A program made the position numbers and the translations under genes. From the NCBI GenBank assembly GCA_902826815.1, contig CADEGF010000003.1, forward strand, positions 124,001 through 188,000: a DNA stretch of 64,000 nucleotides. Direction: 5' to 3'. Source of the DNA: an uncultured Mycobacteriaceae bacterium. Lineage in GTDB: Bacteria; Actinomycetota; Actinomycetes; Mycobacteriales; Mycobacteriaceae. This document shows positions 1-64,000 of this stretch, piece by piece. The notes below the pieces were generated by a model that made no database searches, had not been told where the DNA came from, and saw nothing but the letters and a program-made list of their open reading frames with translations. How positions within the stretch are numbered: position 1 is the stretch's first letter; the number at the start of each line of letters is the position of its first letter.

Positions 1-228
1 CAGGTGGGTCAGGCAGATCTCGCGGTGACGGTTCCGCTGGCGCTGGGTCTCGGCAGCGGTTTCGCCGTCGGCCGCAATCCGGGATCGGCGACGTCGGAGA
101 GATACGCGTCGCCATTCCCCTTCACGGGCATGATTACCAAGGTGACCGTCGATGTCTCCGGAAGGCCGGACCATGACGACGCGGAAACCACCAAGGCCGA
201 GGCGCGAGTCGCCATGGCGCGGCAGTGA
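1..228 (+). CDS. Arylsulfatase, C-terminal tail (partial)
   Basis: The reading frame is open from the first base and runs to a TGA. Only about 75 residues are present. The end (phenylalanine-threonine-glycine, then a lysine/valine-rich strand, then AMARQ) aligns with the end of the next gene, a full arylsulfatase that also finishes in AMARQ. I infer that this is the C-terminal domain of a second, tandem sulfatase whose catalytic part lies left of the window. A GTG at base 4 is an internal codon, not a start. Confidence 0.7.
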   Translation, partial: QVGQADLAVTVPLALGLGSGFAVGRNPGSATSERYASPFPFTGMITKVTVDVSGRPDHDDAETTKAEARVAMARQ

Positions 229-245
229 ATTCAGAAAGGTCCACG

Positions 246-2657
246 ATGGCAAAGACATCCGAGAAGTCGGCACCGCTGGAGAAGAGCGGCGAGCCTGCAC
301 CAGGAGTCGCGACGAAACTCCTGGCGCGCGAGCAGTTGCCCATCCCGGACCCGAAGCACGTCGGGCTCACCACCTATGACGCCAAGGACCCCAACACCAA
401 GTACCCGCCGATCAAAGAACTGCGCCCACCCGACGGGGCGCCCAATGTGCTGATCGTGTTGATCGATGATGTCGGCTTCGGCGCATCCTCAGCGTTCGGA
501 GGGCCCTGCAACACGCCGGTGGCGGAGCGACTCGCGGGAAATGGTATCAAGCTCAACCGGTTTCACACGACAGCGTTGTGCTCGCCTACCCGGCAGGCGC
601 TGCTGACGGGGCGCAATCACCACTCCGTCGGTATGGGCGCGATCACCGAGATGGCGACGTCGGCGCCGGGCAACAACAGCATTCGACCCAAAGAGAAGGC
701 GCCGATCGCCGAAACACTGAAGCTCAATGGCTATTCGACGGCTCAGTTCGGCAAGTGTCACGAGGTTCCGGCATGGGAGGTCACCCCTGCCGGCCCGTTC
801 CACCAATGGCCGACGGGGTCGGGCTTCGAGCACTTCTACGGGTTCATCGGTGGTGAGGCGAACCAGTACTACCCAGGCCTCTACGAGGGCACGACCGCCG
901 TCGAGCCCCCGAAATCACCCGGGGAGGGCTACACCCTCACCGAGGATCTCGCCGACCGTGCGATTAGCTGGGTGAGCCAGCAGAAGGCGCTTATGCCGGA
1001 CAAGCCGTTCTTTATGTACTTCGCCCCCGGCGCCACCCACGCGCCTCACCACGTCCCCAAAGAATGGTCGGACAAGTATAAGGGCAAGTTCGACGACGGC
1101 TGGGACGCGCTTCGCGAGCGGACCCTCAAGCAGCAGAAGAAGCTCGGAGTGGTGCCGAAGGACGCGGAACTGACCAAGCGGCACGACGAGATTCCGTCCT
1201 GGGATGACATGCCCGATGAGCTCAAGCCGGTGCTGGCGCGTCAGATGGAGATCTACGCCGGCTTCCTGGAGCAGACCGACCACGAGGTGGGTCGGCTGGT
1301 TGACGCCATCGACGCTCTCGGCGTCTTGGACAACACACTGATCTACTACATCATCGGCGACAACGGAGCATCGGCCGAAGGCACGCTCAACGGCTGCTTC
1401 AACGAGATGACCACGCTCAATGGCATGCCCGGCATCGAGACCACCGAGTTCCTGCTGTCCAAGATCGACGACTTCGGCACTCCGCACGCCTACAACCACT
1501 ACGCCGTCGGCTGGGCTCACGGTCTGTGCGCGCCGTATCAATGGACCAAGCAGGTGGCGTCGCACTGGGGTGGCACCCGCAACGGCGCGATCGTGCACTG
1601 GCCGGAGGGCGTGACCGACAAAGGCAAGACGCGCAACCAGTTTCACCATGTGATCGACGTGGCGCCGACGCTTCTGGAGGCCGCGGGAATTCCCGCGCCG
1701 ACGTCGGTGAACGGGATCGCGCAGGCCCCTCTGGAGGGCGTGAGCATGCTGGGCACGTTGCGTGATGCCGGGGCACCGGAAACCCACCAAGTGCAGTACT
1801 TCGAGATGATGGGCAACCGCGGCGTCTACTTCCAGGGTTGGACTGCTGTCACCAAGCACCGCACTCCGTGGAAGGCCGACACGCCACCACCGTTCGACGA
1901 CGACGTGTGGGAGCTCTACGGCCCCGACGACTGGACTCAGTCGCATGATCTCGCTTCGAAGAACCCTGAGAAACTTGCTGAGTTGCAACGCCTTTGGCTC
2001 ATCGAGGCGGTCAAATACAACGTAGTGCCGCTCGACGACCGAGGCTTCGAGCGGATCAATCCCGACATCGCAGGGCGACCGCAACTCATCCGCGGCAACA
2101 CACAGTTGCTCTTCCCCGGTATGCGGGTCAGCGAATGGTGCGTGCTCACGCTCAAGAACAAATCACATTCGGTGACCGCCAACGTCGTGGTGCCGAAATC
2201 CGGGGCCGACGGTGTGATCATCACCCAGGGCGGCGACGTTGGCGGCTGGTCGCTGTACGCGCACGAGAAGAAGCTGAAGTACTGCTTCAACTTCTTCGGC
2301 ATCGAGCACTACATCGTCAGCGCCTCGAAACCCATTCCCACGGGCAAGCATCAGGTGCGGATGGAGTTCAAATACGACGGCGGCGGCCTCGCGAAAGGCG
2401 GCGACGTCACGTTGTTCTACGACGGGAAGGCCGTCGGCACCGGCCGCGTCGAACAGACCATTCCCATGGGTTACTCCGCCGACGAAGCCTGCGATGTCGG
2501 GTCGGACACCGGATCGCCCGCGTCACCGGATTACGGACCGACCGGCAACCGCTTCACCGGACAGATCGAGTGGGTGCAACTCGATATCGGCGACGACAGC
2601 CACGACCACCTGATCACACCCGAAGAACGGTTCAACCTCGCGATGGCGCGCCAGTAG
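246..2657 (+). CDS. Arylsulfatase (type I sulfatase)
   Basis: 803-residue sulfatase that would hydrolyse sulfate esters. The N-terminal metal-binding stretch LIVLIDDVGFG is followed by the sulfatase signature CSPTR, with Cys112 the residue oxidised to formylglycine by the formylglycine-generating enzyme. The metal-site segment IIGDNGAS lies near residue 375, and the last 180 residues form a beta-rich C-terminal domain. Length fits the long mycobacterial AtsA-like sulfatases. The ATG at 246 has AGAAAGG about 7 bases upstream and is preferred over a GTG at 225 that overlaps the previous stop. No signal peptide is obvious. It follows a related sulfatase by 17 bases, so the two are probably co-transcribed. 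The natural substrate cannot be read from sequence. Confidence 0.9.
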   Translation: MAKTSEKSAPLEKSGEPAPGVATKLLAREQLPIPDPKHVGLTTYDAKDPNTKYPPIKELRPPDGAPNVLIVLIDDVGFGASSAFGGPCNTPVAERLAGNGIKLNRFHTTALCSPTRQALLTGRNHHSVGMGAITEMATSAPGNNSIRPKEKAPIAETLKLNGYSTAQFGKCHEVPAWEVTPAGPFHQWPTGSGFEHFYGFIGGEANQYYPGLYEGTTAVEPPKSPGEGYTLTEDLADRAISWVSQQKALMPDKPFFMYFAPGATHAPHHVPKEWSDKYKGKFDDGWDALRERTLKQQKKLGVVPKDAELTKRHDEIPSWDDMPDELKPVLARQMEIYAGFLEQTDHEVGRLVDAIDALGVLDNTLIYYIIGDNGASAEGTLNGCFNEMTTLNGMPGIETTEFLLSKIDDFGTPHAYNHYAVGWAHGLCAPYQWTKQVASHWGGTRNGAIVHWPEGVTDKGKTRNQFHHVIDVAPTLLEAAGIPAPTSVNGIAQAPLEGVSMLGTLRDAGAPETHQVQYFEMMGNRGVYFQGWTAVTKHRTPWKADTPPPFDDDVWELYGPDDWTQSHDLASKNPEKLAELQRLWLIEAVKYNVVPLDDRGFERINPDIAGRPQLIRGNTQLLFPGMRVSEWCVLTLKNKSHSVTANVVVPKSGADGVIITQGGDVGGWSLYAHEKKLKYCFNFFGIEHYIVSASKPIPTGKHQVRMEFKYDGGGLAKGGDVTLFYDGKAVGTGRVEQTIPMGYSADEACDVGSDTGSPASPDYGPTGNRFTGQIEWVQLDIGDDSHDHLITPEERFNLAMARQ

Positions 2658-2662
2658 ACGCC

Positions 2663-3301
2663 TCAGTTCTCGTCACGGGCCCACCGGGGCGTGATGAACA
2701 CGCCCTCGGCCTCCACCGTAACGCCCTCGTCGTCCGAGAGATGGCCGACGACATAGGTTTTCACGCCTTCGGTGCGCGCGATCCGCGCTTCGGCGTGCAG
2801 CCGGCCAAGGCGGGTGGTGCGTAGATAGCGCATTGTGATCGTGCCGGTGAACCGGGGCATGATGCCGTCGCTGGCCGCCTCGCCGAGGACATGGTCGAGC
2901 ACCAGCGCAGACATCCCGCCGTGCACGTGGCCCGGCGGGCCCTCGTAGGGCGCTCCGATGTAGAAGTCGGTGAACGCACCGCCTGCGTCGTCGCGCTGGA
3001 TCACCAGCGGCGGGGCGATGGGGTTGCGGATCCCGACGACCGGGTTACCCCACGCCATCCGGTCGCCTCCGGTCGTGTAGCGCACGCCGAAGGCACCGTC
3101 GATCTGCTGTGCCCGCAGCCGCGCGGTCAACGCATCGATCTCCGCCTTGACGGCGGCAACCTCGTCGGCGCCTGCCTCGGTCCGGATCGTCGCGTCGACC
3201 AGGTCGCGGACCGATTCGGTGAGCGGCTCATATACGCCGCGCATCCGATCGACTTCGTCGGAAGTCAGGTCCCCGATATGGGTGAACTCCAGCACGTTCA
3301 A
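2663..3301 (-). CDS. PaaI-type hotdog thioesterase
   Basis: 212-residue protein with a C-terminal hotdog fold, recognised by GHVHGGMSALVLDHVLGEA, the conserved helix with the HGG turn used by acyl-CoA thioesterases of the PaaI group. The N-terminal 80 residues are a helical extension. Likely role is hydrolysis of a fatty, aromatic or sterol-derived acyl-CoA. The first codon is TTG at 3301, with GTG at 3295 as an alternative; no Shine-Dalgarno sequence is visible, so the transcript may be leaderless. A KstR-like palindrome sits immediately upstream, suggesting control by a lipid-responsive TetR regulator. It converges with the sulfatase, five bases separating the stops. Confidence 0.8.
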   Translation of the reverse strand: MNVLEFTHIGDLTSDEVDRMRGVYEPLTESVRDLVDATIRTEAGADEVAAVKAEIDALTARLRAQQIDGAFGVRYTTGGDRMAWGNPVVGIRNPIAPPLVIQRDDAGGAFTDFYIGAPYEGPPGHVHGGMSALVLDHVLGEAASDGIMPRFTGTITMRYLRTTRLGRLHAEARIARTEGVKTYVVGHLSDDEGVTVEAEGVFITPRWARDEN

Positions 3302-3302
3302 A

Positions 3303-3321
3303 ACTAGAACATGTTTCTAGT
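3303..3321. promoter_or_regulatory. KstR-like operator palindrome
   Basis: ACTAGAACATGTTTCTAGT is a near-perfect palindrome containing AACATGTT. It matches the KstR consensus TnnAACnnGTTnnA (from memory of mycobacterial work) at all but the last position. It touches the start of the thioesterase gene, where a repressor would block transcription initiation, and overlaps the stop codon of the upstream DUF5701-like gene. Function is inferred from the motif only. Confidence 0.45.
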
Positions 3322-4027
3322 CTGAAGTCGAATTGCGGCTACCTGCCGAGGCGAAGCCCAGCCAGGTGTGCCGGTTTCCCGCCCAACACCAGCCGACTTT
3401 CGGTGCGTCGCGGTTGGCAGGACCGTCGCGCCCGGTGCCGTTGCTGATCCATAAGGCGGGCGTGCGGGCGTCCAGACCGCCGTCCGGCTTGCGCCGTCGC
3501 GAGCCGATCGTCATGAAGCAATGCCCGCGCTCCAACACCTCGGGGCGCTGCAAGAGCCAGTGCAGGCCCTCGTTGAGGGTCAGCGGGGTACGTCCGGCGT
3601 CCTCGATGGCCGGCAGCGCCTCGTTCGGACTCCAGTTCGCCAGCGCATCTCCTCGATCGAGATCCGATACCACGTAAACCAGTGCCGCCGGGGTGATCAC
3701 GGACGGGATCGGGATGAACTCGTCGACGTCTGACATGTCGGACACCACGAACGCCTTCCTGCCGTCGAGGCTGAGCGCCGATGTCAGAAGCGATGCCTTC
3801 GCGAGATCGTGCCGGATGGCGAGCAGTCCGCCGTCGCGGAATGACTGGCGCACCGTGGCCCGCAACTCGTCGGCGGAAAGCCCCGTATTGCGATGGAGGC
3901 CAGATGCGATCACACGCTCGGCCTGATCGACTACGGACGGCAATGGCGAATGGACTGGCGAAAGGACCTCTGGCATGGGGCTCCAACGCGGCAGCGGGTC
4001 GTCGAGGTTCCCGAGTTCAGTCGTCAT
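3317..4027 (-). CDS. DUF5701-like conserved protein
   Basis: 236 residues beginning MTTELGNLDD. The frame is open further upstream, but that part runs over the divergent DoxX-like gene and is not credible. The middle carries KAFVVSDMSDVDEFIPIPS and ALVYVVSDLDRGDALANWSP, and the end has GWCWAGNRHTWLGFASAG, a pattern I associate with DUF5701 proteins of actinobacteria. No signal peptide or membrane segment is seen. Function is unknown. It is divergent from the DoxX-like gene with 36 bases between starts, so a shared promoter region is likely. Confidence 0.65.
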   Translation of the reverse strand: MTTELGNLDDPLPRWSPMPEVLSPVHSPLPSVVDQAERVIASGLHRNTGLSADELRATVRQSFRDGGLLAIRHDLAKASLLTSALSLDGRKAFVVSDMSDVDEFIPIPSVITPAALVYVVSDLDRGDALANWSPNEALPAIEDAGRTPLTLNEGLHWLLQRPEVLERGHCFMTIGSRRRKPDGGLDARTPALWISNGTGRDGPANRDAPKVGWCWAGNRHTWLGFASAGSRNSTSD

Positions 4028-4063
4028 TTCGGCTCCGGTCAGGCCGCGGCCAAATAATCTGCG

Positions 4064-4414
4064 GTGGTGGACACCGCCACCGTAGTAGTGACGTTGCTGC
4101 TCGCGGCACTCTTCAGCTTCTCGTCGGGCATCAAGCTGCTTGGCGTGCCGAAGTCCCTCGCGATCCGCGACCATCTGGGCGTCTCGCCGATCCAATGGCG
4201 AATCATCGGCGGGCTCGAGCTCGCGGGTGTCGCCGGTGCGCTCGTCGGGCTGCTGTGGGCGCCGATCGGGATCGCCGCAGCCATCGGGCTGGCGTTGCTT
4301 TCGATCGGGGCCGTCGTTTTTCATCTTCGTGCCTCTGATCGAGTCGCCGAGATGGCTCCTGCCGTGATCGGCATCGCACTCGGCGCGGCCACCGCCGTAT
4401 TGCACACCATCTGA
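4064..4414 (+). CDS. DoxX-like small membrane protein
   Basis: 116-residue integral membrane protein with four predicted hydrophobic segments (about residues 2-20, 46-66, 67-85 and 94-115). The pattern, with FSSGIKLLGVP after the first helix, resembles the DoxX-like family. Biochemical role is unknown; DoxX-type proteins are often linked to redox or membrane stress. Starts at a GTG; a second GTG follows directly. It is divergent from the DUF5701-like gene and followed 90 bases later by a TetR regulator in the same direction. Confidence 0.65.
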   Translation: MVDTATVVVTLLLAALFSFSSGIKLLGVPKSLAIRDHLGVSPIQWRIIGGLELAGVAGALVGLLWAPIGIAAAIGLALLSIGAVVFHLRASDRVAEMAPAVIGIALGAATAVLHTI

Positions 4415-4504
4415 CGTCACGTCCATCACGCCTGGTCAGCAAGGTGTCTTAGATTACCTAATATTTCGTGGTCATCTGTCTATGAAGTTGGCTACTGTGC
4501 AGGT

Positions 4505-5071
4505 ATGGCAGCACGCACCAACAGTGTCGATCCTCGGGCCGAACGCGTTCGCGGCAAGCTCCGTGACGCCGCGTTGGCGCTGGCGCACGAGCGGTCCGTC
4601 GATCAGTTGACGGTGGGCGAAATCGTCAAAAGGGCCGCGGTGAGCCGCCAGGTGTTCTATCAACACTTCCGCGACCGCGACGACGCGGTCGAGTACGCGT
4701 TCGCGGTCGCCTTCGCTTCGGCGACCCGAGACATCGACGGCGATCCGCGCAGCCGGATCGTTGCGCTGTTCGATTTCGCCGCCGAGCATCGCGCGATGTA
4801 CCGCAACGTCGTGCCGAGCGCCGTCACGCTTCGAGTGGTCGCGGCGTTCCGCGCCGAACTCACACCTGCCTGCGAACAGATTGCGGCAGAGGCGACGGCG
4901 GTCTCAGGCCTGACCACCGAATCCGTCGGCCGGTTTCTGGTCGGCGGGTTCATCGAGGTGCTGCGCTCCTGGATGGAGGACGAGGACGCCACCGATCTAC
5001 GCGGACGGGTCACCGCCGCGATCGACACCGTCGACGCACTGCTGGGTCTCTCCGCAGCGGCGGCGCAATAA
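4505..5071 (+). CDS. TetR family transcriptional regulator
   Basis: 188 residues. The N-terminal helix-turn-helix is clear: DQLTVGEIVKRAAVSRQVFYQHF, residues about 37-59, with the YxHF ending of TetR proteins. The C-terminal two thirds are helical and would bind a ligand and dimerise. It lies 31 bases upstream of a membrane permease gene in the same direction, the usual arrangement for a local repressor of an efflux system. TTAG-N5-CTAA about 50 bases upstream (near 4453-4465) is a possible half-matched operator but is not convincing alone. Confidence 0.85.
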   Translation: MAARTNSVDPRAERVRGKLRDAALALAHERSVDQLTVGEIVKRAAVSRQVFYQHFRDRDDAVEYAFAVAFASATRDIDGDPRSRIVALFDFAAEHRAMYRNVVPSAVTLRVVAAFRAELTPACEQIAAEATAVSGLTTESVGRFLVGGFIEVLRSWMEDEDATDLRGRVTAAIDTVDALLGLSAAAAQ

Positions 5072-5102
5072 ATCAATTCGATTCCCCGAGAAGGACTTTC
5101 CC

Positions 5103-6152
5103 ATGGCACGACATGCTTCACCCGCGGTGACGAAGACAGGAATCCGCAACATGGTGCTCGCGATGGCCGCGTTGACGGTGTTCGTCGTCGCGATGATCGC
5201 CAGCTACTCCGGTGCCTTCGCCAGGCCCACTCTGCACCATCTCACTGTCTCGGTGGCGGCTCCCGAGCAGGTCGTCGACGCCGTCCGCAGCCAGGAAGCG
5301 TTGGAGATCAATGTGGTTGGCGACAACGCACAAGCGCGACAGCAGGTTCGCGACCGTGAGGCCGACGCCGCTTTCGTCGTCGACCCAACGGCCGGAATGA
5401 CGATCTATGTCGCGGGCGGCGGCGGCAGAAGCGTCGCGACCGTAGCCGAGACCGTCGGCCGCGAGATTGCGACGAAGGGCGGCTTCACCGCTGCGGTGCA
5501 GGATGTCGCGCCGACGTCACAGACGGACCCGTCAGGCACCGTCGAGTTCTACGCCATCATCTTCATCTCGATCGGCGCGTCGCTTGGCGCCACGGTGGTG
5601 GGCTACCTGATGGGCAGGGTGCACCGGCCGGTGACGATCCTTTTGCGCACCATGACGCTGACGGCGTACTCGGCGCTGTTGGCCGGAGTGGTCACGGTCT
5701 ACGTCGACGCCGTGCTCGGCGCCTTGACGGGGCACACGTGGCTCGTGTTCGGCGCGCTCTGGCTGTACGCGATGGCTGTCGGCGGAGCGGTGACGGGCGT
5801 GGCCGCGGCGTTCGGCACCGCCGCCTCGGCGCTATTGACGCTCTTCCTCGTGGTGGTCGGCAACGCGGCCGCCGCCGGGCCGGTCGGAAGGCCTCTGCTT
5901 TCACCCCTCTACGCCACGTTCACGATGATCGTGCCGCAGGGCTCGGGCGTCTCACTGCTGCGCAGCATCTCCTACTTCGACGGCCACGGCGCCCAGACCC
6001 CGCTGCTGACCCTGGCGGCCTGGGGCGCGGCCGGTTGCCTGCTCGCTGTCCTCGCCACGGTTTCGCGGGTGAATTATCGTGCCCTCTATGAGCGTTTCGC
6101 CGGACCTCAACGAGCCGTACTACAACCTCGGCACCTATCACAGGCCGATTGA
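5103..6152 (+). CDS. ABC-2/YhgE-like membrane protein
   Basis: 349-residue membrane protein. One N-terminal helix (about 17-37) is followed by an extracytoplasmic domain of about 130 residues, then five to six helices from about 150 to 325. This matches the YhgE/Pip or DUF3533-like exporter-associated permease architecture. A purine-rich AAGGA lies just upstream of the ATG. No ATP-binding partner is encoded nearby. The last 65 bases overlap the start of the next gene in another frame, so the two are probably co-translated. Substrate is unknown; the TetR gene upstream suggests inducible efflux. Confidence 0.65.
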   Translation: MARHASPAVTKTGIRNMVLAMAALTVFVVAMIASYSGAFARPTLHHLTVSVAAPEQVVDAVRSQEALEINVVGDNAQARQQVRDREADAAFVVDPTAGMTIYVAGGGGRSVATVAETVGREIATKGGFTAAVQDVAPTSQTDPSGTVEFYAIIFISIGASLGATVVGYLMGRVHRPVTILLRTMTLTAYSALLAGVVTVYVDAVLGALTGHTWLVFGALWLYAMAVGGAVTGVAAAFGTAASALLTLFLVVVGNAAAAGPVGRPLLSPLYATFTMIVPQGSGVSLLRSISYFDGHGAQTPLLTLAAWGAAGCLLAVLATVSRVNYRALYERFAGPQRAVLQPRHLSQAD

Positions 6153-7764
6153 CACGCCGTCGGCCCAATCGCAGATATGGGTCGACCGCGGGCTGGTGTG
6201 GGCATACGCGTTCAACCACGACGAGGCGATCCGCTGCTTCGAACGCGCCCTGGAACTGGACCGTGATCTCGCCATCGCCCGCTGGGGCATCGCGTACTCC
6301 ATCGGTCCGAACTACAACAAGGCGTGGGAGGCGTTCGACCCGGTCGATCTCGCGGCCTCGTTGGCGCGGGCGCGGATGGAGCTCGGGTTGGCGCTCACCG
6401 GACGTGCCTCCGCTGTCGAACGCGGGCTGATCGAGGCGCTCACGGCGCGCTTCCCCACCGACGATCCGAGCGACACCGACGCCCTGCTCGCGGGCCATGC
6501 GAGCTACGCCGACGCGATGGTGGCACTTGGCTGCGCATATCCCGACGACATCGACGTGCAGGCGCTCACCGCCGACGCCCTGGTCAACGTCACGGCATGG
6601 GCGCTGTGGGACACCAGAACAGGTGAGCCTGCGCCGGGTTCGCGGGTGGTCGAGGCCAAACGAATCCTCGACGACTCACTCGCCACGCAGGCGGGCCGCG
6701 CGCATCCCGGTGTGCTGCACCTCTATCTGCACACGATGGAGATGTCGGCCACGCCGCAGGACGCCCTACCTGCGGCCGATCTGCTTCGCGGCCTCGTGCC
6801 CGATGCGGGCCATCTACAGCACATGGCCAGCCACATCGATGTGCTGTGCGGCGACTACCGCAACTCCGTGGTGTCGAATCTGGCTGCCGTCCAAGCGGAC
6901 CGGTTGTTCGTCGAACGCGAGGGACCGCTGAACTTCTACTCCCTCTACCGGGCGCACAACCAACACTTCGTCGTCTATTCGGCGATGTTCGAAGGAAACT
7001 ACGCCACGGCGCTGCAGGCCGCCGACGAACTTGCCGAACAGCTCACGCCAGACCTGCTCGCGATCGAGTCACCCCCGATGGCTGACTGGCTGGAAGCGTT
7101 CGTGCCGTTGCGGATTCACGTGCTGGTCCGGTTCGGACAGTGGGACGACCTGATCTCACAGGCCATTCCCGACGACGTCGAGCTGTACTGCTCCACCGCC
7201 GCGACCATCCACTACGGACGCGGCGTCGCACACGCTGCCAAGGGACAGCTCCCACAGGCGCATGCCGAACGCGAGGCCTTCGCCGCGGCCTACGACCGCA
7301 TACCGGAGTCCCGTTATCTGTTCAACAACACCGCGCGTGACATCCTGGCCGTCGCCGCAGAGATGTTGGAAGGCGAAATCGCTTACCGAGAAGGACGATT
7401 CGACGAAGGATTCGCCCATCTGCGGCGCGCCATCGAACTCGACGATGCGCTCCCCTACGACGAGCCATGGGGCTGGATGCAACCCACCCGCCACGCCTAC
7501 GGCGCGCTGCTCCTCGAGCAGGGGCGCGTCGAGGATGCGGCCCTGGTTTACGCCGCCGACCTCGGACTGGACCCCACGCTGAGCCGGCCGTGCCAGCACC
7601 CAGGGAACGTGTGGAGCCTGCACGGCTATCACGAATGCCTGCAACGGCTTGGCCGTGATGCCGAGGCTGCCATCATCGGCCAGCAGCTGGCGTTGGCCAT
7701 GGCGCGCGCCGATGTGCCGATCGCGGCGTCGTGTGCATGCAGGCTCGAGGCGTCTAACCCGTAA
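6088..7764 (+). CDS. Tetratricopeptide-repeat protein
   Basis: 558-residue soluble protein with helical repeats: HDEAIRCFERALELDRDLAIARWG near the N terminus and FDEGFAHLRRAIELDDALPYDEPWGW plus an ALLLEQGRVEDAALVYAADL repeat near the C terminus. Such proteins usually scaffold other proteins. ATG at 6088 is chosen over GTG at 6079; both lie inside the end of the permease gene. The deaminase gene follows after 10 bases. No signal sequence. Partner and function are unknown. Confidence 0.75.
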   Translation: MSVSPDLNEPYYNLGTYHRPIDTPSAQSQIWVDRGLVWAYAFNHDEAIRCFERALELDRDLAIARWGIAYSIGPNYNKAWEAFDPVDLAASLARARMELGLALTGRASAVERGLIEALTARFPTDDPSDTDALLAGHASYADAMVALGCAYPDDIDVQALTADALVNVTAWALWDTRTGEPAPGSRVVEAKRILDDSLATQAGRAHPGVLHLYLHTMEMSATPQDALPAADLLRGLVPDAGHLQHMASHIDVLCGDYRNSVVSNLAAVQADRLFVEREGPLNFYSLYRAHNQHFVVYSAMFEGNYATALQAADELAEQLTPDLLAIESPPMADWLEAFVPLRIHVLVRFGQWDDLISQAIPDDVELYCSTAATIHYGRGVAHAAKGQLPQAHAEREAFAAAYDRIPESRYLFNNTARDILAVAAEMLEGEIAYREGRFDEGFAHLRRAIELDDALPYDEPWGWMQPTRHAYGALLLEQGRVEDAALVYAADLGLDPTLSRPCQHPGNVWSLHGYHECLQRLGRDAEAAIIGQQLALAMARADVPIAASCACRLEASNP

Positions 7765-7774
7765 ACTCCCGCCT

Positions 7775-8254
7775 GTGGCCATCAGCGACGACGACCTCAC
7801 CCGTCTGGGCCGATGCGTGGACCTCGCACGGACCGCCCTCGACGACGGTGACGAGCCCTTCGGCTCGATCCTGGTCGACGCCATCGGGCGCGCGTTGTTC
7901 GAAGATCGCAACAGAGTCTCCGGCGGCGACGCGACCCGCCATCCTGAATTCGCGATCGCACGCTGGGCGGCAGAGAATCTGACGCCCGCCCAGCGCGCCG
8001 ATGCCACCGTCTACACCTCCGGCGAGCACTGCGTGATGTGTGCCGCCGCGCACGCCTGGGTCGGGCTCGGGCGCATCGCCTACGCCACGTCCAGCGCGCA
8101 GTTGACCCAGTGGCTCGCCGAATGGGGTGCACCGCCACCGCCGGTGGCGACCCTTCCGATCACCGCAGTCGCGCCGGGAATCGTCGTCGACGGTCCCGCG
8201 CCCGAGTACGCCGACACCATGAAGTCTCTCTACGAAGCGAAGTTCCGACCATGA
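7775..8254 (+). CDS. Nucleoside/cytidine deaminase family protein
   Basis: 159 residues with the zinc-dependent deaminase signature: HPEFA (about 51-55; His ligand and Glu proton shuttle) and SGEHCVMC (two Cys ligands). The N-terminal segment DDGDEPFGSILVD is typical of the guanine deaminase/TadA-like group. Likely converts an amino-purine or -pyrimidine to its oxo form; substrate not determinable. GTG start 10 bases after the TPR gene. Its stop overlaps the start of the GH13 gene as ATGA, so translation is coupled. Confidence 0.8.
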   Translation: MAISDDDLTRLGRCVDLARTALDDGDEPFGSILVDAIGRALFEDRNRVSGGDATRHPEFAIARWAAENLTPAQRADATVYTSGEHCVMCAAAHAWVGLGRIAYATSSAQLTQWLAEWGAPPPPVATLPITAVAPGIVVDGPAPEYADTMKSLYEAKFRP

Positions 8255-9555
8255 ATGAACCGGGGTGGGTCGAGCACGCGATCTGGTGGCAGGTCTATCC
8301 GCTCGGGTTCGTCGGCGCGTTTCCATCCGATCCGCCGCCCGGTGCCGACGAGCACCGCCTGCGCCGCATCGTCGAATGGCTTGACCACGCCGTCGAACTC
8401 GGCGCATCGGGTATCGCGCTCGGTCCGATCTTCGAGTCGAGGACGCACGGCTACGACACCACCGACCACTACCGGATCGACCCGAGGCTGGGCGACGACG
8501 CAGACTTCGACGAGCTTGTCGCCGAGGCGCACCGACGCGGCCTGCGCATCCTGCTCGACGGTGTCTTCAACCACGTCGGGACCGGCTTTCCGCGCTACCG
8601 CGACGCGGTCGCCGGCCACGACACCGCGTGGTTCCGCTCATCAGGCGGCGCGTTCGACACGTTCGAGGGTCACGGCGAGCTCATCGCACTGAACCACGAC
8701 AACCCCGACGTCATCGACTACATCGTCGATGTGATGGCGCACTGGCTGCGCCGCGGAGTCGACGGCTGGCGCCTCGACGCCGCGTACGCGGTGCCCGACC
8801 GGTTCTGGGCGCAGGTGCTGCCACGTGTGCGCGAGCAGTTCGGCGACGCATGGTTCGTCGGCGAGGTCATCCACGGCGACTACTCGGTGAACGTTCGCGA
8901 TGCCGGATTCGACTCCGTCACGCAATACGAACTGTGGAAGGCGATCTGGAGCAGTCTGAACGACGGCAACTTCCACGAGCTCGACCATGCGCTGCAGCGG
9001 CACAACGAGTTCCTGGACGCCTTCGTGCCGATGACCTTCATCGGCAACCACGACGTGACCAGAATCGCGAGCAAGCTGGAGGACACCCGCCATCTCGAGC
9101 ACGCGCTCGTCGTCCTCCTCACCGTTGGCGGGACACCGAGCGTGTATGCCGGAGACGAGTCGGCCTATCGGGGTGTCAAGGAAGAACGTGTCGGCGGCGA
9201 CGACGCCGTCCGGCCCGAATTCACCTCACCGCTAATGGGTGTCGACGAATACGGCCATGACGTCTACCGGCTGCACCAGTATCTGATCGGGTTGCGTCGG
9301 CGGCATCCGTGGTTGCACACCGCGAGAACGTCGGCGGAGAAGCTGAGCAACATGCAGTACGTGTTCCGGACCAGTGCCGGAGCCGATGCGTTGTTGGTGG
9401 CCCTCAACGTCGACGATGTGCCGATGGCCCTGTCACTGCAGGAATTCGGTTGGAACGACGGGCGGATCGCCGCGGGGTCAGGAGCGCCGCAACAGGACGT
9501 CATCACCTCGGCCGAGATCGAACCACACGGCTGGCTGATCATCGGCCCGGCCTGA
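8251..9555 (+). CDS. GH13 alpha-amylase family glycosidase
   Basis: 434 residues, a (beta/alpha)8 barrel with all four GH13 regions: LLDGVFNHVG, GWRLDAAYA (nucleophile Asp176), FVGEVIHG (acid/base Glu205) and FIGNHDVTR (Asp268). Starts WVEHAIWWQVYPLGF, as in neopullulanase or cyclomaltodextrinase-like enzymes. No signal peptide, so a cytoplasmic alpha-glucan or maltooligosaccharide substrate is likely. The end is a short beta domain. It overlaps the deaminase by four bases and converges with a DUF1810 gene four bases away. Its link with a deaminase and TPR protein is unexplained. Confidence 0.88.
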   Translation: MNEPGWVEHAIWWQVYPLGFVGAFPSDPPPGADEHRLRRIVEWLDHAVELGASGIALGPIFESRTHGYDTTDHYRIDPRLGDDADFDELVAEAHRRGLRILLDGVFNHVGTGFPRYRDAVAGHDTAWFRSSGGAFDTFEGHGELIALNHDNPDVIDYIVDVMAHWLRRGVDGWRLDAAYAVPDRFWAQVLPRVREQFGDAWFVGEVIHGDYSVNVRDAGFDSVTQYELWKAIWSSLNDGNFHELDHALQRHNEFLDAFVPMTFIGNHDVTRIASKLEDTRHLEHALVVLLTVGGTPSVYAGDESAYRGVKEERVGGDDAVRPEFTSPLMGVDEYGHDVYRLHQYLIGLRRRHPWLHTARTSAEKLSNMQYVFRTSAGADALLVALNVDDVPMALSLQEFGWNDGRIAAGSGAPQQDVITSAEIEPHGWLIIGPA

Positions 9556-9559
9556 CGCC

Positions 9560-9988
9560 CTAGGACAGTCGCGCCAATGTGGCGGAGTCCTCCTCGCCAC
9601 CGTAGAACTTCTCGAGCACCTCCACGAAGTCGGCGTTGTCGTCGGCGGCGCGGGCGAACAGCGTCATCGACGACCGCAGCTTCATGTCATCGGGCCAGCC
9701 GAAGATCTCTGTCGCCGTGCGCCCGTCGATCCGGCCGACCAACCGGGCGCACTCCCGCAGCCGCGGGCCGAGCAATTCGTGGGCTAGATAGGCGCGGGCC
9801 TCGTCGACCGAGGAGATCGCAAACCGGACCGCGGTCGGACTGCTGCCCAGACCGCGCAGTTGCGGAAACACGAACCACATCCAGTGGCTCCGTTTCCGGC
9901 CGTCGCGCAGCTCACCGAGCACTGCCTTGTAGACCGCGGCCTGCGCATCGACGAAACGCTGAAGGCCGAATGGATCCTGCTCACTCAT
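9560..9988 (-). CDS. DUF1810 family protein
   Basis: 142 residues: FVDAQAAVYKAVLGELRDG, then KRSHWMWFVFPQLRGLG and YLAHELLGPRLREC. The pattern and length match DUF1810, a small soluble bacterial family of unknown activity. ATG at 9988 gives the family length; the frame continues upstream but only with poor-looking sequence. It is divergent from the cyclase gene with 61 bases between starts. Confidence 0.85.
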   Translation of the reverse strand: MSEQDPFGLQRFVDAQAAVYKAVLGELRDGRKRSHWMWFVFPQLRGLGSSPTAVRFAISSVDEARAYLAHELLGPRLRECARLVGRIDGRTATEIFGWPDDMKLRSSMTLFARAADDNADFVEVLEKFYGGEEDSATLARLS

Positions 9989-10049
9989 CACAACGATTTG
10001 CCCACATTCATTTCGTCCGCAAGTTTGGCAAGCTAGTCTTCGGGTTTCA

Positions 10050-12224
10050 ATGACGATTTCGAATGAAACAGATAGCCCAGCACCAATCAAGCCGACGGCG
10101 AAAGCCAAAAGACTTCGCCGCCGAGTGCTGTCCCGGATCAGTATTCAGTCCAAGTTGCTGGCGATGCTCCTGGTGACGAGCGTGCTGTCGGCCGCCGTCG
10201 TCGGTGCCATCGGCTATCAGTCCGGACGGTCGTCGTTGCGTGCCTCGGTTTTCGATCGGCTCACCGAGATTCGCGCGTCGCAGGCGCGTCAATTGGAGGC
10301 GCAGTTCTTCGATCTGAAGAATTCACTCGTTGTCTATACCCGCGGCGCCACCGCCAATGAGGCCGTCCGGGCTTTCACCGCAGGTTTTGACCTACTCAAC
10401 GATTCGACGATCGATCCGGCGCAATGGCAGTCGATCGTCGATTACTACAACAACCAGTTCAAGAAGGCCGAAGAAGACCAGAACGGAAATCATCTGGACG
10501 TCGCCGCGCTGCTGCCCAGGTCGAATCCGCAGAAGTACTTGCAGGCCTATTACACCGCACCGTTCAATGATTGGGACAAGGCGATCGCGTTCGACGACGC
10601 GAGGGACGGAAGCCCATGGTCGGCGGCCAACGCCCAGTTCAACGACTTTTTTCGGGAGATCGTCAAGCGCTTCGAGTTCGAGGACGCGCTGCTGCTCGAC
10701 ACCCGAGGCAACGTTGTCTATTCGGCGTACAAGGGTGTCGATCTCGGGACCAATGTCCTCACTGGCCCGTACCGCGACGGCCAGCTGGGGGACGCGTACA
10801 GAGAGGCACTGGCATCCAACGCAGTCGACTACGTCGGAGTCACCGACTTCGGCGACTATCAGCCAGCCGACGAGCCCACCGCGTGGATGATGTCTCCCGT
10901 CGGACACGGCGGGCGACCGGATGGCGTACTGGCGCTGCAGTTCCCGATCTCCAAGATCAACCGGCTGATGACCGCTGACAAAAAGTGGGAAGCGGCCGGG
11001 ATGGGCCAAACCGGAGAAACATTCCTTGTGGGGCCCGACAGTCTGATGCGATCCGATTCGCGGCTGTTCCTGGAGAACCCCGAACAGTTCAAGCGCGACG
11101 TGATCGAAGCGGGTACGCCGCCCAGCGTCGCCGAATCGTCCCTCCGCCAGGGTGGCACCACTCTGGTACAGCCCGTCCAGACCGAGGCCACCAGGCTTGC
11201 GCAACGCGGTCAGGACGGCACACTGGTCGAAGACGACTACCTCGGCCACGAGTCGCTGCAGGCCTACGCCCCGGTGAATCTGCCGGGTCTGGACTGGTCG
11301 ATCGTGGCGAAGATCGACACGTCGGAGGCGTTCGCGCCGGTCGCGGCGTTCACCAGGACGCTGGTGCTGTCCACCACGTTGATCATCTTCGTGGTCTGTC
11401 TCGCGGCGATGCTTCTGGCCCGGCTGTTCGTGCGACCCATCCGCAGGCTCGAGGCGGGCGCTCAACAGATCAGCGCGGGCGACTACAAGGTGACGCTGCC
11501 CGTGCGGACACGTGATGAGTTCGGCGACCTGACCATGGCCTTCAACGACATGAGCCGCAATCTGGCGATCAAGGAAGACTTGATCGCCGAACAGCGTCGG
11601 GAGAACGACCGACTCATGCTGTCACTGATGCCGGAGCCGGTGGTGCAGCGCTACCGCGAGGGCGAGGAGACCATCGCCCAGGATCACAAGAATGTCACGG
11701 TGGTGTATGCCGACATCATCGGCCTTGACGAGCTCACCTCGGAGCTGAGCTCCGACGAGCTGCTTGCGATCGTGAACAAGCTGACCCGCCAATTCGACGC
11801 TGCCGCAGAGAATCTCGGTGTCGAGCAGGTACGCACCCTGCACAACGGTTACCTCGCCAACTGCGGAATGAGCGTGCCGCGACTCGACAATGTTCGCCGT
11901 ACGGTCGACTTCGCCATCGAAATGCAGCGGGTCATCGATCGATTCAACGCCGAAACCGGGAACGACCTGAGCCTGCGCGCGGGCATCGACACCGGCACCG
12001 TCACCAGCGGACTCGTCGGACGGTCGACCCTGGCATACGACATGTGGGGCTCCGCGGTGAACCTGGCCTACCAGGTACAGAGCGGCTCACCACAATCGGG
12101 CATCTACGTCACCTCGCGGGTCTACGACGTCATGCGGGACACCCGTGACTTCATCCCGGCAGGCGAGATCCGCGGCGAGTCCGACACCGAGCCGATCTGG
12201 CGTCTGACGGAGCGGGAGCCGTGA
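10050..12224 (+). CDS. Membrane class III cyclase homologue, catalytic residues altered
   Basis: 724 residues. Transmembrane helix about 35-58, periplasmic Cache-like sensor to about 425, second helix about 428-452, HAMP (RPIRRLEAGAQQISAGDYKV), linker, then a cyclase homology domain 548-720. Metal Asp555 (YADIIG), specificity Asp664 (YDMWG) and Asn671 are kept. The usual Lys is Arg595, the second metal Asp is Asn599 (in RTLHNGYLA) and the transition-state Arg is Gln675. Catalysis is therefore doubtful. Gene pairing matches Rv2435c/Rv2434c as I recall it. GTGA overlap with the downstream MscS-CNB channel implies tight coupling. Confidence 0.88.
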   Translation: MTISNETDSPAPIKPTAKAKRLRRRVLSRISIQSKLLAMLLVTSVLSAAVVGAIGYQSGRSSLRASVFDRLTEIRASQARQLEAQFFDLKNSLVVYTRGATANEAVRAFTAGFDLLNDSTIDPAQWQSIVDYYNNQFKKAEEDQNGNHLDVAALLPRSNPQKYLQAYYTAPFNDWDKAIAFDDARDGSPWSAANAQFNDFFREIVKRFEFEDALLLDTRGNVVYSAYKGVDLGTNVLTGPYRDGQLGDAYREALASNAVDYVGVTDFGDYQPADEPTAWMMSPVGHGGRPDGVLALQFPISKINRLMTADKKWEAAGMGQTGETFLVGPDSLMRSDSRLFLENPEQFKRDVIEAGTPPSVAESSLRQGGTTLVQPVQTEATRLAQRGQDGTLVEDDYLGHESLQAYAPVNLPGLDWSIVAKIDTSEAFAPVAAFTRTLVLSTTLIIFVVCLAAMLLARLFVRPIRRLEAGAQQISAGDYKVTLPVRTRDEFGDLTMAFNDMSRNLAIKEDLIAEQRRENDRLMLSLMPEPVVQRYREGEETIAQDHKNVTVVYADIIGLDELTSELSSDELLAIVNKLTRQFDAAAENLGVEQVRTLHNGYLANCGMSVPRLDNVRRTVDFAIEMQRVIDRFNAETGNDLSLRAGIDTGTVTSGLVGRSTLAYDMWGSAVNLAYQVQSGSPQSGIYVTSRVYDVMRDTRDFIPAGEIRGESDTEPIWRLTEREP

Positions 12225-13621
12225 CCAGCGTCCTCGATGCGCCGTGGTTCTACTGGGCCGTCGGGGTGGCCATCGGCTTCCCCGTCGCATTGGTGGTGCT
12301 CACCGAGCTTCAGAATGCGTTGCGACGCAAGAACAGTTTCCTGGCGCGTCCGGTCCATCTGCTCCGCACCTACATCCTGCCGCTCGGCGCCCTGCTGCTG
12401 TTGTTGGTCGGGGCCGTTCAGGTATCCGGCGAGGCGACCCCGGTCCGCATCGTGTCGACCGTCTTCTTCGTCGTGGTGCTCGTCCTCCTGCTGTCCGGCC
12501 TGAACGCGACGGTGTTCCAGGGCGCGCCCGACGGCTCCTGGCGCAAGCGCATCCCGACCATTTTCCTCGACGTCGCGCGCTTCGCGCTGATCGCCGTCGG
12601 GATCGCGCTGATCCTGGCCTACATCTGGGGGGCCAACGTCGGCGGCCTGTTCACGGCGCTCGGCATCTCGTCGATCGTGCTCGGTCTGGCGCTGCAGAAC
12701 TCGGTGGGCCAGATCATCTCCGGTCTCCTCGTGCTGTTCGAGCAGCCGTTTCAGATCGGCGACTGGATCGAGACACCGACCGCGAAGGGTCGGGTGGTCG
12801 AGGTCAACTGGCGCGCAACGCATATCGACACCGGTGGCGGCCTGCAGATCATGCCGAACTCGGTGCTGGCCGCCGCATCGTTCACGAACTTCAGCCGACC
12901 GCCGGGCAGTCACTCGCTGTCGGTGTCGACCGTGTTCTCCGTCGACGATCCGCCCGATGATGTGTGCCGAATGCTGAATCGGGTCGCGGCGTCGCTCCCC
13001 CAGTTGCGGCCCGACGCCGCACCGTCGAGCTACGCCGGAGGAGGCCTGAAATACACCACCTCGATACCGGTGCGTTCGCCTGCCGACGACTTCGCGGCCA
13101 AGGTGACCTTCATGCGCTGGGTCTGGTACGCATCGCGGCGTGCAGGCCTGCATCTCGACGAGGCGGAAGACGAGTTCGCCACCACTGAGAGAGTGAACGC
13201 TTCGTTGGCGATCATCGCACCCACTCTCCGATTGACCCAGTCCGAACAGGATGAGCTGCTCCCCCGCGCTCGCCTGATCCGCTACGGCGCCGACGAGTGC
13301 ATCCAGTCGGCGGGCCAGGTGCCCAAGAGGATGACCTTCATCGTCAACGGTAGGGTCCGACTGGTGGCGAACGGCGAGGACGGCTCGGTCATACCGGTAC
13401 GGATACTCGAGGAAGGCGACTTCCTCGGCCAGACGGCATTGACACGAGAGCCGGTTTCAGCGTCTGCCTACGCCATCGACGAGGTCACCGTTCTTCAGCT
13501 GAACCGCGAGCACATCGAGGGTCTGGTCGATCGGAAGCCCGTGTTGCTGCAGGACATCGGGCGTGCGATCGACGACAGGCGGGCCGATCTGCGCCGCGCG
13601 ATCTCGGCGGCCGCCGACTAG
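12221..13621 (+). CDS. MscS-type channel with cyclic-nucleotide-binding domain
   Basis: 466 residues. Helices near 12-30, 47-65, 75-95 and 110-140, then the MscS pore helix and beta domain ([16 protein letters not shown], then FQIGDWIE and [10 protein letters not shown]). Residues about 345-455 form a CRP/PKA-like nucleotide-binding fold, so this belongs to the bacterial cyclic-nucleotide-gated MscS group. The phosphate-binding cassette is altered: [15 protein letters not shown] has Gln404 where Glu is expected and Val412 where Arg is expected. GTG start overlaps the cyclase stop. It may respond to another ligand, or to the cyclase protein itself. Confidence 0.88.
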
Positions 13622-13629
13622 GAGCGACG

Positions 13630-14838
13630 ATGGACCGCCGGATACCGAAACCGCGTGACCTGGCTCCGCTGATCCAGTTCAAGAAGCCGACGCTGAACTC
13701 GACGGCCCGCAGGCTGTCGGGTGCGCTGACGATTGCCGATCTGCGGCAGATCGCCAAGCGGCGCACACCAAAGGCCGCCTTCGACTACACCGACGGCGCC
13801 GCCGAAGAAGAGCTGTCGCTGGCGAGGGCGCGGCAGGCGTTTCGCGACATCCAGTTTCACCCGACGATCCTTCGCGACGTCGCCGATATCGACGCCGGGT
13901 GGGACGTCCTCGGCGGTCGGGTCGGCCAGCCGTTCGGCATCGCGCCGACGGGTTTCACGCGTCTGATGCAGACCGAAGGCGAGATCGCCGGTGCACACGC
14001 GGCCGCAAGGGCGGGTATCCCCTTCTCGTTGTCGACGCTGGGTACCAGGTCGATAGAGGAAGTCAAGGCGGCCAACCCGAACGGGCGCAACTGGTTTCAG
14101 CTCTACATGTGGAAGGACAGGGACCGGTCGATGGCGTTGGTCGAGCGCGCAGCGGCCGCCGGATTCGATACCCTGCTCGTCACCGTCGATGTTCCCGTCG
14201 CGGGTGCCCGGCTGCGCGATACGCGCAACGGCATGTCGATCCCGCCCGCCCTGACATTGCGCACGGTGCTCGACACGGTGCCCCATCCCCGCTGGTGGTT
14301 CGACCTGCTCACCACCGAACCGCTGTCGTTCGCGTCGCTGGACCGCTGGCCGGGCACGGTCGCCGAATATCTCGACTCGATGTTCGACCCGACGGTGACC
14401 TTCGATGACTTGGCGTGGATCAAATCCCAGTGGCCGAACAAGCTGGTGGTCAAGGGAATTCAAACCCTCGAGGACGCCAGGTCGGTGGTGGACCTCGGCG
14501 TCGACGGCATCGTGCTGTCCAACCACGGTGGTCGTCAGCTCGACCGGGCACCGATCCCCTTCCACCTGCTGCCCGAAGTCGCACGCGAAGTCGGGGCTGA
14601 CACCGAGATCGTGTTGGACACCGGCATCATGTCCGGCGCCGATATCGTCGCCGCCATCGCACTCGGCGCCCGGTTCACGCTCGTAGGGCGGGCGTATCTC
14701 TACGGCCTGATGGCAGGTGGCGAGGCCGGCGTCGACCGCGCCATCGCGATCCTGTCCGACCAGGTCGCCCGCACCATGCGGCTGCTCGGAGTAACCAGCC
14801 TCGCGGAACTGACGCCGCGGCACGTCACCCAGCTCTGA
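13630..14838 (+). CDS. lldD2: L-lactate dehydrogenase, FMN-dependent
   Basis: 402-residue FMN alpha-hydroxy-acid oxidase/dehydrogenase, very close to Rv1872c by eye. [11 protein letters not shown] and [12 protein letters not shown] build the FMN site; [11 protein letters not shown]-type strand and [10 protein letters not shown] carry the catalytic His and substrate Arg; [14 protein letters not shown] and [10 protein letters not shown] close the barrel. It oxidises L-lactate to pyruvate, passing electrons to the respiratory chain. An ATG 8 bases after the channel gene has GGAG nearby. Convergent with the lipoprotein gene, five bases apart. Confidence 0.9.
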
Positions 14839-14843
14839 AGGGT

Positions 14844-16016
14844 TCAGCGGGTGGCCAGCAGCGCGTATTGCGCCGCCGTCATCTCCTTGACGCTCGACGC
14901 GGTGTCGGCGCGAACCACGGTGTAGAAGTTGTCGAAGACCAGCCTGCACGCGTATCCGGGCACTTCGGCGACGGGTGCATCGGCCTGAAAGCACCGTGTG
15001 TCGGGCACATTCGGGTCGCCCTCGACTTCGTGTTCAGCGCCGGAGGACTGCGCGATGAACTCGGCCGACATGTCCTTGGCCGCCTGGTTGTCGCGTAGCC
15101 GGTAGAGGTGCTGGGTGCCCGACACCGCGAATCTGTCCACGCCCCACTTCTCGTAGAGCTTGTCCTTGCGAATCGTCGGCAGTTGGTCACGCAGGGCGCC
15201 GGTGGGCCCGTACACCGCAAAGGTGACAGAAGGTGGCGTCGGCTGAGCCGGATCGGTGGCGACCATGCGCGCGAGCAAGCCGTCGGGATCCCTCGGCAGC
15301 GAGGCTATTTCGGCGACCGGCGTCGGCGTGAACGCACGCAGCAGCGCCTGCTCCTCGTCGATCGCCGCGTCGAGCTCGCCGATGCGCTTCTCGATTCCGT
15401 CGGGCGGCGCCTCGAGCATCAACCGCAGAACGAACGGTCCGATCGAGGTGTCGAGCAGCAGTGCGCCGGTGCCCGGGGTGTAGCGCGCCGCGATTTCGGG
15501 ATGCTTCGGCAGGGGCGCGGCAACGGTTTTGCCGAAGTCGGTCCAGTTGGCGACCTCGAGAGCTGAGGCGGCCGCCTTGGCCGCAGCGTCATCCGGAAAC
15601 CGCAACAGCATGATGGACAGCCCGACATACGACGGCGGTTTTCCGCCGTCCGGGTTTCGTGGTGCGTCGGCATAACTGGCGCGATAGCCCGCGACCCATC
15701 CGCGTTGGTCGAGCACCTGCTTACCGGCCTCGCCCACGATCGGCACGATGCTTGCGGTATCGGGCACCGGGCCCGCCTGCCACAGGTAGATCAACGGCGA
15801 ACCGAACTGCGACGTATCGGCGACCGCATCGGACATCCGGATGCCTTCCAATACGGTGCCGTCCGGTAACGAGGGTCGGTTTGGGATGTTCCGCGCGGCG
15901 GTCGAATACGTGCCGACGGCGAGCTTGCTGAGGTCGACGGCGTTTTCGGCGTTTCCGCATCCGGCAGCGAACGTGCAGACCGCCAGAATCATTGCGATCG
16001 TCCGTCGGCACGTCAC
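14844..16016 (-). CDS. DUF7373 family lipoprotein
   Basis: 390 residues with a lipoprotein signal: hydrophobic MILAVCTFAAGC, cysteine about 20 residues from the GTG start at 16016. The mature part begins with LSKLAVGTYSTAARNIP and contains repeated alpha/beta stretches typical of the mycobacterial DUF7373 lipoproteins. Function unknown; anchored at the outer face of the membrane. The frame extends upstream to 16079, but that would place an unlikely basic stretch before the signal. An internal ATG eight codons into the gene is another possible start. Confidence 0.75.
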   Translation of the reverse strand: MTCRRTIAMILAVCTFAAGCGNAENAVDLSKLAVGTYSTAARNIPNRPSLPDGTVLEGIRMSDAVADTSQFGSPLIYLWQAGPVPDTASIVPIVGEAGKQVLDQRGWVAGYRASYADAPRNPDGGKPPSYVGLSIMLLRFPDDAAAKAAASALEVANWTDFGKTVAAPLPKHPEIAARYTPGTGALLLDTSIGPFVLRLMLEAPPDGIEKRIGELDAAIDEEQALLRAFTPTPVAEIASLPRDPDGLLARMVATDPAQPTPPSVTFAVYGPTGALRDQLPTIRKDKLYEKWGVDRFAVSGTQHLYRLRDNQAAKDMSAEFIAQSSGAEHEVEGDPNVPDTRCFQADAPVAEVPGYACRLVFDNFYTVVRADTASSVKEMTAAQYALLATR

Positions 16017-16150
16017 GCGTCGACGGTAGCCGATGAGATTCGTGCAGCTCAGAGCCGCCGAGGCCGCGCCGAGTCGCAATCGTTAGCAGTTCGCGATAAC
16101 CGATCGCCGTGTTGGTGCGCGTGTGACGTATGTGACGGGTGATTCACTAA

Positions 16151-17209
<1,059 letters not shown>

Positions 17210-17222
17210 CAGCACCTGCCCC

Positions 17223-17260
17223 CAGTGAGCCTGTCGCCTACCCCGGCGGCAGGCTCACTG
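17223..17260 (+). terminator. Hairpin after the antigen 85 gene
   Basis: CAGTGAGCCTG pairs perfectly with CAGGCTCACTG, and CGCC/GGCG continues the stem inside. It starts 13 bases after the stop codon and is followed by TCTTGTG, a weak U tract. Good position for transcription termination. Confidence 0.7.
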
Positions 17261-17304
17261 TCTTGTGCCCGCTGACAGCAGCCGTTCAGGAAGGCCGATC
17301 TAGC

Positions 17305-17949
17305 GTGGTGGCAGTGACCGAAACTCACTCACCGCCCCGGTCAAGAAGCGCGGTTCTGCGCATCCTTCTCCTCGACGTCGCTCCACCGCTGGTCGGCTAC
17401 TACGGGCTGCGCGCTCTCGGCGCATCGGAGTACGTCGCGCTGCTCACCGCGACGGTGCTGTCCGGTTTGAAGGTCACCTACGACGCGGTCAAGGCGCGGC
17501 GGCTCGACCCGTTCGCCTGCTACCTGCTGCTGACCTTCGGGCTCAGCCTCGCCGTCGCGTTGATCACCACCGACCCCAAGCTGATCCTCGCGGGCAACAC
17601 GCTGGTCAACGGCATCGGCGGCCTCCTCTTCCTCGGCAGCTGCGTCGTCGGAACGCCGCTGACCCAGGTGGTCGCCGAACGGTTCAACCCGGACGACGAC
17701 GAGCCAGAGCCCGGCGCAGAGGAGTACCGGCGCAAGGCGCACATTCTGCTGTCGGCGATGTGGGGGGTGGGCCTGATCATCGAGGTCGGCGTGCGGCTGG
17801 TCGTGATCTCCCGAGTATCGGTCGACGTCGCGAACGGTTTGTTGTCCGCCATCTCCTGGGGCACGGTCGGCATTCTCATCGCGGCGACCTTCCTGGTCGG
17901 ACGGCGACTCGGCGCGCGCTGGGAACAAAGGAAGGCTGCCCAGGGTTGA
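17305..17949 (+). CDS. VC0807-like membrane protein
   Basis: 214 residues with about six hydrophobic segments: the first two contain PPLVGYYGLRALGASEY and LLTATVLSGLKVTYDAVKARRLDPFA, a pattern of the VC0807 family. The middle loop NPDDDEPEPGAEEYRRK is acidic. No known activity; possible small integral membrane transporter or chaperone. Three in-frame GTG codons (17305, 17308, 17314) compete; 17305 is best spaced from AGGAAGG. Ends 29 bases before lon. Confidence 0.6.
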   Translation: MVAVTETHSPPRSRSAVLRILLLDVAPPLVGYYGLRALGASEYVALLTATVLSGLKVTYDAVKARRLDPFACYLLLTFGLSLAVALITTDPKLILAGNTLVNGIGGLLFLGSCVVGTPLTQVVAERFNPDDDEPEPGAEEYRRKAHILLSAMWGVGLIIEVGVRLVVISRVSVDVANGLLSAISWGTVGILIAATFLVGRRLGARWEQRKAAQG

Positions 17950-17978
17950 GCGCAACAGGCTGAACTTTGGAGGACCGA

Positions 17979-20303
17979 ATGCCTGAAGCAATCTCAGTGC
18001 CGGTGTTGTTTGTCAGCGAACCGATCGTGCTGCCGACCATGGTGGTACCCATCGAGCTCGACGACGCCGCCCGTACGGCGGTGGACGCCGCGCAGGCAAG
18101 CGAAAGCGGAAAACTGCTGATCGCCCCGCGGCTCGATGACCGCTACCCCACTTACGGCGTACTCGCGTCGATCGTGCAGGTTGGGCGCATCGCAGGCGGT
18201 GGCGGATCGGTCGCGGTGGTCCGCGGTGAACGTCGCGCCCACATCGGTACCGGGACAACCGGCCCCGGTGCTGCGCTGTGGGTCGAGGTGACCGAGGTCG
18301 ACGACGCAGATCCGACCGACGAGACCCGCGCGCTGGCCGCCGAATACAAGAAGCTGCTGCTGGCGATGCTGCAGCGGCGCGAAGCCTGGCAGATCGTCGA
18401 CTTCGTCAACAAGCTGAGCGACCCGTCGCAACTTGCCGACACGGCGGGCTATGCCTCCTACCTGACCGACCCGCAGAAGCGGCAGTTGCTGGAGACACCC
18501 GACGTCGCCGAGCGGCTGCGCGCACTGATCGACTGGACCAGTGGCCATCTCGCCGAGACCGAGGTCAACGACAAGATCGCCGATGACGTCCGCGAGGGCA
18601 TGGAGAAGACGCAGAAGGAATTCCTGCTGCGCCAGCAGCTGGCTGCCATCCGCAAGGAACTCGGCGAGGGCGAACCCGACGGGTCCGACGACTACCGAGC
18701 CCGCATCGAGGCCGCCGATCTGCCGGAGAAGGTCCGCGAAGCGGCGCTGCGCGAGGTCGGCAAGCTGGAACGCTCGAGCGAGCAGAGCCCTGAGGGCGGA
18801 TGGATCCGCACCTGGCTGGACACCGTGCTCGACCTGCCGTGGAACGTCACCACCGAGGACTCGACGGACCTGAAGGCCGCTCGCGCGATTCTCGACGCCG
18901 ACCACCACGGCCTGGAGGACGTCAAGGACCGCATCGTCGAATACCTGGCTGTTCGTGCCAGGCGGGCGCAGCGCGGGATGGCCGTCGTCGGTGGTCGTGG
19001 CTCCGGTGCCGTGATGGTGCTGGCTGGCCCGCCGGGCGTTGGCAAGACCTCGCTCGGTGAGAGCGTGGCACGGGCGTTGGGCCGCAAGTTCGTTCGTGTC
19101 GCCCTCGGTGGCGTGCGCGACGAGGCCGAGATCCGTGGACACCGTCGCACGTATGTCGGTGCGCTGCCCGGCCGCCTCGTGCGGGCGATCGGCGAGGCGG
19201 GATCGATGAACCCCGTCGTGCTGCTCGACGAGATCGACAAGGTCGGCTCGGATTACCGCGGCGACCCAAGTGCCGCGCTGCTCGAGGTGCTCGACCCTGC
19301 GCAGAACCACACGTTCCGCGACCACTACCTCGACCTGGATCTGGACCTGTCCGATGTGGTGTTCCTCGCGACGGCCAACGTCATCGAGAACATCCCGTCG
19401 GCGCTGCTGGACCGGATGGAGCTGGTGCAGATCGACGGCTACACCGAGGACGACAAGGTTGCCATCGCCCGCGACTTCCTGCTGCCCCGGCAGCGCGAGC
19501 GGGCGGCGCTGACCACCGACGAGGTCACGGTGACCGAGGACGCGCTGCGCAAGATCGCCGCGGACTACACCCGCGAGCCGGGGGTGCGGCAGTTCGAGCG
19601 GCTGCTCGCCAAGGCGATGCGCAAGGCCACCACCAAGCTGGCGGAGAATCCCGGCGCATTGGTGATCGACGAGCCGGATCTCGTTGACTACCTTGGCCGT
19701 CCGAGGTTCACGCCCGAGTCGAACGAGCGCACCGCGGTGCCCGGCGTTGCCACCGGCCTTGCCGTCACCGGACTCGGTGGCGACGTGCTCTACATCGAGG
19801 CCAACGGCAACGACGGAGAGCCGGGTCTGAAGCTGACCGGCCAACTCGGCGACGTGATGAAGGAGTCGGCGCAGATCGCGCTCTCCTACGTGCGAGCCCA
19901 CGCCGAGCAATTGGGGGTCGACCCCAAGGCGCTGGACCGCCAGATCCACGTGCACGTGCCTGCGGGCGCGGTGCCCAAGGACGGCCCGTCGGCGGGCGTC
20001 ACGATGGTCACCGCGCTGGTGTCGATGGCCACCGGTCGCCAGGTCCGTTCCGATGTCGGCATGACCGGAGAGGTGACGCTCAACGGGCGGGTGCTGCCGA
20101 TCGGCGGAGTCAAGCAGAAGCTGCTGGCCGCCCAACGCGCAGGATTGTCAACGGTTTTCATCCCGCAACGCAATGAGCCCGACCTGGACGACGTCCCGGC
20201 CGAGGTGCTCGAGTCGCTCGATGTGCGGCCGATGACCGATGTCGCCGACATCATCGTGGCGGCGCTCGAGCCGGCGCAGGAGTTGGCGACCAGCGCGGCC
20301 TGA
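17979..20303 (+). CDS. lon: Lon ATP-dependent protease
   Basis: 774 residues: N-terminal substrate-binding domain (VPVLFVSEPIVLPTMVVPIEL), AAA+ module with Walker A GPPGVGKT at 350-357 and Walker B VVLLDEIDK, and C-terminal protease domain with the Ser-Lys dyad (Ser671 in KDGPSAG and Lys712 in GGVKQK). Degrades misfolded and regulatory proteins in the cytoplasm. ATG at 17979 has GGAGG five bases upstream. To my knowledge M. smegmatis has Lon while M. tuberculosis lacks it, so this helps place the organism. No HAIR (HspR) sequence was seen upstream. Confidence 0.95.
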   Translation: MPEAISVPVLFVSEPIVLPTMVVPIELDDAARTAVDAAQASESGKLLIAPRLDDRYPTYGVLASIVQVGRIAGGGGSVAVVRGERRAHIGTGTTGPGAALWVEVTEVDDADPTDETRALAAEYKKLLLAMLQRREAWQIVDFVNKLSDPSQLADTAGYASYLTDPQKRQLLETPDVAERLRALIDWTSGHLAETEVNDKIADDVREGMEKTQKEFLLRQQLAAIRKELGEGEPDGSDDYRARIEAADLPEKVREAALREVGKLERSSEQSPEGGWIRTWLDTVLDLPWNVTTEDSTDLKAARAILDADHHGLEDVKDRIVEYLAVRARRAQRGMAVVGGRGSGAVMVLAGPPGVGKTSLGESVARALGRKFVRVALGGVRDEAEIRGHRRTYVGALPGRLVRAIGEAGSMNPVVLLDEIDKVGSDYRGDPSAALLEVLDPAQNHTFRDHYLDLDLDLSDVVFLATANVIENIPSALLDRMELVQIDGYTEDDKVAIARDFLLPRQRERAALTTDEVTVTEDALRKIAADYTREPGVRQFERLLAKAMRKATTKLAENPGALVIDEPDLVDYLGRPRFTPESNERTAVPGVATGLAVTGLGGDVLYIEANGNDGEPGLKLTGQLGDVMKESAQIALSYVRAHAEQLGVDPKALDRQIHVHVPAGAVPKDGPSAGVTMVTALVSMATGRQVRSDVGMTGEVTLNGRVLPIGGVKQKLLAAQRAGLSTVFIPQRNEPDLDDVPAEVLESLDVRPMTDVADIIVAALEPAQELATSAA

Positions 20304-20313
20304 GGAATTCCCA

Positions 20314-20373
20314 GCGAGCGTGCGCGTTTGTACGGTCTGACACGGTGTGTCGCGTACAGACACGCACGCTCGC
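20314..20373. repeat. 60-bp near-perfect palindrome
   Basis: 21-base arms (20314-20334 and 20353-20373) beginning GCGAGCGTGCG match in 19 of 21 positions. The 18-base centre contains an inner stem GACAC/GTGTC. It lies 11 bases after lon and could fold into one long hairpin and end lon transcription. The sequence type (GCGAGCGTGCG with TGTACG) resembles short palindromes scattered between mycobacterial genes; that is from memory. Confidence 0.7.
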
Positions 20374-20528
20374 GGGATACCCGGAATCGGCTGACTTGCA
20401 GGATCTCTCGAAGGACAGGGTGCTGCGGCTGCTGAGTCATCTGCGCGGTGAGCCGGTCAGTGACTTCGCAGGCACCGTCGGTATCGAGCAGTTCACCGAC
20501 CGCATTCAACCGCGATCCCCTGGACTAG
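20374..20528. other. Unassigned sequence before the LLM relic
   Basis: About 155 bases between the palindrome and the recognisable LLM relic. Short open frames exist on both strands, but none has a recognisable product or ribosome-binding site. It may be unrelated filler or the unrecognisable 5' part of the decayed gene. Confidence 0.4.
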
Positions 20529-21002
20529 CCGAAAGTGTCGGCGATCTGGGCCGGCCAGCAAGGGATCAACTACCTGACGAGCTCGGTGGTGAGCAGCGAT
20601 GGCACCGAAAGCCGCGACTTCGCGACCATCCAGGGTGAGCAGATCGACGCCTTCCGCGCGGCACACCCGCAACCCGAGCGGGCACGGGTGTCACAGGGAC
20701 TGGTCGTCATCCCAACAGATTCGGCCACCGACGACCAGATCCGGCGCCACCGCGACTATGCCGCAAGCAGATTCGAGCGCACCAAGAAACCCCAAGGAGC
20801 GCGCGGAATGCTGTTCTCCCCCGACTACGTCGGCCCGTCCGACTAACTCGCAGACCAACTGTTCGCCCACGCCGGGTTTCAGCGCGCCAGTGAGGTCGCG
20901 TTCGCTCTGCCGTTCACGTTCGGCGCCGACGATTACACCCAGATCATCGATGACCTCGCCGAAAAGCTCGGTCCCGCGCTCGGTTGGACGCCTGCCCAGT
21001 AG
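20529..21002 (+). pseudogene. LLM-class flavin oxidoreductase, decayed C-terminal part
   Basis: From PKVSAIWAGQQGINYLTS onward the translation is the C-terminal half of a luciferase-like monooxygenase-class oxidoreductase. It runs cleanly to LFSPDYVGPSD, hits TAA at 20844-20846, then continues in the same frame with LADQLFAHAGFQRASEVAF to a second stop at 21002. The frame continuity shows one nonsense change, probably GAA to TAA (the family usually has DEL or EEL here). Another in-frame stop (20526) precedes the fragment and the N-terminal half is missing, so the gene is dead. Confidence 0.75.
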
Positions 21003-21011
21003 CGTCAACCC

Positions 21012-21344
21012 ATGGCGTACGACGAAGACCTGGCCGGCCGCATCCGCGAACTCCTCGGCGCACAGAAGGGCGTCGATGAGAAGCGAATGTTCGGCGGCCT
21101 GGCTTTTCTGATCAACGGGAACATGTCGGTGGCCGTCAGTGGCCGCGGTGGGCTGATGGTCCGCGTGCCACCCGCCGAAACCGACAAGCTGCTCGCCCGC
21201 GAACACGTCGAACCGATGGTGATGGCGGGTCGCGAGACTCGCGGGTGGGTGCGGGTGTCCGTCGACGGCGTGAAGACCAAACGCCAATTGCAGTCCTGGG
21301 TGACCCGCGGAACCGCCTACGCGCGGTCGCTACCGGCGAAGTGA
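21012..21344 (+). CDS. TfoX N-terminal domain protein
   Basis: 110 residues. YDEDLAGRIRELLG, then EKRMFGGLAFLINGNM and LMVRVPPAETDKLL match the TfoX/Sxy N-terminal domain, found alone in many actinobacteria. In gamma-proteobacteria TfoX controls competence, but the stand-alone domain has no assigned role here. Starts 9 bases after the LLM relic. No signal or membrane segment. Confidence 0.8.
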   Translation: MAYDEDLAGRIRELLGAQKGVDEKRMFGGLAFLINGNMSVAVSGRGGLMVRVPPAETDKLLAREHVEPMVMAGRETRGWVRVSVDGVKTKRQLQSWVTRGTAYARSLPAK

Positions 21345-21400
21345 AAGGCGACCCCCGGTTGAGCCGGCGAAATCAAGTTCCGGCACCCTGGTGACTCAGA

Positions 21401-21988
21401 ATGCGTGCCATATTTCTGACCTCGGCTGCGGTGTTGGTCGTCACGGCCTGCTCGGGTGGCGGCGTCGTCAACACCGGTGAGTGGGCGACCTTCCCGACGC
21501 CCGCCGCCCCGCTGGCGGCACAGCTGCCGCCCGTCGATTCCGCGCACATGGCCAACGCGTTCGACTTCGTCGGGTATCCGAACGACCTGGCGGCCTACTA
21601 CTTCGCCTCACCGAGCGGCCGTTGGCAGTGCGCGATCCTGCCCCGCGACAAGGCCGGGTGCCAAGCGACGGGTGGCGGCGCCTTGAGCATTGCGGGTGCA
21701 CCCGACACGGTGACGAACGCCGAGGGCGACGAGGCGGCGCCGAATGCGATCGTCGTCGAGCCGGATGGCGACGCGCAGTTCGTCGCATTGGACGAACCGG
21801 AGTTCTCGCCACCGCAATCGGCAACTGTCTTGCCGTTCAATCGGACTCTGATCGCTGCCCTTTTCCGGTGCAACGTTCAGGAGGCGACCGGGGTGTCGTG
21901 CCTGAGCGAGCAAAGTGGCAAAGGCTTCACGTTCAGCGCCGAGGAGTTCCTGCCGCAGTACAGCGAAGTACCTCTCGACGCGCCTTAG
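21401..21988 (+). CDS. Putative lipoprotein, copy 1 of a tandem pair
   Basis: 195 residues with a lipoprotein signal MRAIFLTSAAVLVVTAC and the lipidated Cys at residue 17. The mature protein has three conserved blocks shared with the next gene: YYFASPSGRWQCAILPRDKAGC, VLPFNRTL and SCLSEQSGKGFTFSAEEF, with pairs of Cys suggesting disulfides. Probably extracytoplasmic; function unknown. The copy-1 and copy-2 proteins both end QYSEVPLDAP. Confidence 0.7.
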   Translation: MRAIFLTSAAVLVVTACSGGGVVNTGEWATFPTPAAPLAAQLPPVDSAHMANAFDFVGYPNDLAAYYFASPSGRWQCAILPRDKAGCQATGGGALSIAGAPDTVTNAEGDEAAPNAIVVEPDGDAQFVALDEPEFSPPQSATVLPFNRTLIAALFRCNVQEATGVSCLSEQSGKGFTFSAEEFLPQYSEVPLDAP

Positions 21989-22110
21989 CGTTCGTGACGC
22001 CGCGTCAGGCTGTCCAGAAAGCGAAAGTTTCGCGCCACCGTCGAGTGGCTATGGCGTTTGCTGACCCCGGTCGTCGGGCGGAAAAGCGCATGCGGCACGA
22101 TATTGCCGAA

Positions 22111-22704
22111 ATGCGAGCCATAATTCTGACCTCTGCGGCGCTGATGGTCGTGACGGGGTGCACTTCCGAGCGGGTCGTCAACACCAGCGAGTATGAGACG
22201 GCGACGTCGTCAGCCACCTCCATCACCCAGGCGCCGCCGCCGTTGCCACCCACGAGCCCCTCGCTCCTGGCCGACACGGCGGAATTCACCCAGGGTTCCG
22301 ATGGCAAGACGGCCTACTACTTCTCCACGCCCAGCGGTCGCTGGCAGTGCGCGATCCTGCCCAAGGACAAGGCCGGCTGTGAAGGCACAGGCAGCACATT
22401 GAGCATCGCGGATGCGCCGGACACCGTGCCGAACGCAGACGGTCAGCAGACACCCCCCGACGCGATCGTCGTCACCGCGCAGGGTGACGCCCGCTTCGTC
22501 GCCGTCGACCCCGCGCAGTTTGCACCGCCCGTTCCCGCCAGCGTTCTGCCGTTCAACCGGACGTTGGCCGTCGCCGGTTTCCGGTGCAACATCCAGGAGA
22601 CGACAGGCGTGTCGTGCCTCAGCGAGCAGAGCGGCAAGGGCTTCACGTTCAGCGCGGATGGCTTCAACCTGCAGTACAGCGAAGTACCGCTCGACGCGCC
22701 CTAA
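22111..22704 (+). CDS. Putative lipoprotein, copy 2 of a tandem pair
   Basis: 197 residues, MRAIILTSAALMVVTGC, lipidated Cys17, then a Ser/Thr/Pro-rich linker. It shares with copy 1 the WQCAILP block, VLPFNRTL and SCLSEQSGKGFTFSA. The start at 22111 reproduces the start of copy 1 and is preferred over an ATG at 22090. 122 bases separate the copies. A recent local duplication is the simplest explanation. Function unknown. Confidence 0.7.
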   Translation: MRAIILTSAALMVVTGCTSERVVNTSEYETATSSATSITQAPPPLPPTSPSLLADTAEFTQGSDGKTAYYFSTPSGRWQCAILPKDKAGCEGTGSTLSIADAPDTVPNADGQQTPPDAIVVTAQGDARFVAVDPAQFAPPVPASVLPFNRTLAVAGFRCNIQETTGVSCLSEQSGKGFTFSADGFNLQYSEVPLDAP

Positions 22705-22743
22705 GGCGCCTTTGAACGGCTCTGAACGGGGTAGCGTCGAGTC

Positions 22744-23979
22744 ATGTCGTCAGAATCGAAGACCTTCGCGATCGTCGGCGGTGGACTTGCCGGGGCGAAG
22801 GCAGCTGAAGCGTTGCGCGACAAAGACTTCGCCGGCGAAGTCGTGCTGTTCGCCGCCGAAGAGCATCTGCCCTACGAGCGTCCTCCGCTGTCGAAGGAAT
22901 ACCTGGCGGGTAAGAAGACGCTCGACGAGTTCACCGCGGCGTCGTCGGCCTGGTACCGCGACCATCGCATCGACCTGCGGCTCGGCACCTCCGTGTCATC
23001 GCTGGACGCCCGTGCCCATCTGGTCGGGCTGCCCGACGGAAGCACGGTGGGCTACGACAGACTCCTGCTGGCCACCGGATCGGCGTCACGGCGGTTGCCG
23101 ATTCCGGGCGCCGACGCCGATGGCGTGCACTATCTGCGCACGGTCGACGACTCCGATGCACTCAGCGCCGCTGTGACGAGCGGTTCCTCGCTGGCCGTGG
23201 TGGGCGGCGGCTGGATCGGGCTCGAGGTGGCCGCCGACGCGCGCAGGCGCGGGGCGAACGTGACCGTGGTTGAGGCTGCCGAATTGCCCCTTCTCGGCGC
23301 GCTCGGTCGTGAGGTCGCCGAGGTGTTCGCCAAGCTGCACCGCGAGAACGGTGTCGATCTGCGACTCGGGACCGCCGTCGAAGAGATCACCACGACTGAC
23401 GGAACAGCGACAGGCCTGCGACTCGGGGACGGGTCCACCGTCGACGCCGACGCCGTGCTCGTCGCTGTCGGAGCGGCGCCGAACACCGAACTGGCGAGGG
23501 CGGCGGGCCTGTCGATGGCACCAGACGGGGGTGTGGCGGTCGACTCTGTGTTGCAGACCAGCGACCCCGACATCTTTGCCGTTGGCGACATCGCATCGGC
23601 GCAGCATCCGTTGTTCGGCACTCGTATCCGTACCGAGCATTGGGCCAACGCGCTCAAGCAACCCGCCGCTGCCGTCGCGGGCATGCTCGGCGCGCCGACC
23701 GAATACGCGGAGTTGCCGTACTTCTTCACCGATCAATACGACCTCGGCATGGAGTACGTCGGCTACGCGCGTGACTACGCGCGAGTCGTGTTCCGCGGCG
23801 ACGTGGACGGCCGCGAGTTCGTCGCCTTCTGGCTCGACGGGGACAACCGGGTGCTGGCGGGGATGAACGCCAACGTCTGGGATGTGCTCGACGACGTAAA
23901 ATCGCTCATCCGGTCGCAGTCGCCGGTCGACCCGGACAGGCTCGCAGATCCGCAGCAGGCGCTGGGCTCGCTTATTTGA
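22744..23979 (+). CDS. FAD-dependent ferredoxin/rubredoxin reductase
   Basis: 411 residues. N-terminal FAD Rossmann motif VGGGLAGAKAAEALR, NAD-binding motif VVGGGWIGLEVAADARRRG near residue 155, and the C-terminal FAD motif TSDPDIFAVGDIA. The family (Rv1869c-like) passes electrons from NAD(P)H to a ferredoxin or rubredoxin that feeds a cytochrome P450 or oxygenase. No ferredoxin is adjacent. It converges with the thiolase gene, the two overlapping by 8 bases. Confidence 0.88.
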   Translation: MSSESKTFAIVGGGLAGAKAAEALRDKDFAGEVVLFAAEEHLPYERPPLSKEYLAGKKTLDEFTAASSAWYRDHRIDLRLGTSVSSLDARAHLVGLPDGSTVGYDRLLLATGSASRRLPIPGADADGVHYLRTVDDSDALSAAVTSGSSLAVVGGGWIGLEVAADARRRGANVTVVEAAELPLLGALGREVAEVFAKLHRENGVDLRLGTAVEEITTTDGTATGLRLGDGSTVDADAVLVAVGAAPNTELARAAGLSMAPDGGVAVDSVLQTSDPDIFAVGDIASAQHPLFGTRIRTEHWANALKQPAAAVAGMLGAPTEYAELPYFFTDQYDLGMEYVGYARDYARVVFRGDVDGREFVAFWLDGDNRVLAGMNANVWDVLDDVKSLIRSQSPVDPDRLADPQQALGSLI

Positions 23980-25447
23980 GGTTGGCGGTGCCGTCGGGAT
24001 GTACCGCCACCTTCGCTCCCGCGATGTCCTCGCGGACGGTCACGTCTGCTTCGGCCGCGTCGGCGATGACCGCAAGCGTTCGGGAGTCATCCGGGGTGCG
24101 CACCGCCAGGAAGGCCTTCTCCGCGGCACCGTCGCGGCCGAACGGCGTGGTCCATGCTTCGACCGTGCCGACGCCGGTCCATTCCACTTCGGCGGCCCTC
24201 GTCGGTTCGGCATCGACAGTCGATTGCACATCTTCCCAACGGAATTCGTGCGCAGACGGCTCCGAACCATAGACGCCGAAGCTGTGCTTGGTCAGGTATC
24301 CGCCATTGGCTGTGATCAAACCGAGCTGTCCGGACGTGCCTGCCAACCGCTCGGCCATCGTGGCGATCGAATGCGTGACGTAGTTGTTCCACGGGCCACC
24401 GGCGAACGTAAGACCGCCGGTTACGGTCAGCGGACGGTCTGCATCGCCGAGCGGCAGCCCCAATTCGGCCGCCGCGACCTGGACTGCCGACGGGAAGCAC
24501 GAGTACACGTCGATGAGGTCGACATCATCGGGGCCCACGCCTGCCAGTTCGAGTGCCCGCCGACCACCGATCCGTATCGCGGGCGACCCGCTGAGCTCCA
24601 ACCGCTCGCCCACCGCATAGGTGTCGTGCGCGTCGGTGCCCGCGTGCGGGAAAACCCAACGGTCGGAGGGGATCTGCAGATGGGTGGCCTTGTCGACCGA
24701 CGCGAGGATGACCACCGCACCCTGGTCGACCATATTGTTGGAGTTCATCAACTTGGTGTAGGGCCAGCTGATCATCCGGTTGCCGTCGCCCGCCTGCCAG
24801 ATCTCGGAAGCGGACAGCGCTGTTCGGCTCCAGGCATGAGGGTTGGTGTGCGCCACCTCGCTGAACCGCGACCACAGCTCGCCGACCCGTTCGCGATGGT
24901 CGTCGGTCGACTCCCCCGCCTTGATGCGCAACGCCTGTTCGAACAGCGGGTAGACATACGCAGGCCGGTCCAGATTGATACGCAGCTCCGCGGGCCCCAC
25001 CATCGGCAGATTCTCGTTGGCACCCTCGGCGAACGGCACCGACTCGTCTTCGCTCGTCCAGTCCGGCTTCAACCCGCGGTTGCGCAATCGCGTTCTGGTG
25101 CGGAAGGTTTCAGCGCCTGCGATCAGAACCAGGTCTGCGCGGCCCGACTGGATGTCACGGCACGCCTGGTTGACAAGGGTCTGCGGGACGTTGCCCCCTA
25201 CTCCCGTGTAGCGCGTCGATGCGTCGGTCGCGCGGATCCGTTGCGCCAGCAGTCGGCCAGGATCGCGGTAGCGCCAGGACAGGATGTTGACGATGCGCAC
25301 CGAGTCCACCGCCTGCAGCACCCGAGGATCGGCGGCGGCGCGTGCTGCGGCGGCCATCAGGTCGATCGGTTCGGCTTCCGGGTTCTCGTCGAGTTGGTTG
25401 ACCTGTCCGTAGCCGACGAGCACCGGCGTTCTGGGTGGTGGTGTCAC
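23972..25447 (-). CDS. Thiolase-family acyl-CoA acetyltransferase (Rv1867-like)
   Basis: 491 residues. Opens PVLVGYGQVNQLDENPEAEPIDLMAAAARAA and contains GGNVPQTLVNQACRDIQSG in the position of the thiolase nucleophile segment, then VDLIDVYSCFPSAVQVAAAELG. This is an SCP-x-like thiolase subgroup whose exact substrate is unknown; lipid or sterol side-chain breakdown is plausible. The GTG start overlaps the stop of the CoA-transferase gene as GTGA, giving a coupled pair, as in Rv1866/Rv1867. Confidence 0.85.
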   Translation of the reverse strand: MTPPPRTPVLVGYGQVNQLDENPEAEPIDLMAAAARAAADPRVLQAVDSVRIVNILSWRYRDPGRLLAQRIRATDASTRYTGVGGNVPQTLVNQACRDIQSGRADLVLIAGAETFRTRTRLRNRGLKPDWTSEDESVPFAEGANENLPMVGPAELRINLDRPAYVYPLFEQALRIKAGESTDDHRERVGELWSRFSEVAHTNPHAWSRTALSASEIWQAGDGNRMISWPYTKLMNSNNMVDQGAVVILASVDKATHLQIPSDRWVFPHAGTDAHDTYAVGERLELSGSPAIRIGGRRALELAGVGPDDVDLIDVYSCFPSAVQVAAAELGLPLGDADRPLTVTGGLTFAGGPWNNYVTHSIATMAERLAGTSGQLGLITANGGYLTKHSFGVYGSEPSAHEFRWEDVQSTVDAEPTRAAEVEWTGVGTVEAWTTPFGRDGAAEKAFLAVRTPDDSRTLAVIADAAEADVTVREDIAGAKVAVHPDGTANLK

Positions 25448-27816
25448 TCTTGAGTCCTCGATGTGTCGGAGGGGTTGGCGGCGGTGAACAACACGCCGTC
25501 GGCGATCAGGCGGTCGATCTCATCGGTGTCCAGCGCCAGCAGCTTCTGGCAGATCTCGCGGGTGTGCTCACCTGCCAGAGGGGCGGGTCGCAGTTCGGCC
25601 CGTGGGATGCGGGCGAACACCGAGGGGCTGGTCTCCGTCGGCATCGGGTTGTCGAACAGCGGATGAACCATGTCCGTGAACAACTTTCGGTGCACCAGGG
25701 TGGGGTCGACGGGCACGTCGACCGCGCGGTTCATCGGCGCCGCAGGTACGCCGAGCCGCTGAAGTGTGTCCGCGACGACGTTCTTGCCCAGTCGCGATGT
25801 CCACGCGGACACGGCCTCCACGAGAGCCACTCGGTTCTTGGGCAACGTCGCGCCGCCCATCGCTGTTGCCAGGGCCTCACGATCCGAATCGTCACGAAGC
25901 GAGATCACGCACCATTCGTCCTCTCCCGCACACGGATAGACGGCGTGCACAGCGGGATCGTCGGCGACGGGCAGGTTGGCCGTCCTCGCGGCATCGACCA
26001 CGTAGCTCGTCGCAAGCTGGTTGACGGCCGACTCTGCCTGTGAGATGTGAACGTGGGCACCGGTTCCGGCGCTGTCACGCCCGATCAGCGACGCCAACGC
26101 CGCGACCGCGGTGATGCGGCCGACAACGTGGTCGGGAAACACAGTCGTGGCATCGAAAAACTCTGAGGAGAAGCCTCCTTCATATATCTCGGACGTCCAC
26201 AGCCTGGAGACGCCGGTGGTGGCACGCACCAGCGGCCCGTAGCCCATCTGTGCACTCCATGGTCCCGTCGCGCCGAACGCGCTGCTCTCGGCCAGCACGA
26301 TCCGCGGGTTGAGTCCGCGCAGCTTTTCGTACGGAAAGCCTAACGATGCAAGGGTTCCCGGTTTGAAGTTGGCGAACACGGCGTCGGCGTCTGCTACCAG
26401 GTCGGCGAAGATCTTCGCGCCATGCTCGTTGCGCAGGTCGAGGCCCAGTGCGTACTCGTTGCGGTGGGTCAACGCCCACGATCTGCTCATCACCTGGCCG
26501 GGGGGTGTTTGACGCAGACCGTCGGGGTAGGCGGCGCTCTCGATCTTGATGACCTCGGCACCGAGATCGGCGAACAACCTGCCGAGTTCGCCGCCTGCGA
26601 CGATGACGCCGAGATCCAGGATCCGCAAGCCGTCGAACGGCCGGTTCATCCTCGCGGTGCCGGGCGCATCACCAGCGCCGGATCGTGTTGATGTCCAAGC
26701 CGCTTCGTGCGCATTGACCGCAGGCGCGGGTCGGGCGAAGCCGACGTGGCGGCCGTCGACGACGAACGCGCCAACCGGCACCCTGGCCGCGACGCCCGGT
26801 GCGATCGCCGCATCCGTCAGCGCACCGACCGACTGGAAATGCTCGGAAGCCAACGTCTCCGCAGGGCTGAGCACAGCCGCGACCGGGACTCCCCTCGATT
26901 GCCCGGCCGTGACCAGTTCCTCCATCGTCTGCGTGGCGAACAGCTCGGCGAGCAGTGCATTGATTTCCTTGGATGCGGCGTAGCGGGCGGCGATCGTGTC
27001 GAACCTCGGATCGGCGAACTGCTCTGGATTGCCCAGCCACGAGCACATACCGCGCCATTGCCGCGGCGAAAGCAGGCACACCCGGACGTGGCCGTCACGG
27101 CACGCGAAAGTCGGATAGATCTGTTGGTTTCGGGGTCTGCCGCGCCACAACTCGCCGGATCGCTTCAACCCGACGGCGGCCTGGCCTTCAGAGCCGAACG
27201 GCGGATCGAGCGACTGAACGACCGCCTCGAAACGGGAGAAGTCGATGTAATCGCCGGCGCCGTAATGCAATCGGTGATAATAGGCGACCAGCGCGGCCCA
27301 CGCGGCCTGCACTGCGGCGGTCGCAGAGGCGAGGCCGTGCGGTGGCAGCACGGGGCGTCCCGTCGTCGGGCCCGATCGGGACAGCGCCGTGGACAGCGCA
27401 TAGAACACCGGGTCTGTGCCCGTCCACGATGCGCGTGGGCCGTCCTCGCCGAAGTCGGTCACCGACATCGCCACGAGGTGCCGGTACCGCATCGACAGCT
27501 CTGCACAGGATGTGCCGAACGCCGTCGCCCGGCCAGGATTGCCGCTGTCGACCACGATGTCGGCGTCCGCGGCCAGCTCGCTGAACCGTTGGCGATCGCG
27601 CGCGTCGTCGGGGTCGAGCACACATGCCCGCTTGTTGGCATTGTTCAGCGCGAAAGGAACGCTCGACCCGGCCACCCGAGGTGGCTGAGCCCGGCCCGCG
27701 GTACCGCCGGGCGGTTCCACCTTCAAAACGTCGGCACCGAGGTCGGCGAGGTGTCGGGTCACCGCGTCCGCCTCGCCTTCGCACAGGTCGAGCACCCGCA
27801 GTTCCGCCAGCAGCAC
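25444..27816 (-). CDS. Two-domain CaiB/BaiF CoA-transferase (Rv1866-like)
   Basis: 790 residues made of two class III CoA-transferase modules, residues about 1-380 and 395-790. Each begins with [32 protein letters not shown] or the matching [30 protein letters not shown]. Such enzymes move CoA between acyl groups. The fused layout is seen in mycobacterial Rv1866. GTG at 27816 ([11 protein letters not shown]) is chosen because it gives the expected size; the frame continues to 27906 but would cross the phosphoketolase start. Coupled to the thiolase downstream. Confidence 0.85.
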
Positions 27817-27898
27817 GCCCGTCAGGTTAGTGGGTAGTCCCAGAGCAGCGGGGTACCAGTCCCTCGCCGAATTCATCTGCTGTGACGACAATGGCGAT

Positions 27899-30349
27899 AT
27901 GAGCACTGACGTCCACTCCCCATCGGCACATCTCTCCGACGACGAACTCGCGCAGATCGACGGGTGGTGGCGGGCCGCAAACTATCTGTCGGTTGGCCAG
28001 ATCTATCTGCTTGACAACCCGCTGTTGCGCACCCCGCTGGTTGCTGAGAACGTCAAACCACGGCTTCTCGGCCATTGGGGCACCACGCCCGGACTCAACT
28101 TCCTCTACGCGCATCTCAACCGCGCGATCAAACAACGCGCCACATCGATGCTCTACGTCACCGGCCCAGGGCACGGCGGACCCGGCCTGGTCGCCAACGC
28201 GTATCTGGACGGTACGTACTCGGAGGTGTATCCGGACATCAGTCCGGACGAGGAGGGCCTACGAAGGCTGTTCCGGCAGTTCTCCTTTCCTGGCGGCATA
28301 CCCTCGCACGTCGCACCCGAGACTCCCGGCTCGATCCACGAGGGCGGCGAACTCGGATACGCCTTGTCGCACGCTTACGGTGCCGCCTTCGACAATCCCG
28401 ACCTCGTGGTCGTCGCGGTCGTCGGCGACGGCGAGGCGGAGACGGGTGCTCTTGCGACCAGCTGGCACTCGAATAAGTTCATCCATCCCGTCAACGACGG
28501 TGTAGTGCTGCCGATCCTGCACCTCAATGGCTACAAGATCGCCAATCCCACTGTTCTAGACCGGATTCCACAGGATGAGTTACGCAGCCTGATGGTCGGC
28601 TACGGTTACAAACCGTATTTCTTCGAAGCGTCTGAGGATGACGACACGGCAGACGCGCACAGGCGCTTCGCCGAACTGCTGGACGTGGTCCTCGACGAGA
28701 TTTCCGTTATCAAGGCCGCCGCCGGTGGCGACGAGCAGCGGCCCAACTGGCCGATGGTCGTGTTCCGCACTCCGAAGGGCTGGACGGGTCCGGGCTACAT
28801 CGACGGGAAGAAGACGACCGGGTCGTGGCGGGCCCATCAGGTGCCGCTCGCCAGTGCCCGCGACACCCCGGAGCATCTGCAGGTGCTCGCCGACTGGTTG
28901 GCTTCCTACCGCGCCGATGAGCTGTTCGACGCGAACGGCAGACTCGACCCGGCGATCGCGGCGCTGGCTCCGGCGGGCGATCGGCGGATGAGCGATAACG
29001 CGCACGCCAACGGCGGGCTGCTGCTCAAGAATCTTCGGCTGCCGGACTTCCGCGACTACGCCGTCGACGTGCCGGCGCCGGGCGCAACGACCGCAGAAGC
29101 CACCCGCGTACTCGGACAGTGGCTGACCGACGTGATCCGGCTGAACCCCGCGAACTTCCGCATCTTCGGGCCTGATGAGACGGCGTCGAATCGGCTGCAG
29201 GCGGTCTACGACGCGACCGACAAGCAGTGGAACGCCGAGTTCTTCGGTCCGGAGGTGGACGAGCACCTGGCGCGTGCCGGCCGGGTGGTCGAGATGCTGT
29301 CAGAACATCAATGCCAGGGCTGGCTCGAGGGTTACCTGCTGACCGGTCGGCACGGGCTGTTCAACTGCTACGAGGCGTTCATCCACATCATCGACTCGAT
29401 GTTCAACCAGCACGCCAAGTGGCTGAAGGTGACGGACCACATTCCGTGGCGGCGTCCCATCGCCAGCCTGAACTACCTTCTGTCCAGCCATGTTTGGCGT
29501 CAGGACCACAACGGCTTCAGCCACCAGGACCCTGGGTTCATTGACCACGTCGTGAACAAGAGTGCCAGCGTCGTTCGGGTCTATCTTCCGCCCGACGCCA
29601 ACACGCTGCTATCCACCTATGACCACTGCCTGCGGTCTCGCCAGTACGTCAACGTCGTCGTTGCCGGCAAACAACCCCACCCCAACTTCCTTGCGATGGA
29701 CGAGGCGGTCGCCCACTGCACACGCGGAGTGGGAATCTGGGAGTGGGCCGGCAGCGAGAAGCTGGGCGAGGAGCCGGATGTCGTGTTGGCGGCCGCCGGT
29801 GACGTGCCGACTCTCGAGGCGCTCGCGGCGGCTGATCTGCTGCGCAGACACCTGCCGGAATTGAAGGTCCGGTTCGTAAACGTGGTGGACCTGATGCGCC
29901 TACAGGACGAGACCGAACATCCGCACGGGTTGTCCGGCCGCGAATTCGACATGATCTTCACCCCGGACAAGCCGGTGATATTCGCCTACCACGGCTATCC
30001 GTGGCTGATCCACCGGCTTGCCTACCGGCGCAGCAACCCGAGCAGGATCCACGTACGCGGCTACAAGGAGGAGGGCACCACCACCACGCCGTTCGACATG
30101 GTGATGCTCAATGACCTTGACCGGTACCACCTTGTCATCGACGTCATAGACCGCGTTGTGTCGCTGGGATCGACCTGCGCGACGCTGCGCCAGGAGATGA
30201 TCGACAAGCGGATTACCGCCCGCGAGTACACCCGCGAACACGGTGATGACATTCCCGAGGTGCGTGACTGGGTCTGGCCGGGTGCCCGAGATGCGGGCGT
30301 CGTGTCCGACATCGCCGCCACCGCCGCGACCGGCGGTGACAACGAGTAG
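27899..30349 (+). CDS. xfp: Phosphoketolase (xylulose-5-P/fructose-6-P)
   Basis: 816 residues. The thiamine-diphosphate protein splits xylulose 5-phosphate or fructose 6-phosphate into acetyl phosphate plus an aldose phosphate. Marks: [36 protein letters not shown] and [15 protein letters not shown]. Acetyl phosphate would require acetate kinase, not in this window. ATG at 27899 is standard ([17 protein letters not shown]). Divergent from the CoA-transferase with 82 bases between starts. Confidence 0.93.
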
Positions 30350-30394
30350 CTCTCGACCTCGGCAAATATCGTTCCCAGGTACCATTGGCCGGTT

Positions 30395-31162
30395 ATGTCT
30401 GACGCAGCGGCTTCGATCCCACCAGCGGCGCACCCCTCGGTGCTTCAGCTGGCTGCGATACATCATTTCCGCGCGTACATCGACATCGCGGTGGTCGTCG
30501 TCGTGCTTGCCATCACCAACCTCGTCGCGCACTTCACGACGCCGTGGGCCAGCATCGCCACCGTTCCCGCGGCCGCCGTCGGCCTCCTGGTGCTTGTGCG
30601 GTCGCGCGGCCTCGGCTGGACCGAACTCGGCTTGGGCCGCGACCACTGGAGAGCCGGCGCCGGTTACGCGCTGGCTGCGGTCGTCGTGGTGATGACGGTC
30701 ATCGCGATCGGGGCGGCACTGCCGTGGACCAGACCGATGTTCATGAACAACAACTACGCCACGCTGTCCGGCGCGCTGATCGCGTCGATGATCATCATCC
30801 CGTTGCAGACGGTGATTCCCGAGGAAGTGGCGTTTCGCGGTGTTCTGCACGGGGCGTTGGACCGGGCGTGGGGATGGCGGGGTGTCGCTGCGGCGGGCTC
30901 GCTGCTGTTCGGCCTCTGGCACATCGCCACCTCGCTCGGCCTCACCAGCAGCAACGTCGGCTTCACCCGCATCTTCGGCGGCGGCCTGCTCGGCACGATC
31001 GCCGGTGTGGTGCTTGCGGTCGCGGCGACCGCGGTGGCAGGTTTCGTCTTCACATGGCTGCGCCGCCGCAGCGGCAGCCTGATCGCGCCGATCGCCCTGC
31101 ACTGGTCGCTGAACGGACTCGGTGCACTGGCGGCGGCGTTGGTGTGGCACCTGTCAATGTGA
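30395..31162 (+). CDS. CPBP family intramembrane metalloprotease
   Basis: 255 residues with about seven helices. The three active-site motifs of the CPBP (Rce1-like/Abi) family are present: EEVAFRG (about 147-153), FGLWH (about 170-174) and HWSLN (near 239). Likely cleaves or processes a membrane-linked peptide; some relatives act in bacteriocin immunity. The stop overlaps the end of the convergent CGNR gene by 9 bases. ATG start, 45 bases after xfp, so co-transcription with xfp is possible. Confidence 0.85.
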   Translation: MSDAAASIPPAAHPSVLQLAAIHHFRAYIDIAVVVVVLAITNLVAHFTTPWASIATVPAAAVGLLVLVRSRGLGWTELGLGRDHWRAGAGYALAAVVVVMTVIAIGAALPWTRPMFMNNNYATLSGALIASMIIIPLQTVIPEEVAFRGVLHGALDRAWGWRGVAAAGSLLFGLWHIATSLGLTSSNVGFTRIFGGGLLGTIAGVVLAVAATAVAGFVFTWLRRRSGSLIAPIALHWSLNGLGALAAALVWHLSM

Positions 31163-31747
31163 CGGTGCGCCGCGCTTGCGTGCCCTGAACTCGCGGTTCT
31201 TGAGCATGTTTCCGCACGACGACATGTCGCACCAGGTGCCGCCGTGGTTACGCGAACGGTCGTAGAACGCCCACTGACAGTCGTCGTTACCGCAGGCCTT
31301 GAGCCGCGACCAGGTGCCGTCCCGTTGGGCGTCACGGATGATCAGCAACATCTCGACGAGCCGCGAATGCACCGAGTTGCCGGTAGCCGACAGCATGATC
31401 TCGCCGTGTTCGTCGAAATCGGCGCGCGCGGTGCCGTCGGCGGCGACGTCGCGCAGCGGCGCGAGGGCGCTCGGGGTCGGCGGTGGGCCGCCCGCGTTGT
31501 GCACGAGCATCGCTCGCAAACCCTCGCGGACACCGCGGAGGCGCGCCAGGTCGTCGTTCCGCAACTCCGAGTGGGCGCTTAGCAGGCCGTTGGCCACCAA
31601 CCACGGTTGGGCGTCGGCCGGGTCGGCGAGCCTGTCAGGGCCGTCGGGCAGCTCGGCGGTGTTGACCAGCGCCTGGATCCGGCCGAGCTGATCTGGCGCC
31701 GGCTTGGACTCGGTGTCCCCCAGCCAATGCGTATGCGACGACGGCAT
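31154..31747 (-). CDS. CGNR zinc-finger (ABATE domain) regulator
   Basis: 197 residues. The N-terminal ABATE domain (ALVNTAELPDG..DRLADPADAQPWL) is followed by a C-terminal zinc finger with four Cys: KACGNDDCQWAFYDRS and TWCDMSSCGN. The CGNR motif is replaced by CGNM at the end. The family is thought to bind DNA, but few members have been studied. It starts 17 bases from a set of repeated TGACCGGT-type elements shared with the divergent gene, so autoregulation is likely. Confidence 0.82.
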   Translation of the reverse strand: MPSSHTHWLGDTESKPAPDQLGRIQALVNTAELPDGPDRLADPADAQPWLVANGLLSAHSELRNDDLARLRGVREGLRAMLVHNAGGPPPTPSALAPLRDVAADGTARADFDEHGEIMLSATGNSVHSRLVEMLLIIRDAQRDGTWSRLKACGNDDCQWAFYDRSRNHGGTWCDMSSCGNMLKNREFRARKRGAPSH

Positions 31748-31764
31748 GGAACGAGTGTACGACC

Positions 31765-31826
31765 GCGTGACCGGTAAAGCAATTTGACTAGTCATGCGTG
31801 ACCGGTGTAGCGTTTTTACCAGTCAC
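31765..31826. promoter_or_regulatory. Four-copy operator between divergent genes
   Basis: Four copies of a TGACYRGT-type element occur in 62 bases: GCGTGACCGGTAAAGC (31765-31780), the perfect palindrome TGACTAGTCA (31785-31794), GCGTGACCGGTGTAGC (31796-31811) and an inverted TTACCAGTCAC (31816-31826). The two long copies are exactly 31 bases apart, three helical turns, so proteins would bind one face. It lies between the CGNR regulator and a divergent unknown gene. Confidence 0.6.
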
Positions 31827-31863
31827 AGAATGGCAACGGTTTCATCGAAAAGAGGACAGCATC

Positions 31864-32352
31864 ATGAGTGGGATCAGGATTTCCGTCGGCTTTCTCTCCA
31901 CCGGTCAGATTCACGATGCGGTACGGCGCGACGATGCGACGCGGGTTTCCGTCCGCACACGCGTGATCGCCAGACTCAGGGCAGGCAAGCTCGACCGGAT
32001 GCTGGCAGTCGGCGTGCCTGCGCCCGAAGGCAGTGCACTGGCCGTCCATGCCGCGCGGTTGATGTCCGTGCGTGAGCGTGAGGCCGTCGCCCGCTCACTT
32101 CGCCGCACACTCCATGATGCGTACAGTCGCAACGCTCTGATGGCGTCGCGGACGGCGCTGCACGTGCCAAATGTGAAGGCGGCCAAGGACCGAATCGACC
32201 AAGTCACGTTGCGGTTGCACTCGCCGAGGCCGGTGACTCCGCGTGGCGTCGCGCGACTGCGGGTGCTGTTGTCCGACGGGTCGGGGCCGATGTACCGGTA
32301 TGGCCGCGGCGACCTCGAGGGCCGGCTTGGCGCGGCACTGGCGGAGCTGTAG
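31864..32352 (+). CDS. Conserved-looking protein of unknown function
   Basis: 162 residues, basic and helical, with no membrane segment or signal. Notable stretches: RVSVRTRVIARLRAGKLDRMLAVG, AVHAARLMSVREREAVARSLRR and SGPMYRYGRGDLEGRLG near the end. I do not recognise the family. GAGGACAGC eight bases before the ATG is a good ribosome-binding site. It is divergent from the CGNR regulator and shares its operator array, so the two probably answer to the same signal. Confidence 0.7.
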   Translation: MSGIRISVGFLSTGQIHDAVRRDDATRVSVRTRVIARLRAGKLDRMLAVGVPAPEGSALAVHAARLMSVREREAVARSLRRTLHDAYSRNALMASRTALHVPNVKAAKDRIDQVTLRLHSPRPVTPRGVARLRVLLSDGSGPMYRYGRGDLEGRLGAALAEL

Positions 32353-32360
32353 CCGTCGTT

Positions 32361-33377
32361 CTACGGCCGCAGTACCGCGGCGCCGGAGACGCGGCCCGCG
32401 GCCAGATCGGCGAGCGCGACATCGGCGCGGCCCAGCGGATACTCGGGCGTCGTCACATCGATGTGGTGGCGGCCGGCGAAAGCCAGGAACTCACGGGCAT
32501 CCTCGCGGGTATTGGATGTCACCGAGCGCACCTGGCGCTCGTAGAACAAATGCCGTTCGTAGTTCAGCGCCGGGATGTCGCTGAGGTAGATACCCGCAAT
32601 GGCCAGTGTGCCGCCACGGTCGAGTGCCTCGAGCGCAGGCGACACCAGCTCGCCGACGGGCGCGAACAGAATGGCGGCATCGAGTTTCACCGGCGGCGCC
32701 GCGTCGGCGTCCTGAGCCGAAGCCGCGCCAAGCGACAGCGCCAACTCTCGTGCGGCTGCGCCTCGCGTCATCACGTGCACCTCGGCGCCCTCGGCGAGCG
32801 CCACCTGCGCCGTGATGTGTGCGCTGCCGCCGAAGCCGTAGATACCGAGCCTGCCGCCGACCGGAAGGTCGGCGCGCATCAGGGAGCGGTAGCCGATGAT
32901 TCCTGCGCACAGCAGCGGGGCCAGTTCGGCATCGGAGTACCCCGGGGGCAGCGGGTGAGCGAAAGCTGCTGGGACCGTAGTGAATTCGGCGTAGCCACCG
33001 TCGGCGTCCCAGCCGGTGTAGAGCGAGCGCGGGCACAGGTTCTCCCGGCCACGGAGGCAGAATGTGCACTCCCCACATGTGTGCCGCAGCCAGGCGACGC
33101 CGACGCGATCCCCGACGCTGAATTCGTCTCCGCTGTCCTCACCGAGCCCGACGACCTCGGCGACCACCTCATGCCCGGGTATCACGCTCGGCCGGTGAAC
33201 CGGGAGGTCGCCTTCGGCGACGTGCAGATCGGTGCGGCACACTCCGCAGGCCCGCACCGCGACGAAGAGCTCGCCCGATGCAGGCGACGGCACCGGAGCC
33301 GTTACGCGCTCCAGCGGATGCGTGTCCATGCGACCAGGACTGCGCACCCGCCACGCGGTCATCGAGGTGTTGTTCAT
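32361..33377 (-). CDS. adhA: Zinc-dependent alcohol dehydrogenase
   Basis: 338 residues of the medium-chain dehydrogenase family. Catalytic zinc ligands in [10 protein letters not shown] and PGHEVVAEV; structural zinc Cys in [24 protein letters not shown]-type Rossmann turn ([10 protein letters not shown]). It reduces aldehydes or oxidises alcohols with NAD(P)H. Matches Rv1862 in sequence style and in position near the GlsB-like gene and apa. ATG start. The upstream 92 bases carry a tandem repeat and matched GAACGTTC sites. Confidence 0.9.
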
Positions 33378-33383
33378 ACGCGA

Positions 33384-33458
33384 CGAACGTTCCTAACCGG
33401 TCGAATTCTCCGCTCAAATATCAACGGGTCTCAAATATCAACGGGTAAGGAACGTTCG
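33384..33458. repeat. Inverted GAACGTTC sites around a 17-bp tandem repeat
   Basis: CGAACGTTCCT at 33384-33394 and its reverse complement AGGAACGTTCG at 33448-33458 flank two exact adjacent copies of CTCAAATATCAACGGGT (33413-33429 and 33430-33446). The whole set fills the gap in front of adhA. It looks like a regulatory region with one half-duplicated. Confidence 0.6.
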
Positions 33459-33469
33459 GCAGGGTTGCA

Positions 33470-33772
33470 CTAGTTCTTGCGCTGCACCATCCCCACAAGC
33501 CAAAGCAGGATCACCGATCCAAGGATCGCGGTGAACAGCGTGAACCACCATCCGCCCGCAGCGGTGTCGAGGAAGAAGCTCAGCAGGAAGCCGCCGATCA
33601 GCGCGCCGACGATGCCGATCACGATGTTCATCAGAATGCCCGAGCCGCCGCCCTTGACGATCTTGCCTGCGATCCAGCCGGCGAGCGCGCCGATGATGAT
33701 GTAGCCGATCCAGCCGACACTGGTCAGTGTTGTTGACCGAGCGGCCAACTCGGTCACAGTAATGGCATCCAT
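33470..33772 (-). CDS. GlsB/YeaQ/YmgE stress membrane protein
   Basis: 100 residues with three helices: GWIGYIIIGALAGWIAGKIVKG, ILMNIVIGIVGALIGGFLLSFFL and WFTLFTAILGSVILLWLVGM. The glycine-zipper first helix with GWIAGKI is the signature of this small family, linked to stress but with no defined activity. ATG at 33772 follows AGGAG by about 9 bases; upstream frame is rejected. Position matches Rv1861. Confidence 0.85.
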   Translation of the reverse strand: MDAITVTELAARSTTLTSVGWIGYIIIGALAGWIAGKIVKGGGSGILMNIVIGIVGALIGGFLLSFFLDTAAGGWWFTLFTAILGSVILLWLVGMVQRKN

Positions 33773-33897
33773 CTCCGCGATCTCCTGCCTGTTGGCGCCC
33801 AACGCGACCGCTGGGCCAACCTCCGGTATACGCCCGAAGCGTAACGATTCAGCCGTCGAATCGGATACGAACAAGATCAAACGGACGGGTGAACGAA

Positions 33898-33929
33898 AAA
33901 CGGCCGACCCCAATGTGGGTCGGCCGTTT
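33898..33929 (-). terminator. Intrinsic terminator after apa
   Basis: A 13-bp perfect stem, AAACGGCCGACCC with GGGTCGGCCGTTT, loop of six. Read on the minus strand it is followed by a short T run (TTTTT including the last stem bases). It begins 12 bases after the apa stop. It could also work in the other direction. Confidence 0.8.
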
Positions 33930-33940
33930 CTCGATTGTTG

Positions 33941-35062
33941 TCAGCCCGCGGGCATCATTCCCGGTGCGTTGGCCGGGTCCACAGGAACCCCGACTCCGAC
34001 CGGTGGACGCCCCGGTGCTGGCGGCGGCGCATTGGGATCCGGCGGCGGCGCATTGGGATCCGGCGGCGGTGCATTCGGATCAGCAGGCGGTGCATTGGGA
34101 TCCGCGGGTGGCGGCGCTGCGTTCGGGTCCGGCGGCGGCGGCGCGGGCGGCGCCCATGGCCGGATGGAATTGGCGAGCGCGACGGCCGCACCCTTGTCGA
34201 CGGGATTGTTGGTGGTGCCCAGCCAGACCACGAACCACCGCTCGTTGCGCTGGCCGCGCGGAGTCAGGGGCTGACCGGGTGCCACTGTGGGCGTCGCGTT
34301 GCCGACCACCCCGGCCCAGATCTGGCCGGTGGGCTTGGCGGTATCGGTGAACTTCACGTCATAGGCGGAGAACGCGCCTGGCATGGACTCAGATCCGAGC
34401 GCGCCGTTCTCCTGACCGACCCGGGTGCCGGGGAACGGCATGAAGAACTCGCCCATATCGGAGGCCAACCGGGTGGCCGCCTTGCCGTTGTCGGCCTCGG
34501 CGCCCGCGAACAGCTTCATGTCCAGCCTGCCCAGCAGCACGCTGGTGTCGTTGGCGGGCTGCTCTCCCGGCGCGGGCGCAGGCGTTCCCTCGGGCCCCGC
34601 CTTGGTCAGCAGCGCCTGCCCGTAGGACAACTGAGTGGAGTCGGAGACCTTCCAGCCGGCAGGCAGTACGTAACTGAAGCCACCCGCAGCGTTGTCGATG
34701 CGGCCGGGCTCCGGTGCGGGCGGCGCAGGCGGTGCGTTCGGATCGGCCGCAGGTGGCGGTGGCGCGTTCGGATCGGCAGGCGGCGGTGGCGCGTTCGGAT
34801 CGGCAGGCGGTGGCGCGTTCGGATCGGCAGGTGGCGGCGGCGCATTGGGATCGGCCGCAGGTGGCGGCGGCGCATTGGGATCGGCAGGCGGACCCTGCAT
34901 AAAGGTATTGCCTCCGGGCGCAGGCTCGGGCGACGGCTCAGGGTCGGCCTGGGCCACGGACGGCAGCGTGAGAGCCACCACCGCGGCGCCTGCCAGCGCG
35001 GCCATCACCAAGCTCTTGGCGCGGCGATTGCGGAGTTCAGGGATCGCGTCCGGCACATGCAT
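33941..35062 (-). CDS. apa: Alanine/proline-rich secreted antigen Apa
   Basis: 373 residues. Signal peptide to about residue 39 ([11 protein letters not shown]), then a proline tract built on DPNAPPPP (about 60-117), a folded central domain ([16 protein letters not shown] through [16 protein letters not shown]) and a second tract of PPPDPNA units (about 308-354). This is the layout of the mycobacterial 45/47-kDa antigen, a cell-surface protein that is O-mannosylated and binds fibronectin. The M. tuberculosis gene is Rv1860. The ATG start is convincing. Transcribed with its own terminator. Confidence 0.92.
34005..34150 (-). repeat. C-terminal PPPDPNA-coding repeats of apa
   Basis: Plus-strand sequence repeats GGATCCGGCGGCGG-type units about 21-24 bases long, five to six copies, encoding DPNAPPP. 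Copies differ at a few bases. Length polymorphism between strains would be expected. Confidence 0.75.
34712..34887 (-). repeat. N-terminal DPNAPPPP-coding repeats of apa
   Basis: Six units of GGATCGGCAGGTGGCGG-type sequence, 21-27 bases each, encoding ADPNAPPPP. Near-identical neighbours suggest slippage or unequal crossing-over. Confidence 0.75.
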
Positions 35063-35247
35063 GCAGACGAAACTACAGTGTTGCTGTCGTGACGCAAGTG
35101 TGGGGCGGTCTCAAAGTGTTTCGCTGTGAGGTTGCTGACAAGCTAATAGCAAATGCTAGCGCCTTGGTTGAAAGTTGCTGGCACAACGAGCTGGCCGCGC
35201 GGTGCACGCGAAGTTCGTTCATTTGATCGACGCGCGTCCGCCGCCCG

Positions 35248-36333
35248 TTACGCGACGGGATGAACGGTGACCTCCTGCGCCTTGACCGAGAAGTAAACGC
35301 GCTCCCCCGGGACGATCCGAAGTTCGCTCGCGGAATCGGTGGTGATATCAGCGGCGATCCCCGGGGCACCGTTCGGTTGCTCTTCGGCGCGCACGCGAAG
35401 GGCGGGACCCCTACTGTCCAGTTCGGCCACCACCACCTCGACGGTGTTTCTCGGGCTGCCGTGCGGCTTGTCCCGATAAATAGCGACGGCCGCGGGCGGG
35501 AAGAGCGCTACCGCGGGTCGTCCGACCACGACGTCCGGCGCGGGGTTGCCGTGCCAGGCCGCGCCCCATTCGGTATTGAGAGCGCCATCGGGTCCCGCGG
35601 TTCCGCTGACGAGGTTCACCCCGGCGAAGCGAGCGCCAAAATGACTCCGCGGTGCAGCCAAAACCGATGCTGTGAAACCGGATTCGACGATACGGCCGGA
35701 GTCGATGACCACTACCCGATCGGCAAGTGTCAACACGTCGAGGACGTCGTGCGTGACCAAGACCGCTGACCTGCCGTTCTCTGTCAGTTTGTCACGCAAG
35801 AGCTTTCGCATCGCCGAAGCGGTCGAGACATCGAGTCCGGCGAGCGGTTCATCGAGCAGCAACACATCGGGCTCTGCCGCAAGGGCGCGAGCGACCGCGA
35901 CGCGTTGGGCCTGGCCACCCGACAACTGCTTCGGCATGCGGTCGGCAAGGCCCCCTGCGTCGACCTGGCTCAGCCAGTGCACGGCGGCTTCGTCGGCCTT
36001 TCGGCGGCGTCGCCTGCGCTGACCGCTTCGCGGTGCGAACGCAACGTTGGCGGCGACACTCATGTGTGGGAACAACAACGCATCCTGGAGCAGCATGCCG
36101 ACCCTGCGCGCGTGCGTCGGCACGAATACCCCGGAAGCGGTGTCGGTGAGCAACCGATCGCCGAGCCGTATCACTCCCGGTTCGGGACGGACCAGGCCTG
36201 CAATCACGTGAAGCGCGGTCGACTTGCCCGCGCCATTGGGCCCCAGAATGGCCAGCACTTCGCCTGCGGCTGTAGCGAATTCGATGTCGACGCCGCGGCC
36301 TTCGACGACGGCGCGCACGTGCATATCCGTCAT
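35248..36333 (-). CDS. modC: Molybdate ABC transporter ATPase
   Basis: 361 residues. Walker [11 protein letters not shown] loop in [15 protein letters not shown], signature LSGGQAQRV, Walker [13 protein letters not shown] and H loop VTHD. The C-terminal 100 residues ([16 protein letters not shown]..) form a TOBE domain that binds oxyanion. It powers import with ModB. The start ATG overlaps the modB stop as ATGA. Apa lies downstream in the same direction after about 185 bases with no repeat or relic seen. No modA gene is present next to it. Confidence 0.9.
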
Positions 36334-37139
36334 GCGGCACTTCCTGCCATCGCCGAACCCGATCGCAGTGTCCTGGTACCGAGGCCGAGCACAACGACGG
36401 CCGCGACCGCGACCAACAACACCGAGAGGGCGACGGCTGCGTCGGCGTCGGTTTCCCGTTGCAGGTAGATCTCGAGCGGCAGTGTCCTGGTGACCCCTTC
36501 GCGTGAGCCGGCGAACGTCAGCGTGGCTCCGAACTCCCCCAGCGACCGAGCGAACGCCAGCACCGCCCCCGAGACCAGGCCGGGCGCAAGAAGCGGAAGA
36601 GACACCCGCCACCACACCGTCGTCGGCCGTGCTCCGAGCGTCGCCGCCACCACGTCGTAGTCACGGCCCGACGTGCGTGCCGCGCCTTCGAGTGCGATGA
36701 CGAGGAACGGCAGCGACACGAAGGTCTGGGCCAGCACCACCGCGGTCGTCGTGAACGCGATCCGGATGCCTGCGGCGTCGAGATACTGGCCGACCAGCCC
36801 GAGCCTGCCGAACGCATACAGAAGTGCGATACCGCCCACCACCGGCGGCAGCACCAACGGCAGCAACAGCAGCGGGCGCAACATTTGCACCGCCCTGCCG
36901 TCGTTGCGGGCGAGCACGAGTGCCAGCGGAACGCCGAAGAGCACGCACAGCAGCGTGCTGGCGGTTGCGGTCTTCAGGCTCAGAAGCAGCGCCGCGCGGG
37001 AGGAGTCGCTGGTGATGAGTGTCCAGAACTGCGGCCAGTCGACCTTCGCGATGATGGCCACCAGAGGCAGCACGACGAACAATGCCCCGACCGCGGCGGG
37101 GAGGTAGATCCAGCGCGGCAGCGCAGGCGCGGTAGTCAC
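36330..37139 (-). CDS. modB: Molybdate ABC transporter permease
   Basis: 269 residues with about five or six helices. The cytoplasmic EAA-type loop [19 protein letters not shown] is present. Forms the membrane channel with ModC. GTG at 37139 is chosen; TTG codons at 37142 and 37145 are alternatives and none has a clear ribosome-binding site. This is odd for the first gene of an operon and fits loss of an upstream coupled gene: in H37Rv modA precedes modB. Only about 160 bases separate this start from the divergent SDR gene. Confidence 0.88.
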
Positions 37140-37149
37140 CAACAAAACC

Positions 37150-37172
37150 CTAGGTCACCACGCTAGGTCACC
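37150..37172. repeat. Direct repeat CTAGGTCACC upstream of modB
   Basis: Two exact copies of CTAGGTCACC at 37150-37159 and 37163-37172, three bases apart, directly before modB, where modA would normally end. Could be a binding site or a mark of the deletion. Confidence 0.5.
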
Positions 37173-37306
37173 GAAGCATTGCAGGTCGGGATCGTGCTGC
37201 CACGGATGTGCGCGTCGGGTTTCGCCGAATAGCTACCGTCCAGTAACATCGTCCGCGGATCGCCGCCACGACGGCGGAGATCCCGCGCTAACAGGAGGTC
37301 ATGGCG

Positions 37307-37975
37307 ATGGAGGTGCTGGTCACCGGCGGAGATACGGATCTGGGTCGCACGATCGCGGAGGGTTTTCGCGATGCGGGCCACCGAGTGGTGATCTCCGGCT
37401 CACGCCGCGACGATCTCGAAGTGGCGGCCAAGGAGCTCGATGTCGACGCGATCGTGTGCGATAACACCAGCGCGGCCAGCCTCGAAGACGCCAGGACCCT
37501 GTTTCCGCATCATCTCGATGCGATCGTGAATGTGCCTGCCCCGCTCTGGGACTCGGGTGATCCCCGCACGTACTCTCTTGCCGACCACGCCGCGGCATGG
37601 CGCAACGCGCTGGACGCGACGATGCTCTCGACCGTGCTCACCGTTCAGGTGGTCGGCGACCATCTGCGCTCGGGCGGCACCATCATCAGCGTCGTCCCCG
37701 AGAACCCGCGCGACGGTGGCGCCGACGCCGCGATCAAGGCCGCGGTGTCGAACTGGACCGAGGGCCAGGCCACGCACTTCGGCACCCGTGGGATCACCGT
37801 CAACGCCGTGGCGTCGGGCCGCAGCGCGCAAGAGGGTTATGCAGGTCTTGGCAGCTCAGCGCCGGTCGCAGGCGAGATCGCCCGGCTCGCGTTGTTCCTG
37901 AGCACGCCTGCCGCGCGCCACATCACCGGGCAGACGATGCACGTCAGCAACGGTGCGCTCGCCAAAGTCGGCTGA
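37307..37975 (+). CDS. Atypical short-chain dehydrogenase (Rv1856c-like)
   Basis: 222 residues. Rossmann nucleotide motif VTGGDTDLGR, then a C-terminal GITVNAVASGRS and HITGQTMHVSNGAL as in SDR enzymes. The catalytic YxxxK is changed: GGADAAIKAAVSNW has Asp in the Tyr place while Lys stays. Redox activity is therefore doubtful. AGGAGG at 37293-37298 is 8 bases from the ATG at 37307 but only 2 from ATG 37301, so 37307 is preferred. A terminator follows. Confidence 0.78.
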   Translation: MEVLVTGGDTDLGRTIAEGFRDAGHRVVISGSRRDDLEVAAKELDVDAIVCDNTSAASLEDARTLFPHHLDAIVNVPAPLWDSGDPRTYSLADHAAAWRNALDATMLSTVLTVQVVGDHLRSGGTIISVVPENPRDGGADAAIKAAVSNWTEGQATHFGTRGITVNAVASGRSAQEGYAGLGSSAPVAGEIARLALFLSTPAARHITGQTMHVSNGALAKVG

Positions 37976-37999
37976 TATTCCCGCGTTCGCCCGAAGCTA

Positions 38000-38021
38000 A
38001 AGCGGGGTGATCGCCCCGCTT
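38000..38021 (+). terminator. Terminator between SDR and LLM genes
   Basis: AAGCGGGG pairs with CCCCGCTT around a six-base loop, with A and T extending the stem, 25 bases after the SDR stop. A short AGTTGTGGTT tail follows. Likely ends the SDR transcript, so the next gene needs its own promoter. Confidence 0.65.
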
Positions 38022-38041
38022 AGTTGTGGTTACGTGAAGGT

Positions 38042-38971
38042 GTGACCATAAAACTCGGACTTCAGATACCCAACTTCACTTACGGCACCGGCGTCGCCGA
38101 GCTGTTTCCCACGGTCATCGCGCAAGCTCAGGAAGCCGAAGCCGCAGGCTTCGACTCGGTGTTCGTGATGGACCACTTCTATCAACTGCCCGGCCTAGGC
38201 ACCCCCGATCAACCGATGCTCGAGGCGTATACCGCTCTTGGCGCGCTGGCCGCGGCCACCGAGCGTGTCCAACTCGGCACCTTGGTCACCGGCAACACGT
38301 ACCGCAATCCGACCCTGCTGGCCAAGGCGATCACGACGTTGGATGTCATCAGTCAGGGCCGCGCCATCCTCGGCATCGGCACCGGCTGGTTCGAGTTCGA
38401 GCACGACTCGCTCGGCTACGATTTCGGCACCTTCACCGACCGCTTCAACCGGCTCTACGAGTCACTCGAGATCATCCTGCCGATGCTCGCAGGCGAGCGC
38501 CCGACGTTCACCGGCAAGTACTACCGCAGCCAGGAGGCGATGGCCGAGCCCCGATTCCGCGACCACATCCCGCTGATGATCGGCGGCAGCGGTGAGAAGA
38601 AGACGATTCCGTTGGCGGCCAAGCACTTTGACCACCTCAATATCATCGCAGGGTTCAACGATCTGCCTCGAAAGGTGCAGGCGGTCAAGGAGAGCTGCGA
38701 GAAGATCGACCGCGACCCGGCCACGCTGGAGACCAGCACGCTCGTCATGGCGCTCATCGACGAGAACGTGACGGCCGACATGATCCCCGACGACTTCAAG
38801 CAGCAGGCGGTCTATGGCGGCCCCGAGCAGGTTGCCGACCAGATCAGGACCAAGGTGCTCGATGCGGGCGTCGACGGGATCGTTCTGAGCCCCGTCACGA
38901 ACGTTTCCGGATACCACCAGGGGGCCATCACCGCCGTCGCTGAAAAGCTTAAGCCGCTGCTGGAGGGTTAA
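38042..38971 (+). CDS. LLM-class F420-dependent oxidoreductase (Rv1855c-like)
   Basis: 309 residues of a TIM barrel: LGLQIPNFTYG, FDSVFVMDHFYQLPGLG, RVQLGTLVTGNTYRNPTLLAKAI and ILGIGTGWFEFEH. The TGNTYRNP segment is typical of F420-using luciferase-like enzymes. Substrate unknown. Start GTG at 38042 gives VTIKLGLQIPN. GAAGG lies only one base before it, so leaderless or alternative initiation at GTG 38024 is possible. ndh follows. Confidence 0.85.
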   Translation: MTIKLGLQIPNFTYGTGVAELFPTVIAQAQEAEAAGFDSVFVMDHFYQLPGLGTPDQPMLEAYTALGALAAATERVQLGTLVTGNTYRNPTLLAKAITTLDVISQGRAILGIGTGWFEFEHDSLGYDFGTFTDRFNRLYESLEIILPMLAGERPTFTGKYYRSQEAMAEPRFRDHIPLMIGGSGEKKTIPLAAKHFDHLNIIAGFNDLPRKVQAVKESCEKIDRDPATLETSTLVMALIDENVTADMIPDDFKQQAVYGGPEQVADQIRTKVLDAGVDGIVLSPVTNVSGYHQGAITAVAEKLKPLLEG

Positions 38972-39079
38972 ACACGCTCTAACGTGGCAAATCTCACCTA
39001 GTTGCCCGCTCCCGAAAGGATGCGGGCGGCTACGGTAGACGCTGTATTGAACGTGAAGCCCTTCGAGGAGCAACAGCTG

Positions 39080-40450
39080 ATGAGCCACCCCGGAGCTACC
39101 CCGTCTGACCGACACAAGGTAGTCATCATCGGGTCGGGGTTCGGCGGGTTGACTGCCGCTAAGGCTCTCAAACGTGCCGACGTCGACATCAAGATCATTG
39201 CCAAGACCACTCACCACCTGTTCCAGCCGCTGCTGTACCAGGTGGCCACGGGCATCATCTCGTCCGGTGAGATCGCGCCGCCCACCCGGATGATCCTGCG
39301 CAAGCAGAAGAACGCCCAGGTGCTGCTCGGCGAAGCCACCCATGTCGACCTCGCGAAGAAATCCGTCCGGTCGAAACTGCTCGGCCACACCTATGTCACC
39401 CCGTACGACACGTTGATCGTCGCCGCCGGTGCCGGGCAGTCCTACTTCGGCAACGACCATTTCGCCGAGTTCGCGCCGGGTATGAAGTCGATCGACGATG
39501 CCCTGGAACTGCGTGGCCGCATCCTCGGCGCGTTCGAGCAGGCTGAGCGGTCCAGTGACCCGGGTCGGCGCGAGAAGCTGCTGACCTTCGTCGTCGTCGG
39601 CGCCGGCCCTACCGGTGTCGAGATGGCAGGGCAGATCGCCGAGCTCTCCGACTACACACTCAAGGGCGCGTTCCGGCACATCGATACCACCAAGGCCCGG
39701 GTGATCCTGCTGGACGCCGCCCCCGCGGTGCTGCCCCCCATGGGCGAGAAGCTCGGCAAAAAGGCGCAGGCGCGGCTGGAGAAGATGGGCGTCGAGATCC
39801 AGCTCAACGCAATGGTCACCGATGTCGACCGCAACGGCATCACGGTCAAGGATCCCGACGGCACCACCCGCCGGATCGAATGCGCAACAAAGGTGTGGTC
39901 GGCCGGCGTGTCGGCAAGCCCTCTCGGCAAGCAGATGGCCGATCAGTCCACCGCCGAGGTGGACCGCGCCGGCCGGATCAAGGTGGGGACCGATCTGTCG
40001 GTTCCCGGCTACCCGAACGTCTTCGTGATCGGTGACATGGCCGCCGTCGAGGGCGTGCCGGGCATGGCACAGGGCGCCATCCAAGGCGGCAAGTACGTCG
40101 CCGCCGCGATCAAGTCCGAACTGAAGGGCGCCGATCCGCTCGAACGCGAGCCGTTCGATTACTTCGACAAGGGCTCGATGGCGACGGTGTCGCGATTCTC
40201 GGCGGTGGCCCAGATCGGCCCGCTCGAGTTCGGTGGTTTCATCGCCTGGCTGGCGTGGCTGGTGCTGCACCTTGTCTACCTCGTCGGATTCCGGCGCAAG
40301 CTCGCCACGCTGCTGTCCTGGACAGTGACCTTCCTCGGCCGCGCTCGTGGAAACCTCTACATCACCGAGCAGCAGGCCTACGCCCGCACCCGAATCGAGG
40401 AGCTCGAGGAGATCGCGGCGGCCGTCGAAGGCGAGAAAGCCGCGATCTAA
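39080..40450 (+). CDS. ndh: Type II NADH dehydrogenase
   Basis: 456 residues, peripheral membrane flavoprotein passing electrons from NADH to menaquinone without pumping protons. FAD motif VVIIGSGFGGLTAAKALKR, NADH motif VVVGAGPTGVEMAGQ, FAD-binding NVFVIGDMAAVEG. The C-terminal PLEFGGFIAWLAWLVLHLVYLVGF anchors it in the membrane. ATG at 39080 has GAGGAG 9 bases ahead; the frame upstream is not coding. It faces a urease-gene relic that overlaps its stop by four bases on the other strand. Confidence 0.94.
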   Translation: MSHPGATPSDRHKVVIIGSGFGGLTAAKALKRADVDIKIIAKTTHHLFQPLLYQVATGIISSGEIAPPTRMILRKQKNAQVLLGEATHVDLAKKSVRSKLLGHTYVTPYDTLIVAAGAGQSYFGNDHFAEFAPGMKSIDDALELRGRILGAFEQAERSSDPGRREKLLTFVVVGAGPTGVEMAGQIAELSDYTLKGAFRHIDTTKARVILLDAAPAVLPPMGEKLGKKAQARLEKMGVEIQLNAMVTDVDRNGITVKDPDGTTRRIECATKVWSAGVSASPLGKQMADQSTAEVDRAGRIKVGTDLSVPGYPNVFVIGDMAAVEGVPGMAQGAIQGGKYVAAAIKSELKGADPLEREPFDYFDKGSMATVSRFSAVAQIGPLEFGGFIAWLAWLVLHLVYLVGFRRKLATLLSWTVTFLGRARGNLYITEQQAYARTRIEELEEIAAAVEGEKAAI

Positions 40451-40786
40451 CCGGCTCCGAGACGCTGGCCCTGCCACGTCGCAAGGGCTCCGCCGTCGGC
40501 GAGTTCGATCCGGTGTCGCAGCAAGGGCCTACCGCCTGCGTCGGCATGTAGCGATCCCGACCAAAAGCCTTGGTGCTCATCAGTTCTGCCGATCTGAATC
40601 CGCTCGCGACCGCTGGCCATCAGTTCGGCGACGGTGCAACGGTCGCGCGCACCTTCGAGCAGGTGGTCGGTGAGATGGCAACAGCTTCAGGGTGATTCAG
40701 GCGCAGGCCGCGTTCTGGCGGCGGCGAGCAAGCTCGGCGGCAAAAGAGATCAGCAGCCGGTCCGGTTCGTGCGGGGTCAGGCGCAT
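40447..40786 (-). pseudogene. Fused ureA/ureD relic (urease operon deletion scar)
   Basis: Begins at 40786 with MRLTPHEPDRLLISFAAELA, the start of urease gamma subunit UreA. After RRRQ the frame shifts by one: ERGLRLNHPEAVAI reads from 40715. It shifts again after 40674: TDHLLEGARDRCTVAELMAS reads from 40671, ending about UreA residue 61. From 40602 the frame goes on as RIQIGRTDEHQGFWSGSL and then GGRPLLRHRIELADGG, which resembles the middle of urease accessory protein UreD, to TAG at 40447. In H37Rv ureABCFGD lies exactly here, between Rv1847 and ndh; everything from late ureA to ureD has gone. The ureA match is firm, ureD is probable. Confidence 0.8.
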
Positions 40787-40826
40787 ACACCGGGAAGCGG
40801 CCGCCCGCAGCGCACCTGAGCCTGCG

Positions 40827-41237
40827 CTACTCCTGCGGGATGTTCTGCAGACGCACCTGACCCCGTGCCACCACGCGGTCACTGTCGTCTGTGATGGAGA
40901 TCAGCCACAGCTGCTGGCGCCTGCCCCGATGAATCGGCGTCGAAACCGCAGTCAACGTGCCCGACGAGATCGCGCGCAGGAAATCGGTGTTGTTGTTGAC
41001 GCCGACGACGGTGCCGCCGCCGTTCGCCGTCAGCCAGACGTGGCCCGACACGCTGGCGAGGCTCTCGACGATCGAGCAGTAGACGCCGCCGTGCATGATG
41101 CCCCACGGCTGCAGCAGCTTGTCGTGGATCTCGAGCTCGGCGCGTCCGCCGTCAGGGGTGACGTCGATGTAGCGCAGGCCGATCTCACTGTCGAAACCCT
41201 TGCCGAGGTCTGGTGGAGGCGCAATTGACACGCACAT
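40827..41237 (-). CDS. PaaI-like thioesterase (Rv1847-like)
   Basis: 136 residues of a single hotdog domain: LLQPWGIMHGGVYCSIVESLASVSG is the catalytic helix region, and VVGVNNNTDFLRAISSGTL is typical of the DHNA-CoA/PaaI thioesterase branch. Likely hydrolyses an aromatic or fatty acyl-CoA; menaquinone-pathway DHNA-CoA is possible but unproven. Starts at ATG 41237, with GTG two codons on as an option. The ureA relic starts 40 bases beyond its stop. Confidence 0.82.
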   Translation of the reverse strand: MCVSIAPPPDLGKGFDSEIGLRYIDVTPDGGRAELEIHDKLLQPWGIMHGGVYCSIVESLASVSGHVWLTANGGGTVVGVNNNTDFLRAISSGTLTAVSTPIHRGRRQQLWLISITDDSDRVVARGQVRLQNIPQE

Positions 41238-41293
41238 GTGTCTACACGGTGAAGCCCCTTCGCCCGCACCGGGCCTCGCGATACCGTCGGGAT

Positions 41294-41671
41294 ATGGCTA
41301 AAAGTGTCAAGGATTTGGTAGCCGCGGCCAATGCGGTCGTGCCGCATATATCGGTCGACGAGGCGAAGCAGAAGATCGAGGCCGGCGCCCTCGTCGTCGA
41401 CGTCCGCGAGGCGGCCGAGGTCGAGCAGAGCGGCAAGGTCGCAGGCGCCGTGCACATCCCACGCGGGATGGTGGAGTTTCGCGCCGACGCCGATACGCCT
41501 TACTACGACAAGAACTTCGCGAAGGACAAGGCGGTCATCCTGTACTGCGCGTCCGGCGGACGGGCGGCGCTGTCCGGGCAGGCGCTCAAGGAGTTGGGCT
41601 ACGCCGAGGTCTACAACCTGGGCGGGTTCACTGACTGGGCGCAGGGCGGCGGCGCCGTCGAGAAGGTTTAG
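41294..41671 (+). CDS. Rhodanese-like sulfurtransferase
   Basis: 125 residues, one rhodanese domain. IEAGALVVDVREAAEVEQSG is the first conserved box, and LYCASGGRAALSG carries the active Cys, which would bear a persulfide. The GFTDWAQGG end is standard. Could serve sulfur trafficking or cyanide detoxification. ATG at 41294, divergent from the thioesterase with 56 bases between starts. Cytoplasmic. Confidence 0.88.
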   Translation: MAKSVKDLVAAANAVVPHISVDEAKQKIEAGALVVDVREAAEVEQSGKVAGAVHIPRGMVEFRADADTPYYDKNFAKDKAVILYCASGGRAALSGQALKELGYAEVYNLGGFTDWAQGGGAVEKV

Positions 41672-41689
41672 ACAAGCCATGAAAGTAGT

Positions 41690-41724
41690 GGGCGGGCCCC
41701 GCACCAATGGCACGGGACCCGCCC
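41690..41724. terminator. GC-rich hairpin between convergent genes
   Basis: GGGCGGGCCCC on the left pairs with GGGACCCGCCC on the right with one mismatch, loop of about 13. It lies 19 bases after the rhodanese stop and can act for both that gene and the FhuF-like gene facing it. No long T run. Confidence 0.55.
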
Positions 41725-41787
41725 TGGAGTGGACCGGGGGTCTCAGCAGCCCTCTGGACACCGGCTCGGTCCATCTACTAGCTCAGG

Positions 41788-41806
41788 ATAGGCAAGGCTG
41801 CCCTAA
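41788..41806. promoter_or_regulatory. IdeR-type iron box at the 3' end of the FhuF-like gene
   Basis: On the minus strand TTAGGGCAGCCTTGCCTAT. Against TTAGGTTAGGCTAACCTAA it matches 12-13 of 19, and it is very close to the mbt-region IdeR box TTAGGGCAGCCTGTGCTAA that I recall from M. tuberculosis. It overlaps the stop codon of the FhuF-like gene, where no promoter is needed for any gene seen here. Confidence 0.45.
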
Positions 41807-42582
41807 TTAAGCAAGCCCTTCCCGTCGCGCAGCCGGGACCCGCCCCGTACCGGCAGGCCGAACCCGACAAGCGCGTCGAGTACCGCCTGCCCGCGGCGCA
41901 TGCTCGTCAGCTCGCTGGACCGGGCCAGCAGCGGGATATGTGTCGCGGCGCCGACGACGGCTGCGCCCACGATGTGCCACATCGACGCGATCGGGATCGC
42001 GCCCCCGCTGACATCGAAGATCTTGCCGAAGAGGGGCTGCAGCGCCCGGTGGCTGCGATGCGCCACCCAGGTGGTGAGCGCCGCCTCGCTGGGCAAACGG
42101 GCCATCCCCTCCCTTGTGAAATACGCGGCACGGGTGCCGGAGCGCGTGCGGAAGAACGGATCGTCGGGCAGCGCACGCAGCGTGGGATCGACGACCCCGA
42201 CCCAGTCGATGGCGCCCTCGGAGTCGACGTGCACCCACAAATTCTCCAGGCCGGTATCCCACGCCCGGCCCTCGAGGACGAGCAGCGGGATCACCCGGCC
42301 GATGACGACGTGCGCGACCGTCGCGGCCAACTGCTGGGCCGCGGCCACCGGGCTGTCCATCTCAATGGCGCCGATCTGGAACATCTCGGCCAGCCGGTCC
42401 GTGGTGAGCGCTTCGTCGAGTGGCCACCATCGCCTGCGGGTGAGGTCGGACATCACCGCGACGCCGTAGACCCGTGGGCATTCGGGATAAAGCTCGCGTA
42501 AACGCCTGCTGGACTCATGCAGCGGCAGCGTGCGTGCGATTGCCATTCCCGCGATCAGCGGGTCGTCCACCAGGACCGTCAT
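41803..42582 (-). CDS. FhuF-like iron-related protein, no Fe-S cysteines
   Basis: 259 residues. The stretch AAAQQLAATVAHVVIGRVIPLLVLEGRAWDTGLENLWVHVDSEG resembles the core of ferric-reductase FhuF-like or IucA/IucC-C-terminal-like proteins of actinobacteria. True FhuF ends in a Cys-rich 2Fe-2S motif; this protein has a single Cys (residue 35) and none at the end, so it is probably a scaffold or non-cluster reductase variant. GGAGG before the ATG at 42582, IdeR box 16 bases upstream: iron-repressed expression is likely. Function inferred from regulation and distant similarity. Confidence 0.55.
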   Translation of the reverse strand: MTVLVDDPLIAGMAIARTLPLHESSRRLRELYPECPRVYGVAVMSDLTRRRWWPLDEALTTDRLAEMFQIGAIEMDSPVAAAQQLAATVAHVVIGRVIPLLVLEGRAWDTGLENLWVHVDSEGAIDWVGVVDPTLRALPDDPFFRTRSGTRAAYFTREGMARLPSEAALTTWVAHRSHRALQPLFGKIFDVSGGAIPIASMWHIVGAAVVGAATHIPLLARSSELTSMRRGQAVLDALVGFGLPVRGGSRLRDGKGLLN

Positions 42583-42597
42583 GACACCTCCATAAAG

Positions 42598-42616
42598 TTA
42601 GGTTAGCCTTACTATA
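42598..42616. promoter_or_regulatory. IdeR box of the FhuF-like gene
   Basis: TTAGGTTAGCCTTACTATA: the left half is identical to the IdeR consensus TTAGGTTAG and the right half keeps C, T and A at most positions. It is 16 bases upstream of the start codon on the minus strand, in the core promoter. IdeR with iron should repress it. Confidence 0.7.
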
Positions 42617-42643
42617 GTCACGACGAGGTGGGGGGCCAGTCCC

Positions 42644-42659
42644 TGTGACTCGACTCACA
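42644..42659. promoter_or_regulatory. Perfect CRP-type site
   Basis: TGTGACTCGACTCACA: both half-sites fit TGTGA-N6-TCACA exactly, the motif of the cAMP-receptor protein of mycobacteria (Rv3676 family). It lies 62 bases before the FhuF-like start on one side and 140 bases before blaI on the other. Confidence 0.65.
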
Positions 42660-42745
42660 AGCAAGTAACCGAAGGGGCGATGAGCGGTGCAAACGTGCCG
42701 TGCGACGCCAGAAGACCGGAGGCTCCGTTTTGCATACGACGCACG

Positions 42746-42763
42746 GTAGTAACCCCGTAGTAC
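42746..42763. promoter_or_regulatory. Candidate BlaI operator (GTAGTA direct repeat)
   Basis: GTAGTAA and GTAGTAC are 11 bases apart, one helical turn, 36 bases upstream of blaI. GTAGTA is the half-site type used by BlaI/MecI repressors, though usual operators are inverted. Autoregulation is possible. Confidence 0.4.
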
Positions 42764-42798
42764 CCTTGATGGATCACGCTTTTGGAGATGGACAGAAA

Positions 42799-43215
42799 AT
42801 GGCGAAGGTGACTCGACTGGGGGACCTCGAACGCGCGGTGATGGACCACTTGTGGGCCTCGCGCGAGCCACAAACCGTGCGCCAGGTGCACGAGGCGCTG
42901 GCGTCGGAGCGCGACTTGGCCTACACCACGATCATGACCGTGCTCCAGCGGCTGGCCAAGAAGAACCTCGTGGTGCAGCACCGCGACGACCGAGCGCATC
43001 GGTACGCACCGACGCACGGCCGTGACGAGTTGGTCGCAGGGCTGATGGTCGACGCGCTGGACCAGGCCGCCGATTCCGGTAGTCGGGAGTCCGCGCTCGT
43101 GCACTTCGTCGAGCGCGTCAATGCCGGTGAGGCTGCCGCGCTTCGGCGGGCGCTTGCGGAGTTGGAAGCGAAGCAAGAAATGCCCCCATCCGGTGGCGGT
43201 ACGGCCTCTCCCTAG
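42799..43215 (+). CDS. blaI: BlaI family winged-helix repressor
   Basis: 138 residues, the same length as Rv1846c. Winged helix: LGDLERAVMDHLWASREPQTVRQVHEAL then AYTTIMTVLQRLAKKNLV, the recognition helix of the Penicillinase_R family. The C-terminal half dimerises. In M. tuberculosis BlaI controls beta-lactamase and ATP synthase genes and is displaced when BlaR senses beta-lactam. ATG at 42799 with GGAGA about 10 bases upstream; ATG at 42769 is unlikely. The M56 peptidase gene follows after 14 bases. Confidence 0.92.
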   Translation: MAKVTRLGDLERAVMDHLWASREPQTVRQVHEALASERDLAYTTIMTVLQRLAKKNLVVQHRDDRAHRYAPTHGRDELVAGLMVDALDQAADSGSRESALVHFVERVNAGEAAALRRALAELEAKQEMPPSGGGTASP

Positions 43216-43229
43216 GGGACACTGACAGG

Positions 43230-44192
43230 GTGTCCGCCCTGGCCTTCACCCTCGTAGCGCTGCTGCTGGTCGGACCTGTTCCCGCCTTGCTGGCGCGCGC
43301 GACGTGGACCATACGGGCGCCGCGCGCGTCAATCGTGTTGTGGCAAGCCATCGCACTGGCCGCCGTTCTTTCGGCGTTCAGCGCGGGCATCGCGATTGCC
43401 AGCCGACTGTTCGTGCCCGGTCCTGACGGGCGACCGACCGCGACCATCACCAGCGAGGTCGAGGTGCTCGGCTGGCCGCTGTGGATCGCATATGTCCTGG
43501 TCTTTGCGCTGACACTGCTGATCGGCGGCCGGCTCGTCGTCGCTGTCGTACAGGTGGCGATCGCGACGCGGCGACGCCGCGCGCACCATCGCATGGTGGT
43601 CGATCTCGTCGGCAAGTCACAGAAATGGGCTCACGCGCCTGGGCCCGCGCGCAAGCTGGGGACTGGGGACGGGCTGCGTGTGCTGGATGTCGCTCAGCCC
43701 CTCGCGTACTGCCTGCCCGGCGTGCGCAGCCGCGTAGTCGTCAGTGAGGGCACCCTGACGACGTTGCAGGACAACGAGATCGCGGCGATCCTGTCGCATG
43801 AGCGCGCCCATCTGCGGGCCAGGCACGATCTGGTGCTCGAGATGTTCACCGCGGTGCACGCCGCCTTCCCCCGGTTCGTCCGGAGCGCGAATGCGCTGAA
43901 CGCGGTTCAACTGCTCATCGAACTCCTTGCCGACGACGCCGCGGTGCGCGCCGCAGGCCCCACTCCCCTGGCCAGGGCCCTCGTCGCCTGCGCGACGGGC
44001 CAGACCCCCGCTGGTGCGCTGGCCGCAGGTGGGCCGACCACAGTGCTGCGGGTCCGCCGCCTCGGCGGTCGCGGCAACAGCCTTGTGCTGGCGATAACCG
44101 CGTATCTGGCGGCCGCGGCTGTGTTCGTCGTGCCGACCGTCGCGCTCGCCGTGCCGTGGCTGACCGAACTACACCGGCTCTTCATCGCCTAG
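43230..44192 (+). CDS. BlaR1-like M56 membrane metallopeptidase
   Basis: 320 residues. Helices near 1-20, 32-55, 80-105 and 290-310. Zinc site SHERAH with His190 and Glu191 (HExxH). No extracellular beta-lactam-binding sensor domain follows, so it is a shortened BlaR1 like Rv1845c. It is expected to cleave BlaI or another target. GTG start 14 bases after blaI; operon with it. No beta-lactamase gene is in the window. Confidence 0.88.
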   Translation: MSALAFTLVALLLVGPVPALLARATWTIRAPRASIVLWQAIALAAVLSAFSAGIAIASRLFVPGPDGRPTATITSEVEVLGWPLWIAYVLVFALTLLIGGRLVVAVVQVAIATRRRRAHHRMVVDLVGKSQKWAHAPGPARKLGTGDGLRVLDVAQPLAYCLPGVRSRVVVSEGTLTTLQDNEIAAILSHERAHLRARHDLVLEMFTAVHAAFPRFVRSANALNAVQLLIELLADDAAVRAAGPTPLARALVACATGQTPAGALAAGGPTTVLRVRRLGGRGNSLVLAITAYLAAAAVFVVPTVALAVPWLTELHRLFIA

Positions 44193-44259
44193 GTCGTGCT
44201 TTTCGACATCTCATCGATTCCGTGTGTGCCACAACAAAACAACGAAAGGCTGCGTTCAG

Positions 44260-45735
44260 TTGTCTGAATCCGCTCAGTCGTCTCAGTCGTCCGAAACCAC
44301 CGGCACCGCCCAGATCGGCGTGACCGGCCTCGCCGTGATGGGATCGAACCTCGCCCGCAACTTCGCGCATCACGGGTACACCGTTGCGCTGCACAACCGG
44401 TCGATCGCCAAGACCGACGCGCTGCTGAAGGAGCACGGCGACGAGGGCAAGTTCGTTCGGTCGGAGACCATCGAGGAATTTCTCGATGCTCTGGAGAAGC
44501 CCAGGCGCGTGATCATCATGGTCAAGGCGGGCGACCCCACCGATGCCGTCATCAACGAACTCGCCGATGCGATGGAAGATGGCGACATCATCATCGACGG
44601 CGGAAACGCGTTGTTCACCGACACCATCCGCCGCGAGAAGGCGATTCGCGAGCGCGGCCTGCACTTCGTCGGCGCGGGCATCTCCGGCGGTGAGGAGGGC
44701 GCACTGAAAGGCCCGTCGATCATGCCTGGCGGACCCGCCGAGTCTTACAAGTCGCTCGGCCCGTTGCTTGAGGAGATCTCCGCCCACGTCGACGGTGTGC
44801 CGTGCTGCACCCACATCGGTCCCGACGGCGCAGGCCACTTCGTGAAGATGGTGCACAACGGCATCGAGTACTCGGATATGCAGCTCATCGGCGAGGCCTA
44901 CCAACTGCTGCGCGACGGCCTCGGCAAGACCGCGCCCGAGATCGCGGACGTGTTCGCCGAGTGGAACTCCGGTGACCTCGACAGCTTCCTCATCGAGATC
45001 ACCGCGCAGGTGCTGCGGCAGACCGACGCCAAGACCGGCAAGCCACTGGTCGACGTCATTCTCGACGAGGCCGAGCAGAAGGGCACCGGCCGCTGGACCG
45101 TGAAGTCCGCGCTCGACCTCGGGGTGCCCGTCACCGGGATCGCCGAGGCGGTCTTCGCCCGCGCACTGTCGGGATCGGTGGCCCAGCGCAAGGCCACCAC
45201 CGGCCTGGCATCCGGTGACCTCGGTGAGAAGCCCACCGACGCAACACAATTCATCGACGATGTCAGCAAAGCGCTGTACGCCTCCAAAATCATCGCCTAC
45301 GCGCAAGGCTTCAACCAGATCCAGGCGGGCAGCGCCGAGTACGACTGGGGCATCACGCCGGGCGACATGGCGACCATCTGGCGAGGCGGCTGCATCATCA
45401 GGGCGAAGTTCCTCAACCGGATCAAGGAAGCGTTCGACGAGGATCCCGAGCTGCCGACGCTGATCGTCGCGCCGTACTTCCGCTCCGCCATCGAGGAGTC
45501 CATCGACAGCTGGCGCCGCGTCGTGGTCAAGGCCACCGAACTCGGCATTCCGATCCCTGGCTTCTGCTCGGCGCTGTCGTATTACGACGCCCTGCGCACA
45601 GAGCGGCTGCCCGCCGCGCTGACTCAGGGTCTCCGCGACTTCTTCGGCGCCCACACCTACGGCCGCATCGACGAGGACCCGAGCAAGAAGTTCCACACGC
45701 TGTGGAGCGGCGACCGCAATGAGGTGCCCGCCTAA
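44260..45735 (+). CDS. gnd1: 6-phosphogluconate dehydrogenase, decarboxylating
   Basis: 491 residues. Makes ribulose 5-phosphate, CO2 and NADPH in the oxidative pentose phosphate pathway. NADP site IGVTGLAVMGSNLARNFA, substrate loop GISGGEEGALKGPSIMPGG, catalytic KMVHNGIEYSDMQLI. The C-terminal helical domain completes the dimer. TTG at 44260 with GAAAGG 10 bases before it fits the 485-residue Rv1844c; GTG at 44224 would add 12 residues. The guaB1 gene follows. Confidence 0.93.
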   Translation: MSESAQSSQSSETTGTAQIGVTGLAVMGSNLARNFAHHGYTVALHNRSIAKTDALLKEHGDEGKFVRSETIEEFLDALEKPRRVIIMVKAGDPTDAVINELADAMEDGDIIIDGGNALFTDTIRREKAIRERGLHFVGAGISGGEEGALKGPSIMPGGPAESYKSLGPLLEEISAHVDGVPCCTHIGPDGAGHFVKMVHNGIEYSDMQLIGEAYQLLRDGLGKTAPEIADVFAEWNSGDLDSFLIEITAQVLRQTDAKTGKPLVDVILDEAEQKGTGRWTVKSALDLGVPVTGIAEAVFARALSGSVAQRKATTGLASGDLGEKPTDATQFIDDVSKALYASKIIAYAQGFNQIQAGSAEYDWGITPGDMATIWRGGCIIRAKFLNRIKEAFDEDPELPTLIVAPYFRSAIEESIDSWRRVVVKATELGIPIPGFCSALSYYDALRTERLPAALTQGLRDFFGAHTYGRIDEDPSKKFHTLWSGDRNEVPA

Positions 45736-47217
<1,482 letters not shown>

Positions 47218-47288
47218 CTCAACTCAGCCGATCCGGTCGTAGCGGCTAGCATAAGGCTTTCATCACGCCCTCAGAGAAAGGCAACTGC

Positions 47289-47414
47289 GTGCCGCAGGCA
47301 CCCGTTGAGGCGGCGAGCTTCCGGGCCGAGCGGCTGTCGGCTGAGTCCGACGCCGAACCCTCTTCTAGTCGGCCGGGCCATTTGTCCGGCGACATTGACG
47401 AGCAAACGCGATGA
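47289..47414 (+). CDS. Small ORF coupled to the first CNNM gene
   Basis: 41 codons. GTG start with a strong GAGAAAGG seven bases ahead and TGA at 47412-47414 overlapping the next ATG as ATGA. The peptide is acidic and hydrophilic with Ser-Ser-Ser, Glu and Asp residues and no signal. The CNNM gene itself has no good ribosome-binding site, so translation probably depends on this ORF. Role: leader or regulator of the transporter, inferred from arrangement only. Confidence 0.55.
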
Positions 47415-48784
47415 GCGCGGCCTACACCCTGTTGGCCCTGCTGGCCTTCGTCATCCTCACGTTGGGGACTGCGGTGTTCGTGGCGGCGGAGTTCTCGCTG
47501 ACCGCACTTGAACGCAGCACGGTCGACGCCAACGCCCGCACCGGCGGCCGACGCGACCACCTGGTTCAGCGCGCCCACAAGACGCTGTCGTTCCAGCTCT
47601 CGGGTGCCCAGGTCGGCATTTCAGTGACCACGCTGATCACCGGATACCTCGCCGAGCCGTTGATCGCCCGGCTGCTGAAACCCGCGTTCGCAACGATGGC
47701 GCTGACCGAGAACATCGCGGGCGGCCTGGCACTCGGGCTCTCCCTGCTGATCGCCACCTCGGTATCGATGGTCTTCGGCGAACTCGTCGCGCAGTACCTC
47801 GCGGTGGCAAGGCCGCTGGAGACGGCGCGCATGGTTGCCGGACCGCAGGTGCTGTTCTCGATGCTCTTCACACCGGTGATCAAGCTGACGAACGGCACCG
47901 CGAACTGGATCCTGCGGCGGCTGGGCATCGAGCCTGCTGAGGAACTGCGGTCGGCGCGCTCGCCGCAGGAGCTCGGCTCGCTGGTCCGCAACTCAGCGCG
48001 CCGCGGCGCGCTCGACCCGACGACGGCAGCCCTGGTTGACCGCTCGCTGCAATTCGGATCGCGGACCGCGGAAGAGCTGATGACGCCGCGCTCCAAGATC
48101 GAGGCCCTACAGGCCGACCAGAACGTCGCCGACCTCGTCGTGATGGCCATGGAGACGGGCTACTCCCGCTTCCCGATCGTGGCGGGCGACCTCGACGAGA
48201 CCATCGGGCTTGTGCACGTCAAGCAGGTCTTCGAGGTCGCCCCCGACGATCGGCCCGGCACCAGGCTGGCTGGTCTGGCATCGCCGGTGCCGGTGGTGCC
48301 GTCGACTCTCGACGGCGACGACGTGATGGCGCAGGTGCGGTCCAGCGGGCTGCAGACGGTGTTGGTGGCAGACGAGTACGGCGGCACCGCAGGCATGGTG
48401 ACGATGGAAGACCTGATCGAGGAGATCGTCGGCGACGTCCGTGATGAGCACGACGACGTCACACCCGATGTGCTGCGGATGAGTCGCGACAGCTGGCGCG
48501 TGTCGGGGCTGTTGCGCATCGACGAGGTCGCCGAGAACGCCGGATTCCGTGCTCCCGAAGGCGAATACGAGACCATCGGCGGCCTGGTGATGCAGGAGCT
48601 CGGGCACATACCGGAGCCGGGCGAGGCGGTCGAGCTGTCGGCGTTCGACCCCGACGGCCCCATCGACGATCCGGTCCGCTGGCTGGCCGCGGTCGTGCGG
48701 ATGGACGGTAGGCGCATCGATCTGCTCGAGCTGACCAGGCTCGGCCGTCACGACGAGGCCGGCGACCGGGCCGGTGAGCCCTGA
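47411..48784 (+). CDS. CNNM/CorC-type membrane protein, first copy (Rv1842c-like)
   Basis: 457 residues. Four N-terminal helices (DUF21) with [15 protein letters not shown], then two CBS motifs ([15 protein letters not shown] and the [22 protein letters not shown] strand, then [27 protein letters not shown]) and a CorC_HlyC domain at the end. Relatives export or regulate magnesium or cobalt. ATG overlaps the small ORF stop. The second paralogue starts at its last base. Confidence 0.88.
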
Positions 48785-49839
48785 TGGGCGGCGACATCTT
48801 CGCGGTGCTGCTGACAGTGCTGCTGCTCGCGGCGAACGCGTTCTTCGTCGGAGCCGAGTTCGCGCTGATCTCGGCGCGTCGCGACCGTCTCGAGGCACTC
48901 GCCGAACAGGGCAAGCGCCGTGCGGTCACGGTGATCCGTGCTGGTCAGAACCTGTCGGTGATGCTGGCGGGCGCGCAGCTCGGCATCACGGTCTGCTCGA
49001 TCCTGCTCGGCCGGGTGGCTGAGCCTGCAGCGGCCCACCTGCTCGAGAAGCCGTTCGACCTCATCGGCGTGCCGGATGCGCTTCTGCACACGGTGTCGTT
49101 CGTCATCGCGATCACGGTCGTCGTGGTGTTGCACGTGCTGCTCGGCGAGATGGTGCCGAAGAACATCGCCATCGCCGGTCCGGAGTCGGTGGCCATGCTG
49201 CTCGTTCCGCCGTATCTGGCCTGGGTTCGCTTGGCGAGACCCGTCATCGCCGTCTACGACTGGTGCGCGCACATGGTGCTACGCACAGTCGGCATCAAAG
49301 CCAAACCCGAACTGGAGAACACGGTTTCGTCGGTCGAGCTTTCCGAGATGATCGCTGAGTCATTGTCCGAGGGGCTGCTCGACCCCGAGGAGCACAACCG
49401 GCTGTCGCGCGCACTGCAGATCCGCACCCGAGTCGTCGCCGATGTCGCCATCCCGCTGCGCGAGGTGCACGCGGTGGCTGCGGCGGCCGACGGTGCAGGC
49501 CCAACCTTGCACGCGATCCAGCAGGCGCTCGAGGAGAGCGGCTACTCCCGTTTCCCGGTAACGGGCGGTGGCGGGCAGTACATCGGCTATATCCACATCA
49601 AGGACGTGCTGAGATTGGTCGACGACACCGACGCGGTGATCGATCTGTCAATGGTGCGGCCGCTTCCGCAGGTACCCGCCTCGCTGCCACTACCCGACGC
49701 GTTGTCGCGGCTGCGTCGCAGCAACAGCCACCTCGCTCTGGTCACCGGCGACGGGGGCGCCGTCACCGCCATGGTGGCACTGGAGGATCTGGTCGAGGAT
49801 CTCGTCGGCACGATGCGGCATCGGACCCACGATGACTGA
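48784..49839 (+). CDS. CNNM/CorC-type membrane protein, second copy (Rv1841c-like)
   Basis: 351 residues. DUF21 domain (FFVGAEFALISARRDRLEALAEQG, then AGAQLGITVCSILLGRV) and a CBS pair (ESGYSRFPVTGGGGQYIGYIHIKDVLRLVD). It lacks the C-terminal CorC_HlyC domain of the first copy, so the two proteins may pair. TGATG overlap with the first copy means coupled translation. The next gene overlaps its end by 8 bases. Confidence 0.86.
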   Translation: MGGDIFAVLLTVLLLAANAFFVGAEFALISARRDRLEALAEQGKRRAVTVIRAGQNLSVMLAGAQLGITVCSILLGRVAEPAAAHLLEKPFDLIGVPDALLHTVSFVIAITVVVVLHVLLGEMVPKNIAIAGPESVAMLLVPPYLAWVRLARPVIAVYDWCAHMVLRTVGIKAKPELENTVSSVELSEMIAESLSEGLLDPEEHNRLSRALQIRTRVVADVAIPLREVHAVAAAADGAGPTLHAIQQALEESGYSRFPVTGGGGQYIGYIHIKDVLRLVDDTDAVIDLSMVRPLPQVPASLPLPDALSRLRRSNSHLALVTGDGGAVTAMVALEDLVEDLVGTMRHRTHDD

Positions 49840-50713
49840 GACGCTGCTCGCTGAGGCCGACTGGACGGCAAGGGCGCGGGAGTATCGGCGCCGGGTCGAC
49901 GAATTCGTCGAACCGCATCTGCGCCGCATGCGCGTGGGCGCGGCACATCCGGTGTGGGACTTCCTGTTTCGCTATTACAGCCTGCGGCCATGCCAGCTAC
50001 GCGTGTGGCACCCCGGTTTCGGGGTGGTGCTGCGTGGGGCTGCGCGGGACTATCTGGATCGCACCGGATACGGTCCCCATCGCGCAGGTGTGACGGTGAG
50101 CTTCTCCTACCTCCGATCCCGCGTCGACACCGTCGAGTTCATCGCAGACTTGTTGCGCGCGACCGCGAGTCGCTCCCCCCGCCTGAACTGCTTCGGCATG
50201 CACGAGTGGGCGATGGTGTACCGGGCGCCGACGGTGCGCCACGAACAGGTTCCGTTACGCCTCGGCTCAGCTGATACCGACGCGGTGGTGGACTCGATGC
50301 CGTTGCGCTGCACGCACTTCGACGCGTTCCGGTTCTTCACCGAGCCCGCCGCGGCGATGAACGCGGGCACGCCGTCGCGTCGGGACCAATCAGGATGGGA
50401 GCAACCGGGCTGCGTGCACGCCAACATGGATCTGTACAAATGGTGCTACAAACTCGGCCCGCTGGTGGAGTCCGAACTGTTGTTCGACTGTCTCGAGCTC
50501 GCCGCCGACGCCCGCGAGCTCGACATGCGGGCGAGCCCCTATGATCTCCGCGACTACGGATTCGAGCCGATCGCGATCGAGACCCCGGCGGGTCGTGCCG
50601 CGTATATCCGCGCACAGCAGGACATCGCCACGCGAGCGGCGCCGCTTCGGGGCGCCATCGCCGATCGCTGCGACGAAATGCTGGTGGCTGCGATCGCCGC
50701 CGCTGGCAATTAA
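49832..50713 (+). CDS. Conserved actinobacterial protein of unknown function
   Basis: 293 residues, no membrane segment. WDFLFRYYSLRPCQLRVWHPGFG near residue 42 and NCFGMHEWAMVYRAP near 119 stand out, then CVHANMDLYKWCYKLGPLVESELLFDCLELA. Some databases label such proteins 3-methyladenine DNA glycosylase; I see no helix-hairpin-helix or glycosylase fold to support that. It overlaps the CNNM gene by 8 bases, suggesting one transcript. Function unknown. Confidence 0.65.
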   Translation: MTETLLAEADWTARAREYRRRVDEFVEPHLRRMRVGAAHPVWDFLFRYYSLRPCQLRVWHPGFGVVLRGAARDYLDRTGYGPHRAGVTVSFSYLRSRVDTVEFIADLLRATASRSPRLNCFGMHEWAMVYRAPTVRHEQVPLRLGSADTDAVVDSMPLRCTHFDAFRFFTEPAAAMNAGTPSRRDQSGWEQPGCVHANMDLYKWCYKLGPLVESELLFDCLELAADARELDMRASPYDLRDYGFEPIAIETPAGRAAYIRAQQDIATRAAPLRGAIADRCDEMLVAAIAAAGN

Positions 50714-50786
50714 GCCCTGCTACCCGCGGGTAAACTAGATCGACGGCAGTGCGCCACGCGGCGCCGTGTGGCCGAGGGAGGAACAA

Positions 50787-53027
50787 ATGACCGATCGCGT
50801 GACGGTGGGAAACCTGCGCGTCGCCCAGACGTTGTACGACTTCGTCAACAACGAGGCGCTGCCTGGTACCGACATCGATCCCGACACCTTCTGGTCGGGA
50901 GTCGACAAGGTCGTCGCCGATCTGACGCCCAAGAACCAGGATCTGCTGGCCCGTCGGGACGATCTGGCCGCCCAGATCGACAAATGGCACCGCCATCGGG
51001 TCATCGAGCCGCTCGACCCCGAGGCCTACAAACAGTTCCTCACCGAGATCGGCTACCTGACGCCCGACCCCGGCGACTTCACCATCACCACTTCCGGCGT
51101 CGACGACGAGATCACCAAGACCGCAGGTCCGCAGCTGGTGGTGCCCGTGCTCAATGCGCGGTTCGCCCTCAACGCCGCGAACGCGCGCTGGGGGTCCCTG
51201 TACGACGCGCTGTACGGCACGGACGTCATCCCGGAGACCGACGGCGCCGACAAGACCTCCGGCTACAACAAGGTGCGCGGCGACAAGGTCATCGCCTATG
51301 CGCGCGGATTCCTGGACAAGGCCGTGCCGCTGGAGTCGGGTTCGTGGGCCGACATCACCGGTCTGAGCGTCGAGGATGGCCGCCTGCAGGCGGCGACCGC
51401 CGACGGATCCGTCGGCCTTGCCGATCCGGACAAGTTCATCGGCTACACCGGTGAGCTCGGCTCGCCGTCGTGGTCGGTGCTACTGGTCAACAACGGCCTG
51501 CACATCGAGGTCCTCGTCGATCCCGAATCCCCCGTCGGCTCGACCGACAAGGCCGGCATCAAAGACGTGGTGCTGGAGTCGGCGATCACCACGATCTTCG
51601 ACTTCGAGGACTCGGTGGCCGCGGTCGACGCCGAGGACAAGGTGCTCGGCTACCGCAACTGGCTGGGGCTCAACAAGGGCGACCTTTCCGAAGACGTCAC
51701 CAAGGGCGACAAGACCTTCACCCGGGTTCTCAACGAGGACCGCACGTATAAGACCGCTCGGTCAAATGTCGCCGACGGATCGGCTCCGGAAGGCGGCGAG
51801 GACTTTACGCTGCCTGGCCGCAGCCTGCTGTTCGTCCGCAATGTCGGACATCTGATGACCAACGACGCCATCGTCTTCGACAAGGACGGCACCGACGGCA
51901 ACGAGGTGCCAGAAGGCATCCAGGACGCGCTTTTCACGAGCCTGATCGCCATCCACGGGCTCAAGGCAGGCGATGGCAACGGGCCGCTGATCGCCAGCCG
52001 CAGCGGGTCGATCTACATCGTCAAGCCGAAGATGCACGGCCCCGACGAGGTGGCTTTCACGGCCGAGTTGTTCGCCCGCGTCGAGGATGTGCTCGGCCTG
52101 CCGCCCGCGACGATCAAGGTCGGCATCATGGACGAGGAGCGCCGCACCACCCTGAACCTGAAGGCGTGCATCAAGGCCGCCGCCGATCGGGTGGTGTTCA
52201 TCAACACCGGCTTCCTCGACCGCACCGGCGACGAGATCCACACCTCGATGGAAGCGGGCCCGATGATCCGCAAGGGTGCGATGAAGGGCACCACGTGGAT
52301 CAAGGCCTACGAGGACGCCAACGTCGACGCGGGCCTTGCCACCGGTTTCTCGGGCAAGGCGCAGATCGGCAAGGGCATGTGGGCGATGACCGAACTGATG
52401 GCCGATATGGTCGAGCAGAAGATCGGCCAGCCGAAGGCGGGTGCCACCACCGCGTGGGTGCCGTCGCCGACCGCTGCCACCCTGCACGCCATGCACTACC
52501 ACGAGGTGGACGTCTTCGAGGTGCAGAAGGAACTGCAGGGCGAGTCCCGCACCACGGTCGACGAGCTGCTCAGCATTCCATTGGCCAAGGAGCTGGCCTG
52601 GGCGCCGGAGGAGATCCGCGAAGAGGTCGACAACAACTGCCAGTCGATCCTCGGTTACGTGGTGCGCTGGATCGATGCGGGCGTCGGCTGCTCCAAGGTG
52701 CCCGACATCCACGATGTCGCGCTGATGGAGGATCGCGCCACGCTGCGTATCGCCAGCCAGCTGCTGGCCAACTGGCTCCGGCACGGCGTCATCACCGAGG
52801 ACGACGTCAAGGCCAGCCTGCGTCGAATGGCCGCTGTGGTGGACAAGCAGAACGAAGCCGATCCGGAGTTCCGGCCGATGGCGCCGGACCCCGAAGCGAG
52901 CATCGCCTTCCAGGCCGCCCAGGAGTTGATCTTGTCCGGCGCGCAGCAGCCCAACGGGTACACCGAGCCGATCCTGCACAGGCGCAGGAGGGAGTTCAAA
53001 GCCGCGAATCCCAGCAACGTCGGCTGA
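50787..53027 (+). CDS. glcB: Malate synthase G
   Basis: 746 residues. Condenses glyoxylate and acetyl-CoA to malate in the glyoxylate shunt. [46 protein letters not shown] (with the catalytic Glu and Arg region), [17 protein letters not shown] and [18 protein letters not shown] are classic. The M. tuberculosis enzyme has 741 residues. ATG at 50787 has GGGAGG 5 bases upstream. It uses the glyoxylate that isocitrate lyase or glycine breakdown yields; gcvP is nearby. Confidence 0.95.
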
Positions 53028-53114
53028 TCGGCATGTTTCGCGATTTGGATAGACTTCGGCGTGGCGGTGATCTGCCAGCAATGAACGGCGGACTGAAAGG
53101 ACGCGGGCGCAGGA

Positions 53115-55295
53115 GTGGGTAGGCACAGCATTCCCGACCCAGAGGGGTCCCAAGGCGGTCCCCCCGAAGGCGCCGGCGATGCGACCGAGCAGTTCGATCA
53201 GCCGCTGGTCCCCTCGGACGACTACGCCGGCTACCCCGCTGGCCCTCCGGCACAGGACTACCCGCGGTCGCGCTACTCCGAGCCGGAGTATCGGGACTCG
53301 GAGTTCGAGACCGAATACGAGCAGGACTACGACGACGAGTACGAGTCCGATTACCCGGAGTCGGACGACTACCAGGACTCCGAATACTCCGACCTGCCCG
53401 AATACCTGCAGCCCGGCTATCGCGAAGCCGAATCCGAGGGGCCCGAATATCGTCGGCCCGCCGCAGAAAGGCCCGCATTCGCCGCGGGCACGCCAGAGCC
53501 GAAGGTTCCTCCCCGCGCGCAGCATTCCGGGGAATGGGAAGGCGGCGAGTGGACGGGCAGTCACCGCGCGATCCAGTCCGGCCGCAGGGGGGTCAGCTGG
53601 GGTGTGATCGGCGCGCTCGTCGCGGTCGTCGTGGTGGTCGCGGCCTTCATCCTCTGGCGCTTCTTCGGCGATGCGTTGTCGAACCGCTCGAGCATCGCAT
53701 CCGCGCGGTGCGTCGACGGTCAGAAATCTGTTGCCGTCATCGCGGATCCGGCGATCTCCGATGAGATCGGCACGCTGGCCAAGAAATTCAACGAAACGGC
53801 GAACCCGGTCGGCGACAGCTGCGTCGCGCTTGACGTCAAACCGGCCGAATCCGACCAGGTGATCAACGGCTTCGTCGGTACCTGGCCCGCGGAACTCGGT
53901 GAACGTCCGGCACTGTGGATTCCCGGTAGCTCGATCTCCCAGGCCCGGCTCGAGGCCGTTGCCGGTGAGGAGACTGTCGACGACAGTCGCTCGCTGGTCA
54001 CCTCGCCGGTTGTGCTGGCCGTCCGTCCACAGCTCAATGCCGCTCTTGGACAGCAGAACTGGCGTACGCTGCCTGGCCTGCAGAGCAACCCCAATTCGCT
54101 CACCGCGATGAACCTGCCCGGCTGGGGATCGCTGCGGTTGGCCCTTCCGACGACCGGCGACAGTGACGCGTCGTACCTCGCCGCCGAGGCGGTCGCGGCG
54201 GCTTCGGCACCCGCGGGAGCGCCTGCAAGCGCGGGCACGGGCGCGGTGAACACGCTGATATCTGGCCAGCCCAAGCTCGCCGACAACAAGTCGGCCACTG
54301 CAATGGATGCGCTCCTGCGCGCAGGAGACCCCGCCGCCGCGCCCGTGCACGCAGTAGTCATCACGGAGCAGCAGCTCTTCCAACGCGGTGCGTCCGTGCC
54401 CGACGCCAAGAGCGTTCTGGCCTCGTGGATTCCGCCGGGGCCGACCGCAACCGCCGACTATCCGACGGTCCTGCTGAAGGGCACGTGGCTGACCCAGGAG
54501 CAGGTCACCGCAGCCAGCGAGTTCTCCCGATTCCTGCGCAAACCCGAACAGTTGGGCGAATTCGCCAAGCTCGGCTTCCGCACCGACGGCGGGGAGACGC
54601 CGAAGAGCGACGTCACCGACTTCGCGCCGGTTTCGGCTCCCCTTTCGGTGGGCGACTCGGCAATGCGGGCCACCCTGGCCAACGCCCTCACCGCGCCCGC
54701 AGGCGCTGCCGCGGGCAACTCGGCGGTGACGATCATGCTCGACCAGTCGATGAACACCCAGGAGGGCGGCAAGACGCGACTCGCCAATGTCGCTGCGGCA
54801 CTGGACGCGCAGGTGCAGTCGATGTCCCCGACATCGGCGGTGGGGTTGTGGACGTTCGACGGTGTCGAGGGTCGATCCGACGTCACAACGGGCCCGCTGT
54901 CGGATCCTGTCGACGGGAGGCCTCGCTCGGCCGCACTCGCGGCGACGCTGGATGATCAAACGGCATCCGGCGGCGGTGCGGTCTCGTTCACCACGTTGCG
55001 GCTGATCTACGACGACGCGGTCTCGAAGTTCCGTCAGGGACAGACGAATTCGGTTCTGGTGATCACGGCGGGACCACACACCGACCAGAGTCTGGACGGC
55101 AGCGGTCTACAGGATTACGTGCGCCGCACCTTCGACTCCGAGAAGCCGGTCGCCATCAACGTCATCGACTTCGGTGGCGACCCCGACCGCGCGACCTGGG
55201 AGGCGATCGCGGAGACGACCGGTGGCGGCTACCAGAGCGTGTCGTCATCGACGTCGTCGGACCTTGCAGCGGCGATCACCAAGTTCCTCGGCTAA
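53115..55295 (+). CDS. Membrane-anchored VWA-domain protein (Rv1836c-like)
   Basis: 726 residues. The cytoplasmic N-terminal 158 residues are disordered and very rich in Glu, Asp and Tyr (about 45-100). One helix (160-183) crosses the membrane. Outside lies a solute-binding-like domain (200-520) and a von Willebrand A-like domain; its metal site starts at Asp543 (LDQSMNT, so the third ligand is Asn rather than Ser). GTG start after AGGA. Converges with lipZ, overlapping four bases. Role unknown, probably cell-wall linked. Confidence 0.82.
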   Translation: MGRHSIPDPEGSQGGPPEGAGDATEQFDQPLVPSDDYAGYPAGPPAQDYPRSRYSEPEYRDSEFETEYEQDYDDEYESDYPESDDYQDSEYSDLPEYLQPGYREAESEGPEYRRPAAERPAFAAGTPEPKVPPRAQHSGEWEGGEWTGSHRAIQSGRRGVSWGVIGALVAVVVVVAAFILWRFFGDALSNRSSIASARCVDGQKSVAVIADPAISDEIGTLAKKFNETANPVGDSCVALDVKPAESDQVINGFVGTWPAELGERPALWIPGSSISQARLEAVAGEETVDDSRSLVTSPVVLAVRPQLNAALGQQNWRTLPGLQSNPNSLTAMNLPGWGSLRLALPTTGDSDASYLAAEAVAAASAPAGAPASAGTGAVNTLISGQPKLADNKSATAMDALLRAGDPAAAPVHAVVITEQQLFQRGASVPDAKSVLASWIPPGPTATADYPTVLLKGTWLTQEQVTAASEFSRFLRKPEQLGEFAKLGFRTDGGETPKSDVTDFAPVSAPLSVGDSAMRATLANALTAPAGAAAGNSAVTIMLDQSMNTQEGGKTRLANVAAALDAQVQSMSPTSAVGLWTFDGVEGRSDVTTGPLSDPVDGRPRSAALAATLDDQTASGGGAVSFTTLRLIYDDAVSKFRQGQTNSVLVITAGPHTDQSLDGSGLQDYVRRTFDSEKPVAINVIDFGGDPDRATWEAIAETTGGGYQSVSSSTSSDLAAAITKFLG

Positions 55296-56164
55296 CGCGA
55301 CGAGTCGAGCAGCCGAAGCGCTCCCGCCGTGAACTCTTGCGGCACCTCCACCTGCGGGTAGTGACCTACGCCAGGAAGTTGGATCACCGCTGCGTGCGGT
55401 CGGAGCTGGCGTAGCCCGTCAAGTACCTCGGTGGTGGCGACGGGGTCGTCGAGCCCCCACAGGAAGCTCAGCGGCTTCTGCCAATCGCGCACCGCGCCAT
55501 GCCATCTCGATGCGTTCTGCAGCCTCTCGTCGAGATAGGAGATCAGCAGGTGCGAGATCTCGGCACCGTTGTTGTATGCCATCAGCGCCCACTGCGCATC
55601 GGCCTCTTCCGGTGTCAGCGGGTGATCGACGGAGAACAGTCGGGCGAAGCCGCGGGCGAACATGCGGCGGTTGGCGAACCGTGCGACGACGGGACCGAGC
55701 GGGCCGCGCAGGATCTTCTGAATCGGCCGCAGGCTGGCGCGTTCGAGGATCACGCTGCCGTTGGTGATGACGGCACGATGCAGATCGAAAGGCAGCTGCC
55801 CGGCCAGATCTCGGGCGAGCAACTCGGTGGCCACCGAGGTCCCCATATCGTGTGCGATCAGCTCGACCGGGCCTTCGGTGGTTTCGGCGACCACCCGCTG
55901 CACCAGATCAGCCTGTTCGAACAGGCTGTATCGGTGCGGTCTCGGCTTGTCCGACAGCCCGAACCCGAGGAAATCCATCGTCAGCCACGCGCGGTCGGCC
56001 AGGTGTGACACCACCCCGCGATAGTCGAACGAGCTGGACGGATAGCCGTGCAGCAGAAGTAGTGTCGGCCCGTCGCCGTTGCCGGACCGCACGAAGATCG
56101 AGCCGGCGTGCGTCGATACGAATCGACCGCCGTCGCGCCACGCGGCCACGCTCGGTGGCATCAT
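55292..56164 (-). CDS. lipZ: Alpha/beta hydrolase, Asp-nucleophile type
   Basis: 290 residues. HGYPSSSFDYRGV is the oxyanion-hole HGxP. The nucleophile is Asp, not Ser: LIAHDMGTSVA. This makes it closer to epoxide hydrolases or haloalkane dehalogenases than to lipases. The catalytic His is in LPGVGHYPQ. Position and direction match Rv1834, annotated lipZ. ATG at 56164; a second ATG follows. Ten bases from the stop of the upstream secreted protein gene, so in an operon with gcvP. Confidence 0.82.
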   Translation of the reverse strand: MMPPSVAAWRDGGRFVSTHAGSIFVRSGNGDGPTLLLLHGYPSSSFDYRGVVSHLADRAWLTMDFLGFGLSDKPRPHRYSLFEQADLVQRVVAETTEGPVELIAHDMGTSVATELLARDLAGQLPFDLHRAVITNGSVILERASLRPIQKILRGPLGPVVARFANRRMFARGFARLFSVDHPLTPEEADAQWALMAYNNGAEISHLLISYLDERLQNASRWHGAVRDWQKPLSFLWGLDDPVATTEVLDGLRQLRPHAAVIQLPGVGHYPQVEVPQEFTAGALRLLDSSR

Positions 56165-56174
56165 CGGAGCGACG

Positions 56175-56600
56175 TTATCCGCCGCCGCCGCCGCTCGGCG
56201 CCGCGCCGCCGCCAATGATTCCGGTCAGCGGCCCTAGCACGTCAAGCGGGCTCGGCCGCGGCGGCGGCGGTGCATCGGTCATCTGCCAGTCCTGGCATTC
56301 ACTGGACTTGAACGAGGTGTCGCCCGCCTCGATCTGCACGGTCTGCGGCTTCTTGGTCATCGCGTTGGCGACCGTACCTTCGCCGTTGGACCGCTTCCAG
56401 TAGCAGACCCCGCCCTCGACCGGGCCGGCGGACTGGTACACGCCGGGCACGATATCGGTCCCCACTGTGAAGGTGCCATCGCCGAAGCTGGTCTTCGGGC
56501 CTGGCGGTGGAGGCGGCGGTGCTGGGTCGGCGTGAGCCATTGGTGTGGACGCGCACCAGCCGACGAAAAGCAACGCGGCTGCGGTAGCGATTCGGGACAT
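56175..56600 (-). CDS. Small secreted protein, coupled to gcvP
   Basis: 141 residues. Signal peptide ([15 protein letters not shown], cleavage near AHA-DPAPPPP). Mature protein has a folded part DGTFTVGTDIVPGVYQSAGP and CYWKRSNGEG, a pattern seen in many small mycobacterial exported proteins, and a Pro/Gly-rich end. Two Cys may pair. ATG overlaps the gcvP stop as TGATG, so it is translated after gcvP. No reported role. Confidence 0.72.
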   Translation of the reverse strand: MSRIATAAALLFVGWCASTPMAHADPAPPPPPPGPKTSFGDGTFTVGTDIVPGVYQSAGPVEGGVCYWKRSNGEGTVANAMTKKPQTVQIEAGDTSFKSSECQDWQMTDAPPPPRPSPLDVLGPLTGIIGGGAAPSGGGGG

Positions 56601-59461
56601 CAGGCGAACGCCTCCACCGGTGGACATGAGCACATCAGGTTCCTATCACCATACGCGCCGTCGATGCGCCGCACCGGTGGCCAAACCTTGGGCCGGAAGC
56701 CCTTACCCAGCGGATATGCAGCTTGTTCACGGCTGTACGGGTGCGCCCACTCGTCGACGAGCAGGCTTTCGGCGGTATGCGGCGCCCCGCGCAACGGGTT
56801 GTCTTCTGCCGGCCAAGCGCCGGAATCGACCTGGTCGATCTCGCCGCGAATGGCGATCATCGCCTCGCAGAACGCGTCCACCTCTTCGAGGCTTTCGCTT
56901 TCAGTTGGTTCGACCATCAGTGTTCCCGCCACCGGGAAGCTCATCGTCGGTGCGTGAAAGCCGAAGTCGGCCAACCGCTTGGCGACATCATCGACGGTGA
57001 CGCCGGTCGACTTGGTGATGCCGCGTAGGTCGAGGATGCACTCGTGGGCCACCATGCCGTTCTCCCCCGTGTAGAGCACTGGATAGTACTCGTCGAGACG
57101 ACGGGCGATGTAGTTCGCCGATGCGATCGCGGTCAGCGACGCGGCCCGCAGCCCGTCGGCGCCCATCATCCGGATGTAGGCCCAGGTGATCGGAAGGATC
57201 GACGCCGACCCGTACGGCGCAGACGACACCGTGTGCTCGTCGGATAATTCGTCGGCCAGCGGGTGGCCGGGTAGATACGGCTGCAGATGTGCCCGGACCC
57301 CGACCGGTCCGACACCGGGCCCACCCCCACCGTGCGGGATGCAAAACGTCTTGTGCAGGTTCAGGTGGCTGACGTCACCCCCGAACTTGCCGGGCCGCGC
57401 GAGTCCGACAAGCGCGTTGAGGTTCGCCCCGTCGACATATACCTGACCGCCGACGTCGTGCACCGCCGCGCAGATCTCGGCGATGTCGTGCTCGTACACG
57501 CCGTGCGTGGACGGGTAGGTGATCATCAACGCCGACAAGCGATCCGCGTGTTCGGTGACCTTGGCGCGCAGGTCGTCGAGGTCGACGTCGCCATTTGCCC
57601 GGCAGGCCACCACGACGACGCGCATGCCCGCAAGCGCGGCCGAAGCCGCATTCGTGCCGTGCGCGCTCGACGGGATCAAGCACACGTTGCGGTCCGGTTC
57701 ACCGCGGTCGGCATGGTAGGCCTGGATCGCCAGCAGCCCCGCGTACTCCCCCTGCGATCCGGCGTTGGGCTGAAGCGACACCGCGTCATAGCCGGTGAGT
57801 TGTGACAGCCAGGTCTCCAGGTCAGCGATCAGCTTGCGCAGTCCTGGCGCGTCCGAGTGCGGCGCGAACGGGTGCTGCCTGGCGAACTCCGGCCAGGTGA
57901 TCGGCTCCATCTCTGCAGCGGCGTTGAGCTTCATGGTGCACGAGCCGAGCGGAATCATGCTGCGGTCCAACGCGATATCTTTATCGGCCAGGGATCGCAG
58001 ATAGCGCATCATCTCGGTTTCGGTGCGGTACCGGGTGAACGCCGGATGGGTGAGGAACTCCGACGTCCTTGTCGCAATACTCGAGCCCCCGTCGTCGCTC
58101 GCCCCTGCGGCGCCGAAGGCCGCAAGCACGGCGTCGACGTGATCCGGCGTCGTCGCCTCATCACAGGACACCGAGACGTGGTCGTCGTCGACGAGCCACA
58201 CGTTGATTCCGCGCGCCTTGGCGTCGTCGCGAACCTGTGCCGCCCGCCCGGATACCCGCGCCAGCACGGTGTCGAAGAATTGGTCGTGAACCACGTCGAC
58301 ACCTGCGGCGCTCAGCCCGGCCGCCACGGCGCGGGCACAGCCGTGCACGCGCCGGGCGATGCCCGTCAGCCCGTCGGCACCGTGGTAGCTGGCGTACATC
58401 GCGGCGATCACGGCGAGAAGTACCTGCGCCGTGCAGATATTGCTGGTCGCCTTGTCGCGTCGGATGTGCTGTTCGCGGGTCTGCAGCGACAGTCGGTAGG
58501 CCGGTGAGCCGTCGGCGTCCACCGACACCCCGACCAACCGGCCGGGCAGCTGACGCGCATGGCTGGTGTGTACAGCCAGGTAACCGGCGTGCGGCCCGCC
58601 GAATCCCATTGGCACACCGAAGCGTTGGGTGGTGCCGAACGCCACGTCGGCGCCGATGTCACCCGGCGGGGCGATCAGCGTCAGCGAGAGGAGGTCGGCC
58701 CCGATCGCCACCAGCGCACCGCGCTCGTGGGCCTGGCTCACCAGATCGGTCCAGTCGACCACTTCCCCACCGGCCCCCGGCAGTTGGGTGATCGCCCCGA
58801 AGAAGTCTCCTTCGGGCAGGCCGTTGCGCAGGTCGGCGGTGACGATTTCGATACCGAGCGGTTCGGCCCTTGTCGCAAGGACGGCGGCGGTCTGTTTGTA
58901 CAGGTCGGCATCGACGGCCAGCCGGTTCGACGAGCTTCTGACGGCCCGATGCATCAGCGTCATCGCTTCTGCGGCGGCGGTGCCCTCGTCGAGCATCGAC
59001 GCGTTGGCCACCTCGAGGCCGGTCAGGTCGGCGACCATGGTCTGGAAGTTCAGCAGCGCTTCGAGCCTGCCCTGGCTGATCTCCGGTTGATACGGCGTGT
59101 ACGCGGTGTACCAGGCGGGGTTCTCCAGGATGTTGCGCCGCAGCACTGGCGGAGTCAGCGTGTCGAAGTAGCCCTGGCCGACCATCGACACCGCGACCGT
59201 GTTCGCGTCGGCGAGTGCACGCAGCTCAGCGAGCGCCTGTTCTTCGGTCGCGGCCTGCGGCAGTTGGTCGAGTCCGGGGGCGATGCCGTCGGCGGACAGC
59301 GCGTCGAGAATGCCTGCGGGAAGTGCCTTGTCGGCGAGTTCGTCCAGCGAGCCGACACCGATGGTCTTGAGCATGGCGGCGACGGCGTCTGCATCCGGTC
59401 CGATATGCCGGTCGGCGAAGTTAGGCTGTTCGCCGCTTTTCAATTGATCGGAGTAGAACAT
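56600..59461 (-). CDS. gcvP: Glycine dehydrogenase (decarboxylating), P protein
   Basis: 953 residues with both halves fused. The C-terminal half carries PLP Lys704 in [16 protein letters not shown] protein decarboxylates glycine and moves the aminomethyl group to lipoyl H protein, whose gene (gcvH) is 3 kb upstream on the same strand. Matches Rv1832 (gcvB). ATG at 59461 follows AGGAG, 4 bases ahead. A glycine riboswitch precedes it. GcvT and lipoamide dehydrogenase are not in the window. Confidence 0.95.
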
Positions 59462-59476
59462 CCATCTCCTGATGTC

Positions 59477-59508
59477 GGGAGCAGGAAACCCGCTAGGTTT
59501 CCTCTCCC
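59477..59508 (-). promoter_or_regulatory. Expression-platform hairpin before gcvP
   Basis: On the minus strand GGGAGAGGAAACC pairs with GGTTTCCTGCTCCC, a 13-bp stem with small bulge and a five-base loop. It lies between the aptamer and the ribosome-binding site. It could switch with the aptamer 3' arm, because GGGAG/CTCCC also occur there. Confidence 0.55.
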
Positions 59509-59525
59509 TCAGTCGACGACCCGGT

Positions 59526-59645
59526 TAGGGCGCTCCAGAGGCATTCGGGGCCCTGTGCGGTCCGGGTGCCTGAGAGTTTGACGGAGAGGTGTTGCTCCTT
59601 CGGCGTCCGTGGCTGGCGGCCACGGATCTCTCCCACGCAGGGGCG
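59526..59645 (-). promoter_or_regulatory. Glycine riboswitch (gcvT element)
   Basis: Read on the minus strand: TGCGTGGGAGAGATCC, then GACGCCGAAGGAGCAA and AAACTCTCAGGCACCCGGA. GCCGAAGGAGCAA with CTCTCAGGCA is the core signature of glycine aptamers. A second shorter stem, AGGGC with GCCCT, follows and resembles the ghost aptamer of single-aptamer types. Binding glycine should switch on gcvP. Confidence 0.88.
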
Positions 59646-59687
59646 ATGCGAGGCCGATTCTACCGATTGCCCGCGGCGGGCGTGCGG

Positions 59688-60311
59688 TCAGCCGATCTTA
59701 CGGTCGCGGTGCTTGCGGCGGCTGGCCAGTTCGTCCTCGGGTGCGGTGATCGACTCGCCCCCGTCGGCACGCTCGCCTGGGAAATCGGCGATGGCGCCGG
59801 TCAGCTCGCGCATCGCGCCGGAAACGGCGATGCCGAACACACCCTGGCCGCCCTGCAGCAGGTCGACGACCTCTTCGGCGGACGTGCACTCGTAGACGGT
59901 GGTGCCGTCGGAGAACAACGTGATGTTGGCCAGATCACGAACGCCGCGCTGGCGGAGGTGATCGACGGCGACACGGATGTTGTGCAGCGAGATGCCGGTG
60001 TCGAGCAGACGCTTGACGATCTTCAGGACAAGGATGTCCTTGAAGGAGTACAGCCGCTGGCTGCCTGACCCTGCCGCGCTGCGAATGGACGGGACGACCA
60101 GCGAGGTCCTGGCCCAGTAGTCCAGCTGGCGGTAGGTGATGCCTGCGATCTGGCAGGCGCTCGGTCCGCGGTAGCCGACAAGCTCGTCTGGCACCGAGTC
60201 ATCCGGGAAGAGCCCGGCCTGCACAGGTTCGCTGGGGGCTGTCACAGGCGGTTGTGCTGAGCCATCGCTCGACGAAAGATCCAGCTCCTCTTGACGTGGC
60301 GTCTCTTCCAC
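59688..60311 (-). CDS. resR: MerR-type regulator ResR (Rv1830-like)
   Basis: 207 residues from GTG. Disordered acidic N terminus, then the MerR winged helix: YRGPSACQIAGITYRQLDYWARTSLVVPSIR and SGSQRLYSFKDILVLKIVKRLLDTG. The C-terminal half has VRDLANITLFSDGTTVYEC. Rv1830 is known as resR, whose mutation changes recovery after antibiotics (recalled). GAGAGGA seven bases before the GTG is good; ATG at 60392 would give 234 residues. Nothing recognisable fills the 216 bases upstream. Confidence 0.85.
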   Translation of the reverse strand: MEETPRQEELDLSSSDGSAQPPVTAPSEPVQAGLFPDDSVPDELVGYRGPSACQIAGITYRQLDYWARTSLVVPSIRSAAGSGSQRLYSFKDILVLKIVKRLLDTGISLHNIRVAVDHLRQRGVRDLANITLFSDGTTVYECTSAEEVVDLLQGGQGVFGIAVSGAMRELTGAIADFPGERADGGESITAPEDELASRRKHRDRKIG

Positions 60312-60527
60312 TCTCGAATCCTCTCGCCGATCGAACTTGCGTCTGTGACCTGCACCGCGGCACGTTTGCCAAAGCCCGAGTGTGTCGAGCATACGCTTCC
60401 CGACGAACCCTGACTGCCCGTCGTGTCCATCAAAGTATGGCTGCCCGATCGCGGTTGATGAGAAACCCGCGCCGCGTGTCGAAACGAAAGCGTCAGATGA
60501 GACGTATCCGTGACGTTCGTAAACGAA

Positions 60528-61022
60528 TCAGGTGGCCTTGAAGTCGTCAGGCGACACGCTGTCCAGGAATTCCTTGAACTTCTCCACCTCGTCCTCGCGC
60601 ACGGCACCGGTGGCCTCGTCGTCGTTCTCGTCGGGGATCAGCAGTCCTGCCTCGGCGAGCACGGCTTCTTCCACGTAGATCGGCACTCCGACCCGCAGCG
60701 CGATGGCCACCGAGTCCGACGGCCTCGCCGACACCTTGATATCGCGATCGAAGATCAGATCGGCGTAGAAGGTGCCCTCCTGGAGGTCGACGATGCGCAC
60801 CTCTTTGAGTGAATGACCAAGCGCGGCAATGAGATCTCGGATCAGGTCGTGGGTAAGCGGGCGGGCAGGTTCGACACCCTGCTGCTCGAGGGCGATCGCC
60901 GCCGCCTCGGACTGGCCGATCCAGATCGGCAGGTATCGGTCCCCGTTGGACTCTCGCAGCAGCAAAACTGGCTGGTTCTGCGGCTGCTCCACGCGAATGC
61001 CGACCACACGAACCTCACCCAT
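60528..61022 (-). CDS. Bifunctional nuclease-domain protein (Rv1829-like)
   Basis: 164 residues, DUF151 fold. VVGIRVEQPQNQPVLLLRESNGDRYLPIWIGQSEAAAIALEQQG and LTHDLIRDLIAALGHSLKEV are typical, with RPSDSVAIALRVGVPIYVEE. Plants and Mycobacterium relatives show weak RNase/DNase activity. The acidic end ENDDEATGAVRED varies. Lies between two MerR genes as in H37Rv. Confidence 0.88.
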   Translation of the reverse strand: MGEVRVVGIRVEQPQNQPVLLLRESNGDRYLPIWIGQSEAAAIALEQQGVEPARPLTHDLIRDLIAALGHSLKEVRIVDLQEGTFYADLIFDRDIKVSARPSDSVAIALRVGVPIYVEEAVLAEAGLLIPDENDDEATGAVREDEVEKFKEFLDSVSPDDFKAT

Positions 61023-61071
61023 CTGTGTCTGCCCTCCGCACCGCTGAAGCCTCTTGCTTCGAGTCTAATCC

Positions 61072-61803
61072 TCACCTGTCGAGAACGTCGCGCACGGCCG
61101 ACTTGATCAACGACGTGTGCAACGTGATCGCCAGCGCCGCCACCTCACGGGCCAGGTCGTCTGCACGGTCCCGCGCGCCGGCCTTACCCGCCTTCACCAC
61201 CGGACCGGCGATCTGAGCGATCAGATCGGACTGCCGGTCCGCCGCCGACCGGAACGCCCGCAGATGGCGGGGCTCCACCCCGTACTCGGCGAGTTCACGC
61301 GCGCACTGGGCGATCAAAACGGAGTGTTCGTCGAAGAATCCGGCGGGCCCAGGCGTGATCACCCCTTCCTTGATCAACGACGTGAGCAGCTTGTCGTCCA
61401 CCCCCGAGCGCGACAACAGGTCTTCGCGGCTGAGCCGCACCTGGGTCGGCGCAACGGCCGCGCCGTTCTCGGCGGGCTCGCCCGACGCCGGCACCAAACG
61501 CGGTACGCCGTAAGCGGATCCGGTGTGTGGGAGCTCGCCGTCGGGTTGCGCGTCCAGTTGCGCCTTGATCACCTTCAACGGCAGGTACTGGTCGCGCTGC
61601 GCAGTCAGGACGAAGCGCAGTCGGGCACAGTCATAGGCGGTGAATCGCCGATAACCCGATGCCGTCCGCTCCGGCGTAACCAGTCCCTCGGCCTCCAGAA
61701 AACGGATCTTGGAGATGGTCACGTCCGGGAAGTCCGGTCGCAGCGAGTCGAGCACCGCTCCGATCGACATCCCGGCCAGCGCGGGCGTGTCGGGCGCGGT
61801 CAC
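61072..61803 (-). CDS. MerR-type regulator (Rv1828-like)
   Basis: 243 residues. N-terminal winged helix [43 protein letters not shown], then a linker and a helical effector domain. Cys are absent from the effector domain except one or two, so metal sensing is unlikely. The FSR-type [16 protein letters not shown] is classic MerR. It starts 49 bases after the nuclease gene and is separated by two bases from garA, so transcribed with it. Confidence 0.87.
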
Positions 61804-61805
61804 TT

Positions 61806-62285
61806 TTAGGTGCCCGGGCCGCTGTCGTCTGTCTTCGGGCCGGTCAGAAATACCAGGCGGAACTTGCCGATCTGCACCTCGTCGCCGTTGGCGAGCACGG
61901 CGGAGTCGACCGGCTCCCTGTTGACGTAGGTGCCGTTGAGGCTGCCGACGTCGACGACCTGGAACTCGGCGTTCTCCAGTCGGAACTCTGCGTGACGACG
62001 GCTCACGGTCACGTCATCGAGGAAGATGTCGCTGTCGGGATGTCGGCCTGCGGATGTGGTCGGCTGGTCGAGCAGGAAGCGCGACCCGGCGTTGGGGCCG
62101 CGTTTGACGACAAGCAACGCCGATCCCACCGGAAGTCCCTCGACGCCAGAGACAGACCCCTCGGCGCCCGCCGCCGCAGGCGCGTCCAACTCGTTGAGGA
62201 AGTCGGCGCGGAACACCGAAGTCGTCTCCACGGTGAGCTCGTCAGACGTCTGGTCTGGCCCAGAGTTCTGATCCTTATCCGTCAC
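61806..62285 (-). CDS. garA: GarA, FHA-domain metabolic regulator
   Basis: 159 residues. The N-terminal ETTS motif has Thr21 and Thr22, the sites phosphorylated by PknG and PknB. The FHA domain ([34 protein letters not shown]) binds phospho-threonine. Unphosphorylated GarA inhibits 2-oxoglutarate dehydrogenase and glutamate dehydrogenase and activates glutamate synthase. GTG at 62285 puts the threonines at the exact known positions. M. tuberculosis GarA has 162 residues. Confidence 0.95.
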
Positions 62286-62471
62286 CCGCTGCTCCTCACT
62301 GGCTGCTGTGGCGATATCTGGCCGGGCCCGCTGTGGGTGCCCTCTCCAGCCGTTCGTCTTACGTCGACCGTACCGCGCTGCGGTCGACGTTGGGTCCACC
62401 CCCGCCGGATCAACTTCAAGACCTTCGGAGGTTCAGACGGTGGAGCCGATCGCAGGCACCTTAACAACATC

Positions 62472-62867
62472 TCATTCGGTCACCAGAGCCTGGTAGGCGT
62501 CGGCGTCCAGCAGCCCGCCGAGCTCGTTGCCGAGCGAGTCGGCATCGCCCTGCAGCTCGAGTAGCCACCCGCCGCCGTAGGGATCGGAGTTGACCAGCTG
62601 CGGATTGCCCTCCAGATCACCGTTGACCGCAACGACTTTCGCGGTAACCGGCGAATAGAGGTCGGAGACGGACTTCGTCGACTCCACCTCGCCGAACGAT
62701 TCCCCCGCGGCGACGTCGGTGCCGACATCGGGTAGTTGGACGAAGACCACGTCCCCGAGCGAGGACTGGGCGAAGTCGGTGATGCCGACCCTAACGGTGT
62801 CGTCACCGACGCGCTGCACCCACTCGTGTTCGGCGGTGTAGGTGAGGTCGGGCGGGATTTCGCTCAC
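62472..62867 (-). CDS. gcvH: Glycine cleavage H protein
   Basis: 131 residues. Lipoyl Lys65 in [16 protein letters not shown]. It carries the aminomethyl group from Gcv[11 protein letters not shown] at the start is standard. ATG after GAGGAG. The gap of 186 bases to garA shows no riboswitch core; only gcvP has the glycine riboswitch. Same strand as garA; Rv1826 equivalent. Confidence 0.95.
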
Positions 62868-62891
62868 TGGTCTCCTCTTTGCAGGTAGGGC

Positions 62892-63731
62892 TCACTTCAC
62901 GGGCTGAGCGTATTGGCGGGGTTTCGGTTGCCGCAAGGCGGTGACGTCAACCCGGTCGGACTGTTGTACCACCATCGTGCCGCCCACGCGTTCGACACTG
63001 TCCATCGCGCCGCCGGGGATATTCATCGCCGCCGCCAGCGTGGGCGGATCGCCAATCGCCACAACGGTATACGGCGGATTGATGGTCTGGCGGTCGATCT
63101 CGAGCGCACCGGGTGATCCGACCACCCAGGTATCGACCCCGACCCGCACCGAGATTTTCGGGTCGCCCGCACCGCCGTTGACCTCGATCGCCTCGGCGCC
63201 GGCGTTACGCAGCTCGTTGATCACGTCCAGCATGGTCTCGGGGGCAACCCCCGACACGGCGTCGGTGATGGTCAGCGTCACTCCGGGACCCGTCGCGGGC
63301 ACCGTGCCGATCAAGATGGACAGCGCGGCGAGCCGGGACTGGGCGTTTTCGATTGCGGCCTGGTCGCTACTGCCCGACGCCTGAAGCGAGGCCAGCGTCC
63401 GCTGGAGGTCCGCGACCTCTGTGTTCAGCGCGGCTTCCCGCTGCTGAAGAGAATCCAGCAGAACCAGCAGATCGGCAGGCCGTGCGGTTTCCAGTGAGTC
63501 GCCGGAATCGTTCTGCCTGACCTGCGTGACGATGGCGACGCCCAACAACACGCAAAGCAGCGCGCCGAGCGCCCCGAACACCAACTGCGACCGTCCCCGC
63601 CGCACCAGTCCCTTGGTGCCTGCGGGCTGCAGGTCGCCGATCTGCTGCGCGGGTTCGTCGGGCGGCAGTTCGTGACGTCCGGCGGCCTGCGCGTCGTCGG
63701 CTCCTGGGGTTTCGGGCGGGTGGTCGGTCAT
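62892..63731 (-). CDS. DUF881 membrane protein (Rv1825-like)
   Basis: 279 residues. Cytoplasmic N terminus of about 48 residues, one helix (FGALGALLCVLLGVAIVTQV), a coiled coil (residues about 85-120: LLVLLDSLQQREAALNTEVADLQRTL) and an extracytoplasmic DUF881 domain with GPGVTLTITDAV. The family is found by division and septum genes and may bind the cell wall. It lies five bases from the small basic protein gene. Confidence 0.87.
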   Translation of the reverse strand: MTDHPPETPGADDAQAAGRHELPPDEPAQQIGDLQPAGTKGLVRRGRSQLVFGALGALLCVLLGVAIVTQVRQNDSGDSLETARPADLLVLLDSLQQREAALNTEVADLQRTLASLQASGSSDQAAIENAQSRLAALSILIGTVPATGPGVTLTITDAVSGVAPETMLDVINELRNAGAEAIEVNGGAGDPKISVRVGVDTWVVGSPGALEIDRQTINPPYTVVAIGDPPTLAAAMNIPGGAMDSVERVGGTMVVQQSDRVDVTALRQPKPRQYAQPVK

Positions 63732-63736
63732 GTGGG

Positions 63737-64000
63737 TCAGGCGCCGAAGAGTCTGCGGCGCAGAGCCGCGGCGTTGCCGAAGATCCGGATACCGAGGACG
63801 ACGATGATCGCGGTCGACAGCTGGGTGCCGACGCCGAGTTGGTCGCCGACATAGACGATGAGCGCCGCGACGAGCACGTTGAACACGAACGACACCACGA
63901 AGACCTTCGAATCGAAGATGCGTTCCAGATATGCCCGCAGACCGCCGAACACCGCGTCGAGTGCGGCGACCACCGCGATCGGAAGGTAGGGCTCGATGAA
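63737..64000 (-). CDS. Small basic membrane protein, DUF1290 (partial)
   Basis: The last 87 residues, open to the window edge. FVVSFVFNVLVAALIVYVGDQLGVG is a helix pair, and ALRRRLFGA ends the protein, as in Rv1824 (about 121 residues). The family (sbp) lies next to DUF881 genes in many actinobacteria. An internal ATG-type codon at 63973 is not the start because the frame upstream keeps IEPYLPIAVV. Confidence 0.85.
   Translation of the reverse strand, partial: FIEPYLPIAVVAALDAVFGGLRAYLERIFDSKVFVVSFVFNVLVAALIVYVGDQLGVGTQLSTAIIVVLGIRIFGNAAALRRRLFGA

Follow-up and report, generated by a model that had tools for sequence, protein, structure and literature searches.

Urease has a long history as a diagnostic trait among mycobacteria, and in M. 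stellerae (L037), M. agri (L032) and the genome G372 (L112) all six of its genes form an intact ureABCFGD cluster set between a thioesterase gene and an ndh-like gene. The reference genes of G372 were confirmed by Pfam as UreA, UreB, UreC, UreF, UreD and UreG (the last as a CobW/HypB/UreG domain), and the M. tuberculosis cluster is presumably flanked by the same neighbours. Here we analysed a window of 64,000 nucleotides (C3:124001-188000) from the draft genome of an uncultured Mycobacteriaceae bacterium (6.87 Mb in 141 contigs, 99.9% complete), in which a remnant at the same place, with the same neighbours and on the same strand, aligns to both ends of these intact clusters but lacks ureB, ureC, ureF and ureG completely and ureA and ureD in part, and has a broken reading frame (Table 1). 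The three intact loci are also the nearest relatives by flanking DNA among 86 loci compared, G372 showing 87.7% identity to the window over the ndh region. Both ends of the cluster are fused while the interior is missing and the neighbours are kept, frame breaks and altered invariant residues are present, and sister lineages hold a copy; on these alignments, the scar is almost certainly a dead remnant of ureABCFGD, left by a deletion of ~3.9 kb after the split from M. stellerae and G372.

Table 1. Features of the urease scar and its two flanking genes, in window positions.
Feature	Position	Strand	Basis or remark
ndh-like pyridine nucleotide oxidoreductase gene	39002..40450	+	Pfam family; convergent, follows ureD where the cluster is intact
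Block 2 of the ureD remnant, with C-terminus and stop	40447..40505	-	DNA alignment; stop overlaps ndh stop
Junction 2 (position approximate), in-frame loss of 108 bases within ureD	40496..40505	-	Between short imperfect repeats
Block 1 of the ureD remnant, starting at codon 123	40496..40608	-	76-81% DNA identity to ureD of three relatives
Junction 1, ureA codons 61-62 / ureD codons 123-124	40603..40608	-	CGCGA (5 bases) common to both genes in G372, M. stellerae and M. agri
ureA remnant, codons 1-62, with two single-base frame changes	40603..40786	-	Three frames; PF00547; DNA identity
Thioesterase gene (4HBT)	40827..41237	-	Pfam family; lies upstream of ureA in intact loci

The scar, 340 bases long, lies inside the 376 bases that separate the stop of the thioesterase gene (minus strand) from that of the ndh-like gene (plus strand). 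The names ndh, BlaI, WrbA and MtrA for genes of this genome are provisional, like the Rv numbers, the thioesterase gene being presumably Rv1847-like. A reading of the sequence alone (hereafter the sequence-only reading) had held that the neighbours are exactly those of the M. tuberculosis cluster, which is right for the immediate neighbours on either side, as in the relatives, but not for the stretch from the thioesterase gene to the BlaI-like regulator, where extra genes occur. These are a gene at 41213-41671, which we take to be rhodanese-like, and another at 41803-42582; in M. tuberculosis no genes are known to stand between the thioesterase gene and the regulator. No terminator or promoter was found in the scar, a result that says little for a high-GC mycobacterium.

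Within the scar, UreA is split over three frames. Its first piece matches the Pfam family PF00547 (Urease_gamma; E=1.8e-5, profile positions 1-25), and a later-frame piece matches it weakly (E=0.038, profile positions 38-64), with an unrelated weak HET-S match beside it (E=0.041). In DNA alignments, 202 columns of the scar share 83% identity with ureA of G372, ~15 of them lying ahead of the start codon (E=4e-56, and E=6.4e-52 in the whole-genome search), and the ureA remnant is 81% identical to ureA of M. stellerae and of M. agri. The UreD part alone gave no UreD family match, either among the scar proteins or in the whole-genome search, so its identity rests on DNA alignments, in which the two blocks are 81% (E=3e-25) and 77% (E=3e-13) identical to ureD of G372 and an in-frame stop closes the remnant at 40449-40447. 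The sequence-only reading placed the scar correctly at 40447-40786, and its description of UreA in three successive frames, shifted twice and then giving way to UreD-like sequence, is borne out by the frame reading, by the two single-base frame changes, by the PF00547 match and by the alignments to relatives; the translated search it had proposed was answered for UreA by the family match, and for UreD by DNA alignments to three relatives but not by a family match.

We also compared the remnant with 71 near full-length UreA rows (the duplicate or unnamed loci L113-L117 were dropped, as were rows with gaps, stops or fewer than 99 residues, and the comparison passed over columns 24-28 and 38-39, which adjoin the frame breaks), and found that it departs at 2 of the 32 columns that are invariant among them, as would suit a relaxed constraint. 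When each of the 71 rows was left out in turn, 66 departed at no invariant column and 5 at one. Changes unique to the scar are divided between codon positions 1+2 and position 3 as 7:12, the corresponding figure for intact relatives being 12:24 (p=0.51); two of the relatives entered this count with ureD rows that were cut out of place by one base and had a gap in the alignment.

Alignment with the intact loci, as the sequence-only reading had suggested, places the missing span between ureA codon 62 and ureD codon 123. This first gap measures 3890 bases against G372, 3884 against M. stellerae and 3868 against M. agri (position differences taken by hand), and a second gap, inside the ureD remnant, measures 108 bases against each of the three; the M. 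stellerae and M. agri alignments give the same scar layout as that of G372. Loss of the end of ureA, of ureB, ureC, ureF and ureG, and of part of ureD is shown against all three intact relatives, but the single deletion to which it had been ascribed gives way to at least two (3.87-3.89 kb and 108 bases), the 108-base deletion being an addition to the first reading. In all, the scar shows no fewer than two deletions, together with two breaks of the frame.

At the first break, ureA and ureD both read CGCGA in the three nearest relatives, a 5-base match taken from sequences 12-20% diverged from the window. Random pairs of ureA and ureD positions share at least 5 bases in 1.1% of cases (80,000 pairs from three relatives, one of them used twice), and among 81 loci tried both break sites were present in 59, with at least 5 bases shared in 22 of these and fewer than 5 in 37. 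At the second break, the short imperfect repeats are clearest in M. stellerae. We infer that, once the lineage of this Mycobacterium/Mycolicibacterium species had diverged from M. stellerae and G372, ~3.9 kb was lost between short stretches common to ureA and ureD, which took away the end of ureA, the whole of ureB, ureC, ureF and ureG and the greater part of ureD, perhaps through slippage or the joining of ends at such repeats. The second deletion, of 108 bases in ureD, and the two single-base frame changes in ureA may have preceded or followed this loss.

That the strain has an intact cluster and that the scar is a misjoin, produced by an error of assembly or sequencing, is very improbable. 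The draft is divided into 141 contigs and short repeats could mislead an assembler, but after a misjoin the genes ureB, ureC, ureF and ureG should still turn up on other contigs, and a misjoin would not give two frame breaks, a second loss of 108 bases or changed invariant residues. Genome-wide searches found no UreA elsewhere (PF00547, E<=0.001), no UreF or UreD family match elsewhere, nothing over the cut-off of 25 for UreB (PF00699), and two matches to the UreG model, the better at 46.1 bits against a cut-off of 204.2; the one exception is a UreC fragment of a different kind, described below. At the scar locus itself, tblastn found ureF and ureG absent and ureD only in part. Two candidates were rejected: C37:50794, with a UreB match below the cut-off (E=7e-4, 22.1 bits) in which tblastn gave no UreB, was taken as chance, and C3:36174, just over the cut-off for the N-terminal urease alpha family (PF00449, 24.9 bits), is an Amidohydro_3 protein (E=4.5e-56). 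Of the three subunits of a functional nickel urease, UreA, UreB and UreC, the genome was found to encode ureA codons 1-62 and the UreC fragment only, and in these searches it showed no accessory set of UreF, UreG and UreD.

The ureA-ureD join is in frame and the second deletion also keeps the frame, leaving one frame open from the 40s of UreA to the UreD stop, as would suit a UreA'-'UreD fusion that was or is expressed as a protein with a new role. We regard such a protein as highly unlikely, since the UreA start lies in a different frame, the active site has been lost entirely along with UreC, and two invariant UreA columns are changed; an in-frame join would, moreover, be expected by chance one time in three. 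No other genome among 396 has the fusion: the scar as a whole occurs only in this genome, and although some match was found in 259, the best other match covers the ureA part only.

Of UreC, the genome keeps only a C-terminal fragment of 41-64 residues on contig 46 (G000:C46:50572-50805; locus L126, 6573-6806), which matches UreC of G372 at 51% over 41 residues and has its best matches among 198 genomes in G055 (64% over 44 residues) and G134 (48% over 64 residues). The fragment adjoins what we take to be a WrbA-like flavodoxin gene and precedes genes that are presumably a thymidylate kinase-like gene and an MtrA-like regulator, and no other ure gene was recognised in the 3.1 kb around it. It looks like a relic of a second urease copy, and because of it such a copy probably once existed; the nearest relatives G372 and G143 have one UreA each. 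A reading in which the organism still uses urea, either with a relocated cluster or by means of a substitute urea-degrading system, could draw on this second copy, but is most improbable in view of the shortness of the fragment, its lack of ure neighbours, and a genome-wide search for urea carboxylase that gave 18 partial matches, none over the cut-off, which look like generic parts of biotin carboxylases. Returning to the scar as a dead remnant, no UreC means no active site, so that the remnant should be non-functional and the organism is predicted to be urease-negative.

Across the genus, UreA is present in 208 of 297 genomes (201 of the 275 good ones). We additionally compared 80 named loci, which are the best matches to the window thioesterase and no random sample, and 14 of which did not reach ndh. 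Among the 66 loci with both neighbours, all six ure genes were found as single matches of at least 85% length in 55 (stops unchecked), partial clusters in four (L042, L052, L061 and L084), and no ure genes in seven (L070, L072, L076, L089, L095, L096 and L098). In the last group, the same site holds no recognisable ure sequence and the interval is 12-134 bases by match ends. In M. chubuense DSM 44219 (L084, 5823-6649), ureG matches in two pieces with ~100 extra bases between them, which may reflect an insertion, a shift of frame or a faulty assembly. We also observed three loci (L036, L078 and L109, with ndh cut by the locus end) in which the thioesterase-to-ndh distance is ~9.3-9.5 kb, with all six ure genes and ~5 kb extra between ureD and ndh.

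The partial clusters differ in where they are broken. In M. frederiksbergense AC80 (L042, 10369-11440) the break joins ureC codon 115 to ureD codon 154, and in M. sp. OTB74 (L061, 10396-12589) it joins ureC codon 337 to ureD codon 84; in both, as in the scar, the deletion ends in ureD, and ureA is in two pieces. G280, which is probably the genome of L042, holds no other UreA. In M. houstonense ATCC 49403T (L052, ~12575-12607), a gap of ~0.7 kb runs between ureC codon 484 and ureF codon 169 and the rest is kept, so that its urease is probably broken in its assembly. Because the break sites differ, we take the window, L042, L061 and L052 to be separate events. The alignments overlap at the breaks by 4-7 bases in L042, by 7-8 in L061 and not at all in L052; such overlaps may be due to chance.

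A quick protein tree of ndh and thioesterase, built from 64 rows (the window, G372 and 62 of the 66 loci, four with a short ndh being dropped) and scored with L084 as urease-bearing, groups the window with M. stellerae and G372 (SH-aLRT 99), both of which bear urease. With a copy in the sister lineages, the state of the window is therefore a loss and not a gain. On this tree the urease state has to switch between present and lost at least 8 times, with starred branches forcing 7 of the switches, compared with 10.4 on average when labels are shuffled (10 of 500 shuffles were as low as 8), and the losses are thus somewhat clustered. M. genavense (L104) carries urease inside a mostly urease-less group, and the changes of state may include regains.

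The scar is a case of ordinary gene loss and pseudogenisation, such as several related species show at this site, and no new system; a literature search of titles and abstract openings found no mention of ure deletion scars in mycobacteria. Taken over the group, the mycobacterial urease cluster is likely to have been lost recurrently, a reading suggested by four losses with distinct breaks, the 8 changes on the tree, short matches at three of the four breaks, ureD ends kept in three, and the loss of two urease sets in the present genome. The scar gives a plain and testable prediction, that of a urease-negative organism, for a classical mycobacterial trait, and the separate deletions at one conserved site make up a small natural series on when mycobacteria dispense with urease.
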